Shown here: in pieces, positions 1-64,000 of the stretch
How positions within the stretch are numbered: the stretch's first letter is position 1
Layout: each line of letters begins with the position of its first letter
Assembly (NCBI RefSeq): GCF_027214005.1
Contig: NZ_JAPWGY010000002.1
Coordinates: 372,001 to 436,000 of the forward strand
Direction of reading: 5' to 3'
DNA length: 64,000 bases
From: Kiloniella laminariae
GTDB lineage: Bacteria; Pseudomonadota; Alphaproteobacteria; Kiloniellales; Kiloniellaceae
Program-made: the position numbers and the translations under genes
The notes under the pieces: generated by a model
Seen by the model: the letters and a program-made list of their open reading frames with translations, nothing else
Database searches by the model: none
What the model was told of the DNA's origin: nothing

Positions 1-461
1 AACAGATCAGAAACCTTGGCGTCAAACTGAAACACAACGCCAACAAAGCCGTCCTGGCAGGGAAAAGGGTTATTCTGGTTGATGACTCGCTTGTAAGGGG
101 AACGACCTCTCTCAAAATTGTCGAAATGGTGCGTGCCGCCGGTGCCAAGGAAGTGCATATGCGCATCGCTTCCCCGCCCATCGGATACCCCTATTTCTAT
201 GGGATCGATATTTCCAAATCCAAAGAGCTGCTTGCCGCCCAGATGGATCTGGAGGAAATGGCCAGCTATATCGGCGTAGACAGCCTGGCGTTTCTTTCCA
301 TCGACGGCATGTATCGGGCAATGGGCCTTGAAGGGCGAAATGACCTGGAACCTCAATATTGCGATTCCCCTTTCACCGGATACTATCCTACCCGTATTGA
401 CGATTACCAGGATCACGTCGTCGATGTTCCCAAATTCAAAAAACCTAAAAAAGCCGGCTAG
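1..461 (+). CDS. purF: Amidophosphoribosyltransferase, C-terminal part (partial)
   Basis: PurF makes 5-phosphoribosylamine from PRPP and glutamine, the first committed step of purine synthesis in the cytoplasm. The open frame enters from the left edge (codons in phase from base 3) and about 152 residues are visible. The PRPP-binding loop VILVDDSLVRGTT is plain near the start, followed by the typical PurF stretch with RIASPPI and a YFYGID segment. The N-terminal glutamine amidotransferase half lies outside the window. The SDR gene begins 12 bases after the stop, so the two are probably cotranscribed. Identification is secure; only the 5' extent is unknown. Confidence 0.95.
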   Translation, partial: QIRNLGVKLKHNANKAVLAGKRVILVDDSLVRGTTSLKIVEMVRAAGAKEVHMRIASPPIGYPYFYGIDISKSKELLAAQMDLEEMASYIGVDSLAFLSIDGMYRAMGLEGRNDLEPQYCDSPFTGYYPTRIDDYQDHVVDVPKFKKPKKAG

Positions 462-473
462 GAAACTTAAAAG

Positions 474-1211
474 ATGACAGAGCAAACACCCCTCCATCTT
501 GTTGAGGGCCGTCTTGAAGGACGCCTCGCCCTGATTACCGGAGCATCCCGCGGTATCGGCCGGGCCGTAGCAAAACGCTTTGCTGCAGAGGGTGCCCAGC
601 TTTTGCTTATGGCAAGGACTGTAGGAGCACTGGAAGAGCTTGATGACGAGATCCGTGCCGCAGGGGGCAAAAACCCGGTGCTCATTCCCCATGACCTCAA
701 GGAAATGGATGGACTGGATCACCTCGGTGCTTCGCTTTTCGAGCGTTACGGCAAGCTGGATGTTCTGGTTGGCAACGCGGGGTCTCTTGGACCTCTCTCG
801 CCCATCGGCCATATCAAGCCCAAGGTCTGGCAGGAGGTTTTTGACATCAATGTCACAGCCAACTACCGGCTGATTCGCAGTCTTGATCCCCTCTTGAGAA
901 AATCGGATGCCGGGCGGGCCATCTTTGTCACCACCAGTGCAACCGCAAAAGCCTATTGGAGTGTCTACAAGGCCTCCAAGGCCGCACTGAACACCCTGGT
1001 GCAAACCTATGCTGATGAAGTCGAGAAAACCACTGTACGCGCCAATCTGATTTCACCAGGCCCTATGCGTACGGCCATGCGGGAAAAAGCCTTTCCCGGC
1101 GAAGATCCGATGAGCCTGCCTGCCCCAGAGAGCATTACCGATATCTTTGTCGAGCTTGCCTCAGCCAGCTACCAGCTCAATGGACAGTTCATCGATCTCA
1201 AGCAGAAATGA
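474..1211 (+). CDS. SDR family NAD(P)-dependent oxidoreductase
   Basis: A 245-residue classical short-chain dehydrogenase. Residues about 21-28 carry the nucleotide-binding motif TGASRGIG, NAG occurs near residue 100, and the catalytic Ser (TTSA) and YKASK are present near residues 144-160, so it should be catalytically active. The substrate cannot be read from the sequence. It follows purF by 12 bases with no promoter or terminator between, suggesting cotranscription. The ATG at 474 is preceded by a weak purine-rich ribosome site (ggaaac). FabG-like or another 3-hydroxyacyl/alcohol dehydrogenase activity is possible. Confidence 0.85.
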   Translation: MTEQTPLHLVEGRLEGRLALITGASRGIGRAVAKRFAAEGAQLLLMARTVGALEELDDEIRAAGGKNPVLIPHDLKEMDGLDHLGASLFERYGKLDVLVGNAGSLGPLSPIGHIKPKVWQEVFDINVTANYRLIRSLDPLLRKSDAGRAIFVTTSATAKAYWSVYKASKAALNTLVQTYADEVEKTTVRANLISPGPMRTAMREKAFPGEDPMSLPAPESITDIFVELASASYQLNGQFIDLKQK

Positions 1212-1270
1212 TCTGATCCACCTCTCTAATCGAGACTGATCGGTCACTGTATTGGGTTGTTGGGTATGAT

Positions 1271-1303
1271 ACAGCCGGGTTTATTTTCAATGAGCCCGGC
1301 TGT
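1271..1303. terminator. Hairpin between convergent genes
   Basis: A 9-bp perfect stem, ACAGCCGGG paired with CCCGGCTGT, around a 15-base loop. It lies between the SDR gene and the convergent DUF1330 gene. No T tract follows on either strand, so it is only a weak terminator candidate. Confidence 0.35.
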
Positions 1304-1320
1304 AGTAAAGCGCTACAGGT

Positions 1321-1611
1321 TCAGATGCCCTCAAGGATCGCCAGCGTACATTCGGCGTTTGCATGACGCATGGCCTTTATCGGTGCGTAGTCTTCACTGT
1401 CTATGAATTTTTTTGCCGCCTCCATGTCCGCGAATTCAATCAGAACCAGACGGGTTGGAGACCAGAGGTCGTTCTCGACAACCTCCATGGCACCACCTCT
1501 TGTGCGATAGGTACCCCCGTATTTCTCGGCCAGCGGTTTGGCCAGGGCTTTATATTCCTCATAAACTTCCGGGTTGCTGATTTTGGTATCAACCAGAATA
1601 AAAGCACTCAT
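1321..1611 (-). CDS. DUF1330 domain protein
   Basis: A 96-residue soluble protein that fits the DUF1330 family, small ferredoxin-fold proteins of about 95 residues related to the dimeric alpha-beta barrel superfamily. Recognisable traits are the N-terminal AFILVDTKISNPEVYEEY, the GG(T/A)YRTRGG segment and RLVLIEFADMEAAKKF. The function of the family is unknown. It is a single gene, convergent with the upstream SDR gene and 103 bases downstream of the der terminator. No signal peptide or membrane segment is visible. Confidence 0.8.
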   Translation of the reverse strand: MSAFILVDTKISNPEVYEEYKALAKPLAEKYGGTYRTRGGAMEVVENDLWSPTRLVLIEFADMEAAKKFIDSEDYAPIKAMRHANAECTLAILEGI

Positions 1612-1713
1612 AAAGTCATTCCTTTAAGATCGTACGTATCTCACGGTTTCTGTTCAAAACAGTTGCCTTGTACAGCTTGAACCGCCCGAAGTTTTTTCCG
1701 CTATTTACAAAGA

Positions 1714-1741
1714 CAAAAGGCCGCTTGAAAGCGACCTTTTG
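1714..1741 (-). terminator. Rho-independent terminator after der
   Basis: On the minus strand CAAAAGG-U-CGCUU pairs with AAGCG-G-CCUUUUG (12 Watson-Crick pairs with one U-G wobble) around a two-base loop, followed by UCUUUGU. It lies 27 bases past the der stop codon. Confidence 0.7.
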
Positions 1742-1767
1742 CGAGAATATTCTACAAGGGAAAACAA

Positions 1768-3240
1768 TCAGTTATTGCGTTTCTTCTTGCCTGCATAAGG
1801 GTTGTCACCCTTTTTCATATGAAGGCGGATCGGAACACCCGGGAGATCGAACGTATCGCGCAGATTGTTTTCGATAAACCTGCTGTAGGATGCCGGAAGA
1901 TCTTCGGGCAAGGAACAGGAAATCGCAAAGGTCGGCGGCCGCGCCCTTGCCTGGGTGATATATTTCAGCTTGATCCGACGGCCACCCGGTGCGGGAGGCG
2001 GATGGATCTCAAGCAGTTCGGACAGCCATCTGTTCAGGCCGGAAGTTGGAATACGGCGATTCCAGATTTCATAAATGTTAAAGACAGCATCCAGCATCTT
2101 GTTCAGATTCTGCCCCTTCAGAGCAGAGATCGTGACGACCGGAATTCCCTTAACCTGTGGCAGGGAAGTCTGCAGGCGATCCCGAACCAGCTGCATCACC
2201 TCGTCCTTGTTCGGACAGGCATCCCACTTGTTCACAGCGATAATCAGCGCGCGCCCTTCATCAATCACGGTACGGGCGATGGTCAGATCCTGCTTTTCAA
2301 GAATGCCATCTGAATCAAGCACAAGGATAACCACCTGGGCAAACTTCAGGGCGCGGATGGTATCAGAAGCCGAGAGTTTCTCGACCTTGTCCATAATCTT
2401 GGATTTACGCCGCAGACCGGCTGTATCAACCAGCTTGATCGGACGTCCCTGATATTCCCACTCGACAGAGATCGCATCACGGGTAATACCCGCTTCCGGG
2501 CCAGTCAGAAGCCGCTCTTCGCCCAGCAGCTTGTTGACCAGGGTCGACTTTCCGACATTCGGACGTCCGACGATCGCCAGTTGCAGTGGTCCCCGAACGA
2601 TCTCTTCGTCTTCTTCCTCGAAATCGTCGTCATCAAGAAAATCATGATCTTCAGAATCGTCTTGCGTCGCAGGGATCTCTTCTTCCTCTGCTTCCAAGTT
2701 CGCAGGTGGAATATAGGGAGAAGCGACAACCTTGTCTTCAGCTGCCTTTTCCATATGTTCCTTGATGATGTCATAGAGATCACTGCTGCCCAGACCATGT
2801 TCGGCAGAAAAAGGGATCGGCTCGCCAAGACCAAGGCTGTAGGCTTCCATCAATCCGATATCGCCAACCTTGCCTTCACACTTGTTCGCCATAAGGGCAA
2901 TCGGTGTCTTTCCCTTGCGCAGGAACTTGGCAAAGTGTTCGTCTATCGGCATGACACCGACCCGCGCATCGATCAGCATCAGAACCAGATCAGCTTCGGA
3001 CACAGCCTGCTCGGTCTGCTGACGCATCCTTGCTTCCAGGCTCTGGTCGAATGCCTCTTCAAGACCTGCTGTATCAATCACCTTAAAACGCAAGCCGAAC
3101 AGGAATGCTTCCCCTTCGCGGCGATCACGTGTGACCCCGGGCTGATCATCAACCAGCGCCAGTCTTTTACCGATCAGGCGGTTGAAAAGTGTGGACTTGC
3201 CCACATTCGGTCGCCCGACTATGGCAACTGTGAAAGTCAT
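1768..3240 (-). CDS. der: Ribosome biogenesis GTPase Der (EngA)
   Basis: Der is an essential double-GTPase needed for 50S subunit maturation. The 490-residue protein has two G domains, each with GRPNVGKST (about 9-17 and 225-233), DTAG motifs, an NKCE-type first and an NKWD second guanine-specificity motif, and a C-terminal KH-like domain ending in the usual basic tail (YAGKKKRNN). The linker between G domains is unusually acidic (about 183-214, more than half Asp/Glu). I chose ATG 3240 because the protein then begins right before the first G1 motif; a TTG at 3264 would add eight lysine-rich residues. It is last in the operon yfgM-like - bamB - der, as in many proteobacteria. Confidence 0.95.
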   Translation of the reverse strand: MTFTVAIVGRPNVGKSTLFNRLIGKRLALVDDQPGVTRDRREGEAFLFGLRFKVIDTAGLEEAFDQSLEARMRQQTEQAVSEADLVLMLIDARVGVMPIDEHFAKFLRKGKTPIALMANKCEGKVGDIGLMEAYSLGLGEPIPFSAEHGLGSSDLYDIIKEHMEKAAEDKVVASPYIPPANLEAEEEEIPATQDDSEDHDFLDDDDFEEEDEEIVRGPLQLAIVGRPNVGKSTLVNKLLGEERLLTGPEAGITRDAISVEWEYQGRPIKLVDTAGLRRKSKIMDKVEKLSASDTIRALKFAQVVILVLDSDGILEKQDLTIARTVIDEGRALIIAVNKWDACPNKDEVMQLVRDRLQTSLPQVKGIPVVTISALKGQNLNKMLDAVFNIYEIWNRRIPTSGLNRWLSELLEIHPPPAPGGRRIKLKYITQARARPPTFAISCSLPEDLPASYSRFIENNLRDTFDLPGVPIRLHMKKGDNPYAGKKKRNN

Positions 3241-3274
3241 TTTTTTGTCTTTCTTTCGCGGCAAGCCACAAGGC

Positions 3275-4609
3275 CTAGCGCATCGCGATAATTTCTGCTT
3301 CTGCAGTCAGGAAATACAAGCTGTTTCCGGCAACAACGGGGGGCATGGCTGCACCATCCGGCAAATCCAGAAAACCAAGTACTTCCCCGGTATAGGGAGA
3401 TAGTGAAATCGCTTCTCCGTGAGAGCCTGCAACAATAAGACGGTCACTGGCCAGCACAGGACCCTGCCAGACGATCAACCCTTTACGATCCTCAGGATCG
3501 GTAAAACGGGGCAGAGGCTGGACCCAGCGGATGCGACCATCGTCACGACGAACTGCTGCAACTTGCGCATCGTTGGTCAGGACATAAATGAAATCACCCG
3601 CAACCCAGGGCATCTGGACACCACCGATGTCTGTATCCCACAGGCGCACGCCCTCTTTTATATCAATGGCGACCATGCGTCCGGAGTGACTTATCGCGAT
3701 CACCCGGTCCCTGTCAATAACCGGCATTGCCTTGATATGCGCAAGATCGGTAAGCGGGTCGGTTTTCTGGACAGAGGAGAGATCAATTCCCCATTTGAGA
3801 TCGCCTTCAACGACATCAATCGCAACAATTTCCCCCGAGGAATAGGGAACGATCAGGATCCGTCCGGCAACTGCAGGGCTCGCGCCCCCCAGCAGGCTGG
3901 TTTCGGCCTGCACCCCCACATGGCTCCAGAGACGTCGCCCGTCATCCGCAGCAAGAGATATTGTCTGGTTATCAAGAGTAACGATAAAGACACGACCGCC
4001 GTTCACCGTTGGTGCAGCACGCATCGGAGCGGGGACATCCTGGGTCCAGAGAATCGCCCCGGAGCGAACATCCAGAGCAAAAACCCGGGCAAAGCCGGTT
4101 GATACAAAAATACGACCGTCCGCATAGGCAATACCACCGCCGAAGTAGCCGTCTTCTTCATCGTTCGGCTCAAGATCTTTTTCCCAGTATACTTTTCCAG
4201 TATTCCGGTCATACGCCTTAACCGTCGAGCGGGAATCCATTGTAAAGAGGACAGATTCAACCACCAGAGGCTGGGCAAGAATAATCTCGTCACCGTCATT
4301 TTCCTCGCCAATGCCATCGCTCCAGATTTCTCGTGGCATTTCGCCCAAAGAAAGATGGAACATCGCATGAGCCGGGTTACCACCATTGTGGGTCCAGAAG
4401 GTGTTTTCAAAAGGTTTTGGCAAGAGGATACGTTGATCGGAAATTGTCGAATCTGCAGTCAGGCCCTTATCCCCGGAATGAATCGAAATCCTTGCCCCTG
4501 GCAAAGGAGGGTCTTCATCTTCACCCAGCCATTTATCTGCAAGGCTACAACCGGTCAAAGCCAGCCCCAGAGCAATCGTGAACAGGCCCTTACGCATTTC
4601 CAACAACAT
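3275..4609 (-). CDS. bamB: Outer membrane assembly lipoprotein BamB
   Basis: BamB is the beta-propeller lipoprotein of the BAM complex that inserts barrels into the outer membrane. The 444-residue product begins with a lipoprotein signal ending in the lipobox LTGC (Cys 21), then a run of PQQ-like beta-propeller blades (repeats such as GKVYWEKDL, GAILWTQDV, GDLKWGIDL, GVRLWDTDI, GRIRWVQPL). The start at 4609 is backed by a GGAG eight bases upstream, inside the end of the preceding gene; five bases separate the genes. The next gene is der, a conserved pairing that strengthens the call over a generic PQQ enzyme. Confidence 0.92.
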   Translation of the reverse strand: MLLEMRKGLFTIALGLALTGCSLADKWLGEDEDPPLPGARISIHSGDKGLTADSTISDQRILLPKPFENTFWTHNGGNPAHAMFHLSLGEMPREIWSDGIGEENDGDEIILAQPLVVESVLFTMDSRSTVKAYDRNTGKVYWEKDLEPNDEEDGYFGGGIAYADGRIFVSTGFARVFALDVRSGAILWTQDVPAPMRAAPTVNGGRVFIVTLDNQTISLAADDGRRLWSHVGVQAETSLLGGASPAVAGRILIVPYSSGEIVAIDVVEGDLKWGIDLSSVQKTDPLTDLAHIKAMPVIDRDRVIAISHSGRMVAIDIKEGVRLWDTDIGGVQMPWVAGDFIYVLTNDAQVAAVRRDDGRIRWVQPLPRFTDPEDRKGLIVWQGPVLASDRLIVAGSHGEAISLSPYTGEVLGFLDLPDGAAMPPVVAGNSLYFLTAEAEIIAMR

Positions 4610-4614
4610 ATGAA

Positions 4615-5256
4615 TTACTCCGCCAGCGTCTCGAGGATCTGGGCAGCCCTACTCTGGATACCGCCTGGTGCATCTGGTGCATCGACCAACTGCTGGAAAA
4701 ATGAACGCGCGCTCGTGTGATCGTCTTCACGAAGCGCAACCAGAGCCTGAAGCTCAATTGCACTGTAGCGGAAAGCAGCGCCAGGTACAGCCAGCAACGC
4801 CAGACGTTTCTTTACATCCGCGATATCGCCGGTCTCTACCAAATGCATCACAGCCAGCAAAGAGGCAACATCCCGAAGCCGATCAATTGGCGGGGAACTC
4901 GCCGCGATTTCATCCCAAAGAGCAACAGCAGAAGCGATATCGCCCTGCTCGGCCAGAATACTGGCCTGCTCGAAACGTGCCAGGGTGCCATACCCGTCAT
5001 CGGTAGTGGACAGTTCTGCAAGAGCCGATTTTGCCTCATCCAGCTTTCCGGCCTCACTCAGTCCGAGAGCCTGGGAAAACTGAACTGACTTCTCACTCCG
5101 AACGGTTTGCTGATAGTTGTTCCAAAGCTGGAAACCAGCTGTCACAAGGACGATGGCGATAGCAGCTGCAATCACCCATTTCCCGTATTTTTTCCACAGA
5201 AGTTCCACGCGTTCACGTTTTAGATCTTCTTCGACTTCCTGAAAGATATCAGCCAC
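4615..5256 (-). CDS. YfgM-like tetratricopeptide membrane protein
   Basis: A 213-residue single-pass membrane protein. A basic, charged N-terminus is followed by a membrane helix (about 28-46, VIAAAIAIVLVTAGFQLW) and a periplasmic region of helical repeats such as ALGLSEAGKLDEAKSALAEL. This is the architecture of YfgM (TPR_21 family), an ancillary SecYEG-associated subunit that hands proteins to periplasmic chaperones. The position directly upstream of bamB and der matches the conserved yfgM-bamB-der order. It is the first gene of the operon; its promoter must lie in 5257-5541. Confidence 0.87.
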   Translation of the reverse strand: MADIFQEVEEDLKRERVELLWKKYGKWVIAAAIAIVLVTAGFQLWNNYQQTVRSEKSVQFSQALGLSEAGKLDEAKSALAELSTTDDGYGTLARFEQASILAEQGDIASAVALWDEIAASSPPIDRLRDVASLLAVMHLVETGDIADVKKRLALLAVPGAAFRYSAIELQALVALREDDHTSARSFFQQLVDAPDAPGGIQSRAAQILETLAE

Positions 5257-5541
5257 GAAATAATTTTCCCTCGGGTTGCGAGCAGTTGTCTCAAGTCAGT
5301 CCCCAACTCGTCCAGTCCCCCCCTGCAGGTGCAGGAAGACAGGGTTGGCATAAAACTCACTCCAATTTCGCTGAACTTTATATAGAAACTTTACCCTATC
5401 AACAATCAGGAATAACCAATTCTCCCTGCTTTCGGGCAAAGCTTTGCTGTTAACTGCTAATATTTTATTTACTTAAACGATTTAGAGTACATAAAGAGAC
5501 TCACGACCGATGGAATACTCGGACATAAAATAGGCAAAATT

Positions 5542-5940
5542 ATGAAGCGTTTTTTTGGAGCCATACTGGGCTGCTTTTTGACTTTCGGCTCCCTTTCAGG
5601 CTGTACCTGGTCTGACCCGGTGATGCTCACCGCCAGTGTCGGCACCCTTGTCTATACCGACAAGACCATAACTGATCACTTTACCAGTTGGGCGATGGCT
5701 AAAGACTGCTCCATTCTCTATACCTCAAAAGGGGAAGCCTATTGTCGGGATGAAGAACTCGAGGCCGATCTGACCAGTACTGGCTATGAAAATCTATATT
5801 GCTATCGCAATATAGGCGGTGTGACCTGTTATGAAAGCCCGTATGAAGAAGCCAGTTCGCAGACAGTGATTCATCATAGCGCGCAGCAACAACAGCCCGC
5901 AGTTGCCAAAAGCAATTCAACAAATCCTGTGATACAATAA
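5542..5940 (+). CDS. Small lipoprotein, hypothetical
   Basis: I do not recognise a named family. The 132-residue product starts with a typical lipoprotein signal and lipobox LSGC (Cys 21). The mature part has four further cysteines (two pairs, DCS/YCRD and YCYRN/VTCYE) that could form disulfides, and it ends in a polar, Gln/Ser-rich low-complexity tail. It is probably anchored in the periplasm or outer membrane. The ATG at 5542 follows an AT-rich 285-base region shared with the divergent yfgM-like operon. Confidence 0.7.
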   Translation: MKRFFGAILGCFLTFGSLSGCTWSDPVMLTASVGTLVYTDKTITDHFTSWAMAKDCSILYTSKGEAYCRDEELEADLTSTGYENLYCYRNIGGVTCYESPYEEASSQTVIHHSAQQQQPAVAKSNSTNPVIQ

Positions 5941-6041
5941 GCCGGAAAAGCAAATCATCTGGCCTGACGAATAAGTGGATATTTACAAAAAAATCAGCCA
6001 ATCTGTCTTTAAGAAGGAGAAGAGCAGGAGACACATTCTGT

Positions 6042-6380
6042 ATGACATCTGTCTATTATCTGGATAAAAAACACACGAAACCCTTTTCCGTTACCTTTGA
6101 TCGCAAGGAGCTTGGAATGCTCCTATCCATTTACAGCCAGAGAGTTGCCCGGGGCGAATGGCGTGACTATGCAATTGATCTTCTGGATGACTGCGCGGTC
6201 TTTTCCATCTTCAGGCATGCACACGAGACCCCCCTCTTTGCGATCATCAAAGCCAAGGGGCACAAAAACAGGTATGACGAATTTACAGTCTTTAACGGTC
6301 AGAAGCGGCTGACAAAATCAAGAAATCTTCCTGAAGCTCTCTCAGTATTTGACAAACAATCACATAATCTTAATCACTAG
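6042..6380 (+). CDS. DUF2794 family protein
   Basis: A 112-residue cytoplasmic protein that matches DUF2794, an alphaproteobacterial family of unknown function. The characteristic core is FDRKELGMLLSIYSQRVARGEWRDYAIDLLDDCAVFSIFRHA, here in residues about 20-60, followed by the basic middle and an ALSVFDK ending. No membrane segment or catalytic motif is visible. It lies 101 bases after the lipoprotein gene and 128 bases before the diguanylate cyclase, so it may have its own promoter. AAGAAGGAGA about 25 bases upstream is too far away to serve the start well. Confidence 0.85.
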   Translation: MTSVYYLDKKHTKPFSVTFDRKELGMLLSIYSQRVARGEWRDYAIDLLDDCAVFSIFRHAHETPLFAIIKAKGHKNRYDEFTVFNGQKRLTKSRNLPEALSVFDKQSHNLNH

Positions 6381-6508
6381 AAACGAATTTGCTATACATT
6401 CTTGTCGTCTTGTTTCATGGACCACAAAATAACTGATAAAACTTATAAAGGGTTCCCCCAGCCTCAAGCGGTTGATTTCGGGTTGAACCGGAGAAGGAAA
6501 CAGAGGAC

Positions 6509-7540
6509 ATGCAGATCGCTGATAGTTTTGCCAAGGCCGAGGAATACGCAGAACTCGCTTTTGCAACCATGAAGCAAAGAGGTATTCCCGCTACCCCCCA
6601 GAATTACACGCTCTGGTATGATTATGTCAGCGACAAAAACCCTGAACTGAAAATGGCAATCGATGCCATTCTTGATCAACATGGAAGTTTTTCTTCTGAA
6701 ATCTGTCAGCAGCTGTTCCAGAAGTTTTATCAGATAGAAGGCAATCACAGTGATGAAATTCACCAAGTGGGCCTGAAACTGCAAAGCACCATGAAACAGG
6801 TGATCGAGCAGATTGGTGTTGCAGGAAGTGACAGCGAGAATTACGGAGAGAAGATCGCCAGCCTTGCGACCGATATCGCCAGCGAAGACAACGTTGCCTC
6901 ACTGAAAAGCTTTGTCGAAGAAATTGTCCTCGAAACTGCTGCGATCACAGAAAAAAACAAGGCCTTGCAAAACCAGTTGCAACAATCTTCGCAAGAGATC
7001 AGCAAACTTCAGCAAAATCTTGACCGGGTCAAGGCAGAATCCCTGACCGATGCCCTGACGCAGATCGGGAACCGCAAACTCTTTGACGCCAAGTTGATGC
7101 AGGAAGCAGGAAATGCTTCAGCCGAAGGCACCGAACTCTGTCTCCTGCTGATGGATATAGATCACTTCAAGAAATTCAACGACACCTACGGTCACCGGAT
7201 CGGCGACGAGGTGCTTAAGGTGGTTGGCAAGAAGCTCGTTGAAGCTGTTAAAGGTCAAGATACCCCTGCCCGATACGGCGGAGAAGAGTTTGCCTGCATA
7301 CTCCCTGATACAAGCCTTGAAGATGCTGCCGATCTTGCCGACCAGATCCGGGAGAAAATTTCCAAACAGGTGCTCAAAAACAAAAAAACCGGGCAGGAAT
7401 TTGGCCGGATTACCTTATCTATTGGTGTCTCCAGATACGTCATCGGAGAGGCACTCGAAAATCTGGTCCAACGCGCTGACGAAGCACTGTACCGGGCAAA
7501 AAATCAGGGGCGGAACAAGGTAATCAAGGAGATATCCTGA
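6509..7540 (+). CDS. Diguanylate cyclase (GGDEF domain)
   Basis: A 343-residue soluble protein expected to make cyclic di-GMP from two GTP. The N-terminal 150 residues are helical and lack a recognised sensor domain; a coiled coil at about 147-175 (Gln-rich) leads into the GGDEF domain (about 178-343). The active-site motif is GGEEF (257-261), and the metal-binding MDIDHFKKFND and YGH signature are intact, so catalysis is likely. The inhibitory site position holds KGQD (248-251) instead of RxxD, so feedback by product may be weak. The start has GAGAAGGAAACAGAGG upstream. No phosphodiesterase gene is adjacent, but an orphan PilZ gene lies 37 kb downstream. Confidence 0.93.
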   Translation: MQIADSFAKAEEYAELAFATMKQRGIPATPQNYTLWYDYVSDKNPELKMAIDAILDQHGSFSSEICQQLFQKFYQIEGNHSDEIHQVGLKLQSTMKQVIEQIGVAGSDSENYGEKIASLATDIASEDNVASLKSFVEEIVLETAAITEKNKALQNQLQQSSQEISKLQQNLDRVKAESLTDALTQIGNRKLFDAKLMQEAGNASAEGTELCLLLMDIDHFKKFNDTYGHRIGDEVLKVVGKKLVEAVKGQDTPARYGGEEFACILPDTSLEDAADLADQIREKISKQVLKNKKTGQEFGRITLSIGVSRYVIGEALENLVQRADEALYRAKNQGRNKVIKEIS

Positions 7541-7541
7541 G

Positions 7542-7559
7542 ATCAGGGCTTCACCTGAT
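7542..7559 (+). terminator. Short hairpin after the GGDEF gene
   Basis: ATCAGG pairs with CCTGAT around a six-base loop, followed by TTGGGTTTTAT. It directly follows the TGA stop. The stem is short, so this is only a modest candidate. Confidence 0.4.
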
Positions 7560-7643
7560 TTGGGTTTTATACCTCATCATATCAAATAAAAACCGCCATC
7601 TGTACTTTCCCCCCTACTTTCTGGCCGACTGCCTTCACCCCGG

Positions 7644-7865
7644 TTAGTAATGAGGAGGTTTTCTTCCGGATTCCGGCTCGGTTTCAAGCTCATCAAGAAG
7701 ATGTTGAACCTGGTCCAGCCTGCGCGAAAGTGTCTCGATTTTCTGCCACTGTTTGGCCAGAACATCACTCAGGTCATGAATAACCTGCTCCTGCTCTGCC
7801 ACGTGCGATTCCAGCGTATCAATACGCATAACGAGTTCTTCTGACACCTTGGTCTCCTTGCTCAT
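7644..7865 (-). CDS. slyX: SlyX family protein
   Basis: A 73-residue coiled-coil protein. The heptad pattern around LESHVAEQEQVIHDLSDVLAKQWQKIETLSRRLDQVQHLL and the C-terminal PPHY are the hallmarks of SlyX, a small protein of unresolved function found across proteobacteria. The ATG at 7865 lies just after the conserved start region. It is transcribed toward the diguanylate cyclase, with a 103-base convergent spacer. Confidence 0.85.
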   Translation of the reverse strand: MSKETKVSEELVMRIDTLESHVAEQEQVIHDLSDVLAKQWQKIETLSRRLDQVQHLLDELETEPESGRKPPHY

Positions 7866-7945
7866 AACCCTGTACCTGTGACAGACCTATATAGAAGCCA
7901 CAGGGACAGGCCAATCTTTACTAAAGAGGGCTTTTGATTATTACT

Positions 7946-7967
7946 TATTTCGGTAATTCCAGAAATA
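7946..7967. promoter_or_regulatory. Putative ArsR operator upstream of arsR-like gene
   Basis: TATTTC, ten bases, GAAATA form an inverted repeat 38 bases before the ArsR-family start. It contains AATTCCAGAAATA. A related TTCCAGAA-bearing sequence recurs before the downstream flavoprotein gene, which makes a regulator site more likely than chance. Confidence 0.5.
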
Positions 7968-8005
7968 CAGTTGACAAATAAATTTGAAAAGCCCATCTTC
8001 CTAGC

Positions 8006-8332
8006 ATGAAAACAGATTTTGCAGCATCACAACTTGAAGCACTGGGCAAACCGACCCGGCTGGATATTTTTCGTACCCTGATTCGTGCTGGGAGTGAAGG
8101 TTTACCTGTTGGTTCTCTGCAAGAAAGGCTGGATATTGCCCCCTCCACTCTCTCGCATCATCTGAAGACGTTACTGATATCAGGGCTGATTACCCAGGAA
8201 CGACAGGCCACGACCCTGATCTGCCGCGCCAACTACCAGTCCATGCAAGAGCTGATCGACTTTCTGATGTCGGAATGCTGTGTTGAGGGCAGCAGAACAA
8301 CTGAGCCTGACTGCACCACCAAGCGCTGTTAA
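8006..8332 (+). CDS. ArsR/SmtB family transcriptional regulator
   Basis: A 108-residue winged-helix repressor of the ArsR type. The start GKPTRLDIFRTLIRAGSEGLPVGSLQERL and the recognition helix region APSTLSHHLKTLLISGLI fit the family. The usual ELCVC metal site of helix alpha-3 is absent; instead cysteines are clustered at the C-terminus (SECC near 90-93, then two more in TEPDCTTKRC). A vicinal cysteine pair near the C-terminus is the arrangement of ArsR proteins that sense As(III) with sites outside the DNA-binding helix. It heads the cassette with the flavoprotein and the MFS gene and probably represses all three. Confidence 0.88.
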   Translation: MKTDFAASQLEALGKPTRLDIFRTLIRAGSEGLPVGSLQERLDIAPSTLSHHLKTLLISGLITQERQATTLICRANYQSMQELIDFLMSECCVEGSRTTEPDCTTKRC

Positions 8333-8383
8333 ACCCACTTACCTGCCCTTCCTGTTCCAAGGGCTGTTGTTTTGAACTTCATT

Positions 8384-8408
8384 ATTTCCATATTTCCAGA
8401 ATAAAGGT
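8384..8408 (+). promoter_or_regulatory. Second candidate ArsR site before the flavoprotein gene
   Basis: TTATTTCC-ATA-TTTCCAGAATAA lies just upstream of the flavoprotein start and repeats the TTCCAGAA core and the flanking A/T bases of the site at 7946-7967. The dyad is less perfect. It may be a second operator giving independent control of the oxidoreductase and transporter. Confidence 0.4.
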
Positions 8409-8414
8409 AATAAA

Positions 8415-9875
8415 ATGAAAAACACCAACCAGACAATCGCAATCATCGGTGCAGGGCCTGTTGGTCTTGCTGCTGCAGTCCGGGCCATGGAACGGGGACT
8501 TGTGCCAATCATCTTTGAGAAAGGTTCCGTTGTCGGCCAGGCAATCCGGCAGTGGCAACATGTCCGTATGTTTTCCCCCTGGCAATACAACATTGACAGC
8601 GCCTGTCGACAATTGTTGCTAGCCTCCGGCTGGCAGGAACCAGCAGCGGAAACCTTTCCCACAGGCGGTGATTTTGTCGCCGGTTATCTTGCGCCGCTGG
8701 CAGAGTTGCCCGAGTTGAAAAAACATTTGCTGTTTTCGAGCAAGGTTACCGCGATCTCCCGGGTCGGATATGACAAGTTGAAAACCCCAGGCAGAAACTC
8801 GACCCCGTTCGAGATCCGCTATCAAAAAGATGCGGAAGAAAAAGTGTTGCTGGTCGATGCAGTGCTTGATGCATCCGGCACCTGGGACAGCCCCAATCCA
8901 GCAGGGGCCAACGGCCTGCCCGCCATTGGAGAAAAGCAGGCAGCAGCCCGGATCAGCTATGGTATGCCAGACATCCTGGGGACCAAAAGAAACCGCTACG
9001 CCGGCAAGCGTGTGGCTGTGCTCGGCATGGGACATTCAGCCACCGGCAATCTGATCGACCTTGTCGCCCTCAAGAAGCAGGTCCCTGATACTTCAATCGT
9101 ATGGCTGGTACGAGGCGAAGATCCGAGCCGCGCCTTTGGTGGTGGCGCCAATGACCAGCTGGCAGCCCGAGGTGCTCTTGGTGTCGAAATCAGGAAACTG
9201 CTGGAAGAAGGAGATCTCAGCTTGAAAGCCGGGTTCCGCCTGTCACATATCAGCGAAGACAACACAGGTTTGCAGCTTCAAAGCGAGGGAATTTCTACCT
9301 CTCAACAGATCAGCGTAGATGAACTCATCGTCTCCACCGGCTTCCGGCCTGACTTTTCTTTTGCCAGCGAAATTCGCCTCTTGCTCGACCCGGCACTCGA
9401 ATGTCCACCTGCCCTGGCCCCTTTGATTGATCCCAATGAACACAGCTGTGGTACGGTGCGGCCACATGGTGCGGCAGAACTGGCGCAGCCGGAACAGGGC
9501 TTTTATATTGCCGGTATGAAGTCCTACGGACGGGCACCGACCTTTCTCACGTTGACAGGCTACGAACAGGTCCGGTCGATACTCGCTGAAATTGCAGGCG
9601 ACAAGGAAGCCGCTGCCCGGGTAGAATTACGCTTGCCGGAAACAGGTGTCTGTTCGTCGGATCGTGTCACAGAAACGGGAAAAGCATCCAGCTGCTGTGG
9701 TGCCCCTGCGATTTCGCCGGATACCGCTACAGAAACGGAGAAAGCATCCGGCTGTTGTGGCGGCCCCGCGATTCAGAGAAAAGACGCCTGCTGCGTTAAA
9801 GACGAAGTAGCCAAAGACCAGGGAAAAGCCGGTTGCGGCTGTGGTACAACATCCCCACAAGAGGCCGTAGCCTAA
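8415..9875 (+). CDS. FAD-dependent oxidoreductase with Cys-rich C-terminal tail
   Basis: A 486-residue flavoprotein of the flavin monooxygenase/NAD(P)-binding type. GAGPVG at 12-17 binds FAD, a second Rossmann motif GMGHSATG at about 204-211 should bind NAD(P)H, and STGFRPD near 310 is the typical second FAD contact. The last 75 residues are unrelated to the enzyme core and hold nine cysteines: 413, pairs at 427-428, 447-448 and 459-460, and 474 and 476. Two 20-residue copies (416-435 and 436-455) are tandem duplicates, each ending in a CCG-PA motif. Adjacent cysteines of this kind bind As(III) or other soft metalloids in ArsD and ArsM proteins. Position behind an ArsR gene and before an MFS exporter suggests a role in metalloid or reactive-sulfur detoxification; the substrate is unknown. 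Confidence 0.8.
   Translation: MKNTNQTIAIIGAGPVGLAAAVRAMERGLVPIIFEKGSVVGQAIRQWQHVRMFSPWQYNIDSACRQLLLASGWQEPAAETFPTGGDFVAGYLAPLAELPELKKHLLFSSKVTAISRVGYDKLKTPGRNSTPFEIRYQKDAEEKVLLVDAVLDASGTWDSPNPAGANGLPAIGEKQAAARISYGMPDILGTKRNRYAGKRVAVLGMGHSATGNLIDLVALKKQVPDTSIVWLVRGEDPSRAFGGGANDQLAARGALGVEIRKLLEEGDLSLKAGFRLSHISEDNTGLQLQSEGISTSQQISVDELIVSTGFRPDFSFASEIRLLLDPALECPPALAPLIDPNEHSCGTVRPHGAAELAQPEQGFYIAGMKSYGRAPTFLTLTGYEQVRSILAEIAGDKEAAARVELRLPETGVCSSDRVTETGKASSCCGAPAISPDTATETEKASGCCGGPAIQRKDACCVKDEVAKDQGKAGCGCGTTSPQEAVA
9660..9779 (+). repeat. 60-bp in-frame tandem duplication in the flavoprotein tail
   Basis: Two 60-base units, 9660-9719 and 9720-9779, encode DRVTETGKASSCCGAPAISP and DTATETEKASGCCGGPAIQR. 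Shared blocks such as ACAGAAACGG and AAAGCATCC remain visible in the DNA, so the duplication is fairly recent or under constraint. Confidence 0.85.
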
Positions 9876-9877
9876 AA

Positions 9878-11089
9878 ATGAAAGCACACACTAACAGGCA
9901 AAAATATCTGGTTATCGGGGCACTGGGCAGCAGTCAAACACTCGCTTGGGCCTCGAGTTACTATCTTATAGCCATACTGGCCGACGCCATGGCCCTGGAC
10001 ACCAACAGTAGTACGACCATGGTCTTTGCTGCCTTTTCCGCCGCCCTATTACTCAGTGCCCTGCTCGGGCCCAAGATGGGCAAAACCATTGACCGGATTG
10101 GTGGACGCGGCGTGCTTGTGGCCTCAAACCTGACCTTCGCCGCAGGCCTGTTGCTGCTCGCCTCAGCCGAAACAACCCTCTCTCTCTGGTTAGGCTGGGG
10201 CGTGATGGGGGCTGCGATGGGTTTTGGGCTGTACGATGCCGCCTTTGCCACACTTGGGCGTCTTTACGGTACATCGGCCCGTTCAGCCATCACCGGGATC
10301 ACATTAATTGCCGGTTTTGCCAGCACCATCGGATGGCCGCTGACCGCCTGGGGGGAAGCCGAGCTGGGTTGGCGCATGACCTGCGTCGCCTGGGCCATCG
10401 GACATTTGCTGTTTGCCTTGCCGCTGAACTTCTTTTGCCTGCCAAAGTTCATCGTTAACAAGGAGATCGCAGAAGAAAACGAAGCCCCTCATATCGTTCT
10501 GGATCGGACCATGTGGCTGTTGGGCTTTGCCTTTGCCGCCGGTTGGGTAATCTCCACCGGGATGGCGGCCCATCTGCCGCGGTTGCTCGAAGCTGCCGGG
10601 GCCACCTCTGCACAAGCTGTTGCAGCGGGGGCTTTGATGGGTCCGGCACAGGTCGCCGCCCGCCTGCTTGAAGCCGGATACCTCAAACGCTTCCATCCGA
10701 TTATCTCGGCCAGGATCGCGGCAATCACCCATCCCATTGGGGCGTTTCTGCTTATTACCGCTGCTGGCCTGGGGGGTGGTGGCTGGCTCGCCCTGCCTTT
10801 TGCCCTGCTCCACGGCACGGGCAATGGTATCCTGACCATTGCCAAGGGAACTCTGCCGCTGGCACTCTATGGCCCGAAAAACTATGGCTACCGGATCGGA
10901 CTGCTGGGCATGCCTTCACGTCTGGCACAGGTTGGTGCCCCGCTCGCCTTTGGCTGGCTGATAAGCCACTATGGATCTGGCGCACTTCTGGTTTCGGGCG
11001 GTCTTGCCCTGCTTGCTTTTTCCGCCTTTATTCTGGTGAGAGTACCAAGCGGTTCCGGGACGGAAGAGCTGAGCGTAACAACAGGCTGA
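9878..11089 (+). CDS. MFS transporter
   Basis: A 403-residue major facilitator with about twelve hydrophobic segments. The loop 2-3 region KMGKTIDRIGGRGVL matches the MFS GxxxDRxGRR-like signature. Function is probably efflux of the compound handled by the upstream flavoprotein, an inference from gene context only. The ATG at 9878 begins two bases after the flavoprotein stop; a TTG at 9833 would add 15 residues overlapping the previous gene and is less likely. The two genes are surely cotranscribed, and the unit ends at a strong hairpin. Confidence 0.85.
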   Translation: MKAHTNRQKYLVIGALGSSQTLAWASSYYLIAILADAMALDTNSSTTMVFAAFSAALLLSALLGPKMGKTIDRIGGRGVLVASNLTFAAGLLLLASAETTLSLWLGWGVMGAAMGFGLYDAAFATLGRLYGTSARSAITGITLIAGFASTIGWPLTAWGEAELGWRMTCVAWAIGHLLFALPLNFFCLPKFIVNKEIAEENEAPHIVLDRTMWLLGFAFAAGWVISTGMAAHLPRLLEAAGATSAQAVAAGALMGPAQVAARLLEAGYLKRFHPIISARIAAITHPIGAFLLITAAGLGGGGWLALPFALLHGTGNGILTIAKGTLPLALYGPKNYGYRIGLLGMPSRLAQVGAPLAFGWLISHYGSGALLVSGGLALLAFSAFILVRVPSGSGTEELSVTTG

Positions 11090-11101
11090 AGCAATATGTA
11101 T

Positions 11102-11147
11102 CTCCAAACAACAAAACCCGCTTGAATGCGGGTTTTGTTGTTTGGAG
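11102..11147. terminator. Bidirectional terminator with a 20-bp perfect stem
   Basis: The arms CTCCAAACAACAAAACCCGC and GCGGGTTTTGTTGTTTGGAG are perfect reverse complements around the loop TTGAAT. The U-rich run (GGGUUUUGUUGUUU) lies inside the stem on both strands. It separates the convergent MFS and DUF6552-like genes. Confidence 0.85.
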
Positions 11148-11182
11148 GAATCGCACCAGAAGTGATGACATAAACCCAAAAA

Positions 11183-11434
11183 TCAGCTGCTGATATATCC
11201 AGCTATCATGGCGAAAAAAGCAACGATATGAATAAGAATTATCGCCCGGTCATTCCAGAGAACACCCACTGTAAACCAGCCCAATAGTCCGATAAAAAAC
11301 AGATAGATATTCCAGGGCGTCAAGCCAAAAGCCGTCGCGCTATATCCCATAATCTGGATAATTGAAGCCATCCATTTCAAAACAAAGGCGATATCAGCCT
11401 TCGTAATCTGTGGCGGCAAAACATTAGACGCCAC
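11183..11434 (-). CDS. Small two-to-three-helix membrane protein (DUF6552-like)
   Basis: An 83-residue hydrophobic protein with a conserved-looking core: VLKWMASIIQIMGYSATAFGLTPWNIYLFFIGLLGWFTVGVLWNDRAIILIHIVAF. I associate this pattern with DUF6552-type small membrane proteins of alphaproteobacteria, with moderate certainty. The start is GTG at 11434, supported by GGAGG eight bases upstream inside the end of the SDR gene. The coding regions overlap by 11 bases, so translation is probably coupled to the SDR. Function unknown. Confidence 0.72.
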   Translation of the reverse strand: MASNVLPPQITKADIAFVLKWMASIIQIMGYSATAFGLTPWNIYLFFIGLLGWFTVGVLWNDRAIILIHIVAFFAMIAGYISS

Positions 11435-12128
11435 GGGTCAATCCTCCATCAATGCGCAGGTTCTGACCTGTCATATAAGCCGCTTCTTCCGAGGCCAGAT
11501 AGGCGATCAAACCCGAGACTTCCCCCGCTTTGCCGTACCGCCCCATGGGAATGCGCGCCCGGCGATCTTCCGTTTCCGGCAGACTGTCAATGAAACCGGG
11601 AAGAATGTTGTTCATCCGGACATTGTCTTTCGCATATTTGTCAGAAAACAGCTTGGTAAAGCTGGCCAGGGCAGCGCGAAACACGCCCGATGTCGGGAAC
11701 AGCGGATCAGGCTCGAAGGTAGCAAAGGTAGAAATATTGATGATTGCCCCCCCGCCTTGAGCAGCCATTACAGGAGCGAGAATACGTGCGGGCCTGATGA
11801 CGTTCATCAGATAGACTTCCATACCTTCATGCCAGTCCTCATCACTGATATCCAGTACCGGGCCTTTGGGACCATGGGCAGCAGAATTGACCAACACATC
11901 TACACGGCCCCAGCGTTCCATCGTTCGGTCAATCAGGTTCTGCAAATCGGCTGTTGAACGGTTTGAACCTGTCACACCGATCCCGCCAAGCTCTTTACCC
12001 AGCTCTTCACCCTTGCCCGAGGAAGAAAGAACAGCAACATTGTATCCTTCCACAGCCAGCCGCCGTGCGGCATCCGCGCCCATTCCACTGCCACCTGCCG
12101 TAATTATTGCTACTCTGTTCCTATCCAT
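11424..12128 (-). CDS. Atypical SDR family protein lacking YxxxK
   Basis: A 234-residue short-chain dehydrogenase fold protein. Nucleotide-binding TAGGSGMG is at residues 10-17, and NSAA and NIST are in their expected places. Where the catalytic Tyr and Lys should stand the sequence reads S147-GVF-R151, so both are replaced. The C-terminal YMTGQNLRIDGGLTRG is normal for FabG-like enzymes. I chose ATG 12128 because GGGAG stands nine bases upstream and the fold begins immediately; an ATG at 12197 would add 23 unstructured residues. It overlaps the small membrane protein gene by 11 bases and diverges from a LysR gene. It may have altered catalysis or be a non-enzymatic binder. Confidence 0.82.
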   Translation of the reverse strand: MDRNRVAIITAGGSGMGADAARRLAVEGYNVAVLSSSGKGEELGKELGGIGVTGSNRSTADLQNLIDRTMERWGRVDVLVNSAAHGPKGPVLDISDEDWHEGMEVYLMNVIRPARILAPVMAAQGGGAIINISTFATFEPDPLFPTSGVFRAALASFTKLFSDKYAKDNVRMNNILPGFIDSLPETEDRRARIPMGRYGKAGEVSGLIAYLASEEAAYMTGQNLRIDGGLTRGV

Positions 12129-12215
12129 CGCTTTCACTCCCGTTCTGGTGTCATCTGACTTACAATATGGTCCCGGTTCTCGTACTTGACTAATCATGTT
12201 TCATCACACAAGACT

Positions 12216-12228
12216 GTAGATATTCTAC
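12216..12228. promoter_or_regulatory. Putative LysR-type operator in divergent promoter
   Basis: GTAGA-TAT-TCTAC is a perfect 13-base dyad in the 121-base gap between the divergent SDR and LysR genes, 22 bases before the LysR start. A LysR regulator usually binds such a dyad in a shared intergenic region. Confidence 0.4.
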
Positions 12229-12249
12229 TGCCTTGAAGGACAATGAGCC

Positions 12250-13131
12250 TTGCGTACGCCCAACCTGAATTCTCTCAGAATGTTTGATGCCGCTGCCCGG
12301 CATCTTAATTTCCGGCTTGCCGCAGAAGAGCTGAATCTCACCCAGGGCGCGGTGGCCCAACAGGTGCGAAGGCTGGAAAGTGATCTTGGTCAACAGCTGT
12401 TCCACCGCAAAGCCCGGGGCCTTGCCCTGACAGACGTGGGACACGACTATCACCAACCCGTCCGGCAGGCCTTGGCCATTCTGGATGAAGCCACCCAAAA
12501 ACTGCGCCCTGAAAGCAGCCGGGTTACGCTCAGCATGACCCCTTCTTTTGCGGCAAAGTGGCTGGTGCCCCGCCTGAGTTCCTTTGAACTGAAACATCCC
12601 GATATTGAAGTGCAGACTGTTGCCAGTGAAAGCCTGGCCAACTTTCGATCAGACGGCGTGGATCTTGCCATCCGCTTGGGATCTCCGCCCTTTGCCCCAG
12701 AACTTGATGTCATTCCTCTGGCTTTGATGGAGCTCTGTGCTGTCTGTAGCCCGGCCTATGCATCAGGCCTTGCAGAAATCAAAACATTCCAGGATTTTGC
12801 CAAACATCGGCTTATTCAGGACAGCCATAATCAATGGGACAGATTTTGGGAAAGATCGGGTGTAAAAACCGACTATAGAAAGGTTCAGTTCAACCAAACA
12901 GCGCTGGCCATGGATGCGGCAATCAACGGACAGGGCATAGCTTTGGTCCCCCACCTGCTGATTGAACAGGACGTTGCCCAGGGCAAACTGGTTGAGCTAT
13001 GGCGCGATCGGCAGGAACCACAACCCGGATATTACATTGTCAGTCCTCAAGCACGCCCCCACACCCAGGCTCAGAAAAAAATAATCAACTGGCTTTTACA
13101 GGAAGTCGGCACTGCAGCGTCCACCAGCTGA
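12250..13131 (+). CDS. LysR family regulator, GcvA-like
   Basis: A 293-residue LysR-type activator/repressor. The N-terminal helix-turn-helix (NLNSLRMFDAAARHLNFRLAAEELNLTQGAVAQQVRRLE) is typical of the GcvA subgroup, followed by a periplasmic-binding-like effector domain (about 90-290). The start is TTG at 12250 with AAGGA nine bases upstream, and the sequence from its second codon aligns with GcvA proteins. An out-of-frame ATG at 12243 opens a 14-codon frame ending at 12287 and could be a coincidence. It probably controls the divergent SDR operon; the effector is unknown. Confidence 0.88.
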   Translation: MRTPNLNSLRMFDAAARHLNFRLAAEELNLTQGAVAQQVRRLESDLGQQLFHRKARGLALTDVGHDYHQPVRQALAILDEATQKLRPESSRVTLSMTPSFAAKWLVPRLSSFELKHPDIEVQTVASESLANFRSDGVDLAIRLGSPPFAPELDVIPLALMELCAVCSPAYASGLAEIKTFQDFAKHRLIQDSHNQWDRFWERSGVKTDYRKVQFNQTALAMDAAINGQGIALVPHLLIEQDVAQGKLVELWRDRQEPQPGYYIVSPQARPHTQAQKKIINWLLQEVGTAASTS

Positions 13132-13165
13132 AACCTGAATTTTGCCTGATGCGCATACCCCACAT

Positions 13166-13196
13166 AACAAAGCCCGCCGGAAGGGCGGGCTTTGTT
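13166..13196. terminator. Bidirectional terminator between lysR and guaA
   Basis: AACAAAGCCCGCC pairs perfectly with GGCGGGCTTTGTT (13 bp) around a five-base loop. The U-rich half lies within the stem on both strands, serving both convergent genes. Confidence 0.8.
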
Positions 13197-13224
13197 CAAC
13201 AAGGCATCAAAAAGGCAATCGCCC

Positions 13225-14778
13225 TTATTCCCACTCGATCGTCCCGGGTGGTTTCGAGGTGCAGTCATAAACGACGCGGTTGATGCCGCGGACTTCGTTG
13301 ATGATGCGGTTGGATACCCGCCCCAGAAACTCATGATCAAAATGATAATAGTCAGCGGTCATGCCGTCAGTTGAGGTTACCGCGCGCAGGGCACAGACAA
13401 AATCATAGGTCCGGGCATCGCCCATCACCCCGACGGTACGGACCGGCAACAGCACGGCAAAGGCCTGCCAGATCGCGTCATAAAGCCCGGCATTGCGGAT
13501 CTCTTCGAGATAGATCGCATCGGCCTTGCGCAGGATGTCACACTTTTCTCTGGTCAGGGGCTGGCCGGGAATACGAATGGCCAGACCGGGACCCGGGAAA
13601 GGATGACGATCAACAAAGGTATCCGGAAGACCCAGTTCGCGGCCCAAATCACGCACTTCATCCTTGAAGAGTTCGCGCAACGGCTCGACCAGCTTCATGT
13701 TCATGCGTTCGGGCAGTCCACCAACGTTGTGGTGCGACTTGATCGTCACGCTTGGGCCGCCGGTGAAGGAGACGGACTCGATCACATCCGGATAGAGCGT
13801 ACCCTGGGCCAGGAAATCAGCTCCGCCGATTTTCTTGGCTTCGGCTTCGAAGATCTCGATAAACAGACGCCCGATGGTCTTGCGTTTGGTTTCCGGATCA
13901 AACTCGTCACCCAGCGCCGCAAAGAACTGGTCAGCGGCATCCACGTGGATCAGCTTGATATTATAGTGATCGCGGAACAGGGTTACGACCTGTTCGGCTT
14001 CGCCCATGCGCATAAACCCTGTATCGACAAAGACACAGGTCAGCTGTTCGCCGATGGCTTCGTTCAGCAGCACCGCAACAACCGAACTGTCGACCCCGCC
14101 GGACAGGCCACAGAGCACACGCCCCTCACCAACCTGTTCGCGGATCTTGGCGATTTCCTGATCCTTGAAAGCGGCCATGGTCCAGTCACCGCCACAGCCC
14201 GCAACGCCGTGGGTGAAGTTTTTCAGCAGTTGCGCACCATGGGGCGTGTGCACCACTTCGGGGTGGAACTGCACCGCGTAAAATTTCTTGTCGTCATTGG
14301 CAACAGCCGCGAAAGGCGCGCCTTCGGAAGTGGCAACAACCCGGAAACCCGGAGCCAGTTTTCCAACCCGGTCGCCATGGCTCATCCAGACCTGTTCTTT
14401 GGTCCCGACACCCCAGACACCGTGGAAGAGCGCACAGTCTTCCTTGATCTCGACATAGGCGCGGCCAAATTCCTGATGATCCGATGTTTCCACCGATCCA
14501 CCAAGCTGGGCCATCATGGTCTGCTGACCATAACAGATGCCCAGGACAGGCACGCCCATCTCGAACACTTTGGCTGGTGCCGCCGGAGCATCTGCCCAGG
14601 TGACCGAAGCCGGTCCACCAGAGAGAATAATGCCTTTGGGCGCGAAGTCATCGAGGAAGGCATCATCGATGGCGTTAAAGGGATGTATTTCAGAATAAAC
14701 CCCGCTTTCGCGCACACGTCGTGCGATCAGCTGGGTAACCTGTGACCCGAAATCGATTATGAGAATACGATCAGTCAT
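13225..14778 (-). CDS. guaA: GMP synthase (glutamine-hydrolysing)
   Basis: GuaA aminates XMP to GMP. The 517-residue protein has the class I glutamine amidotransferase domain first (nucleophile Cys 82 in GICYGQQ, His-Glu in FHPEVVHT), then the ATP pyrophosphatase domain with SGGVDSSV and the C-terminal dimerisation domain ending in KPPGTIEWE. Length and ending are normal. ATG 14778 is the usual start ([12 protein letters not shown]); an in-frame upstream codon at 14817 would add 13 residues not seen in the family. It stands alone here; guaB is 3.6 kb away on the same strand. Confidence 0.97.
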
Positions 14779-14976
14779 GGAGGGTACGTCTGCTCCATAG
14801 ATAGGCCTGCAGAGCATCTGGTCTGTCAGGCAAGTTCAGTTTCATGCCCTTACCTGCCGGAATCGACAGCAAATGTCAAAGGCTGAAAGGGCAATTTCAT
14901 CGCTTTTCCCGCACTTTTATTCAAATAACACGGGCGGCTGGCACCCCGGCTTTCCTGCCTGTCGCTGGCGTGAAGA

Positions 14977-15801
14977 TTACGAAAAAAAGACAGCGGAAAA
15001 CGAAAGCACCGCACCGTCAAACAGTTGTCTGAGAATATGATCCGGATTGGCGTGGATCAGTTTGACCGTCATGAGAATCGAGACAACCACCAGCAGCGGA
15101 CGGACAATCCTGGACCCGTGGCGCATGGTCATGTTGGAACCGAGATAACCACCAAGGATCTGCCCCGCTGCCATGACAAGGCCAACCGACCAGACCAGAC
15201 TGTCGCCAAGAATGAAAAAAAGCAGCGAGGCAAAGTTGCTGGTAAAGTTCAGCAGCTTTGTATGCGCGGTGGCCCGGATCATGTTGAAACCAAGCAGAGA
15301 GACAAAAGCCAGGGTATAGAAGGAACCAGCCCCGGGGCCGAAAAAGCCGTCATAAAAGCCAATGCCCGCCCCGAAAACCATGGCAAAGACATTGCGGCTG
15401 ATCCGCTGATGGCGATCTTCCTCTCCCAATTTGCGCTGGAACAGGAAATACAGGGCGACAGCTATCAGCAGAAAGGGGATGGCGTTAACCAGAAAAGCAT
15501 TATCGACCGAACGCAGCACCAGAACACCCATCGCAGCCCCGATAAAGGTCATGATGATCGGAAAAATCCAGTCGCGGATGTCCAGATGGCCCTTGCGGAC
15601 AAAATTGACGGTTGCGGCAAAGGTGCCAAAAGATCCCTGGAGCTTGTTGGTGGCAATCGCCTGAACCGGGGAAAGCCCGACACTGAGCAGTATTGGCAGG
15701 GTGATCAGGCCACCGCCCCCGGCAATCGCATCGACAAAACCGGCAAGCACCCCGGCGGCAAACATCAGGGCGATCAGTTCGGGAGAGAGGAAATCCATCA
15801 T
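14977..15801 (-). CDS. TSUP (TauE/SafE) family permease
   Basis: A 274-residue integral membrane protein with about eight helices. The N-terminal AGVLAGFVDAIAGGGGLITLPILLSVGLSPVQAIATNKLQ and the repeated half-motif FGAGIGFYDGFFGPGAGSF are the two TSUP signatures. The family moves sulfur-containing anions or other organic anions such as sulfite, sulfoacetate or taurine-derived compounds; the substrate here is not clear. It is transcribed toward guaA with a 198-base gap. Two adjacent ATG codons (15801, 15798) are possible starts. Confidence 0.88.
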   Translation of the reverse strand: MMDFLSPELIALMFAAGVLAGFVDAIAGGGGLITLPILLSVGLSPVQAIATNKLQGSFGTFAATVNFVRKGHLDIRDWIFPIIMTFIGAAMGVLVLRSVDNAFLVNAIPFLLIAVALYFLFQRKLGEEDRHQRISRNVFAMVFGAGIGFYDGFFGPGAGSFYTLAFVSLLGFNMIRATAHTKLLNFTSNFASLLFFILGDSLVWSVGLVMAAGQILGGYLGSNMTMRHGSRIVRPLLVVVSILMTVKLIHANPDHILRQLFDGAVLSFSAVFFS

Positions 15802-15892
15802 TTACGGGGTCTACCTGCCTGGAGGTCGCCAGAACAGCGACCCGACTGTATTTTTCAGTCTATGTCCTTAGCAAGGCCCGCACCTGATTGCA

Positions 15893-15987
15893 GTAACAAT
15901 ATTGTCCTGTAACAATTTTTCTGGGTAACAATTTTTCTGGGTAACAATTTTGTCGGGTAACAATTTTGTCGGGTAACAATTTTGTGG
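15893..15987 (+). repeat. 16-bp tandem repeat, about six copies
   Basis: Six consecutive 16-base units start at 15893, 15909, 15925, 15941, 15957 and 15973. Each begins GTAACAAT; units 2-3 read GTAACAATTTTTCTGG and units 4-5 read GTAACAATTTTGTCGG. The first unit contains the perfect dyad ACAATATTGT, and the others keep ACAATTTTGT-like versions. The array fills the gap between the rsmB-like stop and the TSUP gene start. Confidence 0.92.
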
Positions 15988-16006
15988 AAGCGATACGCGG
16001 TCGTCC

Positions 16007-17308
16007 TCAGGAGGCCTTTTCCAGCACGGCGCAAAAGAAACCGTCGAGCCCGTGTTGTGCCGGGGTCAGCTGCATGGCTGCCCTCTGAAACGGACAGTCT
16101 TTCCCGCCAATAGATTGCCAGACCAGTCGGGCGTCCATCTGAGTAAAATCAGGATGTTTCTTGAGGAAGGCAGCGACCTGCTGTTCATTTTCTTCGGCAA
16201 AAAGCGAGCAGGTTGCATAGATCAGACGCCCCCCCGGCTTGACGCAGGGTGCAGCCTGATCCAGCACGGAAAGCTGGAGGCTGCGGTAGTGATCAAGGCG
16301 TTCGCGGGTCAGATGCAGACGGGCATCCGGCTGCCGCCGCCAGGTGCCACTGCCTGAACAGGGGGCATCGACCAGGACCCGGTCAAATCCGAGTACCGCA
16401 AAGCCGCGCAGGGTAACCTTGTCGAGGCGGGCATAGCGGACAATACCAACCCCGGCTTTGCTGACACGCGGTTCTGCCCGTTGCAGACGTTTGGGATCCA
16501 CATCCATAGCGACAAGATCCCCGTCATTTTCCATCGAGGCAGCCAGGGCCAGGGTTTTGCCCCCTGCCCCGGCGCAAAGATCGATCACCGACATGCCGGG
16601 CCGGGCATCACAGAGCAGGGCAATCATCTGGGAGCCTTCGTCCTGAACCTCGACCTGTCCCTCCCGATAGGCCCGGCTGTTGCCGAGGGTTGTGCGTCCC
16701 TCCACCCGCAGCCCCCAGGGAGAATGTCCGGTTTTCTCGCAAGCAATACCATCAGATACAAGCTGTTCCAGAACTTCGTCCCGTTTGCCGCGCAGAATGT
16801 TGACCCGCAGGTCAATCGAGGCTTCCCCCTTCAGGCCCGCAACTTCACTCCTTGCCTGTTCTGCGCCGTATTGCTGTTCAAACAGGCTGAAGAGCCAATC
16901 CGGTAATTCACCCAGCACCGCTGGAGACATATCAGGATGATCCAGGGCAAAACCTTCCAACGTTGCCAAGGCCTCGCCTTCGAAGAGGCTCAAAGGTTCG
17001 GGGCTGTGTTGTCCACCATCACAATAGATCTCCAGATCCGAGACCTTCAGTCCCTCGGCAAGAAGGGAATAAGCCAGTACCAGCGAACGGCTGTTGCCTT
17101 CCAGTCCCGCCTGGAGTGTCCACCAGTCCAGACGGCACATGGAACGGATAACCCCGTAGATACGGCCGCTGATGTCGCGGCGATCGCCCGAGCCAATAAA
17201 ACGCCGTGCCCGCAAATAGTTCGTCACCACCCGGTCCATGGGCAGGGAACTTTCCAGAACTTCGCTCAGAAGTTCGATGGTGGTCTGAATGCGGCCTGAT
17301 GGTTTCAT
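16007..17308 (-). CDS. RsmB/NOP family RNA cytosine-C5 methyltransferase
   Basis: A 433-residue SAM-dependent m5C methyltransferase, most likely acting on 16S rRNA. The N-terminal helical NusB/RsmB-like region (1-150) is followed by the catalytic domain: SAM-binding DLCAGAGGKTLAL (about 244-256), motif IV DAPCSGSGTWRR (Cys 317) and motif VI YATCSL (Cys 367, the nucleophile). Both cysteines are in place, so it is likely active. The family has several paralogs with different target positions (C967, C1407 and others), so I give no symbol. It ends next to the 16-bp tandem repeats. Confidence 0.88.
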   Translation of the reverse strand: MKPSGRIQTTIELLSEVLESSLPMDRVVTNYLRARRFIGSGDRRDISGRIYGVIRSMCRLDWWTLQAGLEGNSRSLVLAYSLLAEGLKVSDLEIYCDGGQHSPEPLSLFEGEALATLEGFALDHPDMSPAVLGELPDWLFSLFEQQYGAEQARSEVAGLKGEASIDLRVNILRGKRDEVLEQLVSDGIACEKTGHSPWGLRVEGRTTLGNSRAYREGQVEVQDEGSQMIALLCDARPGMSVIDLCAGAGGKTLALAASMENDGDLVAMDVDPKRLQRAEPRVSKAGVGIVRYARLDKVTLRGFAVLGFDRVLVDAPCSGSGTWRRQPDARLHLTRERLDHYRSLQLSVLDQAAPCVKPGGRLIYATCSLFAEENEQQVAAFLKKHPDFTQMDARLVWQSIGGKDCPFQRAAMQLTPAQHGLDGFFCAVLEKAS

Positions 17309-17410
17309 AGATAGTCCAAGTATGTATTAACGATAATGTGTCCCGGCTTGGTCATTACCAAACACCCAAACACAAAAGCAGTCCTAGACTAATATTTGTA
17401 ACAAATCACT

Positions 17411-18178
17411 TTAAAAACGCTTGGTTAATCCAAAACGAAGATTGTGAGATTGGAAATCTGCATCGTATTTAAATCCATCTTGTGCGTCATTACTAAGCGC
17501 GCTTCTACCATCGACAATGTCTGGAAAATAACTAAACAGATAATCACCGCGTAAAGACCAACCATCACCAATCATATAGTTCACACCCAAGCCGGAAGAA
17601 ACCCCGAGAGCAATTTTTGAATCACTAAATGATGCCGTTACGCCACTGCTATCAGAAAATCGCGAACTATACTTAAACTTTCCTATCGATGGTCCCGCAG
17701 AGACATGGAATAATGCCTTACCTACCGCGTAGCCTACTTTTGGCCTAAGACTAAACATCAATCTAGTTTCTATGGTATCCTGCTGGCTAAAAAGGGTTCC
17801 AGGTAATGTATCATATGGAACACCACTTACTCCCTCGGTCTCGGAAAAATCAATGACAGTCAGATCGGTTTCAATCCCATAGGTGATATTATCTTTTTGA
17901 AAATCATATCCGGCAATAAATGATCCCGTAAAGCTTTGCCCATCAATCTTTCGATCGAACAGACCACCTAACTGTTCGGGGTCACCTGGTACAAAATAGG
18001 CCCCATCATCAATCACATCATTACTGGAATCAGCAGCACCATGAACACCACCAATTGAAAAACCAACATGCAAACCTTGCCAGTTATGCGGTTGTTGTAA
18101 GTCACTAGCAAAAACGCTTAAATTGAAAATAGTGGTAACAATGATTCCAAGAACAAAGGATCGCACAATAGAGAACAT
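17411..18178 (-). CDS. Outer membrane beta-barrel protein
   Basis: A 255-residue predicted outer-membrane barrel of the Omp25/porin-like type. An N-terminal signal peptide (about 1-24, ending VFASD) leads to alternating beta strands such as FTGSFIAGYDFQKDNITYGIETDLTV and SLRGDYLFSYFP, and the last residue is Phe (FGLTKRF), the recognition signal of the BAM complex. Base composition is clearly more AT-rich than the neighbours, and codons such as AAT, ATA and TTA are common, which suggests acquisition from elsewhere. It is monocistronic, with AT-rich flanks on both sides. Confidence 0.83.
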   Translation of the reverse strand: MFSIVRSFVLGIIVTTIFNLSVFASDLQQPHNWQGLHVGFSIGGVHGAADSSNDVIDDGAYFVPGDPEQLGGLFDRKIDGQSFTGSFIAGYDFQKDNITYGIETDLTVIDFSETEGVSGVPYDTLPGTLFSQQDTIETRLMFSLRPKVGYAVGKALFHVSAGPSIGKFKYSSRFSDSSGVTASFSDSKIALGVSSGLGVNYMIGDGWSLRGDYLFSYFPDIVDGRSALSNDAQDGFKYDADFQSHNLRFGLTKRF

Positions 18179-18284
18179 TCGAAATTTCCCATTTTAAATA
18201 TAGCGTTAGCTCTACAATATATTTAAAAACCATATAGTAAATTAAAATAATGATAACTTTGATCAAAATATAACGCCACACGTA

Positions 18285-18316
18285 AAAAGGGCGCTTCCAC
18301 TATGAAACGCCCTTTT
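18285..18316 (-). terminator. Rho-independent terminator after guaB
   Basis: AAAAGGGCG pairs with CGCCCTTTT around a 14-base loop. On the minus strand the stem is followed by TTTTTACG, 46 bases past the guaB stop. Confidence 0.75.
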
Positions 18317-18361
18317 GCTCGTTCAGTTAAAATGCTCGCGAATACTCCCGACTTTTAACTC

Positions 18362-20127
<1,766 letters not shown>

Positions 20128-20841
20128 CTAGTTTTCCTTAAAGCCCGTGGCCACCATAAACATCTCGGAAGAATCCTTGCGGCTTGAGTCCGGCTTGAAG
20201 TGTTTTACTGACTTGAACTTGGTTTTGACCAGCTTGAGCAGTTCACTCTGGGCCCCCCCCTGCAGTACCTTGGCAACAAATGATCCGCCAGGCACCAGGA
20301 CCTCATCCGCAAACATCAGCGCGGTTTCAACCAGCCCCATGATTTTCAGATGGTCGGTTTGTGGATGTCCCGAAGCTGCCGCCGCCATATCCGAAAGGAC
20401 CAGATCAGCCGGACCGTTCAGTGCTTCCTTAAGACGGGCCGGGGCATCATCTTCCATAAAATCACCCTGCAGCAGGATCACGCCGGCAATGGGCTCTACT
20501 TCCTGCAAATCAAATCCGACAATGCGGGCTCCGGGGCCACAGCGTTCAACCGCCACCTGACACCAGCCGCCAGGGGCACAGCCCAGATCAACAATACGGG
20601 AATTCTTTTTCAACAGGTTGAACTTGTCATCGATCTGCGCAATTTTGAAAGCGGCCCGCCCGCGATAGCCGCGTTTCTTGGCTTCCTGTACATAAGGATC
20701 ATTAAGCTGACGCTGCAACCAGCGGGCAGAAGAGTTTGAGCGCCCGCGGGCCGTCTTCACCCGCACCTTCAGGCCGCCGCGTCCCGAGGGATTGCTGCTG
20801 GGGCGAGAGCCGCCCTTGTTCGATTTGCCTGAAGTGCTCAT
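20128..20841 (-). CDS. rlmE: 23S rRNA 2'-O-methyltransferase RlmE
   Basis: RlmE (RrmJ, FtsJ) methylates the 2'-O of U2552 in 23S rRNA, a late step of 50S assembly. The 237-residue protein has a basic Ser/Gly/Arg-rich N-terminus (1-40), then YRGRAAFKIAQIDDKFNLL, the SAM motif VDLGCAPGGWCQVA, DLVLSDMAAAASGHP with the catalytic Asp, and SFVAKVLQGG with the catalytic Lys. The C-terminus with KPDSSRKDSSEMFMVATGF fits the family. It follows the ppx/gppA gene by 127 bases on the same strand, a pairing common in alphaproteobacteria. Confidence 0.94.
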   Translation of the reverse strand: MSTSGKSNKGGSRPSSNPSGRGGLKVRVKTARGRSNSSARWLQRQLNDPYVQEAKKRGYRGRAAFKIAQIDDKFNLLKKNSRIVDLGCAPGGWCQVAVERCGPGARIVGFDLQEVEPIAGVILLQGDFMEDDAPARLKEALNGPADLVLSDMAAAASGHPQTDHLKIMGLVETALMFADEVLVPGGSFVAKVLQGGAQSELLKLVKTKFKSVKHFKPDSSRKDSSEMFMVATGFKEN

Positions 20842-20968
20842 GTGTTTCTTTTCCCAAATATCGCAAAACTGTGCCTGTGACCATTCACCTGTGATCCTTC
20901 ACAGCAATGAGGGATCACCTGCGACAGAGTTTCTGATCGTCGTGACAGAATAGCCGCTTACGCCGGAA

Positions 20969-22000
20969 CTATCCACCATTCATCAATTTGTAAAGAATTC
21001 CTTCGCGCAGCCCCCGATCCGCCACCCGAAGCTGTGGCACAGGCCAGAGACGGGCCAGCGCTTCAAATACGGCACAGCCCGCCACCACCAGATCCGCCCG
21101 CTGATCACCAATACAGGGATTTGCCACCCGCTGGTCATAACTCATAGCCGCGATCTTGTGACAAAGCCCCACCGCAGTGGTCCGGTTCATCAGGGTACCA
21201 TCAACCCGGTTGCGGTCATAGCGCGGCAGCTTTTTATAGACCCCGACCAGTGTTGTCACCGTACCGGAAGTGCCAAGCATCTGTAACTTGCCCTCGGCAA
21301 TGCGGCGGGCAAAACCGTGTTTTTGTTCAAAAGCCTGGAAGTCGCTCTGGATTTCATCAACCATCTGGCGGTAAAGATTCTGAGGGATATCCTTGCCACC
21401 ATATTTTTCTGCCAGACTGACAACCCCTTTGGGCACAGAGAACCAGTCCTGCATCACGGGCTCCGGCCCGTTTCCACCATCAGGCCCTTCGGGCAGACGA
21501 ATCCAGCTGACCTCGGTGCTGCCTCCGCCGATATCAAAAATCAGCGCTTCGGGAATATCAGGATTGAGCAAGGGTGCACAGCCCAGAATTCCCAGACTGG
21601 CCTCTTCGCTGTGATCAATAATTTCGAGCTGTAACCCGGTTTCCGCCGCCACCCGCTCAACAAAAACGTCGCGATTGGCCGCACGGCGGCAGGCTTCGGT
21701 CGCCACACAACGCAACCGGGTCACCCCCCGCCGCTGCAGCTTGGCCGCACAGATCGACAGGGCGGAAATCGTTCGGGTCATGGCCGCATCCGACAGTACG
21801 CCGCTTTGGCCCAGCCCCTCGCCCAGACGGACAATACGCGAGAAAGTATCAAGCACACGGAAACTCTTGCGGTTACGCCGGGCGACGAGCAGGCGACAAT
21901 TGTTTGTCCCCAGATCAATCGCGGCATAGATCTGATCGTCTGCCCGCCTGCCGCCCCGACCGGAAAGGGGCCGCTTGCGCGACTGTGTAGTAACCGTCAA
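20969..22000 (-). CDS. Ppx/GppA family exopolyphosphatase/pppGpp phosphatase
   Basis: An ASKHA-fold phosphatase that removes terminal phosphates from polyphosphate or pppGpp. Seen here are the phosphate-1 loop AAIDLGTNNCRLLVA, the central DIGGGSTEV and the GTSGTVTTL motif. From the TTG at 22000 the protein has 343 residues, a single-domain short form as usual in alphaproteobacteria. The TTG has GGAG nine bases upstream; a GTG at 22114 would add 38 residues of polar sequence. Which of the two activities dominates cannot be told. Next to rlmE on the same strand. Confidence 0.85.
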   Translation of the reverse strand: MTVTTQSRKRPLSGRGGRRADDQIYAAIDLGTNNCRLLVARRNRKSFRVLDTFSRIVRLGEGLGQSGVLSDAAMTRTISALSICAAKLQRRGVTRLRCVATEACRRAANRDVFVERVAAETGLQLEIIDHSEEASLGILGCAPLLNPDIPEALIFDIGGGSTEVSWIRLPEGPDGGNGPEPVMQDWFSVPKGVVSLAEKYGGKDIPQNLYRQMVDEIQSDFQAFEQKHGFARRIAEGKLQMLGTSGTVTTLVGVYKKLPRYDRNRVDGTLMNRTTAVGLCHKIAAMSYDQRVANPCIGDQRADLVVAGCAVFEALARLWPVPQLRVADRGLREGILYKLMNGG

Positions 22001-22330
22001 AGAACTCTGCTCCTGCTTCTTGCCTCTGATGCTCGCATCTGATTCTTGCCGAAGACAATAATCCGGCCCTCTTTCATACGTAGTGCAGCGGGGGAAGATC
22101 AACACCCTATTCACACAGAAGCATCGAAAAGTGTAACAAAAATGATCAGGAGATGCGCCAAAGCACCCCCTGGGTTGCCAGACTGGAAAAAATTGCCAAA
22201 AAGATGTAAAAAGGTGTTGTCAGATCATTTTGAAGGGACTATATCAGGCCCCGCACCGCCGTTACAGCTGTTGAAGCTTTATACTGAAGCCATCGGGTTT
22301 CATATGCTTCCGAATGACACTGTATCCTGA
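22001..22330. other. 330-base intergenic region before tRNA-Gln
   Basis: Between the ppx/gppA start and the tRNA. It includes the possible 38-codon N-terminal extension of ppx/gppA up to 22114. The rest is AT-rich and must hold the divergent promoters, but no element is convincing enough to name. Confidence 0.5.
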
Positions 22331-22404
22331 TCCGGGATAGTTTAACGGTAGAACTAAGGACTCTGACTCCTTCAGTCCAGGTTCGAATCCTGGTCCCGGA
22401 TCCA
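22331..22404 (+). tRNA. tRNA-Gln (anticodon CUG)
   Basis: The acceptor stem TCCGGGA/TCCCGGA, D arm GTTTAACGGTAGAAC, anticodon arm AAGGA-CTCTGAC-TCCTT with anticodon CTG, and T arm CCAGG-TTCGAAT-CCTGG all pair perfectly. The 3' CCA is encoded (22402-22404). The discriminator base is T (22401), which is uncommon for tRNA-Gln, whose discriminator is usually G. Confidence 0.93.
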
Positions 22405-22525
22405 AAAATCCCTTTTGAAAATTGTGGCCTGTCCTGTTCTTCCGGGCACATCCTGTTTTTTCATTTTTAAAAATTTCCCGTCCAGCTCTCTATCTGGCTT
22501 CCTTTTTAAATTCTGTTGACGGGTT

Positions 22526-22555
22526 TTAACAGGCTTGCTAATTCTCAAATATGAT
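22526..22555 (+). promoter_or_regulatory. Putative promoter of the XRE-cupin operon
   Basis: A -35 like TTAACA (22526-22531), an 18-base spacer and a -10 like TATGAT (22550-22555) precede the start at 22580. A second possible -10, TATAAT, lies at 22555-22560. Both overlap the operator at 22541-22577. Confidence 0.45.
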
Positions 22556-22577
22556 ATAATTTTTCATATATGAGAAT
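22541..22577. promoter_or_regulatory. Autoregulatory operator of the XRE-cupin gene
   Basis: ATTCTCAAATATGA and TCATATATGAGAAT are inverted copies (13 of 14 bases match) separated by nine bases. The second arm ends two bases before the start codon and the site overlaps the presumed -10, so binding would block transcription. Confidence 0.65.
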
Positions 22578-22579
22578 CC

Positions 22580-23140
22580 ATGCCATACGATGTCACTGAT
22601 AAACTTGCACAACGCCTGAAACAGCTCCGGCTGGAACGGGGTTGGTCGCTGGATGATCTGGCCGGGAAAAGCGGGGTCAGCCGGGCGACCCTGTCGCGGC
22701 TGGAGAAGGCCGAGGTCAGTCCCACGACGGAAGTTTTGGGCAAGCTTTGCCCGGCCTATGGCCTGACGCTGACCCGGTTGCTGGCCTCGGTCGAAAACCA
22801 GTTTCAGCCTGTGATCCGACACTCAGACCAGAGCATCTGGAATGATCGGGAACAGGGCTATGAACGCCGGGTTGTGTCACCGCCCTCGGCTTCTCTTTCC
22901 GCCGAGATCATTGAGGCGACGCTGCAACCCCGCAGCAACATCAGCTATGACGCACCGCCCGTCCCCGGTCTTAAACACTATCTGGTCATGCTCGAAGGCA
23001 ATCTGACCATTACCATCGAGGGGCAGAAGCATGAACTCGGGCAGGGCGACTGTCTGCGTTATCAACTTTTTGGTTCTTCACAGTTCGTTACAGGTGCGAG
23101 CCCCGCAAAATATCTGCTTTTTCTGAACCAGGATCACTGA
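22580..23140 (+). CDS. XRE family regulator with cupin domain
   Basis: A 186-residue regulator. Residues 5-65 form an XRE helix-turn-helix (RLKQLRLERGWSLDDLAGKSGVSRATLSRLEKAEVSPT) and the C-terminal half is a cupin beta-barrel (GLKHYLVMLEGNLTITIEGQKHELGQGDCLRY), which usually senses a small ligand. Such proteins control amino-acid, amine or sugar genes. The GNAT gene starts one base after its stop, so the two form an operon. A strong dyad overlaps its promoter, consistent with autorepression. Confidence 0.92.
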   Translation: MPYDVTDKLAQRLKQLRLERGWSLDDLAGKSGVSRATLSRLEKAEVSPTTEVLGKLCPAYGLTLTRLLASVENQFQPVIRHSDQSIWNDREQGYERRVVSPPSASLSAEIIEATLQPRSNISYDAPPVPGLKHYLVMLEGNLTITIEGQKHELGQGDCLRYQLFGSSQFVTGASPAKYLLFLNQDH

Positions 23141-23141
23141 G

Positions 23142-23681
23142 ATGTCGCTTTCCCAGCCCCGTATTCAATGCCGCGTTCTGAGACCAGCAGAGCTCCCCGA
23201 TTGTCAGGAACGTCTGGCTGAAATCCTGCACGCCTGTGTCACCAGTGGTGCTTCGGTCAGCTTTATCGAACCCTTCTCGCTTACCGACAGCAGGACCTTT
23301 TGGCAGGACAAGGTATTCCCGGCTGTGTGCAGGGGCGGACGTATCCTGATTGTTGTCGAGATTGACCAGGTTATCGCCGGAACCGTCCAGCTTGATATTG
23401 ACCTGCCGCCCAATCAGCCACACCGCTGTGAAGTTTCCAAGTTGCTGGTGCACCCGGATTATCGCAAGCGGGGTCTGGCAAAAGCCCTGATGACAACCCT
23501 TGAAGATCAGGCCAGGACATTGGACAAAAAGCTGATCACGCTGGATACCAAATCCGGCGACAAGGCCGAACCGCTCTATCATTCGCTGGGGTACTGCACG
23601 GCAGGTTCCATTCCCGGTTTTGCCCTCGACACAACAGGCAACTCGCTGCACGCCACAACCTATATGTACAAAAGACTGTAA
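23142..23681 (+). CDS. GNAT family N-acetyltransferase
   Basis: A 179-residue acetyltransferase of the Gcn5 fold. The acetyl-CoA binding region CEVSKLLVHPDYRKRGLAKALMTTLEDQA (residues about 97-125) with the R-x-x-G-x-A loop is clear, followed by LITLDTKSGDKAEPLYHSLGY. The substrate is unknown; the controlling XRE-cupin partner one base upstream suggests a small molecule sensed by that regulator. Confidence 0.9.
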   Translation: MSLSQPRIQCRVLRPAELPDCQERLAEILHACVTSGASVSFIEPFSLTDSRTFWQDKVFPAVCRGGRILIVVEIDQVIAGTVQLDIDLPPNQPHRCEVSKLLVHPDYRKRGLAKALMTTLEDQARTLDKKLITLDTKSGDKAEPLYHSLGYCTAGSIPGFALDTTGNSLHATTYMYKRL

Positions 23682-23818
23682 AAACCTGCCGTTCTCATTT
23701 CTCCTTGCTTTTCAATAAACTGCTTCAAAAGAAGAGCTATATTGCGTAGGCTGGTATCTGTTTCAGGTGACGTCTGACCTGTATTCACCCCCGCGTTTTT
23801 CGCAAGGAAGAGATATCC

Positions 23819-24907
23819 GTGCCCCAACAAGAACAGCTGACCGACCTGCTCAAGTCCCTGATCCGCCAGCCATCGGTTGTCGGTTCAGAGCATTCGTTTT
23901 TCCGCGTATTACAACGCGAACTGGAAGAGCGCGGGGCCAAGGTCACCTGGTATGAAGGACTGCTGGTGGCGCAGGGCAACAGGCCAAGCTCGGCCTTTTT
24001 TTCTGCCCACATTGACCGGCACGGGCTGATCTGCACCGGGCCGAACGAGTTTCAATATGCCGCCTTTGTTGCCGGGAACCGGTCTGACCTTTTGGGGAAC
24101 TCGGTTTCTGAAAAGCTGATGATGAAGATTGTCGATCGTTTCAAGGCGGTTGAGGTCATGGCCTATGAGCCCTGGTCAGGCGCCTATCGTGGCAAAGGGG
24201 TCATCACCAATGCCTATGTCTGCGAATTCAGAAGCAACCTGATTTTCGAGGTCGACGGGCTGGAACATCTGGTCGCAGGAACGCCCGTGGCCTTTTCAGA
24301 CCGCCTGAGCATCAGGGATGACCTGTTCAGCGGTCAGCTGGATAACGTTCTGACCGCTGCCCATCTGGTGCATCTCTACAGCCTTGGCTTTCAGGGCACC
24401 GCCTTTTTTACTGCCCAGGAAGAATCAGGCAGCAGCTGGCGGTTCCTGCTGGAGTGGTTCCGGCGTTTCGGTGGCGCGACAGACCGATTGGTGGTGGTAG
24501 ATACCAGCCCCTATCCCGACCGGGAAAGCGCCGACCAGCAGGATGTTATCCTGCGCCGTCGTGACGCCAATGCTGCTTTTAACCCGGAAACGACTGACAG
24601 ACTGGAACGTCTCTGTCTCGAGCTTGGCATCAGCTATGGATTCAAGGATGCCTATATCGAGGAAAAGAACCTGCAGGCGGCAAAACTCGGCAAGGAAGCC
24701 CAGTCCATCGGCAGTACGGAAATGGGCCGGATCATCGCCGCCTCGAACGGCTTCGTACAGGGAACCACCCTGCAGATTCCCACCACCGGTTACCACACCA
24801 TGGAAGAGTCTGCCTCGCAGAAGTCCTGTGAAGCCTTTACCCGCTTGCTGCTGCGCCTTGCCAAAGTCGGTATTGCCCACGATCAAGCCGACAAGAACAG
24901 CCGATAA
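23819..24907 (+). CDS. M42-like aminopeptidase/M20 metallopeptidase
   Basis: A 362-residue hydrolase with the PepM42/M20 fold. Seen are the first metal site in SAHIDRHGLI, a bridging Asp in GQLDNVLTAAHLV, the catalytic Glu-Glu in FFTAQEESGSS, VVVDTSPYPD and a C-terminal PTTGYHTMEESAS with the last His ligand. This matches M42 glutamyl aminopeptidase-like enzymes, although it is slightly divergent. The start is GTG at 23819 with AGGAAGAG seven bases upstream. The coq7 gene follows by 20 bases. Confidence 0.8.
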   Translation: MPQQEQLTDLLKSLIRQPSVVGSEHSFFRVLQRELEERGAKVTWYEGLLVAQGNRPSSAFFSAHIDRHGLICTGPNEFQYAAFVAGNRSDLLGNSVSEKLMMKIVDRFKAVEVMAYEPWSGAYRGKGVITNAYVCEFRSNLIFEVDGLEHLVAGTPVAFSDRLSIRDDLFSGQLDNVLTAAHLVHLYSLGFQGTAFFTAQEESGSSWRFLLEWFRRFGGATDRLVVVDTSPYPDRESADQQDVILRRRDANAAFNPETTDRLERLCLELGISYGFKDAYIEEKNLQAAKLGKEAQSIGSTEMGRIIAASNGFVQGTTLQIPTTGYHTMEESASQKSCEAFTRLLLRLAKVGIAHDQADKNSR

Positions 24908-24927
24908 ACAGCAAAACGGATCAGGTA

Positions 24928-25548
24928 ATGGGTCGGGGAATGAATCAGGAAATGGATCTGGCAGCAGCAAAAACCATTCGCAGAATTGTCAAGGTCAACC
25001 ATGCCGGTGAATATGGTGCAATCCGGATCTACCGGGCCCAAATCTGGGTTGCCCGGCGGCTTTATCCGGACACTGTCGCCTTTCTTGAAGAAACCCTGGC
25101 GCACGAGATTGACCACTGTCAGCTGTTCAGGGATGCCATGCCCGCGCGTCAGGCCCGCCCCTGCCGTGTGATGGCCCTTTGGGGGAACGGCGGATTTCTG
25201 TTGGGCTTCGTCACAGCCCTGATGGGACGTCAGGGTATCTGGATCTGTACCGCAGCAGTAGAAGGAGCCGTTCATCACCACCTTGATGATCAGCTGTTGT
25301 TTTTAAAAAACCGGGACCCCGAGCTCCACACGCTGATCGCAACAATCCAGGATCAGGAACTGGGGCACCTAAATCACGCGCTAGAGCGCCTTTCAACACC
25401 AACTGGTTTCTGGAGCAAGGCTCTTCATCAGATCATTACCCTTTCCACAAATATCGTGATGTGGCTCTCGACCTGGGGGGATTCAACACGAATGGCGCGT
25501 GAACTAAAGGCTTCCCGACAAAAGACAAACAATCAAAAAGCCGCCTGA
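24928..25548 (+). CDS. coq7: Demethoxyubiquinone hydroxylase family protein
   Basis: Coq7 is a membrane-bound di-iron hydroxylase that makes the C6 hydroxyl of ubiquinone. The 206-residue protein keeps the ligands: Glu in VNHAGEYGAI, the first ExxH in HEIDHCQLF, Glu in AVEGAVHHHL and the second ExxH in QELGHLNHA. An interfacial hydrophobic stretch lies at about 85-110. Starts at 24928, 24940 and 24952 are all possible; the region before VNHAGEYGA is short in any case. It is 20 bases after the peptidase gene. Confidence 0.9.
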   Translation: MGRGMNQEMDLAAAKTIRRIVKVNHAGEYGAIRIYRAQIWVARRLYPDTVAFLEETLAHEIDHCQLFRDAMPARQARPCRVMALWGNGGFLLGFVTALMGRQGIWICTAAVEGAVHHHLDDQLLFLKNRDPELHTLIATIQDQELGHLNHALERLSTPTGFWSKALHQIITLSTNIVMWLSTWGDSTRMARELKASRQKTNNQKAA

Positions 25549-25642
25549 ACAGCTGTTCTTTTCACCTGTCGAGACAAGGATTACCCCGGCAGCCTGTTCG
25601 CACGCCCCCGACCAAACTGATAACGCGTATCTGGCCGCTTAT

Positions 25643-26701
25643 TCAAGGTTCAGATAATTGGACCACCCCCGCCTGCAGTGTCCTGTCCGACGGGAAGCAA
25701 AGTCGAACCCTGGTTCCCTGACCAGGCTTGCTCGACAAGTGCAGCTCTCCCCCGAAGAGTTTCATGAAATTGGTGCAGATATAAAGCCCCAGTCCAGTAC
25801 CATCCTGCCGCCGAGCCTGAGTATTTTCCACCTGTTCAAAAGGCCGAAGCGCCTGTTTTATATCCTCTGCCGACATCCCGATCCCGGTATCTTGGACCTC
25901 GATATTGATGCAGGCGTCTTCATCAACAGTCACCCGCAAAACAATCTTGCCGCCTTCATCCGTAAATTTCACTGCATTCGAAAGCAGATTATTCAACAAC
26001 TGTATTACAATTTTTTTATCCCCTCTTAACCTGGGGAGAGAAGGCTCTGTCTCAACCTCAAGCCGTTGCTGTTTGTCCTCCACCTCGGATTCCAGCATCC
26101 GCAAGCTTGTCTGGATCAACAGATCAAGATCAAGCGTCTCGTCTTTCAGGCTGTATTTTCGTGCCTCGATCTTGGACAGATCAAGAATATCGTTGATCAG
26201 GCTGAGCAAAAGCTTGCCGCTGTTGTGGATATCAGCTGCATATCCCCTGTAACGTTCATTATTCAGCGATCCGAAGATTTCTTTGTTCATCACGTCACTA
26301 AAACCGATGATCGCATTCAACGGGGTACGCAGATCATGGCTCATCGCCGCCAGAAATTCCGATTTTGCCTGGTTGGCTTTCAGAGCCTCTGCTTCACGAA
26401 CAATCGCCAGTCTCTTGAGAAAATTCTCCTGTACACTTTGCCGCCAGACAAACCAGATCAGAAGTATTGCCAGACAAAAAACACCAATGGTCATCTCGTC
26501 AAGTTCCCACTCTTCATGGTTCTCGACAAAAGAATGCCAGCGCTCAAACAGATCGAAATACCCGCCCAGAAGCGCCGCAGCGACTGTCCCGAGAACAACA
26601 ACAAGGGCGTCGCGAAACCGACGGCGGCGCAGTTTCTGGTTAACCTCTACCATCCGGGCGCTGTTTTCCGCCAGGGGAGGATCTATCTGCTGCTCAGCCA
26701 T
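25643..26701 (-). CDS. Sensor histidine kinase (orphan)
   Basis: A 352-residue membrane-bound kinase. Two hydrophobic segments (about 31-48 and 71-88) frame a short charged outside loop; no separate sensor domain is seen. The HisKA domain has the phospho-acceptor His 122 in SHDLRTPLNAIIGFSD, then the N box NLLSNAVKFTDEGG, G1 DTGIGM and G2 DGTGLGLYICTN. All kinase motifs are intact. No response regulator is adjacent, so its partner lies elsewhere. The 42-base loop is too short for a folded input domain, so input may come through the membrane helices. Confidence 0.92.
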   Translation of the reverse strand: MAEQQIDPPLAENSARMVEVNQKLRRRRFRDALVVVLGTVAAALLGGYFDLFERWHSFVENHEEWELDEMTIGVFCLAILLIWFVWRQSVQENFLKRLAIVREAEALKANQAKSEFLAAMSHDLRTPLNAIIGFSDVMNKEIFGSLNNERYRGYAADIHNSGKLLLSLINDILDLSKIEARKYSLKDETLDLDLLIQTSLRMLESEVEDKQQRLEVETEPSLPRLRGDKKIVIQLLNNLLSNAVKFTDEGGKIVLRVTVDEDACINIEVQDTGIGMSAEDIKQALRPFEQVENTQARRQDGTGLGLYICTNFMKLFGGELHLSSKPGQGTRVRLCFPSDRTLQAGVVQLSEP

Positions 26702-26996
26702 GAAACAGCTCTATAGAAGCCAGTACCGGAAAATCCTTTATCAAGGAGATAAATGCACCTCTTTCATGTCTGGAAAGAAAAACAAACCGGCTACATGGTA
26801 ATCCGAAAAGATGAACAAGCGATAAAACCCCTGAACCGACTGTAGAAAACGGACTGTTGTAACCAGCCAGACACAGACTGCGTCAAACTGCCTGCCCCTG
26901 CCCGTTTTCCCGAAGATTGAAACCCGCGCATTTGTCCCTATATCAAGGCTTGTATCGCAAGACAGAGAAACTGGTTTCACAGAACAATGGGGTCAC

Positions 26997-27737
26997 ATGT
27001 TCGACGTATCAAGACTGATGAATGAAGTACTGGGAACAGGCGGCAGTGCCAACCTGCAAAGGGGCAAGGACTACCTGTCCAAGAATTCCGGCAGTCTGGC
27101 CGGAGGGGCTATCGCTGGCGGCCTCGCAGGCTATATGCTTGGATCCAAGAAAGGCCGCAAGATAGCGGGGAAAACCGTGCAGTACGGTGGCCTCGCCCTG
27201 GTCGCCGGGCTGGCCTACAAAGCCTATCGCGACTGGCAAGGTGGCAAGCCGCCAGCTCAGGCAACGCATCAGGCAACACCCCAGCCTGACGGGAGATCCC
27301 CTGCCCTTGAGTCTTCTCCGGAATTTCCCTTACCCCCGGCCAACTCTGCTTTTACCATCGACACTGAAAAGGGCAGTTCCGCCAGTTTTGGCGCGGCACT
27401 GGTCAGCGCGATGATCGCCGCGGCGAAAGCTGATGGTCAAATCGATGCCGCCGAACAGGAAGCTATCTTTGGCAAGATTGACAGCTTGGGCCTGTCCAAT
27501 GATGAAAAGGCCTTCCTCATGGATCAGCTCAGAAGACCGCTGGATATCGACAGCCTCGTCAAGCTGGCGGCAAACAAGGAGCAGGCGGTCGAGCTCTATG
27601 TCGCCTCGCTGATGGCAATAGAAGTCGATAGTCCAGCCGAGCAGGGTTATCTTGGTATGCTCGCAGCCCGTCTCGAACTGGAAGCCGAACTGGTGGCGCA
27701 TATCCACAGCTCCCTTGCCGAGGCAACTTACGCCTGA
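26997..27737 (+). CDS. DUF533 / TerB-like membrane protein
   Basis: A 246-residue inner-membrane protein. A glycine-rich region (GGAIAGGLAGYMLGSKKGRKIAGKTVQYGGLALVAGLAYKAYRDWQ, about 34-80) resembles the YebE/DUF533 family; a proline-rich linker (83-112) leads to a TerB-like helical domain (about 125-240) with AKADGQIDAAEQEAIFGKIDSLGLS. Known members are envelope-stress-associated or tellurite-resistance-like proteins of unsure role. It stands alone, divergent from the histidine kinase. Confidence 0.85.
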   Translation: MFDVSRLMNEVLGTGGSANLQRGKDYLSKNSGSLAGGAIAGGLAGYMLGSKKGRKIAGKTVQYGGLALVAGLAYKAYRDWQGGKPPAQATHQATPQPDGRSPALESSPEFPLPPANSAFTIDTEKGSSASFGAALVSAMIAAAKADGQIDAAEQEAIFGKIDSLGLSNDEKAFLMDQLRRPLDIDSLVKLAANKEQAVELYVASLMAIEVDSPAEQGYLGMLAARLELEAELVAHIHSSLAEATYA

Positions 27738-27757
27738 GGACAAAAAATCCCAAACAA

Positions 27758-27786
27758 AAAGGGGGCTTCTGATAAAAGCCCCCTTT
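27758..27786. terminator. Bidirectional terminator between DUF533 gene and ABC operon
   Basis: AAAGGGGGCTT pairs with AAGCCCCCTTT around a seven-base loop. On the minus strand TTTTTGTTTG follows, which closes the peptide importer operon; on the plus strand the stem itself carries the U run. Confidence 0.85.
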
Positions 27787-27812
27787 ACTTGATCTATAGC
27801 TGGACGAAGGAA

Positions 27813-29558
27813 TTAACTCGCCTCGGCCTGTCCGACCTCTCTCTCGCTCAGCCCGCTATAGCTTGGCATCAGGGAAATCAGATGTTTGCTATAGTCATCT
27901 TTCGGGGCGACAAAGAGATTTTCTGTTTCCGCGATCTCGACCATCCGGCCTTTGGACATCACCCCGACCCGGTCACACATCTGGCGAATGACCGGCAGGT
28001 CGTGGCTGATAAACATCATGGTCAGGCCAAGCTCTTCCTGCAAATCCTTGAGCAGGTTGAGGATCTGGGCCTGAATGGAGACATCCAGCGCCGAGGTCGG
28101 TTCATCGCAGATCAGGAAGCGCGGGCGGGTTGCCAGAGCCCGGGCGATAGAAATACGCTGACGCTGGCCACCTGAGAACTCATGCGGATATTTTACCGCC
28201 GCTCTGGCTCCCAGCCCGACGTGATCAAGCAGATCATCGACAATCCGGCGGGTTTCACTTTCCGAGCCCGAGAGTTTATGAAACCGGATCGGTTCGGCAA
28301 TGATATCCCGGACCTTCATTCTGGCATTGACCGAAGAGAACGGGTCCTGAAAGATCATCTGCATCTGGCGGCGATGTTTGTTCAGTTCCTTGCGGTTTTT
28401 CAGCTTGGTCAGATCTGTGCCGTTAAAGGAAATTGATCCGCCCGCCGCCTTGTAAATTCCCGTGACCAACCGGGCAATGGTTGATTTTCCGGAGCCGGAT
28501 TCACCGACGATCCCGAAACACTCGCCATCCCGGATATCAAAGGAAACCCGGTCGACAGCGCGAAGGCTGCTGGCCTTGCTACCTAGAAATCCACCCGATC
28601 GAAAGACCATTTCGAGATCTTTCACGGCCAGTAACGGGCCTGTTGCCCCTCCCCCCCCGCGGGTATCAAAGTCACGCGCTTTCCCCAGCCAGTGGGTTGA
28701 AAGGTCCAGCTCGCGCCGCTCTCCGGCCCGTTCAATACTCTCGACCATCGGAAAACGGTGCAAGCGGATGTCCGGTCTCGGCACTGCGGAAATCAGGCTA
28801 CGGGTATAGGCGTGATCCGGGTCACCCAAGATCTTTGCCGTAGGCCCGGTCTCGACCACCTCGCCGCGGTACATCACCGCCACCCGGTCAGCCACTTCGG
28901 CAATCACCCCCATATCGTGGGTAATCAGGATCATGCCCACGCCGCGCTGGCGTACCAGATCTTTCAAAAGCTCGAGGATCTGGGCCTGGATCGAAACATC
29001 GAGCGCGGTTGTCGGTTCATCCGCCAGGATAACCTCGGGCTCAGCGCAGAGCGCGAGAGCAATTACAACGCGTTGACGCATGCCCCCTGAAAACTGATGC
29101 GGATAGTGATCGACCCGCACGGCCGGATCGGGAATGCCAACCTGATCAAGCAGGGAAATCGCACGTGCCCGGGCTTCATCAGCCGACAGATCAAGATGGG
29201 TCCGGATCGTACCGATCAACTGATCAGCCACGGTTTCTAACGGATTAAGGGAAGTCAGAGGATCCTGGAAAATCATCCCGATCCGCTTGCCGCGGATCTT
29301 GCGCATCTCGTGATCTGGCAGATTGCTGATCTTTTCCCCTTTGAGGTAGATCTCGCCACCGCCGATACGTCCGGGGCGTTCCAGCAGGTTCATAACGGCA
29401 TTGCCGATGGTTGACTTGCCTGCGCCGGACTCACCGACAACCCCGAGGATTTCCCCCGCGGCAACGGACAGGTTCACCTGCCGGGCGGCGACAACACCCC
29501 CATGGCGCGAGGGGAATTCAACAATCAGGTCTCTGATATCCAGAAGTGCTTTGGTCAT
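27813..29558 (-). CDS. Peptide ABC transporter ATPase, two fused ABC domains
   Basis: A 581-residue fusion of two oligopeptide-type ATPases, equivalent to DppD plus DppF in one chain (YejF/GsiA arrangement). Each half has its own Walker A (GESGAGKST and GESGSGKST), signature (FSGGMRQR and FSGGQRQR) and Walker B ([13 protein letters not shown] and FLICDEPTSALDV). The N-terminal half ends with AYTRSLISAVPRP, typical of peptide importers. GGAGG stands about nine bases before the ATG. Last gene of the operon argE-like, amidohydrolase, binding protein, two permeases, ATPase. Confidence 0.93.
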   Translation of the reverse strand: MTKALLDIRDLIVEFPSRHGGVVAARQVNLSVAAGEILGVVGESGAGKSTIGNAVMNLLERPGRIGGGEIYLKGEKISNLPDHEMRKIRGKRIGMIFQDPLTSLNPLETVADQLIGTIRTHLDLSADEARARAISLLDQVGIPDPAVRVDHYPHQFSGGMRQRVVIALALCAEPEVILADEPTTALDVSIQAQILELLKDLVRQRGVGMILITHDMGVIAEVADRVAVMYRGEVVETGPTAKILGDPDHAYTRSLISAVPRPDIRLHRFPMVESIERAGERRELDLSTHWLGKARDFDTRGGGGATGPLLAVKDLEMVFRSGGFLGSKASSLRAVDRVSFDIRDGECFGIVGESGSGKSTIARLVTGIYKAAGGSISFNGTDLTKLKNRKELNKHRRQMQMIFQDPFSSVNARMKVRDIIAEPIRFHKLSGSESETRRIVDDLLDHVGLGARAAVKYPHEFSGGQRQRISIARALATRPRFLICDEPTSALDVSIQAQILNLLKDLQEELGLTMMFISHDLPVIRQMCDRVGVMSKGRMVEIAETENLFVAPKDDYSKHLISLMPSYSGLSEREVGQAEAS

Positions 29559-29597
29559 AAATGGTTCCTCCGGTGTTACCCGTCCGGTTCAGTAGTG

Positions 29598-30533
29598 TTA
29601 GCGCAGTTTCGGGTTAAGGGCATCGCGTAACCAGTCACCCAGAATATTGACGGAAAGCACCAGCACCACCAGTGCGACACCGGGGAAAATGGTGATCCAC
29701 CATTCACCAGAGAAAAGATAATCATTGCCAATCCTGATCAGGGTACCAAGCGACGGTGATGTCGGCGGCACACCAACCCCCAGAAAAGACAAGGTTGCCT
29801 CGGTAATGATCGCCAGAGCCAGCTGGATCGTTGCAATCACCAGTACCGGACCAAGGACATTTGGCAGGATGTGCCGGATGAGGATAATCCAGTTGGGCAA
29901 GCCAATAACCTGACCAGCCTGGACATATTCCTTGTTGCGCTCGACCATGACCGAGCTGCGCACCGTCCGGGCATACTGGACCCAGAAGCTCAGGCCAATG
30001 GCGACCACCAGCACATAAACCGCGACCTCGTCATGGGCTTCCCGTGGCAAGATCCCCCGGGCCACACCATCAATGAGCAAGGCAATAAGAATGGCAGGAA
30101 AGGAGAGCTGGATATCGGCAACCCGCATCAGGAAAGAATCAAGTATTCCCCCTGAATACCCGGCAATCAGCCCCACAGTAATCCCGATCACCGCAGCCAG
30201 GGCCACAGAGGCAAAACCAACAATCAGGGAAATGCGTGAGCCGTAAAGAATGGTCGAAAAAACATCCCGCCCCTGATCATCCGTGCCCAGAAGATAGCTG
30301 CTGTTACCCTCGGCTTCCCAAGCGGGGGGCAGAAGCGCATCGAAAAGATCAACGGTTGCCAGATCAAAAGGATCGTGCGGTGCGACCAGCCCGGCAAAAA
30401 GCGCCCCGGCAACAATCATGACCGTGAGGACAGAGGCAATAATCGCCCCGGGTGAATGGATAAAACTCCACCAGAGATCACTGTCACGCAGACGCGTCAG
30501 GAAAGAAGGCTGCTGTTCGGTCATATCACTCAT
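29598..30533 (-). CDS. Peptide ABC transporter permease (DppC type)
   Basis: A 311-residue inner-membrane permease with about six helices. The N-terminal OppC_N region with a first helix at about 30-52 and LLGTDDQGRDVFSTILYGSRISLIVG is typical of DppC/OppC, and the coupling loop EATLSFLGVGVPPTSPSLGTLI is intact. Its ATG overlaps the stop of the DppB-type gene in ATGA, indicating coupled translation. Confidence 0.93.
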   Translation of the reverse strand: MSDMTEQQPSFLTRLRDSDLWWSFIHSPGAIIASVLTVMIVAGALFAGLVAPHDPFDLATVDLFDALLPPAWEAEGNSSYLLGTDDQGRDVFSTILYGSRISLIVGFASVALAAVIGITVGLIAGYSGGILDSFLMRVADIQLSFPAILIALLIDGVARGILPREAHDEVAVYVLVVAIGLSFWVQYARTVRSSVMVERNKEYVQAGQVIGLPNWIILIRHILPNVLGPVLVIATIQLALAIITEATLSFLGVGVPPTSPSLGTLIRIGNDYLFSGEWWITIFPGVALVVLVLSVNILGDWLRDALNPKLR

Positions 30534-31501
30534 CAGCTCTGTACCCTCAGACGCGGATCAACGACAAAATAGAGAATATCGACGATCAGGTTAATCACAA
30601 CAAAGACAAAGGCAATCAGCAGAAGATAGGCCGCCATCACCGGAATATCGACTTCAGAGACCGCCTGAATGAACAACAGTCCCATACCCGGCCACTGAAA
30701 GACACTTTCGGTAATGATGGCAAAGGCAATGATAGAACCGACCTGCAGACCGATGATCGTGATCACCGGTACCAGCGTATTGCGCAGGGCAATAGAGAAA
30801 TTGATCAGGCGGGGGCTCAGGCCCCGGGCGTGGGCAAACTTGATGTAATCAGTCCGCAACACCTCCAGCATTTCCGCCCGGACCAGACGAACGATAAGCG
30901 TCATCTGGAAAATTGCCAGGGTAATTGCAGGCATGATCAGGGACTTCAGACCGCTCGCGGTAAAGAACCCGCTGCTCCACCAGCCCAGCTGGATCACCTC
31001 ACCCCGGCCAAATGTCGGCAACCAGCGCAATGTCACCCCGAAAAACAGGATCAGCAAAATCCCGATCAGAAATGTTGGCAGCGAGACCCCCATCAGGGAG
31101 AGGGTCATAAAGCCCCGGCTAAACAGGCTTTTGGGTTTAAGCGCCGTATATATCCCCATCGGCACCCCAAGAAGCAGCGCCATAAAAGCGGAAACCAGAG
31201 AGAGTTCAAGTGTCGCCGGGAAACGTTCGGCGATCAGATCGCTGACAGGCTGGCGCAAGCGGTAGGACATACCAAAATCCCCCTGAACGGCCTTGCCGAC
31301 AAAACGCCCATACTGAACAATAAAGGGATCGTTGAGGCCGAGAGATTCTGTCAGCGCCTCCCGCTCTTCCAGAGTCGTATCCTGACCAACCATATTGTTG
31401 ACCGGATCACCGACAAAACGGAACAAACCAAAAGCGATGAGGCCGACAACCAACATCACAATGATCGACTGAAACAGCCGCATTGAAACAAACTTGAACA
31501 T
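30533..31501 (-). CDS. Peptide ABC transporter permease (DppB type)
   Basis: A 322-residue permease with the DppB-type N-terminal region (FKFVSMRLFQSIIVMLVVGLIAFGLF), GDFGMSYR and the coupling loop ARGLSPRLINFSIALRNTLVPVITIIGLQ. ATG 31501 is preceded by AGGGGGG about six bases upstream; an in-frame upstream codon at 31552 would add 17 residues unlike the family. It partners the overlapping DppC-type permease. Confidence 0.93.
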   Translation of the reverse strand: MFKFVSMRLFQSIIVMLVVGLIAFGLFRFVGDPVNNMVGQDTTLEEREALTESLGLNDPFIVQYGRFVGKAVQGDFGMSYRLRQPVSDLIAERFPATLELSLVSAFMALLLGVPMGIYTALKPKSLFSRGFMTLSLMGVSLPTFLIGILLILFFGVTLRWLPTFGRGEVIQLGWWSSGFFTASGLKSLIMPAITLAIFQMTLIVRLVRAEMLEVLRTDYIKFAHARGLSPRLINFSIALRNTLVPVITIIGLQVGSIIAFAIITESVFQWPGMGLLFIQAVSEVDIPVMAAYLLLIAFVFVVINLIVDILYFVVDPRLRVQS

Positions 31502-31536
31502 TTCTGCCCCCCTGGGAACTTCTTGGGCAACTCTTC

Positions 31537-31561
31537 GGGGGCCTCCAATCAAGAGGCCCCC
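31537..31561 (-). other. Intercistronic stem-loop between binding-protein and permease genes
   Basis: GGGGGCCTC pairs with GAGGCCCCC around a seven-base loop with no T tract after it. It sits between the stop of the binding protein (31604) and the permease start. Such stems often protect the upstream mRNA, raising binding protein over permease. Confidence 0.6.
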
Positions 31562-31603
31562 TGTACCTTGTCCAGACAGATCATACGATCTGTCTTTTCC
31601 GGA

Positions 31604-33199
31604 TTACTTTTCAATCACAACGGATCGAAGGTCCAGTACGTTATCAGCACGCTGGGCAACGGTAACGCCTTCACGTACCCCCCAGGACAGAGGCTGCTGA
31701 TGCAGTGGCAGATAGCCAACATCTTCACGCAGGATCGAGAAAGCTTCTGCGATCAGTGCCTGACGCTTGGTGATATCCGTTTCTTTTTCTACTTCCTGGG
31801 TGATTGCATCAATCCGGGGGTTGGAATAACGGCCATAGTTGAACTGTCCGCTGTTCACTTCCGTATCGAAAGAGGACATCAGATTGAACAGAACGTTATG
31901 AACATCGATCGTACCCGGCGTCCAGCCAAGCAGATAGAAGGATGTGTCGTTGTCGTTCTGCGGGCTGACCTTGGCAAAGTACTTGGACTTTGGCTGTGCG
32001 TTAAGATCAACCTTGATGCCGGCACGGGCAAGAAGGCCAACAACCGCCTGACAGATCTTCTCGTCATTGACATAGCGGTTGTTCGGGCAATCCATGCCCA
32101 GTTCAAATCCATCCGGATAACCTGCTTCGGCCAACAGCTGTTTGGATTTTTCAAGGTTGTAGTCATACGGCGTGTTCATTGCCGCATCAAAACCGTTAAT
32201 TTCCGGCGCAATCAATATCCCTGCAGGAACCGCGGCTCCACGCATGATCTTCTCGTCAATCGCGTTCAGATCAATGGCATGGGCCATGGCTTCACGAACC
32301 CGCTTGTCTTTCAGAGGGTTCTTGCCCTTGACGCTGGAATAGAGAAGCTCATCACGCCACTGATCCATACCAAGGAAAATTGTCCGGGCTTCCGGACCTG
32401 TCAGAGGGCGCACACCTTCTGCTTCTTCAAGACGGGTCCAGTCCTGTACCGGAATTGGGTATACCAAATCCAGTTCACCAGAAATCAGAGCTGCCACCCG
32501 TGTTGCATCCTGAGAAACCGGTGTGAACTCGACCTCGGTCACATTGGTCGGAATATCCTGCCAGTAGTCATCAAAGCGCGTAAACTTTGACCGCACATCC
32601 GGCTGACGTTCAGTCAGAATAAAAGGACCGGTTCCATTGGCATTTTGCGCGGCGTAGGTTGCAGTTGAATCAGCTGCTTTTGGACTTGTTGCCTCGCTGG
32701 CACCATGTTTTTCCGACCAGCCCTGATCCATCATATAGAGGAAAACCAGTTCCCGCGGCAGGATCGGGTTCGGCGCTGGTGTTACCAGCTCGACAGTATG
32801 ATCATCAATCTTCTTGATGTCCGCCATCTTGGCCCCGTAGCCCTTCATGTCGGACCCATCGGTCAGCGAGCGCTTCCAGGAAAAGATCACATCGTCTGCG
32901 GTAAAGTCGCTCCCGTCGTGAAACTTTACACCCTGGCGCAGTTTGAACACCCAGGTTGTCGGACTGGTGTTTTCCCAGCTTTCAGCGAGTGCAGGCTGCA
33001 ACTGCAGATCCTGGTCATAGGCTGTAAGACCTTCATAAACATTCCCCAGATAGCCGAGGGTAAAGGTTTCGTTCAGCCCATGAGGGTCAAGGGACTGCAC
33101 ATCCCCCTGAAAGGCCCATTTGAAAGTTTCAGCTGTCGCAACGTTGCTGCCCAGTGCCAGAACACAAACGCTGGCAGCGAGAAGATTCCTCATTTTCAT
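31604..33199 (-). CDS. Peptide ABC transporter substrate-binding protein
   Basis: A 531-residue periplasmic binding protein of family 5 (SBP_bac_5). The signal peptide ends near VATA-ET (about 23), then LDPHGLNETFTLGYLGNVYEGLTAYDQDLQLQPALAESWE, the usual N-terminal pattern of peptide/nickel binding proteins. ATG 33199 has GGGAG eight bases upstream. The neighbouring deacylase genes suggest the ligand is an N-acylated amino acid or short peptide, an inference only. Confidence 0.92.
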   Translation of the reverse strand: MKMRNLLAASVCVLALGSNVATAETFKWAFQGDVQSLDPHGLNETFTLGYLGNVYEGLTAYDQDLQLQPALAESWENTSPTTWVFKLRQGVKFHDGSDFTADDVIFSWKRSLTDGSDMKGYGAKMADIKKIDDHTVELVTPAPNPILPRELVFLYMMDQGWSEKHGASEATSPKAADSTATYAAQNANGTGPFILTERQPDVRSKFTRFDDYWQDIPTNVTEVEFTPVSQDATRVAALISGELDLVYPIPVQDWTRLEEAEGVRPLTGPEARTIFLGMDQWRDELLYSSVKGKNPLKDKRVREAMAHAIDLNAIDEKIMRGAAVPAGILIAPEINGFDAAMNTPYDYNLEKSKQLLAEAGYPDGFELGMDCPNNRYVNDEKICQAVVGLLARAGIKVDLNAQPKSKYFAKVSPQNDNDTSFYLLGWTPGTIDVHNVLFNLMSSFDTEVNSGQFNYGRYSNPRIDAITQEVEKETDITKRQALIAEAFSILREDVGYLPLHQQPLSWGVREGVTVAQRADNVLDLRSVVIEK

Positions 33200-33260
33200 C
33201 AGTATACTCCCTGTCTTGGTTATCTTGTCTTCTTCAGTTTTTCCTGCGTGGTCTTTTTAT

Positions 33261-33285
33261 CCTCCCCCAGTAGGGGGAGGTTTTT
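33261..33285 (+). terminator. Hairpin with plus-strand T tract between amidohydrolase and binding-protein genes
   Basis: CCTCCCCC-AGTA-GGGGGAGG followed by TTTTTCG reads as an intrinsic terminator on the plus strand, yet both flanking genes are on the minus strand. It could stop antisense transcription, or act as an RNA stability stem in the sense transcript. Confidence 0.55.
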
Positions 33286-33288
33286 CGT

Positions 33289-34461
33289 TTATCTGTTCGC
33301 AGGCATCGCCGTTTCGACCAGCCGTGCCCAATAGGAACAGCCAACCGGGATAATCTCGTCATTGAAATTGTATTTCGGGTGATGCACCGGTGCCGTATCA
33401 CCATTGCCCAGGAAAATGAACGAGCCAGGCCGGGCGTTCAGCATATAGGCAAAGTCCTCGCCACCCATGGTCGGGTTGGCATTGGTGTTGACCCGCTGCT
33501 CTCCGGAAATTTCTGAAGCAATATCCGCGGCAAAGGCGGTTTCCTTCTCATGGTTGACCACCACAGGATAGTTTCGCTGATAATCAACCTTTGCCGTTGC
33601 CCCCAGTGCTTTCGCTGTATATTCAACAATTTCCTGGATACGGGTCTGGGTCTGATCCCGCACCGCTTCGCTCAATGTCCGTACTGTACCGGTCAATTTT
33701 GCTTTCTCGGGAATAACGTTGAAGGCCGTTCCTGCATTGCAGGTGGTCACAGAGACAACCACAGATTCAACCGGGTCAATATTGCGAGAGGCAATTGACT
33801 GAAGGGCAAGAACGATATGACTTCCGACAACAATGGGGTCGATGGTTTCATGGGGCTTGGCTGCATGGCCGCCTGATCCGGTTATTTCGATGGAAAAAAG
33901 GTCCGTTGCCGCCATCAATGCACCAGGACGCGTGGCGAAGTCACCAACCGGCACACCCGGCCAGTTGTGAAGTCCATAGACTTCCTGAATGCCAAAACGA
34001 TCCATCATGCCTTCTTCGACCATCTCGCGACCGCCGCCACCGCCTTCTTCCGCGGGCTGGAAGATCACAACAGCCGAGCCATCAAAATTCCGGGTTTCCG
34101 AAAGGTATTTCGCCGCACCCAGCAGCATCGCGGTGTGACCATCATGTCCACAGGCATGCATTTTCCCGTCGACTTTTGACGCGTACTCCAGCCCGGTATC
34201 CTCGTGGATCGGCAGGGCATCCATATCAGCCCGCAGACCAATCACCCGGCCAGATCCGGTGTTTCGTCCCTTGATTACCCCGACAACCCCGGTACGACCG
34301 ATACCTGTGACCACCTCGTCCAGGCCAAAAGCCTTGAGTTTATCGGCAACAAAACTTGCAGTCTCTTCGACGTCGAACAGCAATTCAGGGTTCTGATGCA
34401 ACTCGCGACGCCATTGGGTAATTTCATCGTGAAGTTCTGCAAAACGGTTGATAATCGGCAT
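33289..34461 (-). CDS. M20D amidohydrolase (N-acyl amino acid/hippurate type)
   Basis: A 390-residue zinc hydrolase of the M20D family, which releases amino acids from N-acyl conjugates. ACGHDGHT (103-110) and QPAEEGGGGG with the catalytic Glu pair are clear, and GGEDFAYML near the C-terminus supplies the last ligand. RBS GAGG lies eight bases before ATG 34461. It lies between the ArgE-like deacylase and the binding protein in a catabolic operon. Confidence 0.92.
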   Translation of the reverse strand: MPIINRFAELHDEITQWRRELHQNPELLFDVEETASFVADKLKAFGLDEVVTGIGRTGVVGVIKGRNTGSGRVIGLRADMDALPIHEDTGLEYASKVDGKMHACGHDGHTAMLLGAAKYLSETRNFDGSAVVIFQPAEEGGGGGREMVEEGMMDRFGIQEVYGLHNWPGVPVGDFATRPGALMAATDLFSIEITGSGGHAAKPHETIDPIVVGSHIVLALQSIASRNIDPVESVVVSVTTCNAGTAFNVIPEKAKLTGTVRTLSEAVRDQTQTRIQEIVEYTAKALGATAKVDYQRNYPVVVNHEKETAFAADIASEISGEQRVNTNANPTMGGEDFAYMLNARPGSFIFLGNGDTAPVHHPKYNFNDEIIPVGCSYWARLVETAMPANR

Positions 34462-34504
34462 TTTGATCCTCGGTAAGAACAGGTGTTCGTATAAAATTGA
34501 ATAT

Positions 34505-35671
34505 CTATCGACTGAGATGCTCTATCAGTCTGCGCTGGAACTGCACCCCGGCATCCAGTTGCTGTAAAGATAAAAATTCGTTGGCAGCGTGCGCCTGGGC
34601 AATATCCCCCGGCCCACAGACAATTGTAGAGTAGCCGCCATCCTGGAATTGCCCGGCTTCAGTGCCATAGGCAACAACGTGTTCGGCATTATCGCCTGTC
34701 AACTGACGCACCAGCCTTTCCGCAGCGCCATCTTCCTCTCGACGGCACCCGGGCACGGCACAGGTCACTTTGACATCAATGCCGGTTGAAGGCTGGATTT
34801 TCTGCATCTCGGCTTCAAGTTCCGCAACGTACGCGCGATAGGCTTCGAGATAGTCATCCGCATTTTCGGTTGGCAGAGTCCGGATATCCGTAGTGAACAT
34901 ACAGTCTTTAGCCGTAATGTTATCAGCGGTTCCCCCCTTGATCACCCCACAATGCAAGGTCGTATAGGGCGGATTAAACAGCGCGACTTCCGGCAGCTGT
35001 CCTGTACGAGCGCGATTTTCTGCCATTGTTTCTTCATGCCAGAGCACCAGGCGGGCGGCAATATGTACGGCAGGGACCCCTGTGTGGACCAGGCTGGAAT
35101 GAACCTCGTACCCCCGGACATGGGTTTCCAGACCAAGTACGCCCTTGTGACTGCTCACGACCTGCATCATGGTTGGTTCGCCAACAATGACGGCTTCGGC
35201 TTTAACCTTTGTCGCCATGTCCTCGATCATTAAAGGCGCGCCAAGACAACCGACTTCTTCGTCATAGGACAGAGCCAGATGTACAGGGCGTTTGAGATTG
35301 GCTTCGAGCATTTCAGGAACAAGAGACAGCGCAATAGCAGAGAAAGCCTTCATATCAGCAGTTCCGCGCCCATAAAGCTTTCCATCCTTTTCTGTCAGCA
35401 CAAAGGGATCAGTATCCCAGGGCTGCCCCTCAACCGGTACAACGTCTGTATGTCCAGACAAAATCACACCGCCCCCACAATCCGGGCCAATCGTCGCCCA
35501 GAGATTACTCTTGGTGCCTTCAGCGTTGGGAACACGTTGGGATGAAACACCAAGATCATCCAGATAGGATTCAACAAACTCGATCAGGGGAAGATTGCTG
35601 TTGCTCGAAACACTGTCAAAAGCAACAAGTCTGGAGAGCATTTCTTTGGCTGTATAACGCACGGAAACCAT
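34505..35671 (-). CDS. argE: ArgE/DapE-type acetylornithine deacetylase
   Basis: A 388-residue M20 metallohydrolase of the ArgE type. Metal-binding and catalytic motifs are LSGHTDVVPVEGQPWDTDPF, YGRGTADMKAF, SYDEEVGCLGA and the C-terminal QAHAANEFLSLQQLDAG with the last His. The family typically has 380-400 residues. Its position at the head of a peptide importer operon, rather than next to arginine genes, suggests a catabolic deacylase; the symbol refers to the family and true acetylornithine activity is unproven. Confidence 0.85.
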   Translation of the reverse strand: MVSVRYTAKEMLSRLVAFDSVSSNSNLPLIEFVESYLDDLGVSSQRVPNAEGTKSNLWATIGPDCGGGVILSGHTDVVPVEGQPWDTDPFVLTEKDGKLYGRGTADMKAFSAIALSLVPEMLEANLKRPVHLALSYDEEVGCLGAPLMIEDMATKVKAEAVIVGEPTMMQVVSSHKGVLGLETHVRGYEVHSSLVHTGVPAVHIAARLVLWHEETMAENRARTGQLPEVALFNPPYTTLHCGVIKGGTADNITAKDCMFTTDIRTLPTENADDYLEAYRAYVAELEAEMQKIQPSTGIDVKVTCAVPGCRREEDGAAERLVRQLTGDNAEHVVAYGTEAGQFQDGGYSTIVCGPGDIAQAHAANEFLSLQQLDAGVQFQRRLIEHLSR

Positions 35672-35976
35672 ACACCTTTTTAGAAACGGAGTTATCTATC
35701 ACTTCTGCCTGTATTTTCAGAAGCCAGCTCAACAGTGGAAAATCTCTTAGGAAAAATCTTGGTTGCCTGATTCCACTTTGCTCGACCGAGATTTAGGGTA
35801 ACAAGCACAAAATTACCAAACAGAGAATTCTCAGCTGAAATCGCAGGCCAACCCTTTGCAACAGAATATTTTTTATTCCCGCAACTTTTCAGTCATAAAA
35901 AAATACAAGGTCATGGACTGGAATCAACGCATAAAGACGTATATCAATATACAAAATTGATATACTGGAATTTGTC
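35672..35976. other. 305-base divergent intergenic region
   Basis: AT-rich region between the argE-type gene and the LysR gene. It holds the divergent promoters and the 27-base dyad at 35939-35965; nothing else is recognisable. Confidence 0.6.
35939..35965. promoter_or_regulatory. LysR operator, 10-base perfect arms
   Basis: GTATATCAAT and ATTGATATAC are perfect inverted copies around seven bases, 11 bases before the LysR start. The T-N11-A form inside fits a LysR recognition site, and the position points to autoregulation. Confidence 0.65.
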
Positions 35977-36867
35977 ATGCGCATGCGTCAGCTCGAGGCC
36001 TTTCGGGCAACAATTCTGAACGGCACCATCTCTGCTGCCGCACAAAAACTCAAAACGACACAGCCAACCATAAGCAGACTCCTGGCTGACCTGGAGTATT
36101 CGCTGAAGCTGAACCTTTTCCACCGTCGCAAGGGGCGAGTCGTCCCGACACCGGAGGGGATGGAATTTTACCGAAAGCTGGACGAGGTGTTCGATGCCTT
36201 CACCAAACTCCGTACTGCCGCTGAAGATATTTCCCGCGACAAGGAAAAAGAACTCAGGGTGATTTCACTCCCAGCACTTTCCATCAGCATCGTACCAGAA
36301 ATACTGGAGGAGTTTTCCTCCAATCACCCGGATATCTCTATTTCCCTCAATTCTTCCGATGTTGTGAGCTATTTTAACCGCATCAAGGACGATGACATTG
36401 ATATTGCGCTGGGCAACCAGATGGGGGAACAGCCAGGTGTCGAACAGATCACACTGGCAAAGGTCAACTATATCTGCGCCCTCCCCCCCGGGCACCCCCT
36501 GGCAGAAAAAGAGTTTATTTGTGCTGCCGATCTTGAAGGAGAAAGAATGATCGGCCTAGACAGTGACCAGATCCTCTCCTTCCAGCAGCACGCCGATCTC
36601 TATGAAGCCATTCATGCCAAACAGCAATTCAGTACCCAGCACTCCGGGAATGCCTATGCCCTTGTCAGACAAGGTCTCGGGATTTCACTTCTCGAACCCT
36701 TTTCTGCTCCCATCTGGGCCGCTGCAGGCGTCGTGATCAGGCCGTTTTATCCCAAGCTGGTCTATCGTTATTCTGCCTATATCCAAAAAAACCGGGTACA
36801 GGTTGGAATCATCAACGAGTTACTGGAAATCGCGACCCGAAAATTCAAAAAATATGGAACCTCCTGA
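35977..36867 (+). CDS. LysR family transcriptional regulator (OccR/NocR-like)
   Basis: A 296-residue LysR regulator. The opening RMRQLEAFRATILNGTISAAAQKLKTTQPTISRLLADLEYSLKLNLFHRRKGRVVPTPEG resembles the OccR/NocR opine-responsive group of alphaproteobacteria. A substrate-binding-type effector domain follows (about 90-290). It diverges from the argE-amidohydrolase-ABC operon and probably activates it, sensing a compound taken up by that system. The gene ends 118 bases before the convergent PAS gene. Confidence 0.9.
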   Translation: MRMRQLEAFRATILNGTISAAAQKLKTTQPTISRLLADLEYSLKLNLFHRRKGRVVPTPEGMEFYRKLDEVFDAFTKLRTAAEDISRDKEKELRVISLPALSISIVPEILEEFSSNHPDISISLNSSDVVSYFNRIKDDDIDIALGNQMGEQPGVEQITLAKVNYICALPPGHPLAEKEFICAADLEGERMIGLDSDQILSFQQHADLYEAIHAKQQFSTQHSGNAYALVRQGLGISLLEPFSAPIWAAAGVVIRPFYPKLVYRYSAYIQKNRVQVGIINELLEIATRKFKKYGTS

Positions 36868-36985
36868 GCACCGTTTTGTCATTTTCTTCCCGTCGTTTTC
36901 CTGGAAAGAGGCTGAGAAACAGATTGCCGCTCATTTGACCAGAACGGAATGCGCCTGTCTTGAGCTACGATATCCGCTGTCTGGA

Positions 36986-37552
36986 TCAGTCTGCCGTCGA
37001 AATCAGCCCAACAAGAATTCGCGACACCTGACCGTTCTCGCCAAGCGGCAGGATTAATCTGTCCCAGGTACTCAGCTTGAGAGAGTGATGCGGTATGTGC
37101 CGGGTATACAGCGGTTCCCGGCGCTGTAACATGGCGCGATAGGTGATCGCAAAAAAAGCCCGAAGCGGAGTCCAGATTTCGGAAACCAGCTGGCCTGTCA
37201 GATCTTTTCCTGGTTCATTCATAATCGCTGACCCATAGAGCCGATATCTAAAGTCCTCGCCACCATCCAGTACATCAAGAACAGTCACCCGTCCGAGAAT
37301 GGGGCGCAGTGCAAAGGGGTCGACATCAGCAGGCGCTGGTGCAAAACGTCCTGCCCTGGTCGTTTGCCACCAGTCCAAAAGAAATTTCAACTCTTCACAA
37401 GGGAGGTGATCTGCATCAACTCGCCAGCGAATCTGGGGGCTTGGACTGCCCAGCTTCTCCATTAACTGACCAAGAGCAATATACTCTTCCTTGACCAGTT
37501 CTTCAGCCCGGCTCCACAACACTGCAGAAGAAAAATTTACGGTCTCTTGCAT
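36986..37552 (-). CDS. PAS domain protein (PAS_5 type)
   Basis: A 188-residue cytoplasmic protein with a single PAS_5-type domain covering about 40-180. Signatures are LKFLLDWWQTTRAGRFAPAPADVDPFALRPILGRVTVLDVLDGGEDFRYRLYGSAI and a PLYTRHIPHHSLKLSTWDRLILPLGENG run. Such proteins are very common in alphaproteobacteria and have no known output domain. The gene converges with the LysR gene. Confidence 0.83.
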   Translation of the reverse strand: MQETVNFSSAVLWSRAEELVKEEYIALGQLMEKLGSPSPQIRWRVDADHLPCEELKFLLDWWQTTRAGRFAPAPADVDPFALRPILGRVTVLDVLDGGEDFRYRLYGSAIMNEPGKDLTGQLVSEIWTPLRAFFAITYRAMLQRREPLYTRHIPHHSLKLSTWDRLILPLGENGQVSRILVGLISTAD

Positions 37553-37860
37553 ATCCCCACCAAATGAAAAAGCGACTGGCCTGTCACAATGATACCCGTC
37601 ACCAGAATTTCAAATTACGTTCGAACGTCTGCCAAGATACAGAATAAGTGTTAAGGAAAACCAATTACATCATGATTGCCCTTACACATACAAATATAAA
37701 GGGAAAAATAAACAAATATTACAATCTAAATGAGTTTTATGGCTTTGTTTCTTGGTAGCCATCACAAGGACAAGGCGTCAAGAAGCCGTCGCTCCGACAA
37801 GGGGAACAAGACCGACAGGGATACGGCCAACAACACTGCCGGGCCTCAAGCATTAAAAAA
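37553..37860. other. About 308-base gene-free stretch
   Basis: Between the PAS gene start and the terminator of the second importer. AT-rich in the first half. No convincing gene, repeat or regulatory element seen apart from the presumed PAS promoter. Confidence 0.5.
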
Positions 37861-37886
37861 AACGGACCCGGTTACCCGGATCCGTT
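37855..37886 (-). terminator. Terminator of the second peptide importer operon
   Basis: AACGGACCCGG pairs with CCGGATCCGTT (one mismatch) around TTAC. On the minus strand TTTTTTTTAATG follows, an excellent U tract, 30 bases past the DppF stop. Confidence 0.88.
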
Positions 37887-37915
37887 TCATCACCAGAAAG
37901 ATCACCTGGTTTATA

Positions 37916-38896
37916 TTAATTCCGCCCTTCAGCGACCGCGTGGCAAGAAACCTGAGCCGAACTGGTCGGAGCCAGCTTGGGCATTTCAGCCTTGCAACGT
38001 TCGTTTGCCAGAGGACAACGCGGATGGAATGTACAGCCTGAAGGCGGATTAAGTGGAGAAGGCAATTCTCCAACCAGCTTGATCCGTTCACGTTTACGGC
38101 TCGGGTCCGCAACCGGGGTCGCAGAAAGCAGGGCCTGAGTATAGGGATGTTGGGGATTGCTGAAGATCTCCTCCCTGCTACCATGCTCGACAGGTTGCCC
38201 GAGATACATCACCAGCACATCATCTGCAATATGGCGAACAACCGACAGATCATGCGAAATAAACAGATAGGCAAGGTTCATTTCTTCCTGAAGATCCGTC
38301 AGGAGGTTAAGCACCTGCGCCTGAATAGATACATCCAGTGCCGAGACAGGTTCATCAAGGATCACAATCTTTGGTCGCAGCATCAGGGCACGTGCAATGG
38401 CAATACGCTGGCGCTGGCCACCTGAGAACATGTGAGGATAGCGATCCGCCTGTTCAGGGCGAAGCCCGACCCGTGACATCATGCTGAGCACTTCAGCCCG
38501 GCGTTCCGCGGATGACATGGAGGTATTGATTTTCAGTGGTTCTTCCAGAATGGCACTGACCTTCTGCCGTGGATTCAAAGACCCGTAAGGATCCTGAAAT
38601 ACAATCTGTACCATCTGGCGGAGGGTTCGTTTTTCCTCGGCTGTGTGGGCAGATCCGATATCAAAACCACCGAGAACCAACTCACCATCTGTCGGCTTTT
38701 CAATCAACGTTACCAGACGGGCCAGAGTTGATTTACCGCAACCGGACTCGCCGACAACAGCCAGTGTTTTACCGGCTTCCAGATTAAAAGAAGCACCATC
38801 AAGAGCCTTAACCGTTCCCCCTTTGGCGAACATACCGCCCTTGATCTCATAATATCGTTTGAGATTATTGGCTTTTAGAACTGTTTCAGCAGCCAT
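37916..38896 (-). CDS. Dipeptide ABC transporter ATPase (DppF type)
   Basis: A 326-residue ABC ATPase. Walker A is GESGCGKST, the signature FSGGQRQRIAIARAL and Walker B VILDEPVSALDV. The C-terminal CTFHPRCPLANERCKAEMP is the iron-sulfur-like Cys region of OppF/DppF proteins. It overlaps the DppD gene by one base (ATGA-type junction) and is last in the operon. Confidence 0.93.
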   Translation of the reverse strand: MAAETVLKANNLKRYYEIKGGMFAKGGTVKALDGASFNLEAGKTLAVVGESGCGKSTLARLVTLIEKPTDGELVLGGFDIGSAHTAEEKRTLRQMVQIVFQDPYGSLNPRQKVSAILEEPLKINTSMSSAERRAEVLSMMSRVGLRPEQADRYPHMFSGGQRQRIAIARALMLRPKIVILDEPVSALDVSIQAQVLNLLTDLQEEMNLAYLFISHDLSVVRHIADDVLVMYLGQPVEHGSREEIFSNPQHPYTQALLSATPVADPSRKRERIKLVGELPSPLNPPSGCTFHPRCPLANERCKAEMPKLAPTSSAQVSCHAVAEGRN

Positions 38897-39918
38897 TATA
38901 CATTTCCTCCCAAAGCTTCCTGGCCTGAAGATCCCTGGCTGGAAACACCTGGATGGTTGTTCGTCGGTTTGCCATCAACCAACGGATAGTGACAGAGCAC
39001 CTTACTATGCAGTGCCGGTGGCGTTGAACGGCATTTGTCTGTTGCGAACTGACAGCGCGGGTTGAACAAACAGCCTGTTGGCCGATCCAGCAACCCTGGT
39101 ACAACACCCGGTATAGAGGGCAATCGCTTGCCCGTTGCCCTTTCAGGCAAAGCACTCAGAAGAGCATGGGTATAGGGATGCTGGGGTCTGGCAAAAAGAT
39201 CGACAACATTCTGTCGTTCAACCTGCTGTCCGGCGTACTGGACATTTACGACCTCGGCGGTTTCAGCAACAACCCCCATGTCATGGGTAATGAGAACCAG
39301 AGCCATGCCACGTTTGTGCTGAAGATCCTGGAGCAGTTCGAGAATCTGCGCCTGAATGGTAACATCCAACGCGGTTGTAGGCTCATCTGCAATCAACAGG
39401 CGAGGGTTACAGGCGATCATCATCGCGATCATGACACGCTGGTTCATCCCGCCGGACATCTGGTGCGGGAAAGCACGCAAACGGCTTTCCGGCGCAGGGA
39501 TACCCACCAGCCCCAGAAGCTCGACAGCCCGGGCCTCCAGTTCTTTTTTAGTTCCACCAAGATGTTCCTTGATCACTTCCATGATCTGGTAACCCACGGT
39601 GAAACAAGGATTGAGACTTGTCATCGGTTCCTGAAAAATCATCGAGATATCTTTACCGATAATCTTGCGACGCTCTTTCTGGGAAATGGTCAGGAGATCC
39701 TGGCCATCGAAGTTCATCCGATCCGCTGTGATTCTGGCCGTCCAGGGCAGAAGCCCCATCAATGCCAGCATGGACACAGATTTACCTGAACCGGATTCAC
39801 CAACAATCGCCGCCATTTCTCCCTGATCAATCTCAAGGTCGACACTATCGACCGCCCGGAAAAGACCATGGGCCGTTTCGAACTCGACGGAGAGATTTCT
39901 AATTTCCAATAAACTCAT
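38896..39918 (-). CDS. Dipeptide ABC transporter ATPase (DppD type)
   Basis: A 340-residue ABC ATPase with GESGSGKS, the [17 protein letters not shown] signature and [13 protein letters not shown]. The C-terminal [15 protein letters not shown] has the Cys cluster of DppD. Substrate recognition lies with the binding protein encoded upstream. Five bases separate it from the DppC gene. Confidence 0.93.
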
Positions 39919-39923
39919 GGGGA

Positions 39924-40862
39924 TCAGGACCTCTTCATCTTCGGATCAAGGGCATCGCGCAAGCCATCCCCCATCAGGTTGATCGACAAAACTGTCAACA
40001 AAATAGCCACTCCCGGGAAGGTCACAACCCACCAGGCACTGAGAATAAACTCGCGTGCTTCGGCAAGCATTGTGCCCCATTCAGACGCAGGAGGCTGGGC
40101 CCCCATACCAAGAAAGCCTAGTGCTGCTGTATCAAGAATAGCTGTCGAAAAGCTCAAGGAAGCCTGAACAATCAGGGGGGCCATACAATTCGGCAGAATG
40201 GTAATACACATCAGGCGCCATGTTCCCGCCCCGGCAACCCGGCTGGCAGTAACGTAATCACGTGCTGATTCAGCGACAGCCGAAGCACGAGCCAAACGAA
40301 CGTAATGTGGCAGATAGGTGATCGAAATCGCAATCATAGCATTACGCAAGCCTGGACCCAGGATCGCAACGAGAACCAGTGCCATCAGAAGGCTTGGTAT
40401 AGACAGGATCACATCCATGACCCGCATGACGATTGTCTCGTACATACCCCGGAAAAAACCGGCTGACAAACCAAGCATCACACCTATGGAAAGACTGATA
40501 ACAATAACGATACAGCCGGCGTAAAGCGAGAAGCGGGCACCATGCATCAGACGGGATAACAGGTCACGCCCCACAGGATCCGTTCCCAGCAGGAATTCGG
40601 CATTACCGCCTTCCTGCCACGCAGGAGGGATCAAAATAAAATCACGGTACTGTTCGATCGGCGAGTGCGGGGCAATGACATCTGCAAACACCGCCACAAG
40701 AACGACAAACAGAAAGAAGAAAAGTCCGGCAACAGCGCCTTTGTTTTCAGAAAAATAAAACCAGAATTCCCGCATCTGCTGGCGAAACGGGCTGATCGGC
40801 TTAGGAGCTTCAGTCTGGGGAGTTTCATTCTGGTCAAGAGTGTTTTGAACCTGGCTCATCAT
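39924..40862 (-). CDS. Dipeptide ABC transporter permease (DppC type)
   Basis: A 312-residue six-helix permease. A cytoplasmic N-terminus is followed by the first helix (about 44-65) and the DppC motif [27 protein letters not shown], then [22 protein letters not shown] as the coupling helix. Two adjacent ATG codons begin it (40862, 40859); the gene overlaps the DppB stop by four bases. Confidence 0.93.
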
Positions 40863-41878
40863 GATCTCCGGTGAAGAATACGTGGATTGATCAAGCCATA
40901 CATGAAGTCAACCAACAGGTTTACCAGCATGACAATGGAGGCGATCAGAACAATACCACCCTGAACCGCGAAATAATCGCGACGGGAAATGGAATCGATC
41001 ATCCATTTGCCAATACCCGGCCAGGAAAAGATTGTCTCGGTCAGGATAGCGCCAGCGAGCAGAACACCAACCTGCAAGCCAATTACGGTGATCACGGTAA
41101 TCAGCGCATTACGTAAAGCGTGAATGCCCACAATGCGAAACGGGGAAAGCCCCTTGGCTTTGGCCGTTCTGACATAGTCTTCCCCAAGGATTTCCAGCAT
41201 CGCTGAACGGGTCTGTCTGGCAATGATCGCCATGGGGATGGTTCCCAGAACAATCGTTGGCAGTACCAGGTGAGCTGCTGCGGATTTAAAGGCCCCCTTC
41301 TCATCACTGAGAAGCGAATCAATCAGCATAAATCCGGTCTGGGTATCCACCCAGAAAAGGGCTGAAATTCGACCGGAGACCGGGGTCAGATTAAGCATAT
41401 CCGGGCTAGAAAAAAGAATAATAAGCAGTAGCCCCCACCAGAAAATCGGCATGGAATAACCAGTAAGGGAGATACCCATCAGGGTATGGTCAAAAGCAGA
41501 ACCGCGTTTAACGGCAGCAACAATTCCCGCTGGAAGGCCAATCAAGGCGGCAAAAATAATTGCGCAGGTGGCTAATTCTATTGTTGCCGGGAACCGGACA
41601 AAAAACTCTTCAAGTACGGGCTGTTTACTGGAGAAAGAAGTTCCCAGATCGCCATGTAGAATGCCGACCAGAAAAGAGAAATACTGTTCCCATAAAGGTT
41701 TATCAAAACCCAATGTCGCCATAAGTTCCGCGTGACGTTCCGGGGAAACACCGCGCTCACCGGCAAGAAGCTCTACCGGGTCACCTGGCAGCATCCGTAT
41801 AAAACTGAAAGCCACAAGAGTAACACCCAGGAATGTCGGGATCAGAAGTCCCAACTTTGTAAGTATAAACCGTATCAT
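40859..41878 (-). CDS. Dipeptide ABC transporter permease (DppB type)
   Basis: A 339-residue permease. IRFILTKLGLLIPTFLGVTLVAFSFIRMLPGDPVELLAGERG at the N-terminus and AKGLSPFRIVGIHALRNALITVITVIGLQVGVLLAGAI as the coupling loop match DppB. It pairs with the DppC protein to form the pore. Confidence 0.93.
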   Translation of the reverse strand: MIRFILTKLGLLIPTFLGVTLVAFSFIRMLPGDPVELLAGERGVSPERHAELMATLGFDKPLWEQYFSFLVGILHGDLGTSFSSKQPVLEEFFVRFPATIELATCAIIFAALIGLPAGIVAAVKRGSAFDHTLMGISLTGYSMPIFWWGLLLIILFSSPDMLNLTPVSGRISALFWVDTQTGFMLIDSLLSDEKGAFKSAAAHLVLPTIVLGTIPMAIIARQTRSAMLEILGEDYVRTAKAKGLSPFRIVGIHALRNALITVITVIGLQVGVLLAGAILTETIFSWPGIGKWMIDSISRRDYFAVQGGIVLIASIVMLVNLLVDFMYGLINPRILHRRS

Positions 41879-41908
41879 AGCGATCCTGACAGTTCGCTTA
41901 TAGTAAGG

Positions 41909-41935
41909 CGGGGAAGGTTACTGGAACCTTCCCCG
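41909..41935 (-). other. Intercistronic stem-loop after the binding-protein gene
   Basis: CGGGGAAGGTT pairs perfectly with AACCTTCCCCG around five bases, without a T tract, between the binding protein stop (41963) and the DppB start (41878). Same layout as in the other importer at 31537-31561. Confidence 0.65.
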
Positions 41936-41962
41936 TCTCAAAAGCAGTTATTTGAACCTAAC

Positions 41963-43564
41963 TTATTCTTTTAGATCAACACCGTAGAATACGTGTCCAC
42001 CAAAAGGATCGATGCGGAAATCAACAACTTCCGGACGAATTGGCTTGAACACAACGGAGTGAGCAATCGTTGCCCAAGGAGCCTGTTCCTTGAAAACAAT
42101 CTGGGCTTCTTCGTAGAGCTTGATACGCTCGTCGAAATCGCTGGTTGTTTTCGCTTTCTGGATCAGGTCTTCAAAAGGTTTGTGGCACCACTGTGCACGG
42201 TTGGAACCGCCAACACCATCACAGCCGAGAAGAACGGCCAGGAAGTTATCGGGATCACCATTGTCCCCAGTCCAGCCAAGCAGAACCGCACCGTCACGAT
42301 CTTTATCTTTAGAACGCTTCAGATACTCACCCCACTCGTAAGAGACGATCTCGGCGGTTACACCAACATTCGCCCAGTCAGCCTGAATGAGTTCCGCCAT
42401 ACGACGGGCATTCGGGTTGTAAGGACGCTGTACTGGCATTGCCCAGATTTTCGTGGTCAGACCAGAAACACCAGCTTCAGCCAGCAGAGCCTTTGCTGCT
42501 TCCGGATCATATCCGTCATCAACAGTCGCGTCATTGTAAGACCAGATTGTTGGTGGAATCGGGTTTTTGGCTACTTTACCAGCACCCTGGAACACGGCAT
42601 CAATGATGGCTTCTTTGTTCACGGCCATGTTCAGCGCTTTACGCACTTTCGGGTTATCGAACGGAGGCATCAGAGAATTGTATGCAAGATAGCCAACGTT
42701 CAGGCCTTCCTGCTGCATCAGGTTCACATCAGAGTCAGAGGCCATTGCTTCCAGATCCGCAGGATTTGGATAAGGCATAACGTGACACTCACCAGCTTTC
42801 AGCTTCTGATAACGAACAGAGGCATCAGGAGTGATGGAGAAAACCAGTCTGTCCAGAGGTGCTTTACCGCTCCAGTAGTCTGGATGGGCTTTATAGCGGA
42901 TCTGGGAATCTTTCTGGTAATCTTCGAACTGGAAAGGACCAGTACCAACCGGCTTCTGGTCGAAATCGTCCAGAGTACCTGCTGCTGCCATTGCATCAGC
43001 ATATTCAGCAGAGTGAATGGAGGCGAAATCCATCCCCATGTTGGCGATAAACGGTGCTTCAGGACGGTTCAGGATGAATTTGACGGTATAGTCATCAACC
43101 TTGACGATGTCCTTGATCAGATCCGGCATGGACATGCCGTTGAAGTACTCGTAGTTCCCGCCGGAAATCTTGTTGTATGGGTGATCAGCATTGCGCTGAC
43201 GCTCAAACGAGAAGATCACGTCATCAGCATTGAAATCACGTGTCGGGGTAAAGAATTTTGTTGTATGGAACTTTACACCCTTACGCAGGTTAAAGGTGTA
43301 CTCCGTACCGTCTTCACTGACTTCAAATCCCTCTGCGAGCGCGGGAACGATTGTAGTGGAACCACGCTCAAACTCGACAAGGCGGTTAAAAACCTGGCGA
43401 GACGAAGCGTCAAATGTTGTACCAGCAGTGTAAAGTGCCGGGGTGAAACCTTCAGGACTTCCTTCAGAACAGAAAACCAGTGTTTTGGCTTCAGCTGCAG
43501 AGAAAGAACCCATTGCAAGCATACCGGCAACAGCCGCGGTAGCTAGAAGTCCTCTTTTAATCAC
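41963..43564 (-). CDS. dppA: Dipeptide ABC transporter substrate-binding protein
   Basis: A 533-residue periplasmic protein of SBP family 5. The signal peptide ends around FSAAEA-KT (about 26), followed by LVFCSEGSPEGFTPALYTAGTTFDASSRQVFNRLVEFERGSTTIVPALAEGFEVSEDGTEYTFNLRKGVKFH, close to DppA. I chose GTG 43564 because GGAGGAG lies six bases upstream; an in-frame TTG at 43579 would add five residues. As in DppA, two Cys (31 near the N-terminus and in LGCDGVGGSNRAQWCHKPF) may form disulfides. First gene of a complete Dpp operon; ligand presumably dipeptides or heme-like molecules. Confidence 0.92.
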   Translation of the reverse strand: MIKRGLLATAAVAGMLAMGSFSAAEAKTLVFCSEGSPEGFTPALYTAGTTFDASSRQVFNRLVEFERGSTTIVPALAEGFEVSEDGTEYTFNLRKGVKFHTTKFFTPTRDFNADDVIFSFERQRNADHPYNKISGGNYEYFNGMSMPDLIKDIVKVDDYTVKFILNRPEAPFIANMGMDFASIHSAEYADAMAAAGTLDDFDQKPVGTGPFQFEDYQKDSQIRYKAHPDYWSGKAPLDRLVFSITPDASVRYQKLKAGECHVMPYPNPADLEAMASDSDVNLMQQEGLNVGYLAYNSLMPPFDNPKVRKALNMAVNKEAIIDAVFQGAGKVAKNPIPPTIWSYNDATVDDGYDPEAAKALLAEAGVSGLTTKIWAMPVQRPYNPNARRMAELIQADWANVGVTAEIVSYEWGEYLKRSKDKDRDGAVLLGWTGDNGDPDNFLAVLLGCDGVGGSNRAQWCHKPFEDLIQKAKTTSDFDERIKLYEEAQIVFKEQAPWATIAHSVVFKPIRPEVVDFRIDPFGGHVFYGVDLKE

Positions 43565-44191
43565 GATATCTCCTCCCAATTTCGAAGATCAGCGCAGGAT
43601 GCGCATTATTTTTGTTTTTGGTATCTCGTTACCTAATCAAATAAGGATGGCATTACGCTATCCATCTCTAGTTGCATAGTCAATTTGCAGATACTGGCTG
43701 GCACAAAATTGTATAAAATAATTGTGACAGAACGGGGATCATACTCCACCTGGAATCAAAAAGATATTATATTTATAAATCATGAGGATAAGTGAATATT
43801 CACCAAGAATAATCCGCTCAAAATCAGGACACTATAGAACCACAAACCATCAAAAAAAGCAATAATATTAGGGCCGTATTCCCGAAATATAGAAGCCATA
43901 GATCACATCCACCCCACCATGAAACAACTCATGGCAGCAGTGTTTTTCCCAAAAGAACCAGAGACTCCTGCAAGCAAGTAATCAATACGAGCAGCATTGT
44001 TCGTTTCTGCCCCTCATTTTTTCAATCTTCGGCCAACCGGAAACGCACATCCCGGCAGACCAAGATTGCTCACGGCAAAGATAAAACCGATACGGGAATA
44101 AAATCGTTAAACAGGGATAAAAGGGGGAGGTTCGCCAGTCAGAAACCGAGCAGGAGTTTGTTAAAAATCAGGAATCAGACTGATCCCTCGC
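43565..44191. other. 627-base gene-free region before dppA
   Basis: The longest intergenic stretch of the window, AT-rich (poly-A/T runs, TTATATTTATAA). It should hold the dppA promoter and possibly a regulatory RNA. A candidate minus-strand -35 TTGACT with a 17-base spacer is followed by a poor -10. No coding potential was seen. Confidence 0.55.
44163..44188 (-). terminator. Terminator after the PilZ gene
   Basis: On the minus strand AGGGATC pairs with GATTCCT (one wobble) around five bases and is followed by GATTTTTAAC, four bases past the stop codon. Confidence 0.55.
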
Positions 44192-44530
44192 TCAGATAAA
44201 TTCCAGGCAACGCAGGGGCAGAATGCCTGCCATGATACTTGCCAGTTTTTCCGGACTATCCTTGAAGCGCAACCCGACAACCTGGCCTCTTGACCAAACC
44301 ACTTCCGAGATAAACTGAACACCATTAGAGATATTGATCACCAGCCGCGTACCAACTGCAAGCCCCTGTTCAAATCTGGCACGGACACCATTTACAGAGA
44401 TGTCGAAGATAACACATTTGCTGGACATGCCTGAATCTTCACTGGAACATTCACCATTCCAGAGAACAGAGATGCGCTGAAAGCGCCGCTGATCATCCCC
44501 TGCAAAATCGGTAACGGTTTTCTGTGTCAT
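44192..44530 (-). CDS. PilZ domain protein
   Basis: A 112-residue protein consisting of one PilZ domain, which binds cyclic di-GMP. The two motifs are present: RRFQR (the RxxxR type) near the start and DISVNG (the D/NxSxxG type) near the middle. The rest is a beta-barrel with LVINISNGVQFISEVVW. GAGG lies eight bases before ATG 44530; an ATG at 44566 would add 12 residues with a poorer ribosome site. It may receive c-di-GMP made by cyclases such as the one at 6509-7540. Confidence 0.85.
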   Translation of the reverse strand: MTQKTVTDFAGDDQRRFQRISVLWNGECSSEDSGMSSKCVIFDISVNGVRARFEQGLAVGTRLVINISNGVQFISEVVWSRGQVVGLRFKDSPEKLASIMAGILPLRCLEFI

Positions 44531-44729
44531 TGGTACTGCCTCAATCTCCTGGTGCTTACTGACCATCTACAGGCCCGTTCACACGGATCAGATGTATTAT
44601 TATAGGAGATAAGAGCCAAACAGTAAAGTTAACGCCCCTGAAGAGAGGTTTATCCTGAACAGAGGCTTGAAAGCGGCCCCAAAAACCGTGAGCAAAAGTC
44701 GGATTACCAAATCACCCGTATGACAGATC

Positions 44730-45116
44730 TTACTTAGCGGTATTTGCGCCAAGTTCCAGCAACGCCTCATCAAGTTCGGAGAACGTTCTGATCACAGCAG
44801 CATTTGCCTTGTAGGCCGTGACAGCAAGCTTCTGATTCACCAGTTCCTCTTCAATGTTAACACCTGTCGAAGAAAAAACCTGAAGGAAATCACTCGCCTG
44901 CCCTGTCGCAGACAAGGGGGTATTTGCAGTCAGTTGACGCACAGATCCACGCACACCCGGCTCTGTGCTGAAGGCATTAACCTCGCTGGGGGTAAAGGGA
45001 ACCTTTTCCGGCAAGCGACCAGAGTCGAGAGACCCCGCATTGACGATATTATTCGCCGATACAGACACTTTCAAAGACTGCAGCTTAAGGCCGGATACAG
45101 GTATTGAATAGTCCAT
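44730..45116 (-). CDS. FlgC-like flagellar rod domain protein (orphan)
   Basis: A 128-residue protein with the rod/hook fold of flagellar basal body proteins. The N-terminal DYSIPVSGLKLQSLKVSVSANNIVNAGS is the short rod motif with its ANNIVN core, and the C-terminal GVNIEEELVNQKLAVTAYKANAAVIRTFSELDEALL matches the C-terminal rod helix. The middle region is short and unlike FlgC proper. No other flagellar gene lies in the window, so either the locus is separated or the gene serves another structure. The start is ATG at 45116. Confidence 0.75.
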   Translation of the reverse strand: MDYSIPVSGLKLQSLKVSVSANNIVNAGSLDSGRLPEKVPFTPSEVNAFSTEPGVRGSVRQLTANTPLSATGQASDFLQVFSSTGVNIEEELVNQKLAVTAYKANAAVIRTFSELDEALLELGANTAK

Positions 45117-45291
45117 TTACATATTCTCCTTACCTGCATTCTACGCTTTCTCAAGAGCGCTGGCAATTTCGGGTATTTTAGATAAATCCCCACTTTTATT
45201 CTCCCGGAATCTCCCCCTGAAACCGGAACGGAAATCCATAAAACCCTGCAAATCCTGGTTTTCAGGAAACAGAAAATTTCATGATACCCAC

Positions 45292-45332
45292 ATCATTCCG
45301 TCATATATCGGCTTGATATATGACGGAATGAT
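45292..45332. promoter_or_regulatory. PadR operator: 41-base palindrome
   Basis: ATCATTCCGTCATATATC and GATATATGACGGAATGAT are perfect 18-base inverted arms around GGCTT. They lie 42 bases before the PadR start. The right arm overlaps a -35-like TTGATA (45313-45318), so occupancy should block the downstream operon. Confidence 0.8.
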
Positions 45333-45373
45333 CTATATCTAACCCACATAGATGATAAAACGAGAAAATCTTC

Positions 45374-45940
45374 ATGGATGTCAGAACTCTTTGCCTAGGC
45401 GCCCTCTATCTGGGAGAAGCCAGTGGCTACGAAATAAAAAAAGCTTTTGAGGAAGGCCCTTTCAGCCACTTTCAGGATGCCAGTTTTGGCTCGATCTATC
45501 CGGCACTCGGACGCCTGTCCAATGAAGGATTGGTAGATTGCACCCAAATGGCCCAGGAAAAGCGCCCCGACAAGAAAGTCTATCGTCTCACAGAAAAGGG
45601 AAGTCTGGTGCTGATCGAGAGTCTCATGACACCTCCTGCGCCCGATAAAGTAACTTCGGATTTTTTCTTTCTACTTTATTTTTCCGATCTGCTTCCTCCT
45701 CGACAGACACGTCAGCTTATCGACAAGCGGATCGCCTTTTACCAGGACACCATAAAGCGCATGAGTGACTGTGACCCATCTACTTTTCCGCTGGGACAGC
45801 AACTCTGCCACGGCCTGGGCATGACCATTTACAAATCCTCGCTCGACTATCTTGAGCAACACAAACACGCATTTCCGGGTGAGGCTTCCTCCCTCCCGCC
45901 GCTCTCAAACAGCAAGACATCAGGCAGGCTCGTATCATGA
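45374..45940 (+). CDS. PadR family transcriptional regulator
   Basis: A 188-residue PadR repressor. The winged helix (LCLGALYLGEASGYEIKKAFEEGPFSHFQDASFGSIYPALGRLSNEGLVDC) occupies residues 6-60, and a C-terminal Vir_act_alpha_C-like helical dimerisation region follows (110-170, RQTRQLIDKRIAFYQDTIKRM). The membrane fusion protein gene overlaps its end by four bases (ATGA). It is the local regulator of the RND pump, acting on the large palindrome just upstream. Confidence 0.92.
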   Translation: MDVRTLCLGALYLGEASGYEIKKAFEEGPFSHFQDASFGSIYPALGRLSNEGLVDCTQMAQEKRPDKKVYRLTEKGSLVLIESLMTPPAPDKVTSDFFFLLYFSDLLPPRQTRQLIDKRIAFYQDTIKRMSDCDPSTFPLGQQLCHGLGMTIYKSSLDYLEQHKHAFPGEASSLPPLSNSKTSGRLVS

Positions 45941-47058
45941 AAATATCCTATCTCCTTGCATTCACACTTGCTGCAGGATCTATTGCCTGGGTGGCATCTG
46001 GTCAGTTGGCGGGAAATTCCGAGGCAGGAACATCGACACAGCCAGAGATCAAGAAACCTCCCGTCGATCTGAACCAGGCACAGCGCATTCCTTCGGTTCG
46101 CGTCCTGCAACAAACTGCAGAAAGCTTTACACGCCATCTGACCATACGCGGTCGGACCGAAGCCTTGCGTTACGTTGACGTGAAAAGTGAGACCAGTGGA
46201 CGCGTTGTCGAACTCCCCTATGAAAAAGGGCAGCGGGTTGAATCGGGGAAGATCATCGCACGGCTGGATGTGAATGAAAGATCCGCCAAGGTCGCCGAGT
46301 ATGAAGCCCTGAAAGAGCAAAGAGCCATTGAATACACGGCCGCCAAGCGCCTGTCCCAAAAAGGTTTCAAGGCAGAAACCCAGCTCGCAGCAAGCAAAGC
46401 CGCACTGGAATCTGCCGAAGCGGAACTGAGTCGGGTCAAAGTCGCTCTTTCCAACACCCGTATTCCTGCGCCCTTTAACGGGGTGCTGAATGAACGCAGC
46501 GTCGAAATTGGCGAGTTTGTTGATGTCGGGGACAAAATCGGCACCGTTGTCGATCTTTCGACAATCCTTGTTGCCTCGGATGTCAGTGAACGGCTGGTGC
46601 CCTTTATTTCTGTAGGAGACCCTGCAACCGTCAAACTGGTAACTGGAGAGAAAATCAAGGGTTCCGTCCGGTTTATCGCCTCCATGGCAGATCCCGCAAC
46701 CAGAACATTTCGGATCGAAATTGCTGTCCCCAATGACAAGCGGCTCATCACGGATGGAATGACCGCAGAGACCACAATTGATCTAAACACAACCCGGGCC
46801 CACAAGGTCTCTCCCGGGATTCTCACAATTTCTGATTCTGGTACCGTCGGCGTCAAAACGATAAATGACAAAAACCAGGTCGTGTTCCGAGAAGTAAGCA
46901 TCCTCGAAAACGCTTCTGATGGTCTCTGGCTTGGTGGTCTGCCCGAAACCCTGACCTTTATCGTGATAGGCCAGGAGCTGGTAACTGACGGCCAGACAGT
47001 TGACCCTGTTGATGCCCGGACACTGCAGGTTTTCAACGGAGGAGATAACCGCTCATGA
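45937..47058 (+). CDS. RND efflux periplasmic adaptor (membrane fusion protein)
   Basis: A 373-residue HlyD/AcrA-type adaptor. An N-terminal signal anchor (about 4-22) leads to a lipoyl half (SETSGRVVELPYEKGQRVESGKIIARLD), a helical hairpin (115-170) and the second lipoyl half (SNTRIPAPFNGVLNERSVEIGEFVDVGDKIGTVVDLS), then a beta-barrel domain. The lipobox Cys is absent, so it is anchored by a membrane helix or is soluble. It overlaps both neighbours by four bases and works with the RND pump. Confidence 0.93.
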   Translation: MKISYLLAFTLAAGSIAWVASGQLAGNSEAGTSTQPEIKKPPVDLNQAQRIPSVRVLQQTAESFTRHLTIRGRTEALRYVDVKSETSGRVVELPYEKGQRVESGKIIARLDVNERSAKVAEYEALKEQRAIEYTAAKRLSQKGFKAETQLAASKAALESAEAELSRVKVALSNTRIPAPFNGVLNERSVEIGEFVDVGDKIGTVVDLSTILVASDVSERLVPFISVGDPATVKLVTGEKIKGSVRFIASMADPATRTFRIEIAVPNDKRLITDGMTAETTIDLNTTRAHKVSPGILTISDSGTVGVKTINDKNQVVFREVSILENASDGLWLGGLPETLTFIVIGQELVTDGQTVDPVDARTLQVFNGGDNRS

Positions 47059-50000
47059 ACGGTATCATCTCAACGGCCCTTGGACGGTCGCGTACAGTTC
47101 TGCTTTCCCTGATCCTTATTTTGATTGCCGGGGCTGTGTCCTACGTCACGATCCCCAAGGAAGACAATCCCGACATCGATATCCCCACGATCTATGTCAG
47201 TATGCATCACGACGGCATTTCCCCTGCCGATGCTGAACGCCTGCTGCTCAAACCCATGGAAAAAGAACTCCGCAGCCTCGAAGGCATCAAGGAAATGAGT
47301 TCCAAAGCCTTTTTGGGGGGCGGAAATGTCACAATGGAGTTTGACGCAGGATTCGATGTGGATCTGGCCCTGGCTGATGTCCGCGAGAAGGTCGACATTG
47401 CCAAGGCAGAACTGCCGGATGATGCCGATGAACCGACGGTTCACGAGATCAATCTGAGTCTTTTTCCAATTCTGGTCGTCAATCTGTCCGGCTCTGTGCC
47501 AGAACGGGCCTTGCTCGACATCTCCAAGGATCTGCAGGACAGACTTGAAGCCCTGCCTAACGTCCTCGAAGCCAAATTGATTGGAGACCGCGATGAGTTG
47601 ATCGAGATTGTTGTCGATCCTCTGATGCTGGAAAGTTATAACCTCGATGCAAACGACATTATAAACGCCGTCGCCAAGTCGAACCTTGTGGTTGCCGCCG
47701 GATCGCTTGATACAGGACAAGGCCGTTTTGCCATCCAGGTCCCGGGACTTTTCGAGAGTACAGATGATATTCTCAATATGCCGGTCAAGGTCAATGGCGA
47801 TGCAGTTGTCCGGTTAAGAGACATCGGCCTGCTGAGGAAAACCTTCAAGGATCCGACAGAATACGCCCGGGTTAACAGTCACCCTGCCCTGACACTGGAA
47901 ATTTCCAAGCGGACCGGTACGAACATTATCGAGACCATTGAACAGGTTCGGGCCGTGGTCGAGGAAACCCGGAAAAGCTGGCCAGAATCCATCGAGGTTT
48001 CCTTTAGCCAGGACAAGTCCACAGATATCCGCACAATGCTCCAGGATCTGCAGAACAACGTTCTTTCTGCTATTATTCTGGTTATGATTGTCGTCGTTGC
48101 TGCTTTGGGTTTCCGTTCTTCCCTGCTGGTCGGACTTGCTATTCCAGGTTCCTTTCTGGCCTCGATCATGATGCTGCATGCTGCCGGGATGACTGTGAAC
48201 GTTGTGGTTCTCTTCAGCCTGATCCTGTCGGTTGGTATGCTGGTTGATGGCGCAATTGTCGTCACAGAGTTTGCCGATCGCAAGATGAGCGAAGGCCTGC
48301 ACCGGGTTGAAGCCTACAAACAAGCAAGTATGCGCATGGCCTGGCCGATCATTGCCTCGACAGCGACAACCCTGGCCGCTTTTGCCCCGCTGATTTTCTG
48401 GCCGGGCATCATGGGCGAGTTCATGAAGTTCATGCCTATTACCCTGATCGCGACCCTCAGCGCGTCCCTGGTGATGGCGCTGGTGGTAGTCCCTACCCTG
48501 GGCGGGCTGATAGGCAAGCCCGGTGGCGCAGCAGACAAGGAAACCATGGAGAACCTGGCAGCCTCAGAAACCGGAGATCTGCACAAGGTCAAGGGGCTGA
48601 CTGGCGGTTATATCTCTCTTATGGAAAAAGTCCTTCGCTTCCCCGGTACTGTCCTCAGCCTGACCTTTGTGTCTTTTATCGGGGTGATCTTTCTGTATGG
48701 CAGCTATGGCAAGGGCGTTGAGTTCTTTCCCGATATCGAGCCGGATAACGTCGTGCTACAGGTGCGTGCACAGGGGAACATGTCGATTGATGAACGTGAT
48801 TTTCTGGTCAAACAGGTCGAGGATATCATTATCGAACTACAGAATGACAAACAGGAATTCCACAGTATCTATGCCAACAGCAATGCAGAAAGTTCGACTG
48901 GCAGGGATCAACCCGAAGATGTCATTGGCAACATCCAGATGGAGTTTACCGACTGGTTCAACCGCCGCCCTGCGGATGAAATCCTCGACGAAATCCGCGA
49001 CCGTACGAGCATGCTGGCAGGCATCTCGATCGAACTGCGCAAAGAACAGGATGGCCCTTCATCCGGAAAACCAATCCAGATCGAGGTGTCTTCAGATGAC
49101 CCGACAGGGGTCTATCCGACAGCCAAACTGATAGCCGATCACCTTCAGGCGTCAGAGGATTTCATCGATATCGAAGATGGCCTGCCCATTCCCGGGATCG
49201 AATGGCGTATTGACGTCGATCGGGCACAGGCGGCCAAATTCGGGGCCGACATTGCCCTGATCGGCAGTTACATCCGTATGGTCACAAACGGGATGAAGCT
49301 CGGCAGTTATCGCCCGGATGAAAGTGATGAGGAAATTGATCTGGTGGTTCGCCTGCCTCGTGATTACCGGAGCATCGAACATCTTGACCAGATCAAGATA
49401 CAGACCAACGTCGGCCTTATTCCGATCTCGAACTTCATCACCCGGACGGCTTTTCCCAAAGTCGGCCTGATCAACCGCGTCGACAGCAAGCGTGTTGCCA
49501 CTGTGAAATCCGATATCCGGCCGGGCCTTCTGGCTGATGACATGGTCAAGCAACTGGGAAGCTGGCTCGCCACCCAGGACATCGATCCGTCGGTCAAGGT
49601 CGAATTCAAGGGAGAAAATCAGGACCAGCAGGAATCACAGGATTTTCTGGTCAAGGCCTTTGGCGTTGCGCTCTTTATGATTGCAATCATTCTGGTTACC
49701 CAGTTCAACAGCTTCTACAGCGCGTTTCTGATCCTCTCAGCTGTGATCATGTCCACCATCGGGGTTCTGCTCGGCTTGCTGATCACCGGACAACCCTTCG
49801 GTATTGTTATGTCCGGGATCGGTGTCATTGCCCTCGCCGGCATTGTGGTCAACAACAACATCGTGTTGATTGATACCTATGATTATGTTGCAACCAGGTT
49901 TAAGGACCAGAAAGAAGCCATCATCCGCACAGGTGCCCAGCGCCTGCGCCCTGTTTTGTTGACGACAGTCACGACTGTTCTCGGATTGATGCCGATGGTC

Positions 50001-50258
50001 CTCTCGACAAATATCGATCTGATCAACAGAACGGTACAGATCGGTGGGCCCTCGACCCAGTGGTGGACACAGCTTGCCACAGCCATTGCCTTTGGCTTGT
50101 GTTTTGCAACCATTCTCACACTGGTGATCACCCCCTGTTCCCTGATGATCCGTTCCAACACCCGGAATTTTGTACAGAGGATGCGACAGCGGTTAAAGAA
50201 ATCTGATATCTCTATGTCTGATGAAGAAAGCTCTTCTCCGCCAAAAGCCGCTGAGTAG
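47055..50258 (+). CDS. RND family efflux pump, inner-membrane subunit
   Basis: A 1067-residue proton-driven pump of the AcrB type, with twelve membrane helices and two large periplasmic loops. GMLVDGAIVVTEF aligns with the AcrB stretch holding Asp 407-408, but the second Asp is Gly. GIVVNNNIVLIDTYD aligns with the region of Lys 940 and shows Asn there. Both changes are known in some RND subgroups, so a variant proton relay is expected. Substrate is unknown, likely organic compounds. No outer-membrane TolC partner is in the window. The operon is padR - adaptor - pump. Confidence 0.93.
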   Translation: MNGIISTALGRSRTVLLSLILILIAGAVSYVTIPKEDNPDIDIPTIYVSMHHDGISPADAERLLLKPMEKELRSLEGIKEMSSKAFLGGGNVTMEFDAGFDVDLALADVREKVDIAKAELPDDADEPTVHEINLSLFPILVVNLSGSVPERALLDISKDLQDRLEALPNVLEAKLIGDRDELIEIVVDPLMLESYNLDANDIINAVAKSNLVVAAGSLDTGQGRFAIQVPGLFESTDDILNMPVKVNGDAVVRLRDIGLLRKTFKDPTEYARVNSHPALTLEISKRTGTNIIETIEQVRAVVEETRKSWPESIEVSFSQDKSTDIRTMLQDLQNNVLSAIILVMIVVVAALGFRSSLLVGLAIPGSFLASIMMLHAAGMTVNVVVLFSLILSVGMLVDGAIVVTEFADRKMSEGLHRVEAYKQASMRMAWPIIASTATTLAAFAPLIFWPGIMGEFMKFMPITLIATLSASLVMALVVVPTLGGLIGKPGGAADKETMENLAASETGDLHKVKGLTGGYISLMEKVLRFPGTVLSLTFVSFIGVIFLYGSYGKGVEFFPDIEPDNVVLQVRAQGNMSIDERDFLVKQVEDIIIELQNDKQEFHSIYANSNAESSTGRDQPEDVIGNIQMEFTDWFNRRPADEILDEIRDRTSMLAGISIELRKEQDGPSSGKPIQIEVSSDDPTGVYPTAKLIADHLQASEDFIDIEDGLPIPGIEWRIDVDRAQAAKFGADIALIGSYIRMVTNGMKLGSYRPDESDEEIDLVVRLPRDYRSIEHLDQIKIQTNVGLIPISNFITRTAFPKVGLINRVDSKRVATVKSDIRPGLLADDMVKQLGSWLATQDIDPSVKVEFKGENQDQQESQDFLVKAFGVALFMIAIILVTQFNSFYSAFLILSAVIMSTIGVLLGLLITGQPFGIVMSGIGVIALAGIVVNNNIVLIDTYDYVATRFKDQKEAIIRTGAQRLRPVLLTTVTTVLGLMPMVLSTNIDLINRTVQIGGPSTQWWTQLATAIAFGLCFATILTLVITPCSLMIRSNTRNFVQRMRQRLKKSDISMSDEESSSPPKAAE

Positions 50259-50264
50259 AAATAA

Positions 50265-50305
50265 AAAAAAGCCCCCGAAAGATAAATTCTTTCGGGGGCT
50301 TTTTT
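50265..50305. terminator. Bidirectional terminator after the RND operon
   Basis: An 18-bp perfect stem, AAAAAAGCCCCCGAAAGA with TCTTTCGGGGGCTTTTTT, around TAAAT. Runs of T/A on both flanks make it function for both convergent genes. Confidence 0.92.
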
Positions 50306-50326
50306 ATCGGGCCAAGGTAACGTTAT

Positions 50327-50935
50327 TCAGGGGCGAAATGTCGTCATCGCCGCATGGATACGAAATGCCGTGGTGATCCAGCAAAGCGACCCGAACCCCC
50401 AGGCCATCCAGGGAAAGCTACCCGGCCAGATACAAAGAGCAATAAGAAAGACAATTGTTTCTGTCCCTTCCGTCAGCCCCCCGAGGTAATAGATACTTTT
50501 TTTACCACGGATATCTGTCGAGATTCCCCGTTTTTCTGCCACGATGGCAAAGGCAAGAAATGAGCTTCCCGTGCCAACAAAGGAAAAGATCAGGAAGGCT
50601 GCCGGGAGACTGTTGAGTAACGGATCAAACAGGGCAAACCCAAAGATGACCGCCGAATAGAACAGGAAATCGAGGGTGATATCCAGATACCCTCCCAGAT
50701 CAGACAGGCCCCTGATCCGCGCGACAGCCCCGTCCAGTCCGTCACAGATGCGGTTCAAAAGAATACAGACCAGCGCAATCTCCGGCCGACCGAATGCCAG
50801 GGCCGGGATAACCATCAGACCAATACCAAACCCGGTCCAGGTAACCTGATTGGCCGTAATCTCCCTGTCAGAAACAGAACGACCCAGCCGCTCAAGGGCC
50901 GGGTCAATTCTTTTACGCATCCAGGCATCAAACAT
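50327..50935 (-). CDS. CDP-alcohol phosphatidyltransferase family protein
   Basis: A 202-residue membrane enzyme of the CDP-alcohol phosphatidyltransferase family. The catalytic motif D-G-x2-A-R-x8-G-x3-D-x3-D is seen as DGAVARIRGLSDLGGYLDITLD (about 67-88). Hydrophobic segments flank it. The product could be phosphatidylglycerophosphate, phosphatidylinositol-like or another headgroup lipid; the length is close to PgsA but the sequence does not fit it clearly. It sits next to pssA and psd on the same strand, 40 bases from pssA. Confidence 0.85.
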   Translation of the reverse strand: MFDAWMRKRIDPALERLGRSVSDREITANQVTWTGFGIGLMVIPALAFGRPEIALVCILLNRICDGLDGAVARIRGLSDLGGYLDITLDFLFYSAVIFGFALFDPLLNSLPAAFLIFSFVGTGSSFLAFAIVAEKRGISTDIRGKKSIYYLGGLTEGTETIVFLIALCIWPGSFPWMAWGFGSLCWITTAFRIHAAMTTFRP

Positions 50936-50975
50936 AAAGATCAGTTTCCGTCGTCTTTAGTCAGCTTGTTTCAGT

Positions 50976-51797
50976 TTACTTTCCTGTCGGCTGCTGGTCT
51001 TGCCCGGCCTCGGAATTTTTGTTTTCCTGGGTCATCTGCGCCATCATCTTGGCCTTGGTATTCCGGTAGGAAAACTGAGCCAGAATGATACTGACCAGAT
51101 ACCCCAGACCTGCAACGCTGAGGAACATCCAGGGCGTGCTGTAGAGCAACATGATACAGATCGCCACGCCCAGCAAAACGAACCCGACATACCGCCGCGG
51201 GATTCTGATACGTTTTGATGAATAGGTTGGTATTGTGCTGATAAACAGCCCGCCAACCAGAACCAGCATCACGCCGTTAAGTATGGAAGAGCGGAAAAAA
51301 TCATCGCCCAGCTCGAAACTGAGCACGACCGGCAACAAGATCAGCCCTGCGCCACAAGGGGCCGGGATGCCAGTAAAGAACTTGGTCGCCCAAGGGGGAG
51401 GATTTTCATCCTGCAAGCTGGCATTAAAGCGGGCCAGCCGCATGCCGCAACAGATGGCAAAAAACAGGGCAACAGCCCAGGCCAGTCCCCCGGTGCCGTC
51501 CATAGCCCAGAGATAGATTAGTAAAGCAGGTGTGACGCCAAAGTTGACAAAATCGGCCAGTGAATCAAGTTGAGCACCAAATTCACTGGTCCCTTTCATC
51601 AAGCGGGCAACCGGACCATCCAGTCCATCCAGCACCATCGCCACAACAATTCCGGCAACCGCCAATTCCCAGTTCTGGGCCAGCCCTGCCCGGATTGCGG
51701 ACAAACCGGAGCAGAGGGCCATCAAGGTGATTGCATTGGGAATCAAACGGTTTATAGAAAAACCATGAAGGCGGTGACGGCGCTTGAGACCTGCCAT
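50976..51797 (-). CDS. pssA: CDP-diacylglycerol-serine O-phosphatidyltransferase
   Basis: PssA makes phosphatidylserine from CDP-diacylglycerol and serine. The 273-residue membrane protein has the CDP-alcohol motif DGLDGPVARLMKGTSEFGAQLDSLAD (about 57-82) and several hydrophobic helices; the C-terminus is polar with Gln/Glu/Asn-rich ending. This length and the partner psd gene fit the type II PssA of alphaproteobacteria. One base separates its start from the psd stop. Confidence 0.92.
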   Translation of the reverse strand: MAGLKRRHRLHGFSINRLIPNAITLMALCSGLSAIRAGLAQNWELAVAGIVVAMVLDGLDGPVARLMKGTSEFGAQLDSLADFVNFGVTPALLIYLWAMDGTGGLAWAVALFFAICCGMRLARFNASLQDENPPPWATKFFTGIPAPCGAGLILLPVVLSFELGDDFFRSSILNGVMLVLVGGLFISTIPTYSSKRIRIPRRYVGFVLLGVAICIMLLYSTPWMFLSVAGLGYLVSIILAQFSYRNTKAKMMAQMTQENKNSEAGQDQQPTGK

Positions 51798-51798
51798 G

Positions 51799-52497
51799 TT
51801 ATCTCACCTCGGCTTCACGAATAGATTCATCTGATTGCAGATCGGCAATAACAGTTTCTCCGCCGATCATTTGCTGTCCAACAGCCACCAGCGGAGCAAC
51901 GCCGTTTGGCAGATAAACATCCGTGCGGCTGCCAAACCTGATCAGGCCGAATCTTTCGCCGGTTTTGACTTCCTGACCCATGCTCAGATTACAAATGATC
52001 CGTCTGGCAATCAGGCCGGCAATCTGCACGAAAGCGATTTCCTTGCCATCTTCGGTTTCCATCTTGACCGACATCCGCTCGTTCAGCTCAGAAGCCTTAT
52101 CAAGAGCCGCGTTGAGGAAAGCGCCATGATGATAAGCCAGTTCGGTAATTTTACCAGCAGCAGGTACGCGGTTCACATGCACATCGAACACACTGAGGAA
52201 TACCGAAACCCGCATCAGCGGTTCTGTCCCCATGTTAAGTTCAGCAGGTGGCGCTGCTGTTTCAATCGCACTGATGTGCCCGTCAGCCGGGCTGACAATC
52301 AACCCTGCCCGAACCGGGGTCTGACGCTCTGGATCGCGAAAAAAGTACGTGCAGAATGCAGCAAGTATCAATCCGACAATTGCCAGGGGCTTCCAGATAA
52401 GAGCGAAGATCACGCTCAAGGCGAGCGCTCCTCCAACGAAAGGCCATCCAGCTTTGTTTATTGGCACCAGTATGTGCTTGAGCACAGTCTTCTCCAT
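51799..52497 (-). CDS. psd: Phosphatidylserine decarboxylase proenzyme
   Basis: Psd decarboxylates phosphatidylserine to phosphatidylethanolamine. The 232-residue proenzyme belongs to the short type of alphaproteobacteria. Hydrophobic N-terminal helices (about 19-50) precede FFRDPERQTP, DVHVNRVPAAG and the self-cleavage site FGSR, where Ser 190 becomes the pyruvoyl group. The start has a normal AUG at 52497. It forms an operon with pssA (one-base gap). Confidence 0.93.
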   Translation of the reverse strand: MEKTVLKHILVPINKAGWPFVGGALALSVIFALIWKPLAIVGLILAAFCTYFFRDPERQTPVRAGLIVSPADGHISAIETAAPPAELNMGTEPLMRVSVFLSVFDVHVNRVPAAGKITELAYHHGAFLNAALDKASELNERMSVKMETEDGKEIAFVQIAGLIARRIICNLSMGQEVKTGERFGLIRFGSRTDVYLPNGVAPLVAVGQQMIGGETVIADLQSDESIREAEVR

Positions 52498-52627
52498 TCA
52501 TTTATTCATAAATTTTTCTGTCGAACCCCCAACAGTACAAAGGGCCCGACAGCAGTTAATCCTGTCTAATACGTTATTCCGGCAGCAAATGTAAGGTTTT
52601 TTACAGCGACCAAAAGGACATTGAAAA

Positions 52628-53791
52628 TCACTCGCCTTTTGGCAGAACAAAAATCTGTCCGGGGTAAATCAGATCCGGATCCCGAATTTGATCTCTGTTC
52701 CGATCATAAATAACCGCAAAATGAGCCCCTTCCCCGTAAATGCTGCGAGAAATACGCCAAAGGCTATTGCCAGGCTGGACCGTTACAACGCGTTCATCTG
52801 GTCGGGTTTCCACCTTGCCTGAGCGGGAGAAAGGAATTTCGACACGCGCCGTGACCTTCCCGGCCTCATCAAGCTGATCAATCCGGAGCTGATGCAGCCC
52901 TTCTTCGACGTTTTGTTCAGGTTCGACAGTCCAGCGCCCCTGATCATTGGCAGTGCCCTGCCCAACAAATTCGTTATTGAGATACCCTGCAACCTTTTTC
53001 CCCGGCGTGGCGGTTCCGCCGATAACGGTCTTGCCCGCATCATCATAATCAACACTATCCAGCGCCAATTCACCGTTTTTGATACCTTCCTCGCCAATCT
53101 TTTCAGGAAGTTGCAGTACCCGGCTGGCTCCCTGGTTATCAGCGGGAACCAGAACAGCAAGAGCTGATTTTTCACCTTCAGGAACATCGACAATCGCCAC
53201 ATCTGCAGATTTCAGTTTGCTGCCATCCTCCTGTTCAACCTCCAGCCCCAGTTCATGCGTACCTGGTTCAAGCGGCGTTTCAAGAACATAGACCCATTGA
53301 CCATTCTGATCAGCCTCTACGCGCCCCAATATGGTTGTTCCATCAAGGATCCGGACCTCGTTGTCAGCGGGTGCCCGTCCTGCGAGGACCGTATCTCCGT
53401 TTTTTTCAACCCGGATAATATCAAACGAGAGTTCGGACGCCTTATCCCCGGACAGGTTGTTATTTTCAGCTTTTTGTGCGTCTTGCTCCTCTGCCGGAGC
53501 AGTGGCGTCGCTGCCGGTAGTCTCCGCTATATCAGGATTATCTGTCTTCACTGTTTCTGACGTTTGCGGGGATTCTTCTGGAGATTCCTCTGGGGATTTT
53601 TTGACCGTCTTGTCCCGAGGAGTAAGAGTTTTCGTAACGACCTCGGCGTCTCCAGAGGCTCCGTCAGACAGGCTGACCGATGGGTCATCACTGCCTGTAT
53701 ACCAGATCACCCCACCGATCGCGGCAAGGGCGAGGACAATAACGAGAGCAAGGGCGAAGGCGCGGCTCAAAGGCATAGTCTCCCAAGACAT
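52628..53791 (-). CDS. LysM domain membrane protein
   Basis: A 387-residue protein. A short N-terminus with a hydrophobic helix (about 11-29, ALALVIVLALAAIGGVIWY) is followed by an acidic, Ser/Glu-rich linker, two Ig-like or carbohydrate-adhesin-like repeats (GDTVLAGRAPADNEVRILDGTTILGRVEADQNGQWVY and TVIGGTATPGKKVAGYLNNEFVGQGTANDQGRWTV), and a C-terminal LysM domain (about 337-385, RVVTVQPGNSLWRISRSIYGEG) that binds peptidoglycan. I chose ATG 53791; an in-frame codon at 53881 would add 30 poorly conserved residues and ATG 53776 is also possible. Found next to the LOG gene in related bacteria. Confidence 0.85.
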   Translation of the reverse strand: MSWETMPLSRAFALALVIVLALAAIGGVIWYTGSDDPSVSLSDGASGDAEVVTKTLTPRDKTVKKSPEESPEESPQTSETVKTDNPDIAETTGSDATAPAEEQDAQKAENNNLSGDKASELSFDIIRVEKNGDTVLAGRAPADNEVRILDGTTILGRVEADQNGQWVYVLETPLEPGTHELGLEVEQEDGSKLKSADVAIVDVPEGEKSALAVLVPADNQGASRVLQLPEKIGEEGIKNGELALDSVDYDDAGKTVIGGTATPGKKVAGYLNNEFVGQGTANDQGRWTVEPEQNVEEGLHQLRIDQLDEAGKVTARVEIPFSRSGKVETRPDERVVTVQPGNSLWRISRSIYGEGAHFAVIYDRNRDQIRDPDLIYPGQIFVLPKGE

Positions 53792-54097
53792 TGACGAACA
53801 GACACCCAAAGGTGATTTCCCTCCGGGGGTGCCTGGATGATTGGACAGGTTAAGGACTGCGCAAAAAAGCACAAGACACAACTTTTACCCGATATAATTC
53901 AGGATGTCATTCAGGCAAGCATCCCTCTCAGGAAAAATAATCATTTTTTCACAAGCATAAAAGCCACTTATTGGAATATGATGTTCCACGATGGCGCGGA
54001 GGATCGGCTTTTCTATCACCCGCGCCAAAATTATAACGCTGTATGTAGTTAAACAAAATTTGAAACATTTTATGCTGTATTTTCAAGGAGAAACGAT
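53792..54097. other. 306-base divergent intergenic region
   Basis: Lies between the divergent LysM and LOG genes. AT-rich toward the LOG gene. A TTAAAC, 16 bases, TATGCT pair at about 54051-54078 could be the LOG promoter. Nothing else recognised. Confidence 0.5.
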
Positions 54098-54682
54098 TTG
54101 AGCGGTATCACTTCAATCTGTGTCTACTGTGGCTCTTCCAATTCGGTAAGCGAAAAACATCTTGATCAGGCAACCCTTCTCGGACAACGGGCTGCCGAAA
54201 AAGGAATTGAAATCATTTATGGCGGCGGGCGCGTTGGTTCGATGGGCCGGGTCGCAGACGGAGCCCTCACCGGCAAGGGACGGGTTACCGGCATTATTCC
54301 GGAATATCTGCAGAGATTTGAAGTTGGACACACGGGTGTCAGTGAGCTTGTTGTTGTCGATTCCATGCATACCCGTAAAATGCAGATGTTCGAACGCTCT
54401 GATGCCTTTTGCATTCTTCCCGGGGGACTGGGAACGCTGGAGGAGTTTTTCGAAGTTGCCACCTGGAAACAGCTGGGAATGCACGACAAGCCGATTATCC
54501 TGATCAATCTGGAAAACTTCTGGACCCCCCTGACAGACTTGATTGACCACCAGATTGAATGCGGCTATCTCCGGCAGAAACCGGAAGATATCTATTCTGT
54601 GGTCAACAGCATTGAAGAGGTTTTCCAGACCCTAGAAAGCCTGCCGGATTCACGGGTAAAACCGGATATCACTCTGCTTTAA
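54098..54682 (+). CDS. TIGR00730 Rossmann-fold protein (LOG family)
   Basis: A 194-residue LOG-family protein, likely a nucleotide 5'-monophosphate phosphoribohydrolase (cytokinin-activating type in plants). The invariant PGGLGTLEE (residues about 108-116, in ILPGGLGTLEEFFEVATW) with the catalytic Glu is present, plus GGGRVGSMGRVADGAL. The start is TTG at 54098 with AAGGAG seven bases upstream, and the sequence from there fits the family N-terminus (ICVYCGSSN). Confidence 0.9.
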   Translation: MSGITSICVYCGSSNSVSEKHLDQATLLGQRAAEKGIEIIYGGGRVGSMGRVADGALTGKGRVTGIIPEYLQRFEVGHTGVSELVVVDSMHTRKMQMFERSDAFCILPGGLGTLEEFFEVATWKQLGMHDKPIILINLENFWTPLTDLIDHQIECGYLRQKPEDIYSVVNSIEEVFQTLESLPDSRVKPDITLL

Positions 54683-54692
54683 CCCCGGTGTG

Positions 54693-54711
54693 ACCCGGGT
54701 TAAACCCGGGT
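54693..54711 (+). terminator. Palindromic terminator candidate after the LOG gene
   Basis: ACCCGGG, TTAAA, CCCGGGT followed by TTTG. The surrounding 40 bases contain three related GACCC/GGGTT words. The T tract is short, so strength is uncertain. Confidence 0.5.
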
Positions 54712-54734
54712 TTGACCCAGCAGTTAAAGCAGAT

Positions 54735-54763
54735 TTGATCCAGGGAAAATCCTCCATTATCTT
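54735..54763 (+). promoter_or_regulatory. Putative icd promoter
   Basis: TTGATC (54735-54740), a 17-base spacer and TATCTT (54758-54763), four of six matches at each box, located 80 bases before the icd start. Confidence 0.4.
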
Positions 54764-54843
54764 GCACTGCAGCGAAAGACTGTTATTTTCCTTCTAGAGT
54801 TTCCCAGAACAGACACAATAAGCCGACAAACAAGGAGGCTAAC

Positions 54844-56064
54844 ATGGCCAAAATCAAGGTAAAAAACCCGATCGTTGAACTCGACGGTGATGAAATGACC
54901 CGGATCATCTGGGACAGAATCAAGCAAAAACTGATTCTGCCCTATCTCGATGTTGATCTGAAGTACTATGACCTTTCCGTCGAAAGCCGCGATGCAACAG
55001 ATGACCAGATCACTGTTGACGCAGCCAATGCGATCAAAAAACACCGCGTCGGTGTCAAGTGCGCAACAATTACACCTGACGAAGCCCGTGTTGAAGAATT
55101 TAAGCTAAAGAAAATGTGGCGTTCGCCCAATGGCACCATCCGCAACATTCTCGGTGGAACCGTCTTCCGCCAGCCGATCATCATGGAAAATGTTCCAAGA
55201 CTGGTTCCGGGCTGGACTCAACCGATTGTCATCGGCCGTCATGCTTTTGGTGACCAGTACAAAGCGACCGACTTTCTTGTTCCCGGTGCAGGTAAACTGA
55301 CCATGACCTTCCAGCCGGCTGATGGCGGCGAAGCCGTTACCCGCGAAGTTTTTGACTTCCCGGAAGCCGGCGTTGCCATGGGTATGTACAATCTTGATGA
55401 TTCTATTCGTGGTTTTGCTCGCGCCTGTATGAACTACGGTCTCGACCTTGGCTGGCCCGTGTACCTTTCCACCAAGAACACCATCCTCAAGGCCTATGAC
55501 GGACGCTTCAAGGATCTCTTTCAGGAAATCTTTGATGCAGAGTTTGCCGACAAGTTTGCTGCCAAGGGCATTACTTATGAGCATCGTCTGATTGATGACA
55601 TGGTTGCCGCTGCCATGAAATGGTCTGGTGGTTTTGTCTGGGCCTGTAAAAACTATGATGGCGATGTCCAGTCCGACACCGTGGCACAGGGCTTCGGCTC
55701 CCTTGGACTGATGACCTCCGTCCTGATGACACCCGATGGGCAAACCGTTGAAGCTGAAGCAGCCCACGGTACCGTTACCCGTCATTATCGCATGCACCAG
55801 CAGGGTAAAGAGACCTCGACCAACCCGATTGCATCCATCTTTGCCTGGACCCGTGGCATCAAGTTCCGCGGACAGTTTGATGACACACCGGAAGTTGTGA
55901 AGTTTGCCGAAACGCTTGAGCAGGTCTGTATCGATACCGTTGAATCCGGCAAAATGACCAAAGATCTGGCCCTGCTGATCAGCCCGAACCAGAGCTGGCT
56001 GACGACAGAGGCTTTCATGGAAGCCATCGATGAAAACTTGAAAAAAGTTATGGATCAGGCATAA
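54844..56064 (+). CDS. icd: NADP-dependent isocitrate dehydrogenase
   Basis: Icd oxidises isocitrate to 2-oxoglutarate in the citric acid cycle. The 406-residue protein is the eukaryote-like type II form found in alphaproteobacteria: [25 protein letters not shown] at the start, the isocitrate loop [22 protein letters not shown], and the substrate-Mg site [27 protein letters not shown] with [35 protein letters not shown] lies five bases before the ATG. A cyclophilin gene begins two bases after its stop. Confidence 0.97.
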
Positions 56065-56066
56065 GC

Positions 56067-56612
56067 ATGTTCAAAATCTTTCGTAATCTACTTGTAGGGC
56101 TTATTGCCATGACTGTTGCTACCACGACTGCTTCTGCAGCCGATCCTGAAAACACCCTGGTTATCGAACTGGAAACCGGTAAGGTTGTCATCGAAATGCT
56201 TCCTGATCTTGCCCCAACACATGTGGCACGAATCAAGGAACTGGCGCGCGAGGGCTTTTACGATGGCATCGTATTCCACCGCGTTATCGAAGGCTTCATG
56301 GCCCAGACAGGTGATCCGACCGGTACAGGCACCAGCGGTTCCGGGAAAAAACTTCGTGCAGAATTTTCCAAAGAACCTTTCGTTCGCGGCATCGTTGGTA
56401 TGGCCCGCTCCCAGAACCCGCATTCTGGCGACAGCCAGTTCTTCATCATGTTCGACAGCGCGCCTTCACTGAATACCCAGTACACTGTCTGGGGCCGCGT
56501 TATCGAAGGCATGGAATTTGTTGATGGTATCAAACGTGGAGCCCCCGGCAGCGGTTCTGTGACAGATCCGGACCACATGGTTTCCGTCAAGGTCCTGGCT
56601 GACATCCAGTAA
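56067..56612 (+). CDS. Peptidyl-prolyl cis-trans isomerase, cyclophilin type
   Basis: A 181-residue secreted cyclophilin. A signal peptide (1-24, ending TASAAD) precedes the isomerase domain: GFYDGIVFHRVIEGFMAQTGDPTGTGTSGSG, SQNPHSGDSQFFIMFDSAPSLNTQYTVWGRVIEGMEFVD. The conserved Arg, Phe, Gln and the FHRVI block are intact, so it should assist periplasmic folding. Two bases after icd; likely cotranscribed with it. Confidence 0.93.
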   Translation: MFKIFRNLLVGLIAMTVATTTASAADPENTLVIELETGKVVIEMLPDLAPTHVARIKELAREGFYDGIVFHRVIEGFMAQTGDPTGTGTSGSGKKLRAEFSKEPFVRGIVGMARSQNPHSGDSQFFIMFDSAPSLNTQYTVWGRVIEGMEFVDGIKRGAPGSGSVTDPDHMVSVKVLADIQ

Positions 56613-56666
56613 TTGATATATCCGGGAAATTATATTCAGTAAGTATTTTCCCGGGATGATTTTTCG

Positions 56667-56699
56667 AAACCCCCGCTGTATGATCCACAGCGGGGGTTT
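56667..56699 (+). terminator. Rho-independent terminator after the cyclophilin gene
   Basis: AAACCCCCGCTGT pairs perfectly with ACAGCGGGGGTTT around a seven-base loop and is followed by TGTCTT. It closes the icd-cyclophilin operon. Confidence 0.88.
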
Positions 56700-56751
56700 T
56701 GTCTTACGGGTATGCCCCGCAATTCAAAAACAGAAAGATTGAAATCCAGAC

Positions 56752-57582
56752 ATGACTGAAGAATACACACAACTGATCGAGAGTTACGGCAATCTGGCTC
56801 TGGATATGGTATTGGAAATTCTGGCGGCCCTGGCCATTTTGGTCATCGGGCGTTTTGTTGCCAAGAAAGTCAGCGGCTATACCCAGAAACTTCTGGAAAA
56901 GTCCGGACGGGTTGACCGTACCTTGCGGCCAATGATCGTGAATATTGTTCATTACACGATCATGATTTTTGTCCTTGTCGCTGTTCTTGCCCGTTTTGGC
57001 GTGGAAACCACCAGTATTATTGCAGTTCTCGGTGCTGCTGGCCTGGCCATTGGCCTGGCGCTTCAGGGAACGTTGCAGAACATTTCTGCCGGTTTTATGC
57101 TTCTGTTTTTACGTCCGATGAAAGTCGGAGAATTTGTCGATGCAGATGGTATCTCCGGAACAGTCGAGGAAATCGGCCTCTTTGTCACACACATGACCAC
57201 CGTCGATGGTCTTTATATTTCTGTACCCAATTCCCGGCTCTGGTCCGCAAAGGTTACCAACTTCAGCCGCAACAGCAAACGCCGCACTGATCTGGTTGTC
57301 GGTATAGGTTATGGCGACGACATTGGAAAAGCTGAAAAGGTTGCCCTGGCTGTCGTGAATGCTGATCCACGGGTACACAAAGACCCCGCCCCACAGGTCA
57401 TTGTTACCGGGTTGGGAGAAAGCTCGGTTGATCTGACTGTTCGCTACTGGACTGATACTGGCAACTACTGGCCAGCACAGAGTGACAACCGCCGCGCCAT
57501 TAAGGAAGCCTTTGACAAAGAAGGCATTTCCATTCCCTTCCCGCAACGCGATGTTCATCTCATCCCGGAAGCGAAAAGCTGA
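56752..57582 (+). CDS. mscS: Small-conductance mechanosensitive channel (MscS)
   Basis: A 276-residue MscS channel that releases solutes on osmotic downshock. Three transmembrane helices are visible (about 15-37, 65-87, 91-118); the third, pore-lining one has the Gly/Ala pattern AVLGAAGLAIGLALQGTLQNISAG. The beta-domain (DADGISGTVEEIGLFVTHMTTVDGLYISVPNS) and the C-terminal mixed domain follow. Length matches E. coli MscS. The ATG at 56752 is after a weak ribosome site. Confidence 0.93.
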   Translation: MTEEYTQLIESYGNLALDMVLEILAALAILVIGRFVAKKVSGYTQKLLEKSGRVDRTLRPMIVNIVHYTIMIFVLVAVLARFGVETTSIIAVLGAAGLAIGLALQGTLQNISAGFMLLFLRPMKVGEFVDADGISGTVEEIGLFVTHMTTVDGLYISVPNSRLWSAKVTNFSRNSKRRTDLVVGIGYGDDIGKAEKVALAVVNADPRVHKDPAPQVIVTGLGESSVDLTVRYWTDTGNYWPAQSDNRRAIKEAFDKEGISIPFPQRDVHLIPEAKS

Positions 57583-57621
57583 AGCCAACCGGAATGGTCT
57601 CAACACAGGAAGACTGCCCAG

Positions 57622-57646
57622 GAAGACCGCCTTGTGCGGTCTTCCC
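57622..57646. terminator. Terminator between mscS and ogt
   Basis: GGAAGACCGC pairs with GCGGTCTTCC around CTTGT, then CTTGTTT. It separates two convergent genes. Confidence 0.75.
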
Positions 57647-57659
57647 TTGTTTCAGGGAT

Positions 57660-58175
57660 TCAGGCAAAAAAAGCAGGATCTTCGTGACAAAGAAGGGCCC
57701 GTTTCCGTGCCACGCCCCCACCATAGCCTGTCAAGGCGCCGGATTTTCCCAAAACCCGGTGGCAGGGGATGATAATTGAAAGAGGGTTAAAAGCATTCGC
57801 CGCAGCCATTGCACGAACAGCATCAGGTTTACCAATTGCCGCCGCTACCTCACTATAGGTGCGTCTCTCACCAAAAGGTACCTGTTGTAAGGCCGTCCAG
57901 ACGCTGCGCTGAAAAACCGTCCCCCCCATATCCAAAGCCAGACCCGCAAAGGCATTTTTCCCCCCATCAAAATATGCCCTTAGTCTTTCATCCACTTCCG
58001 TTTGCGACTTTCCTTCTTCCAGGGCAAATCCCGGGAAACGTCGATCCAGTGTTTTTTGCCAGCGCCCCCTGCAATCGGCAAAGTCGAGTTGGCAGATAAC
58101 CCCGTCATGGTAAAAGGTCATGATTTCCCCCAAAGGCGAGACATGCCTAGAAAACAAAATCATTCCTTTGTTCAT
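57660..58175 (-). CDS. ogt: Methylated-DNA-protein-cysteine methyltransferase
   Basis: A 171-residue DNA-repair protein that moves the methyl group of O6-methylguanine to its own cysteine. The acceptor site is IIPCHRVLGKSGALTGYGGGVARKRALL, with the DNA-binding helix ERRTYSEVAAAIGKPDAVRAMAAANAFNPLS before it. Start chosen at ATG 58175; GTG 58190 and ATG 58163 are in frame and similar in quality. No Ada-type N-terminal domain. Single gene between convergent mscS and divergent MFS gene. Confidence 0.92.
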   Translation of the reverse strand: MNKGMILFSRHVSPLGEIMTFYHDGVICQLDFADCRGRWQKTLDRRFPGFALEEGKSQTEVDERLRAYFDGGKNAFAGLALDMGGTVFQRSVWTALQQVPFGERRTYSEVAAAIGKPDAVRAMAAANAFNPLSIIIPCHRVLGKSGALTGYGGGVARKRALLCHEDPAFFA

Positions 58176-58307
58176 CTTCTCTCTGTTCACTCTTCCCGGA
58201 TCTGAATCGTCTGGCGAGAAACAGTCCTTTGTCTAAAACGTGACTGGACAAGTTGCGCGTACTTTTCTAGCGTCACAAACCCTTCATCTCACCCCTCACA
58301 GGACAGC

Positions 58308-59522
58308 ATGGAACACCCACAGGGTAAATGGATATTTCTGACCGTTCTGGCGCTCTGTCAGGTCGCTGCCATGACCTTGTGGTTTTCCGCCTCGGCGGTT
58401 GTTCCTGCCCTCACCCAGGAATACAACCTCAGCCCCTTTCAACAGGCGCTCTTTACCAGTTCCGTTCAGGTCGGCTTTGTTGTCGGCAGCATTGCCTCGA
58501 CACTCACTGGTGCTGCTGACCGCCTGCCTCCCAAAGTATTTTTTCTGGTCTCGGCCCTGATTGCCGCAGCTGCCAACGCCGCGATGCTGTTACCCGAGGC
58601 AACATCGCCCCTGCTCCCGTTCTTCCGATTTATCACCGGGGTATGCATGGCGGGGATTTACCCCATCGGTATGCGCATGGCAGCAACCTGGGCAAAAGGC
58701 GATATGGGGCTGCTGGTAGGGGTTCTGGTTGGTGCGCTGACATTAGGCTCAGCGACACCACATCTCTTTAATGCAGTGGGGGGCATTGACTGGCGCTTTA
58801 CCATCCAGGCTTCCTCCCTGGCCGCAGTTACAGCAGGGCTTGGCATTCTTCTTTTCAGACTTGGTCCTGCTTATAGCCGCGCGCCCAAATTTCATATTCG
58901 CCAGGTTTTCTTTGCCTGGAAGATCAAACCTCTGCGGCTGGCAAATCTGGGCTATCTAGGTCATATGTGGGAACTCTATGCCATGTGGGCCTGGATCGGA
59001 CTTTTCCTTATGGCCAGCTTCAGCCAAAGCATGCCTCTTGATCAAGCGGCATCCCATGCAAAACTGGCTACCTTTGCCACAGTAGGCATTGGTGCCATAG
59101 GCTGCCTTCTCGCAGGATACCTTGCAGACAGGCTGGGCCGAACCACGCTGACCATTGCCTCCATGCTGATCAGCGGCAGCTGTGCCCTGGCTATCGGATT
59201 TTTCTTTGGTGCCTCTCCCTGGTTGCTCCTTCCCCTATGTTTGCTCTGGGGTTTCAGCATTGTTGCTGATTCAGCGCAATTCTCAGCTTCCATCGCCGAA
59301 CTGGCCGAGGCAGACATCATCGGTACCATGTTAACCCTGCAAACATCCCTTGGCTTTACATTGACACTGGTCACGATTCACCTGATGCCCTACGCCGTGG
59401 AGCTATTAGGGTGGCACTATGCCTTTGCGCCCCTGGCTCTCGGGCCTTTTCTGGGGGTATGGGCCATGGCGTGCCTGCGCAAACATCCCGATGCCATAAA
59501 GCTGGCCGGTGGAAGAAAATAA
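58308..59522 (+). CDS. MFS transporter
   Basis: A 404-residue major facilitator with twelve hydrophobic helices. The N-terminal helix WIFLTVLALCQVAAMTLWFSASAVVPAL resembles CynX/nitrate-sulfonate-type MFS; a characteristic segment is GVCMAGIYPIGMRMAATWA, and the loop ADRLGRTTL is the second MFS motif. Substrate unknown. It converges with alaS through a strong terminator. Confidence 0.85.
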   Translation: MEHPQGKWIFLTVLALCQVAAMTLWFSASAVVPALTQEYNLSPFQQALFTSSVQVGFVVGSIASTLTGAADRLPPKVFFLVSALIAAAANAAMLLPEATSPLLPFFRFITGVCMAGIYPIGMRMAATWAKGDMGLLVGVLVGALTLGSATPHLFNAVGGIDWRFTIQASSLAAVTAGLGILLFRLGPAYSRAPKFHIRQVFFAWKIKPLRLANLGYLGHMWELYAMWAWIGLFLMASFSQSMPLDQAASHAKLATFATVGIGAIGCLLAGYLADRLGRTTLTIASMLISGSCALAIGFFFGASPWLLLPLCLLWGFSIVADSAQFSASIAELAEADIIGTMLTLQTSLGFTLTLVTIHLMPYAVELLGWHYAFAPLALGPFLGVWAMACLRKHPDAIKLAGGRK

Positions 59523-59547
59523 CAGAAAACAAAATTGAAGAAGTCAT

Positions 59548-59579
59548 AAAAAAAGCCCCGCGGATTTCTCCCGGGGCTT
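59548..59579. terminator. Bidirectional terminator between MFS gene and alaS
   Basis: AAGCCCCG pairs with CGGGGCTT around an 11-base loop. On the minus strand it is followed by TTTTTTT, making a good alaS terminator. Confidence 0.82.
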
Positions 59580-59604
59580 CTCTTCTATTTCTGATTACGG
59601 ATGA

Positions 59605-62256
59605 TCAGATCAGAGCTTCAATCGCCTTGATTGCTTCGGGAGCCTTGCTGGCATCAGGGCCACCGGCCTGAGCCATATCAGCACGACCACCGCCCCCCTG
59701 TCCGCCAAGAGCTGCAGAACCGGCACGAACAAGCTCGACTGCAGAAATCCGATCAGTCAGATCATCGGTAACAGCAACAACAATAGAAGCTTTGCCTTCA
59801 TTTGTGGCAATCAGCACAATCACACCGCTTCCCAGCTGTTTTTTCATCTCATCAGCTGTCGGCTTAAGATCTTTGGCCAGAGCACCATCAAGGATACGCG
59901 GCGCAAATTTGATGCCATTGATTTCCTTGACGTCGTCTGTCGCAGAAGACCCGCTGCCGCTGGCTGCGAGCTTGCGACGGGCATCCGTCAATTCCCGTTC
60001 AAGGCGCTTGCGTTCGTCCATCAAACTGCTGATCCGTGCTTCCAGTTCGGCAGGCGATGCCTTGATCACAGACGCAGCAGCAGCGAGCTGGCTTTCCTGT
60101 AACGACACATAATCCAGTGCCGCCTGACCGGTTACAGCTTCAATCCTGCGCACTCCAGAAGCCAGTGCCGCTTCAGAGACAATCTTGAAGAAACCGATGT
60201 CTCCCGTGCGGCGAACATGAGTTCCCCCGCAAAGCTCTGTCGAATAAAAACCACTTCCGGTCGAACTGTCCGCTCCACCCATAGAAACGACACGCACTTC
60301 TTCCCCGTATTTCTCGCCAAAAAGGGCCATAGCCCCTTCTTCAATGGCTTCTTCCGGGGTCATCAACCGGGTTGTCACTTCCGCATTCAGGCGGATGCGC
60401 TCGTTCACTTCAGCTTCCACAACGGCGATGTCTTCCGGCTCCAGCGAACGGGGCTGGCTGATATCAAACCGCAGGCGTTCCTGTGCAACCAGAGAACCTT
60501 TCTGGCTGACATGAGTTCCGAGGCGACGGCGCAGGGCTTCATGCAGCAGATGCGTGGCAGAGTGATGGCCGCGCAAAGCGGAACGGCGAACGCTGTCGAC
60601 CTTCATTTCCAGGGCCTGTCCGACTTTGACAGTCCCCCGGCTCACTTCCCCAATATGTACAAAAAGATTACCCAGTTTTTTCTGGGTATCGCGGATTACG
60701 ATTTCATCGCCATCAGCAGAGAAAAGCAGACCATGATCCCCCTGCTGTCCACCACTTTCACCGTAAAAAGGTGTCTGGTTGGTAATGATCATCACCTGAT
60801 CACCAGCTTTTGCAGAGGCAACTTCCTTGCCGTCGACCAGAACGGCAAGAACCTGGCTCTCGGCTGTTTCCGTGTCATAACCAAAGAATTCGGTTCCGCC
60901 GAAACGTTCTTGCAGTTCGAACCATACTTTTTCTGTCGCCAGATCACCTGAACCGGTCCAAGCTTTACGCGCAGCGGCCCGCTGTAGCTCCATCGCTGCA
61001 TTAAAGCCTGCGGTATCAACCGACAGCCCCTGACCGCGCAGGACATCCTGTGTCAAATCCAGCGGGAAGCCATAGGTATCATACAGCTTGAAAGCCACTT
61101 CTCCGTTCAAGGTTCCCTTGTCCGCCAGCTTGTCCGTTTCTTCGGACAGCAACCGCATACCGCGGTCCAGTGTCTGACCGAAACGCTTTTCCTCGAGTTT
61201 GAGAGTTTCTGTGATCAGGGACTGTGCGCGAGAAAGTTCGGGAAAGGCATTGCCCATAATCCGGGTCAGCGCAGGCACCAGTTTATAGAGCGTAGGATCT
61301 TTTGATCCCAGCTTGTACACATGACGCATCGCCCGACGCATGATCCGGCGCAAGACATAGCCCCGACCTTCATTAGAAGGCAAAACGCCATCGGCAATGA
61401 GGAAAGAGGTCGAGCGCAGGTGATCGGCAATCACCCGGTGCGACACAGCATTTTCTCCATCGGGATCAACCCCGGTCTCTGCGGCAGAGGCCTCGATAAT
61501 CGTCCGGAGCAGGTCAACGTCATAGTTATCGTGTTTACCCTGTAGTACCGCAGTAATACGTTCCAGACCCATCCCTGTATCGATTGAAGGTTTCGGCAGG
61601 TTTATCCTGTTGTCCTTATCCAGCTGTTCATACTGCATAAACACCAGATTCCAGATCTCGATAAAACGGTCACCGTCTTCATCAGGGCTCCCCGGAGGAC
61701 CACCGAAAATATGCTCCCCGTGATCATAGAAAATTTCCGAACACGGTCCGCAAGGCCCTGTTTCCCCCATGGACCAGAAATTGTCTGACGTTGGTATCCG
61801 GATAATCCTGTCGTCGCTCAATCCTGCGATCTTGCGCCAGAGAGCAGCAGCTTCTTCGTCCTCGGAATAAACCGTAACCAGAAGCTTTTCTTCAGGAACA
61901 CCGTACTCTTTGGTGATCAGATTCCAGGCCAGTTCAATTGCCTGATCCTTGAAATAATCCCCAAAGGAAAAGTTGCCCATCATCTCAAAAAAAGTATGGT
62001 GTCGGGCGGTATAACCGACATTTTCCAGATCGTTGTGCTTGCCACCCGCGCGCACACATTTTTGCGACGTTGCGGCGCGGCTGTAGGGACGTGTCTCATT
62101 TCCCGTAAAGACATTCTTGAACTGAACCATTCCCGCATTGGTGAACATCAACGTCGGATCATTTCTCGGCACCAGAGGAGAAGAATCAACGACGGTGTGA
62201 CCGTTCTTGTTGAAATAGTCTAGAAAGGTTCTGCGGATCTCGTTACCGGTAATCAT
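59605..62256 (-). CDS. alaS: Alanine-tRNA ligase
   Basis: AlaS charges tRNA-Ala. The 883-residue protein shows the class II catalytic core ([67 protein letters not shown]), the editing-domain zinc ligands in [15 protein letters not shown] and [15 protein letters not shown], and the C-terminal DHHA1 Gly-rich region [17 protein letters not shown] chose ATG 62256 ([13 protein letters not shown] is the family start); GTG 62265 and an upstream in-frame codon at 62289 are alternatives. It lies close to recA, as in many alphaproteobacteria, with the ialB gene between. Confidence 0.97.
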
Positions 62257-62643
62257 TTCATTCACGTACCTAATAGCTGGACAGGGCACCTGACCTCTCG
62301 TGGTCCGGTGGGAAACCTCAATGGCGGTTGTAGCGCGCTGCTTGCCAACTGTCTAGAGTCAGCGTGCTTTTCAGGTGGCCGTCGACACTAATTTTCCCAG
62401 CTTTTTGAAACAGGGATATTGGCATCTGGATTTTGCACCATCAGCTTTCGAAACAACACCGCGGGAAGCCCCTTCCAGGCATGTTGTTTCCCCGTAGGTT
62501 CTGTCTCTTTTCCCCCGGAAGCGAAGGCGTTCGTCTAGAGTTCCTGGGTATTTTATGACAAACAAGGGACTCTGCGTTATTCACTTTAATCGTCCCCCGA
62601 CAATCTGTAGGATGCTTGCTTTCTTACTAACGAAGCGGACAAA
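62257..62643. other. 387-base divergent intergenic region
   Basis: Between the alaS start and the ialB start. No convincing small gene; open frames here have poor codon use. Holds both promoters. No T-box or other riboswitch was recognised. Confidence 0.5.
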
Positions 62644-63171
62644 ATGTCATACGTCAAGCCACGACTTCTATCCGGATTTATTCTCTCCCTTGGCGTTGGG
62701 GTTTTGTTATCCCTGTCACAGGCCAATGCCCAGGAGGCTGCTCAACGAACCGTGGAACAACACGGAGACTGGGCTGCGCTCTGTAAGGCGACAGATGCCA
62801 AGTCCTGCTATATTGTTCAAAGAATTTTACTTGGTGACAACGACAAGCCTGTTCTGGAACTGGCTGTCGGACGCCCTGCGAACAATCCAACAGAAATTTC
62901 CACGATGATCCTGACGCTCCCTCTTGGCATTCGCCTTCCCGAGGGCTTCGGCCTTGAAATCGGGACGACACTCAAACGGAAATACCCTTTTGAGCGGTGC
63001 ATCAAGTCAGGTTGCCAGACCGAAATCCAACTGGATACAGAGCTGGTCCAGAATCTACAGGGTCAGAATGAAGGCCGGGTTGTTTTTCTGGATTCAACCA
63101 AGAAAACCATTGCCATTCCCTTCTCCTTGAAAGGCTTCACCAAAGCCTATTCAAAAGTTCTGGGTCAATAG
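62644..63171 (+). CDS. Invasion-associated locus B (IalB) family protein
   Basis: A 175-residue secreted protein. A signal peptide (1-29, ending ANAQ) precedes an IalB domain: EQHGDWAALCKATDAKSCYIVQRILLGDNDKPVLELAVGRP, a run of PLGIRLPEGFGLEIGTTLKRKYPFERCIKSGCQTEIQLD, and SLKGFTKAYSKVL. Cysteines are paired (CKATDAKSC and CIKSGC). Such proteins affect host invasion in Bartonella, but in free-living alphaproteobacteria their role is unclear. It ends at a strong bidirectional terminator shared with recA. Confidence 0.9.
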   Translation: MSYVKPRLLSGFILSLGVGVLLSLSQANAQEAAQRTVEQHGDWAALCKATDAKSCYIVQRILLGDNDKPVLELAVGRPANNPTEISTMILTLPLGIRLPEGFGLEIGTTLKRKYPFERCIKSGCQTEIQLDTELVQNLQGQNEGRVVFLDSTKKTIAIPFSLKGFTKAYSKVLGQ

Positions 63172-63187
63172 GGCGAGTTACCTAAAG

Positions 63188-63213
63188 AAAAAAGGGGCCG
63201 CGGCCCCTTTTTT
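63188..63213. terminator. Bidirectional terminator between ialB and recA
   Basis: AAAAAAGGGGCCG and CGGCCCCTTTTTT form a perfect 26-base palindrome with T tracts on both strands, serving both convergent genes. Confidence 0.88.
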
Positions 63214-63277
63214 ATTATCCCGACAAATCTGGATTGCCCGTTTAGATTATCCCTAGATTATCCGGGCAAAACACCAA

Positions 63278-64000
63278 TCAGTCATCATCGATTGTTTCAT
63301 CATCTTTGCCTTCAAGCATTGCATTGGCGACAATCCCGGCATTCTTGCGAACTGCTGTTTCGATCTTGTTGGCAACCTCGGGATTTTCCCTAAGGAAGGT
63401 TTTCGCGTTTTCGCGGCCCTGTCCAATCCGCTGGCCCTCACAAGAGAACCAGGCGCCTGCTTTTTCCACGATCCCGGCCTGTACACCAAGATCAAGCATT
63501 TCGCCAGTTTTGGAAATCCCTTCCCCGTACATAATGTCAAACTCGACAACACGGAAAGGCGGTGCCATTTTATTTTTCACCACCTTGACCCGGGTCTGGT
63601 TCCCCGTGACATTATCCCGATCCTTGATCGCACCAATCCGTCGAATATCAAGACGTACAGATGCATAGAATTTAAGTGCATTCCCGCCGGTCGTTGTTTC
63701 CGGATTACCGAACATGACACCAATCTTCATACGAATCTGGTTGATAAAGATCACAAGTGTTCGCGATTTTGAAATAGAGCTGGTCAGTTTACGCATCGCC
63801 TGGCTCATCAAACGCGCCTGTAACCCGGGAAGGGAATCTCCCATATCGCCTTCAAGTTCCGCGCGCGGCACCAGGGCAGCAACAGAATCGACAACAAGGA
63901 CATCCAACGCACCGGAACGAACAAGCGTATCCGTAATTTCCAACGCCTGCTCCCCGGCATCAGGTTGCGAAATCAGCAGTTCGCTGACATTCACACCCAG
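63278..64000 (-). CDS. recA: Recombinase RecA, 3' portion (partial)
   Basis: RecA catalyses strand exchange and SOS LexA cleavage. About 240 C-terminal residues are in the window; the frame runs off the right edge, so the Walker A region and start are missing. Visible are Walker [19 protein letters not shown], loop 1 [57 protein letters not shown] with loop 2, and an acidic C-terminus (DDETIDDD). The identity is certain. Confidence 0.97.

Follow-up and report, generated by a model that had tools for sequence, protein, structure and literature searches.

We propose that the cysteine-rich C-terminal tail of an FAD/NAD(P)-dependent oxidoreductase of Kiloniella laminariae is a flexible thiolate module that would bind trivalent arsenicals and other soft metalloids, that forms part of an arsenical-detoxification cassette putatively controlled by ArsR, and that may work either attached to the enzyme or alone. 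On the strength of sequence comparison, we give this reading a probability of about 60%. The observations behind it are the conservation of the tail cysteines, the occurrence of the family in arsenic islands, a conserved operator-like sequence, and a stand-alone homolog of the tail that occupies the same locus in sister genomes and is under purifying selection.

The flavoprotein, its tail and the surrounding genes

The window, i.e. the whole 64-kb stretch of DNA analysed, carries the flavoprotein gene at positions 8415..9875 (plus strand, as all genes below unless stated otherwise). Its 486-aa product exceeds the Pfam gathering scores of PF13738 (49.8 against 30; E 3.8e-13) and PF00743 (34.4 against 22; E 1.1e-8), the domains of FMO / Pyr_redox_3 two-dinucleotide flavoproteins. 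By their likeness to known Rossmann motifs, we take GAGPVG (residues 12-17, 8448..8465) to bind FAD, and GMGHSA (residues 204-209, 9024..9041) presumably binds NAD(P); G12, G14, P15 and G17 are conserved in at least 95% of the 60 family members aligned below, and G204, G206, H207, S208 and A209 are conserved as well. The last 74 residues (413-486, 9651..9872) form the tail with its nine cysteines at positions 413, 427/428, 447/448, 459/460, 474 and 476. The preliminary description had noticed nine cysteines at the C-terminus, mostly as adjacent pairs, and indeed six of them sit in three CC pairs, next to one single cysteine and one CGC. The tail is probably flexible: it is mostly of low confidence in the AlphaFold2 model, with pLDDT below 50 over residues 407-464 and 477-486, and the two models of medium quality that were made for the family (mean pLDDT 67.7 and 71.6) place neither the tail nor the core residue Cys345 with confidence.

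Nine cysteines within 75 aa is the highest value among the window's 67 open reading frames with a length of 150 aa or more. Given that three further frames, which are not confirmed genes, reach eight, the cysteine count alone is weak evidence, and it is conservation that constitutes strong evidence. Part of the tail arose by a tandem duplication at the DNA level, as had been claimed. The two 60-bp copies are identical at 43 of 60 positions in the phase originally given (9660-9719 and 9720-9779) and at 47 of 60 in the best phase of the 60-bp shift (9654..9713 and 9714..9773); when all adjacent 60-bp block pairs of the entire window are ranked by identity, the top 15 fall at this place. The duplication is absent from the output of Tandem Repeats Finder at its default score for the 64-kb window, and is therefore a diverged one; the sole array listed by this program is a 16-bp repeat of 5.8 copies (GTAACAATTTTGTCGG) at 15893-15985. 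The closest relative, another Kiloniella laminariae sequence (NZ_KB893169.1), has a single copy of the 60-bp unit. Cysteines in the alignment columns of residues 427 and 428 occur in one of the 60 proteins each, namely in the window protein, so this pair is a product of the local duplication; which of the two copies is called the insertion is an arbitrary label.

Upstream of the flavoprotein gene, and separated from it by 82 bp, lies a gene of the ArsR family (8006..8332, 108 aa; NF033788, PF01022/PF12840), in agreement with the initial reading of the locus. Its product passes the ArsR/SmtB cut-off of NF033788 (64.9 bits against 55) and contains Cys73, the vicinal pair Cys91-Cys92, Cys103 and Cys108. 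The palindrome TATTTC-N10-GAAATA with perfect half-sites (7946..7967) precedes arsR as a putative ArsR site and is followed after 3 bp by a -35-like TTGACA (7971..7976), assigned by its letters only; the operator is recognisably conserved upstream of arsR in all eight genus loci aligned. An imperfect operator-like sequence with two mismatches to the half-sites (8383..8403, within 8383-8412) lies between arsR and the flavoprotein gene and is possibly a second ArsR site. Two bases past the flavoprotein stop codon begins the gene of an ArsK-like MFS exporter (9878..11089, 403 aa; NF033733 E 1e-56, PF07690), which at 192.5 bits stays below the ArsK equivalog cut-off of 400. The locus is flanked on the left by a GGDEF protein gene (6509..7540; identified by Pfam and synteny) and on the right by a gene on the minus strand (13225..14817), presumably a guaA-like GMP synthase as judged from its sequence, with homologs at the same place in seven sister loci.

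Conservation of the tail and its arsenic-island setting

Relatives of the flavoprotein occur in 33 of the 385 genomes searched in the class, counting that of the window itself, at 11 loci in named genome contigs and in 127 plasmid records, and the family extends over Alpha-, Beta- and Gammaproteobacteria, Actinomycetota and Bacillota. We aligned 60 proteins, made up of the window protein, the named loci other than the fragment L012 (10 of 11), 29 of 35 further places in the class (six had no locus) and 20 plasmid records picked for spread; near-copies, such as four Planococcus proteins, are contained in this set. Cys413 (in LPETGVC; 9651..9653) is invariant (60/60), and the column of Cys447 holds cysteine in 60 and that of Cys448 in 56 proteins, followed by Cys459 (36/60), Cys460 (35/60), and Cys474 and Cys476 (29/60 each). 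A CC pair is present in 58 tails; the exceptions are L004, which is cut by a contig end, and L056 with C-x4-C. Tails range from 14 to 83 aa with two to nine cysteines, and their cysteine share amounts to 12.7% (348 of 2736 residues) versus 0.58% in the core (144 of 24897). The longest tail form, found in 24 of the 60 proteins, adds the module CC-x2-D...GC-x-C. In the core, the only invariant cysteine is Cys345 in NEHSCGTVRPHG (9447..9449; 60/60), and no conserved CxxC or CxxxxC exists there among the 60 aligned proteins.

The tail had been described as grafted onto a flavoenzyme, which these data contradict, as a cysteine tail is a trait of the whole family. Conservation among orthologs, proposed earlier as a check, holds for the core cysteines of the tail, i.e. 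Cys413 and a CC pair, but not for their total number or for the pair added by the duplication. The Planococcus flavoproteins (L008-L011) have an additional NCCS motif at the N-terminus, as well as a tail that ends in CC. In a Bosea metagenome-assembled genome (L003:3670-5353), ArsR and the flavoprotein share one open frame in which the CC end of ArsR runs into a flavoprotein without its first approximately 18 residues, which is either a true fusion or an assembly error. Selenocysteine or read-through, considered for TGA or TAG codons inside several class matches, was rejected: the stops look terminal, as no convincing Cys-rich continuation was seen behind them at 40 loci.

The genetic neighbourhood was assessed by eye in the 20 plasmid records, picked from the 127 for taxonomic spread. 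The family resides in arsenic islands, where its gene often has a regulator on one side and an ArsK-type MFS exporter on the other. An ArsR gene is present in the stretch of 17 records, and the remaining three contain MarR (L055, L057) or PadR (L048) genes. An MFS gene directly follows the flavoprotein gene in 12 records; of eight MFS proteins scanned against the ArsK profile, seven match and two pass the cut-off, those of Ensifer and Rhizobium (513 and 636 bits), both encoded directly downstream of the flavoprotein. Other named arsenic genes occur in 15 of the 20 records (none in L044, L048, L049, L059 and L061). Seven records (L045, L050, L052, L054, L055, L058, L061) have a gene for GNAT or ArsN1 (arsinothricin acetyltransferase) in the vicinity of the flavoprotein, a hint that the substrates may be organoarsenicals. 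Four records contain another FAD oxidoreductase, which is shorter (346-356 aa) and has no or one cysteine; the two that were scanned are closest to ArsO and score under its cut-off.

A free-standing 7-cysteine protein in sister genomes

A class-wide query with the tail led to a 57-codon open frame in a genome of the same genus (G257) that has no flavoprotein match; the mini gene encodes 55 aa and lies behind an arsR ortholog. Eight of the nine genomes of the genus contain the module, six as a stand-alone gene (G257, G385, G387, G389, G390, G391), while in the window and in G386 it is a flavoprotein tail. The remaining genome, G388, yielded no module match; it is 77% complete and likewise shows no true guaA. 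The same GGDEF and guaA genes flank all eight loci. In the six mini loci, where flavoprotein and exporter are absent, probing with the window genes gave matches between these anchors for arsR and the tail stretch only, whereas the window and G386 share the order arsR-flavoprotein-MFS-DUF6552-SDR-LysR. A vicinal cysteine pair is present in the ArsR proteins of all six mini loci, as in that of the window.

The six mini proteins (55-60 aa) share seven invariant cysteines, and by sequence comparison they are homologous to the distal part of the flavoprotein tail (9735..9863; profile E 9.8e-12). When the cysteines were kept fixed, none of 1000 shuffles reached the alignment score with the window tail for any of the six proteins; with cysteine and glycine fixed, 0, 0, 0, 4, 0 and 3 of 1000 did so. 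For every mini protein the best-scoring tail among the 60 flavoproteins is a Kiloniella one, and the ending CGCxC, common to all six, recurs among the 60 only in K. laminariae. No cysteine precedes the first CC of the mini protein, which consequently has no counterpart of Cys413. The mini genes are under purifying selection, with a pairwise omega of 0.11-0.42 in 15 pairs, for which dS is partly saturated and the L079 gene was read from a far-upstream ATG, its likely start being a GTG.

No established family accounts for the tail or the mini protein. The only Pfam match of the tail was Galaxin_repeat (17.1 bits, below the cut-off of 28), the mini proteins hit two Pfam families at chance level (best E 0.13 and 0.19), no NCBIfam match of either had an E value under 8, and a PDB search with the mini-protein profile found no chain at E up to 1. 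Assignment to a known ArsD or metallothionein family was rejected, given that neither tail nor mini protein matched such a family in Pfam or NCBIfam and the mini profile matched no PDB entry. Among the literature matches listed, from which subscription journals were mostly missing so that absence is not proved, we recognised no description of this flavoprotein with its Cys tail or of the mini protein.

Beyond the genus, at E up to 1e-3, the module was encountered only as a flavoprotein tail and not in free form. A single-sequence query of 52 further genomes of the order gave no match at E up to 0.01. The profile search of the class hit 19 of 385 genomes at this threshold; the 15 places at or below 2e-4 comprise the G257 mini gene and 14 flavoprotein-linked places, in frames of 464-604 codons situated at flavoprotein matches or immediately behind them, and the five remaining places are weak. 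Six weak class places (G304, G078, G357, G382, G033, G380) were considered as stand-alone genes and taken to be chance ORFs because their stretches contain no relative of arsR or the flavoprotein at E 1e-4; further weak matches in the class are G163, G331, G291 and G238. In the phylum, 15 of 398 genomes matched at E up to 1e-3, and each of the 14 loci besides the window encodes a full flavoprotein; in 13 cases the stretch examined also includes arsR upstream of it. Tail-only searches of plasmids returned 22 records, 17 of them at listed flavoprotein places, two with unrelated annotations (H119, H122) and three left unclassified (H109, H115, H117). The mini protein found 18 plasmid records at E up to 10, of which 12 are at listed flavoprotein places, five are weak (E 1 to 7) and lie in other annotations, and one (H129) was left unclassified. 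The preliminary description had suggested searching the tail alone to see whether it is confined to ArsR-adjacent flavoproteins: outside the genus it was found, at E up to 1e-3, only as a flavoprotein tail, but in the sister genomes it forms a separate ArsR-linked gene.

The genus differs in its exporters, too. Acr3 was found in five of the nine genomes and not in G385, G387, G390 and the incomplete G388, ArsB in none of the nine, and the window-type MFS only in the two flavoprotein genomes. Thus, G385, G387 and G390 (loci L080, L077 and L078) possess the arsR-mini pair and no detected Acr3, ArsB or window-type MFS, which fits a role of the mini protein in sequestration.

Proposed function, alternatives and relation to known systems

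We infer metalloid binding, control by ArsR, hand-over to the flavin and the reaction itself from this setting. That the module binds trivalent metalloids appears rather probable, and the proposed resemblance of the tail to a soft-metalloid-binding arm is supported as a likeness in sequence. The proximal part, consisting of Cys413 and the first conserved CC, probably forms a three-thiolate site that would capture the metalloid and present it to the flavin or the exporter; since it is near-universal in the flavoproteins, and since the mini protein has no Cys413, this part would serve the enzyme. Delivery to the flavin is a putative step, as the models place neither the tail nor Cys345 confidently. 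The distal module CC-CC-CGC of long-tailed members may add capacity and could act alone, and the wide variation in tail length and cysteine number fits a sponge more readily than an arm built for precise delivery. As to catalysis, we tentatively suggest an NAD(P)H/flavin-dependent, FMO-like oxidation of a trivalent (organo)arsenical, a first guess that is more likely to fail than to hold, and the neighbouring MFS protein would export arsenicals. A MerA-like dithiol reduction is unlikely because the core has no conserved redox disulfide.

The same lack of a conserved CxxC or CxxxxC in the core could be read differently, as a mobile C-terminal dithiol might supply the missing redox thiols. Large thioredoxin reductases use a C-terminal dithiol as a redox relay, and the tail might correspondingly pass electrons from FADH2 via its thiols to an external acceptor, a disulfide or a pentavalent arsenical, with no stable binding of a metalloid. 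In a Foldseek search with the model of a Planococcus relative, the bacillithiol-disulfide reductase YpdA (7a76) indeed came first; the match is weak as a whole, however (TM-score 0.35-0.36 by query length, rmsd about 10), and the list behind it contains many two-Rossmann flavoproteins. Moreover, up to nine cysteines exceed the needs of a relay, and the distal module exists in conserved form as a protein of its own with no flavin domain, so that we regard such a relay as improbable, with perhaps one chance in a handful.

Slightly less probable still is that the tail binds another soft ligand, such as Hg, Cu, Zn, Cd or sulfane sulfur, and that the link to arsenic is mainly one of neighbourhood. 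Vicinal cysteines bind many soft metals, mer genes lie near the flavoprotein in Afipia and Mammaliicoccus, as do genes for other metals in Streptomyces, Roseomonas and Rhodococcus, and the Roseomonas locus combines PadR and chromate genes with no named arsenic gene. Against this stand the named arsenic genes in three quarters of the 20 plasmid neighbourhoods read, the two directly downstream MFS genes above the ArsK cut-off, and the vicinal cysteine pair of ArsR in the window and in every mini locus. Very improbable is the view that the mini genes represent the decaying residue of a flavoprotein gene otherwise deleted and the tail a functionless product of low-complexity drift. A mini gene that sits in the place of the flavoprotein gene and is homologous only to its tail would be expected from such decay, and the tail is mostly of low confidence in the model, but the frame is open and intact in six genomes with low omega (dS partly saturated) and all seven cysteines invariant, and Cys413 and a CC pair are kept across phyla.

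Under the metalloid-binding reading, the distal tail may be an autonomous arsenic-binding module freed by gene fission, for which we see a chance somewhat short of even: an ancestral arsR-flavoenzyme-exporter cassette would have lost enzyme and pump in a single branch of the genus, and selection would have kept the 7-Cys tail as an ArsR-controlled mini protein that buffers or shuttles As(III) alone. Fission is the favoured, not a proved, direction of change, given that the long module is present in 24 of 60 flavoprotein tails and the free form has come to light in this genus alone. In a guaA tree with four outgroups, the six mini genomes form one clade beside the flavoprotein pair; in the trees of GGDEF and arsR, rooted at the midpoint, G391 stands beside that pair; the rooting of the change within the genus is tentative. 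If true, the fission would make the mini proteins a family of small arsenic binders not described before, and the system a natural experiment that separates binding from catalysis. With the same thiol module attached to an enzyme or free in sister species, at one locus and behind a like operator, the system offers a built-in test, in which the roles of sequestration, delivery and relay, as well as the evolutionary reduction of a resistance enzyme to its metal-binding part, can be addressed directly.

The ArsD metallochaperone and bacterial metallothioneins use vicinal or clustered cysteines for soft metals, a feature shared by the tail, which, like the mini protein, matches no profile of either. 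A possible functional parallel is MerA, an NAD(P)H/FAD enzyme whose C-terminal cysteines are described as passing Hg(II) to active-site cysteines, a separate N-terminal metal-binding domain, NmerA, delivering the metal to the core (PMC4500099). In contrast to MerA, the flavoprotein family has no conserved active-site CxxxxC, and its tail, with CC in nearly all members, is long and variable; an identity with MerA was rejected also by score (TIGR02053, 18.7 bits against 454.45). ArsO resembles the window protein as an FAD/NAD(P) protein, a flavin monooxygenase, found in ars clusters, and its function is given as undeciphered (PMC6514093, PMC6205960). It is shorter, however (about 346 aa), the four ArsO-like proteins that neighbour the flavoprotein, with their single or absent cysteine, have no tail, and an assignment of the flavoprotein to ArsO was rejected (NF040505, 29.6 bits against a cut-off of 425). 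ArsH, ArsV, ArsZ and ArsU are named as genes of organic-arsenical oxidation (PMC11719878); the best-scored domains of the window protein are Pyr_redox_3 and FMO-like.
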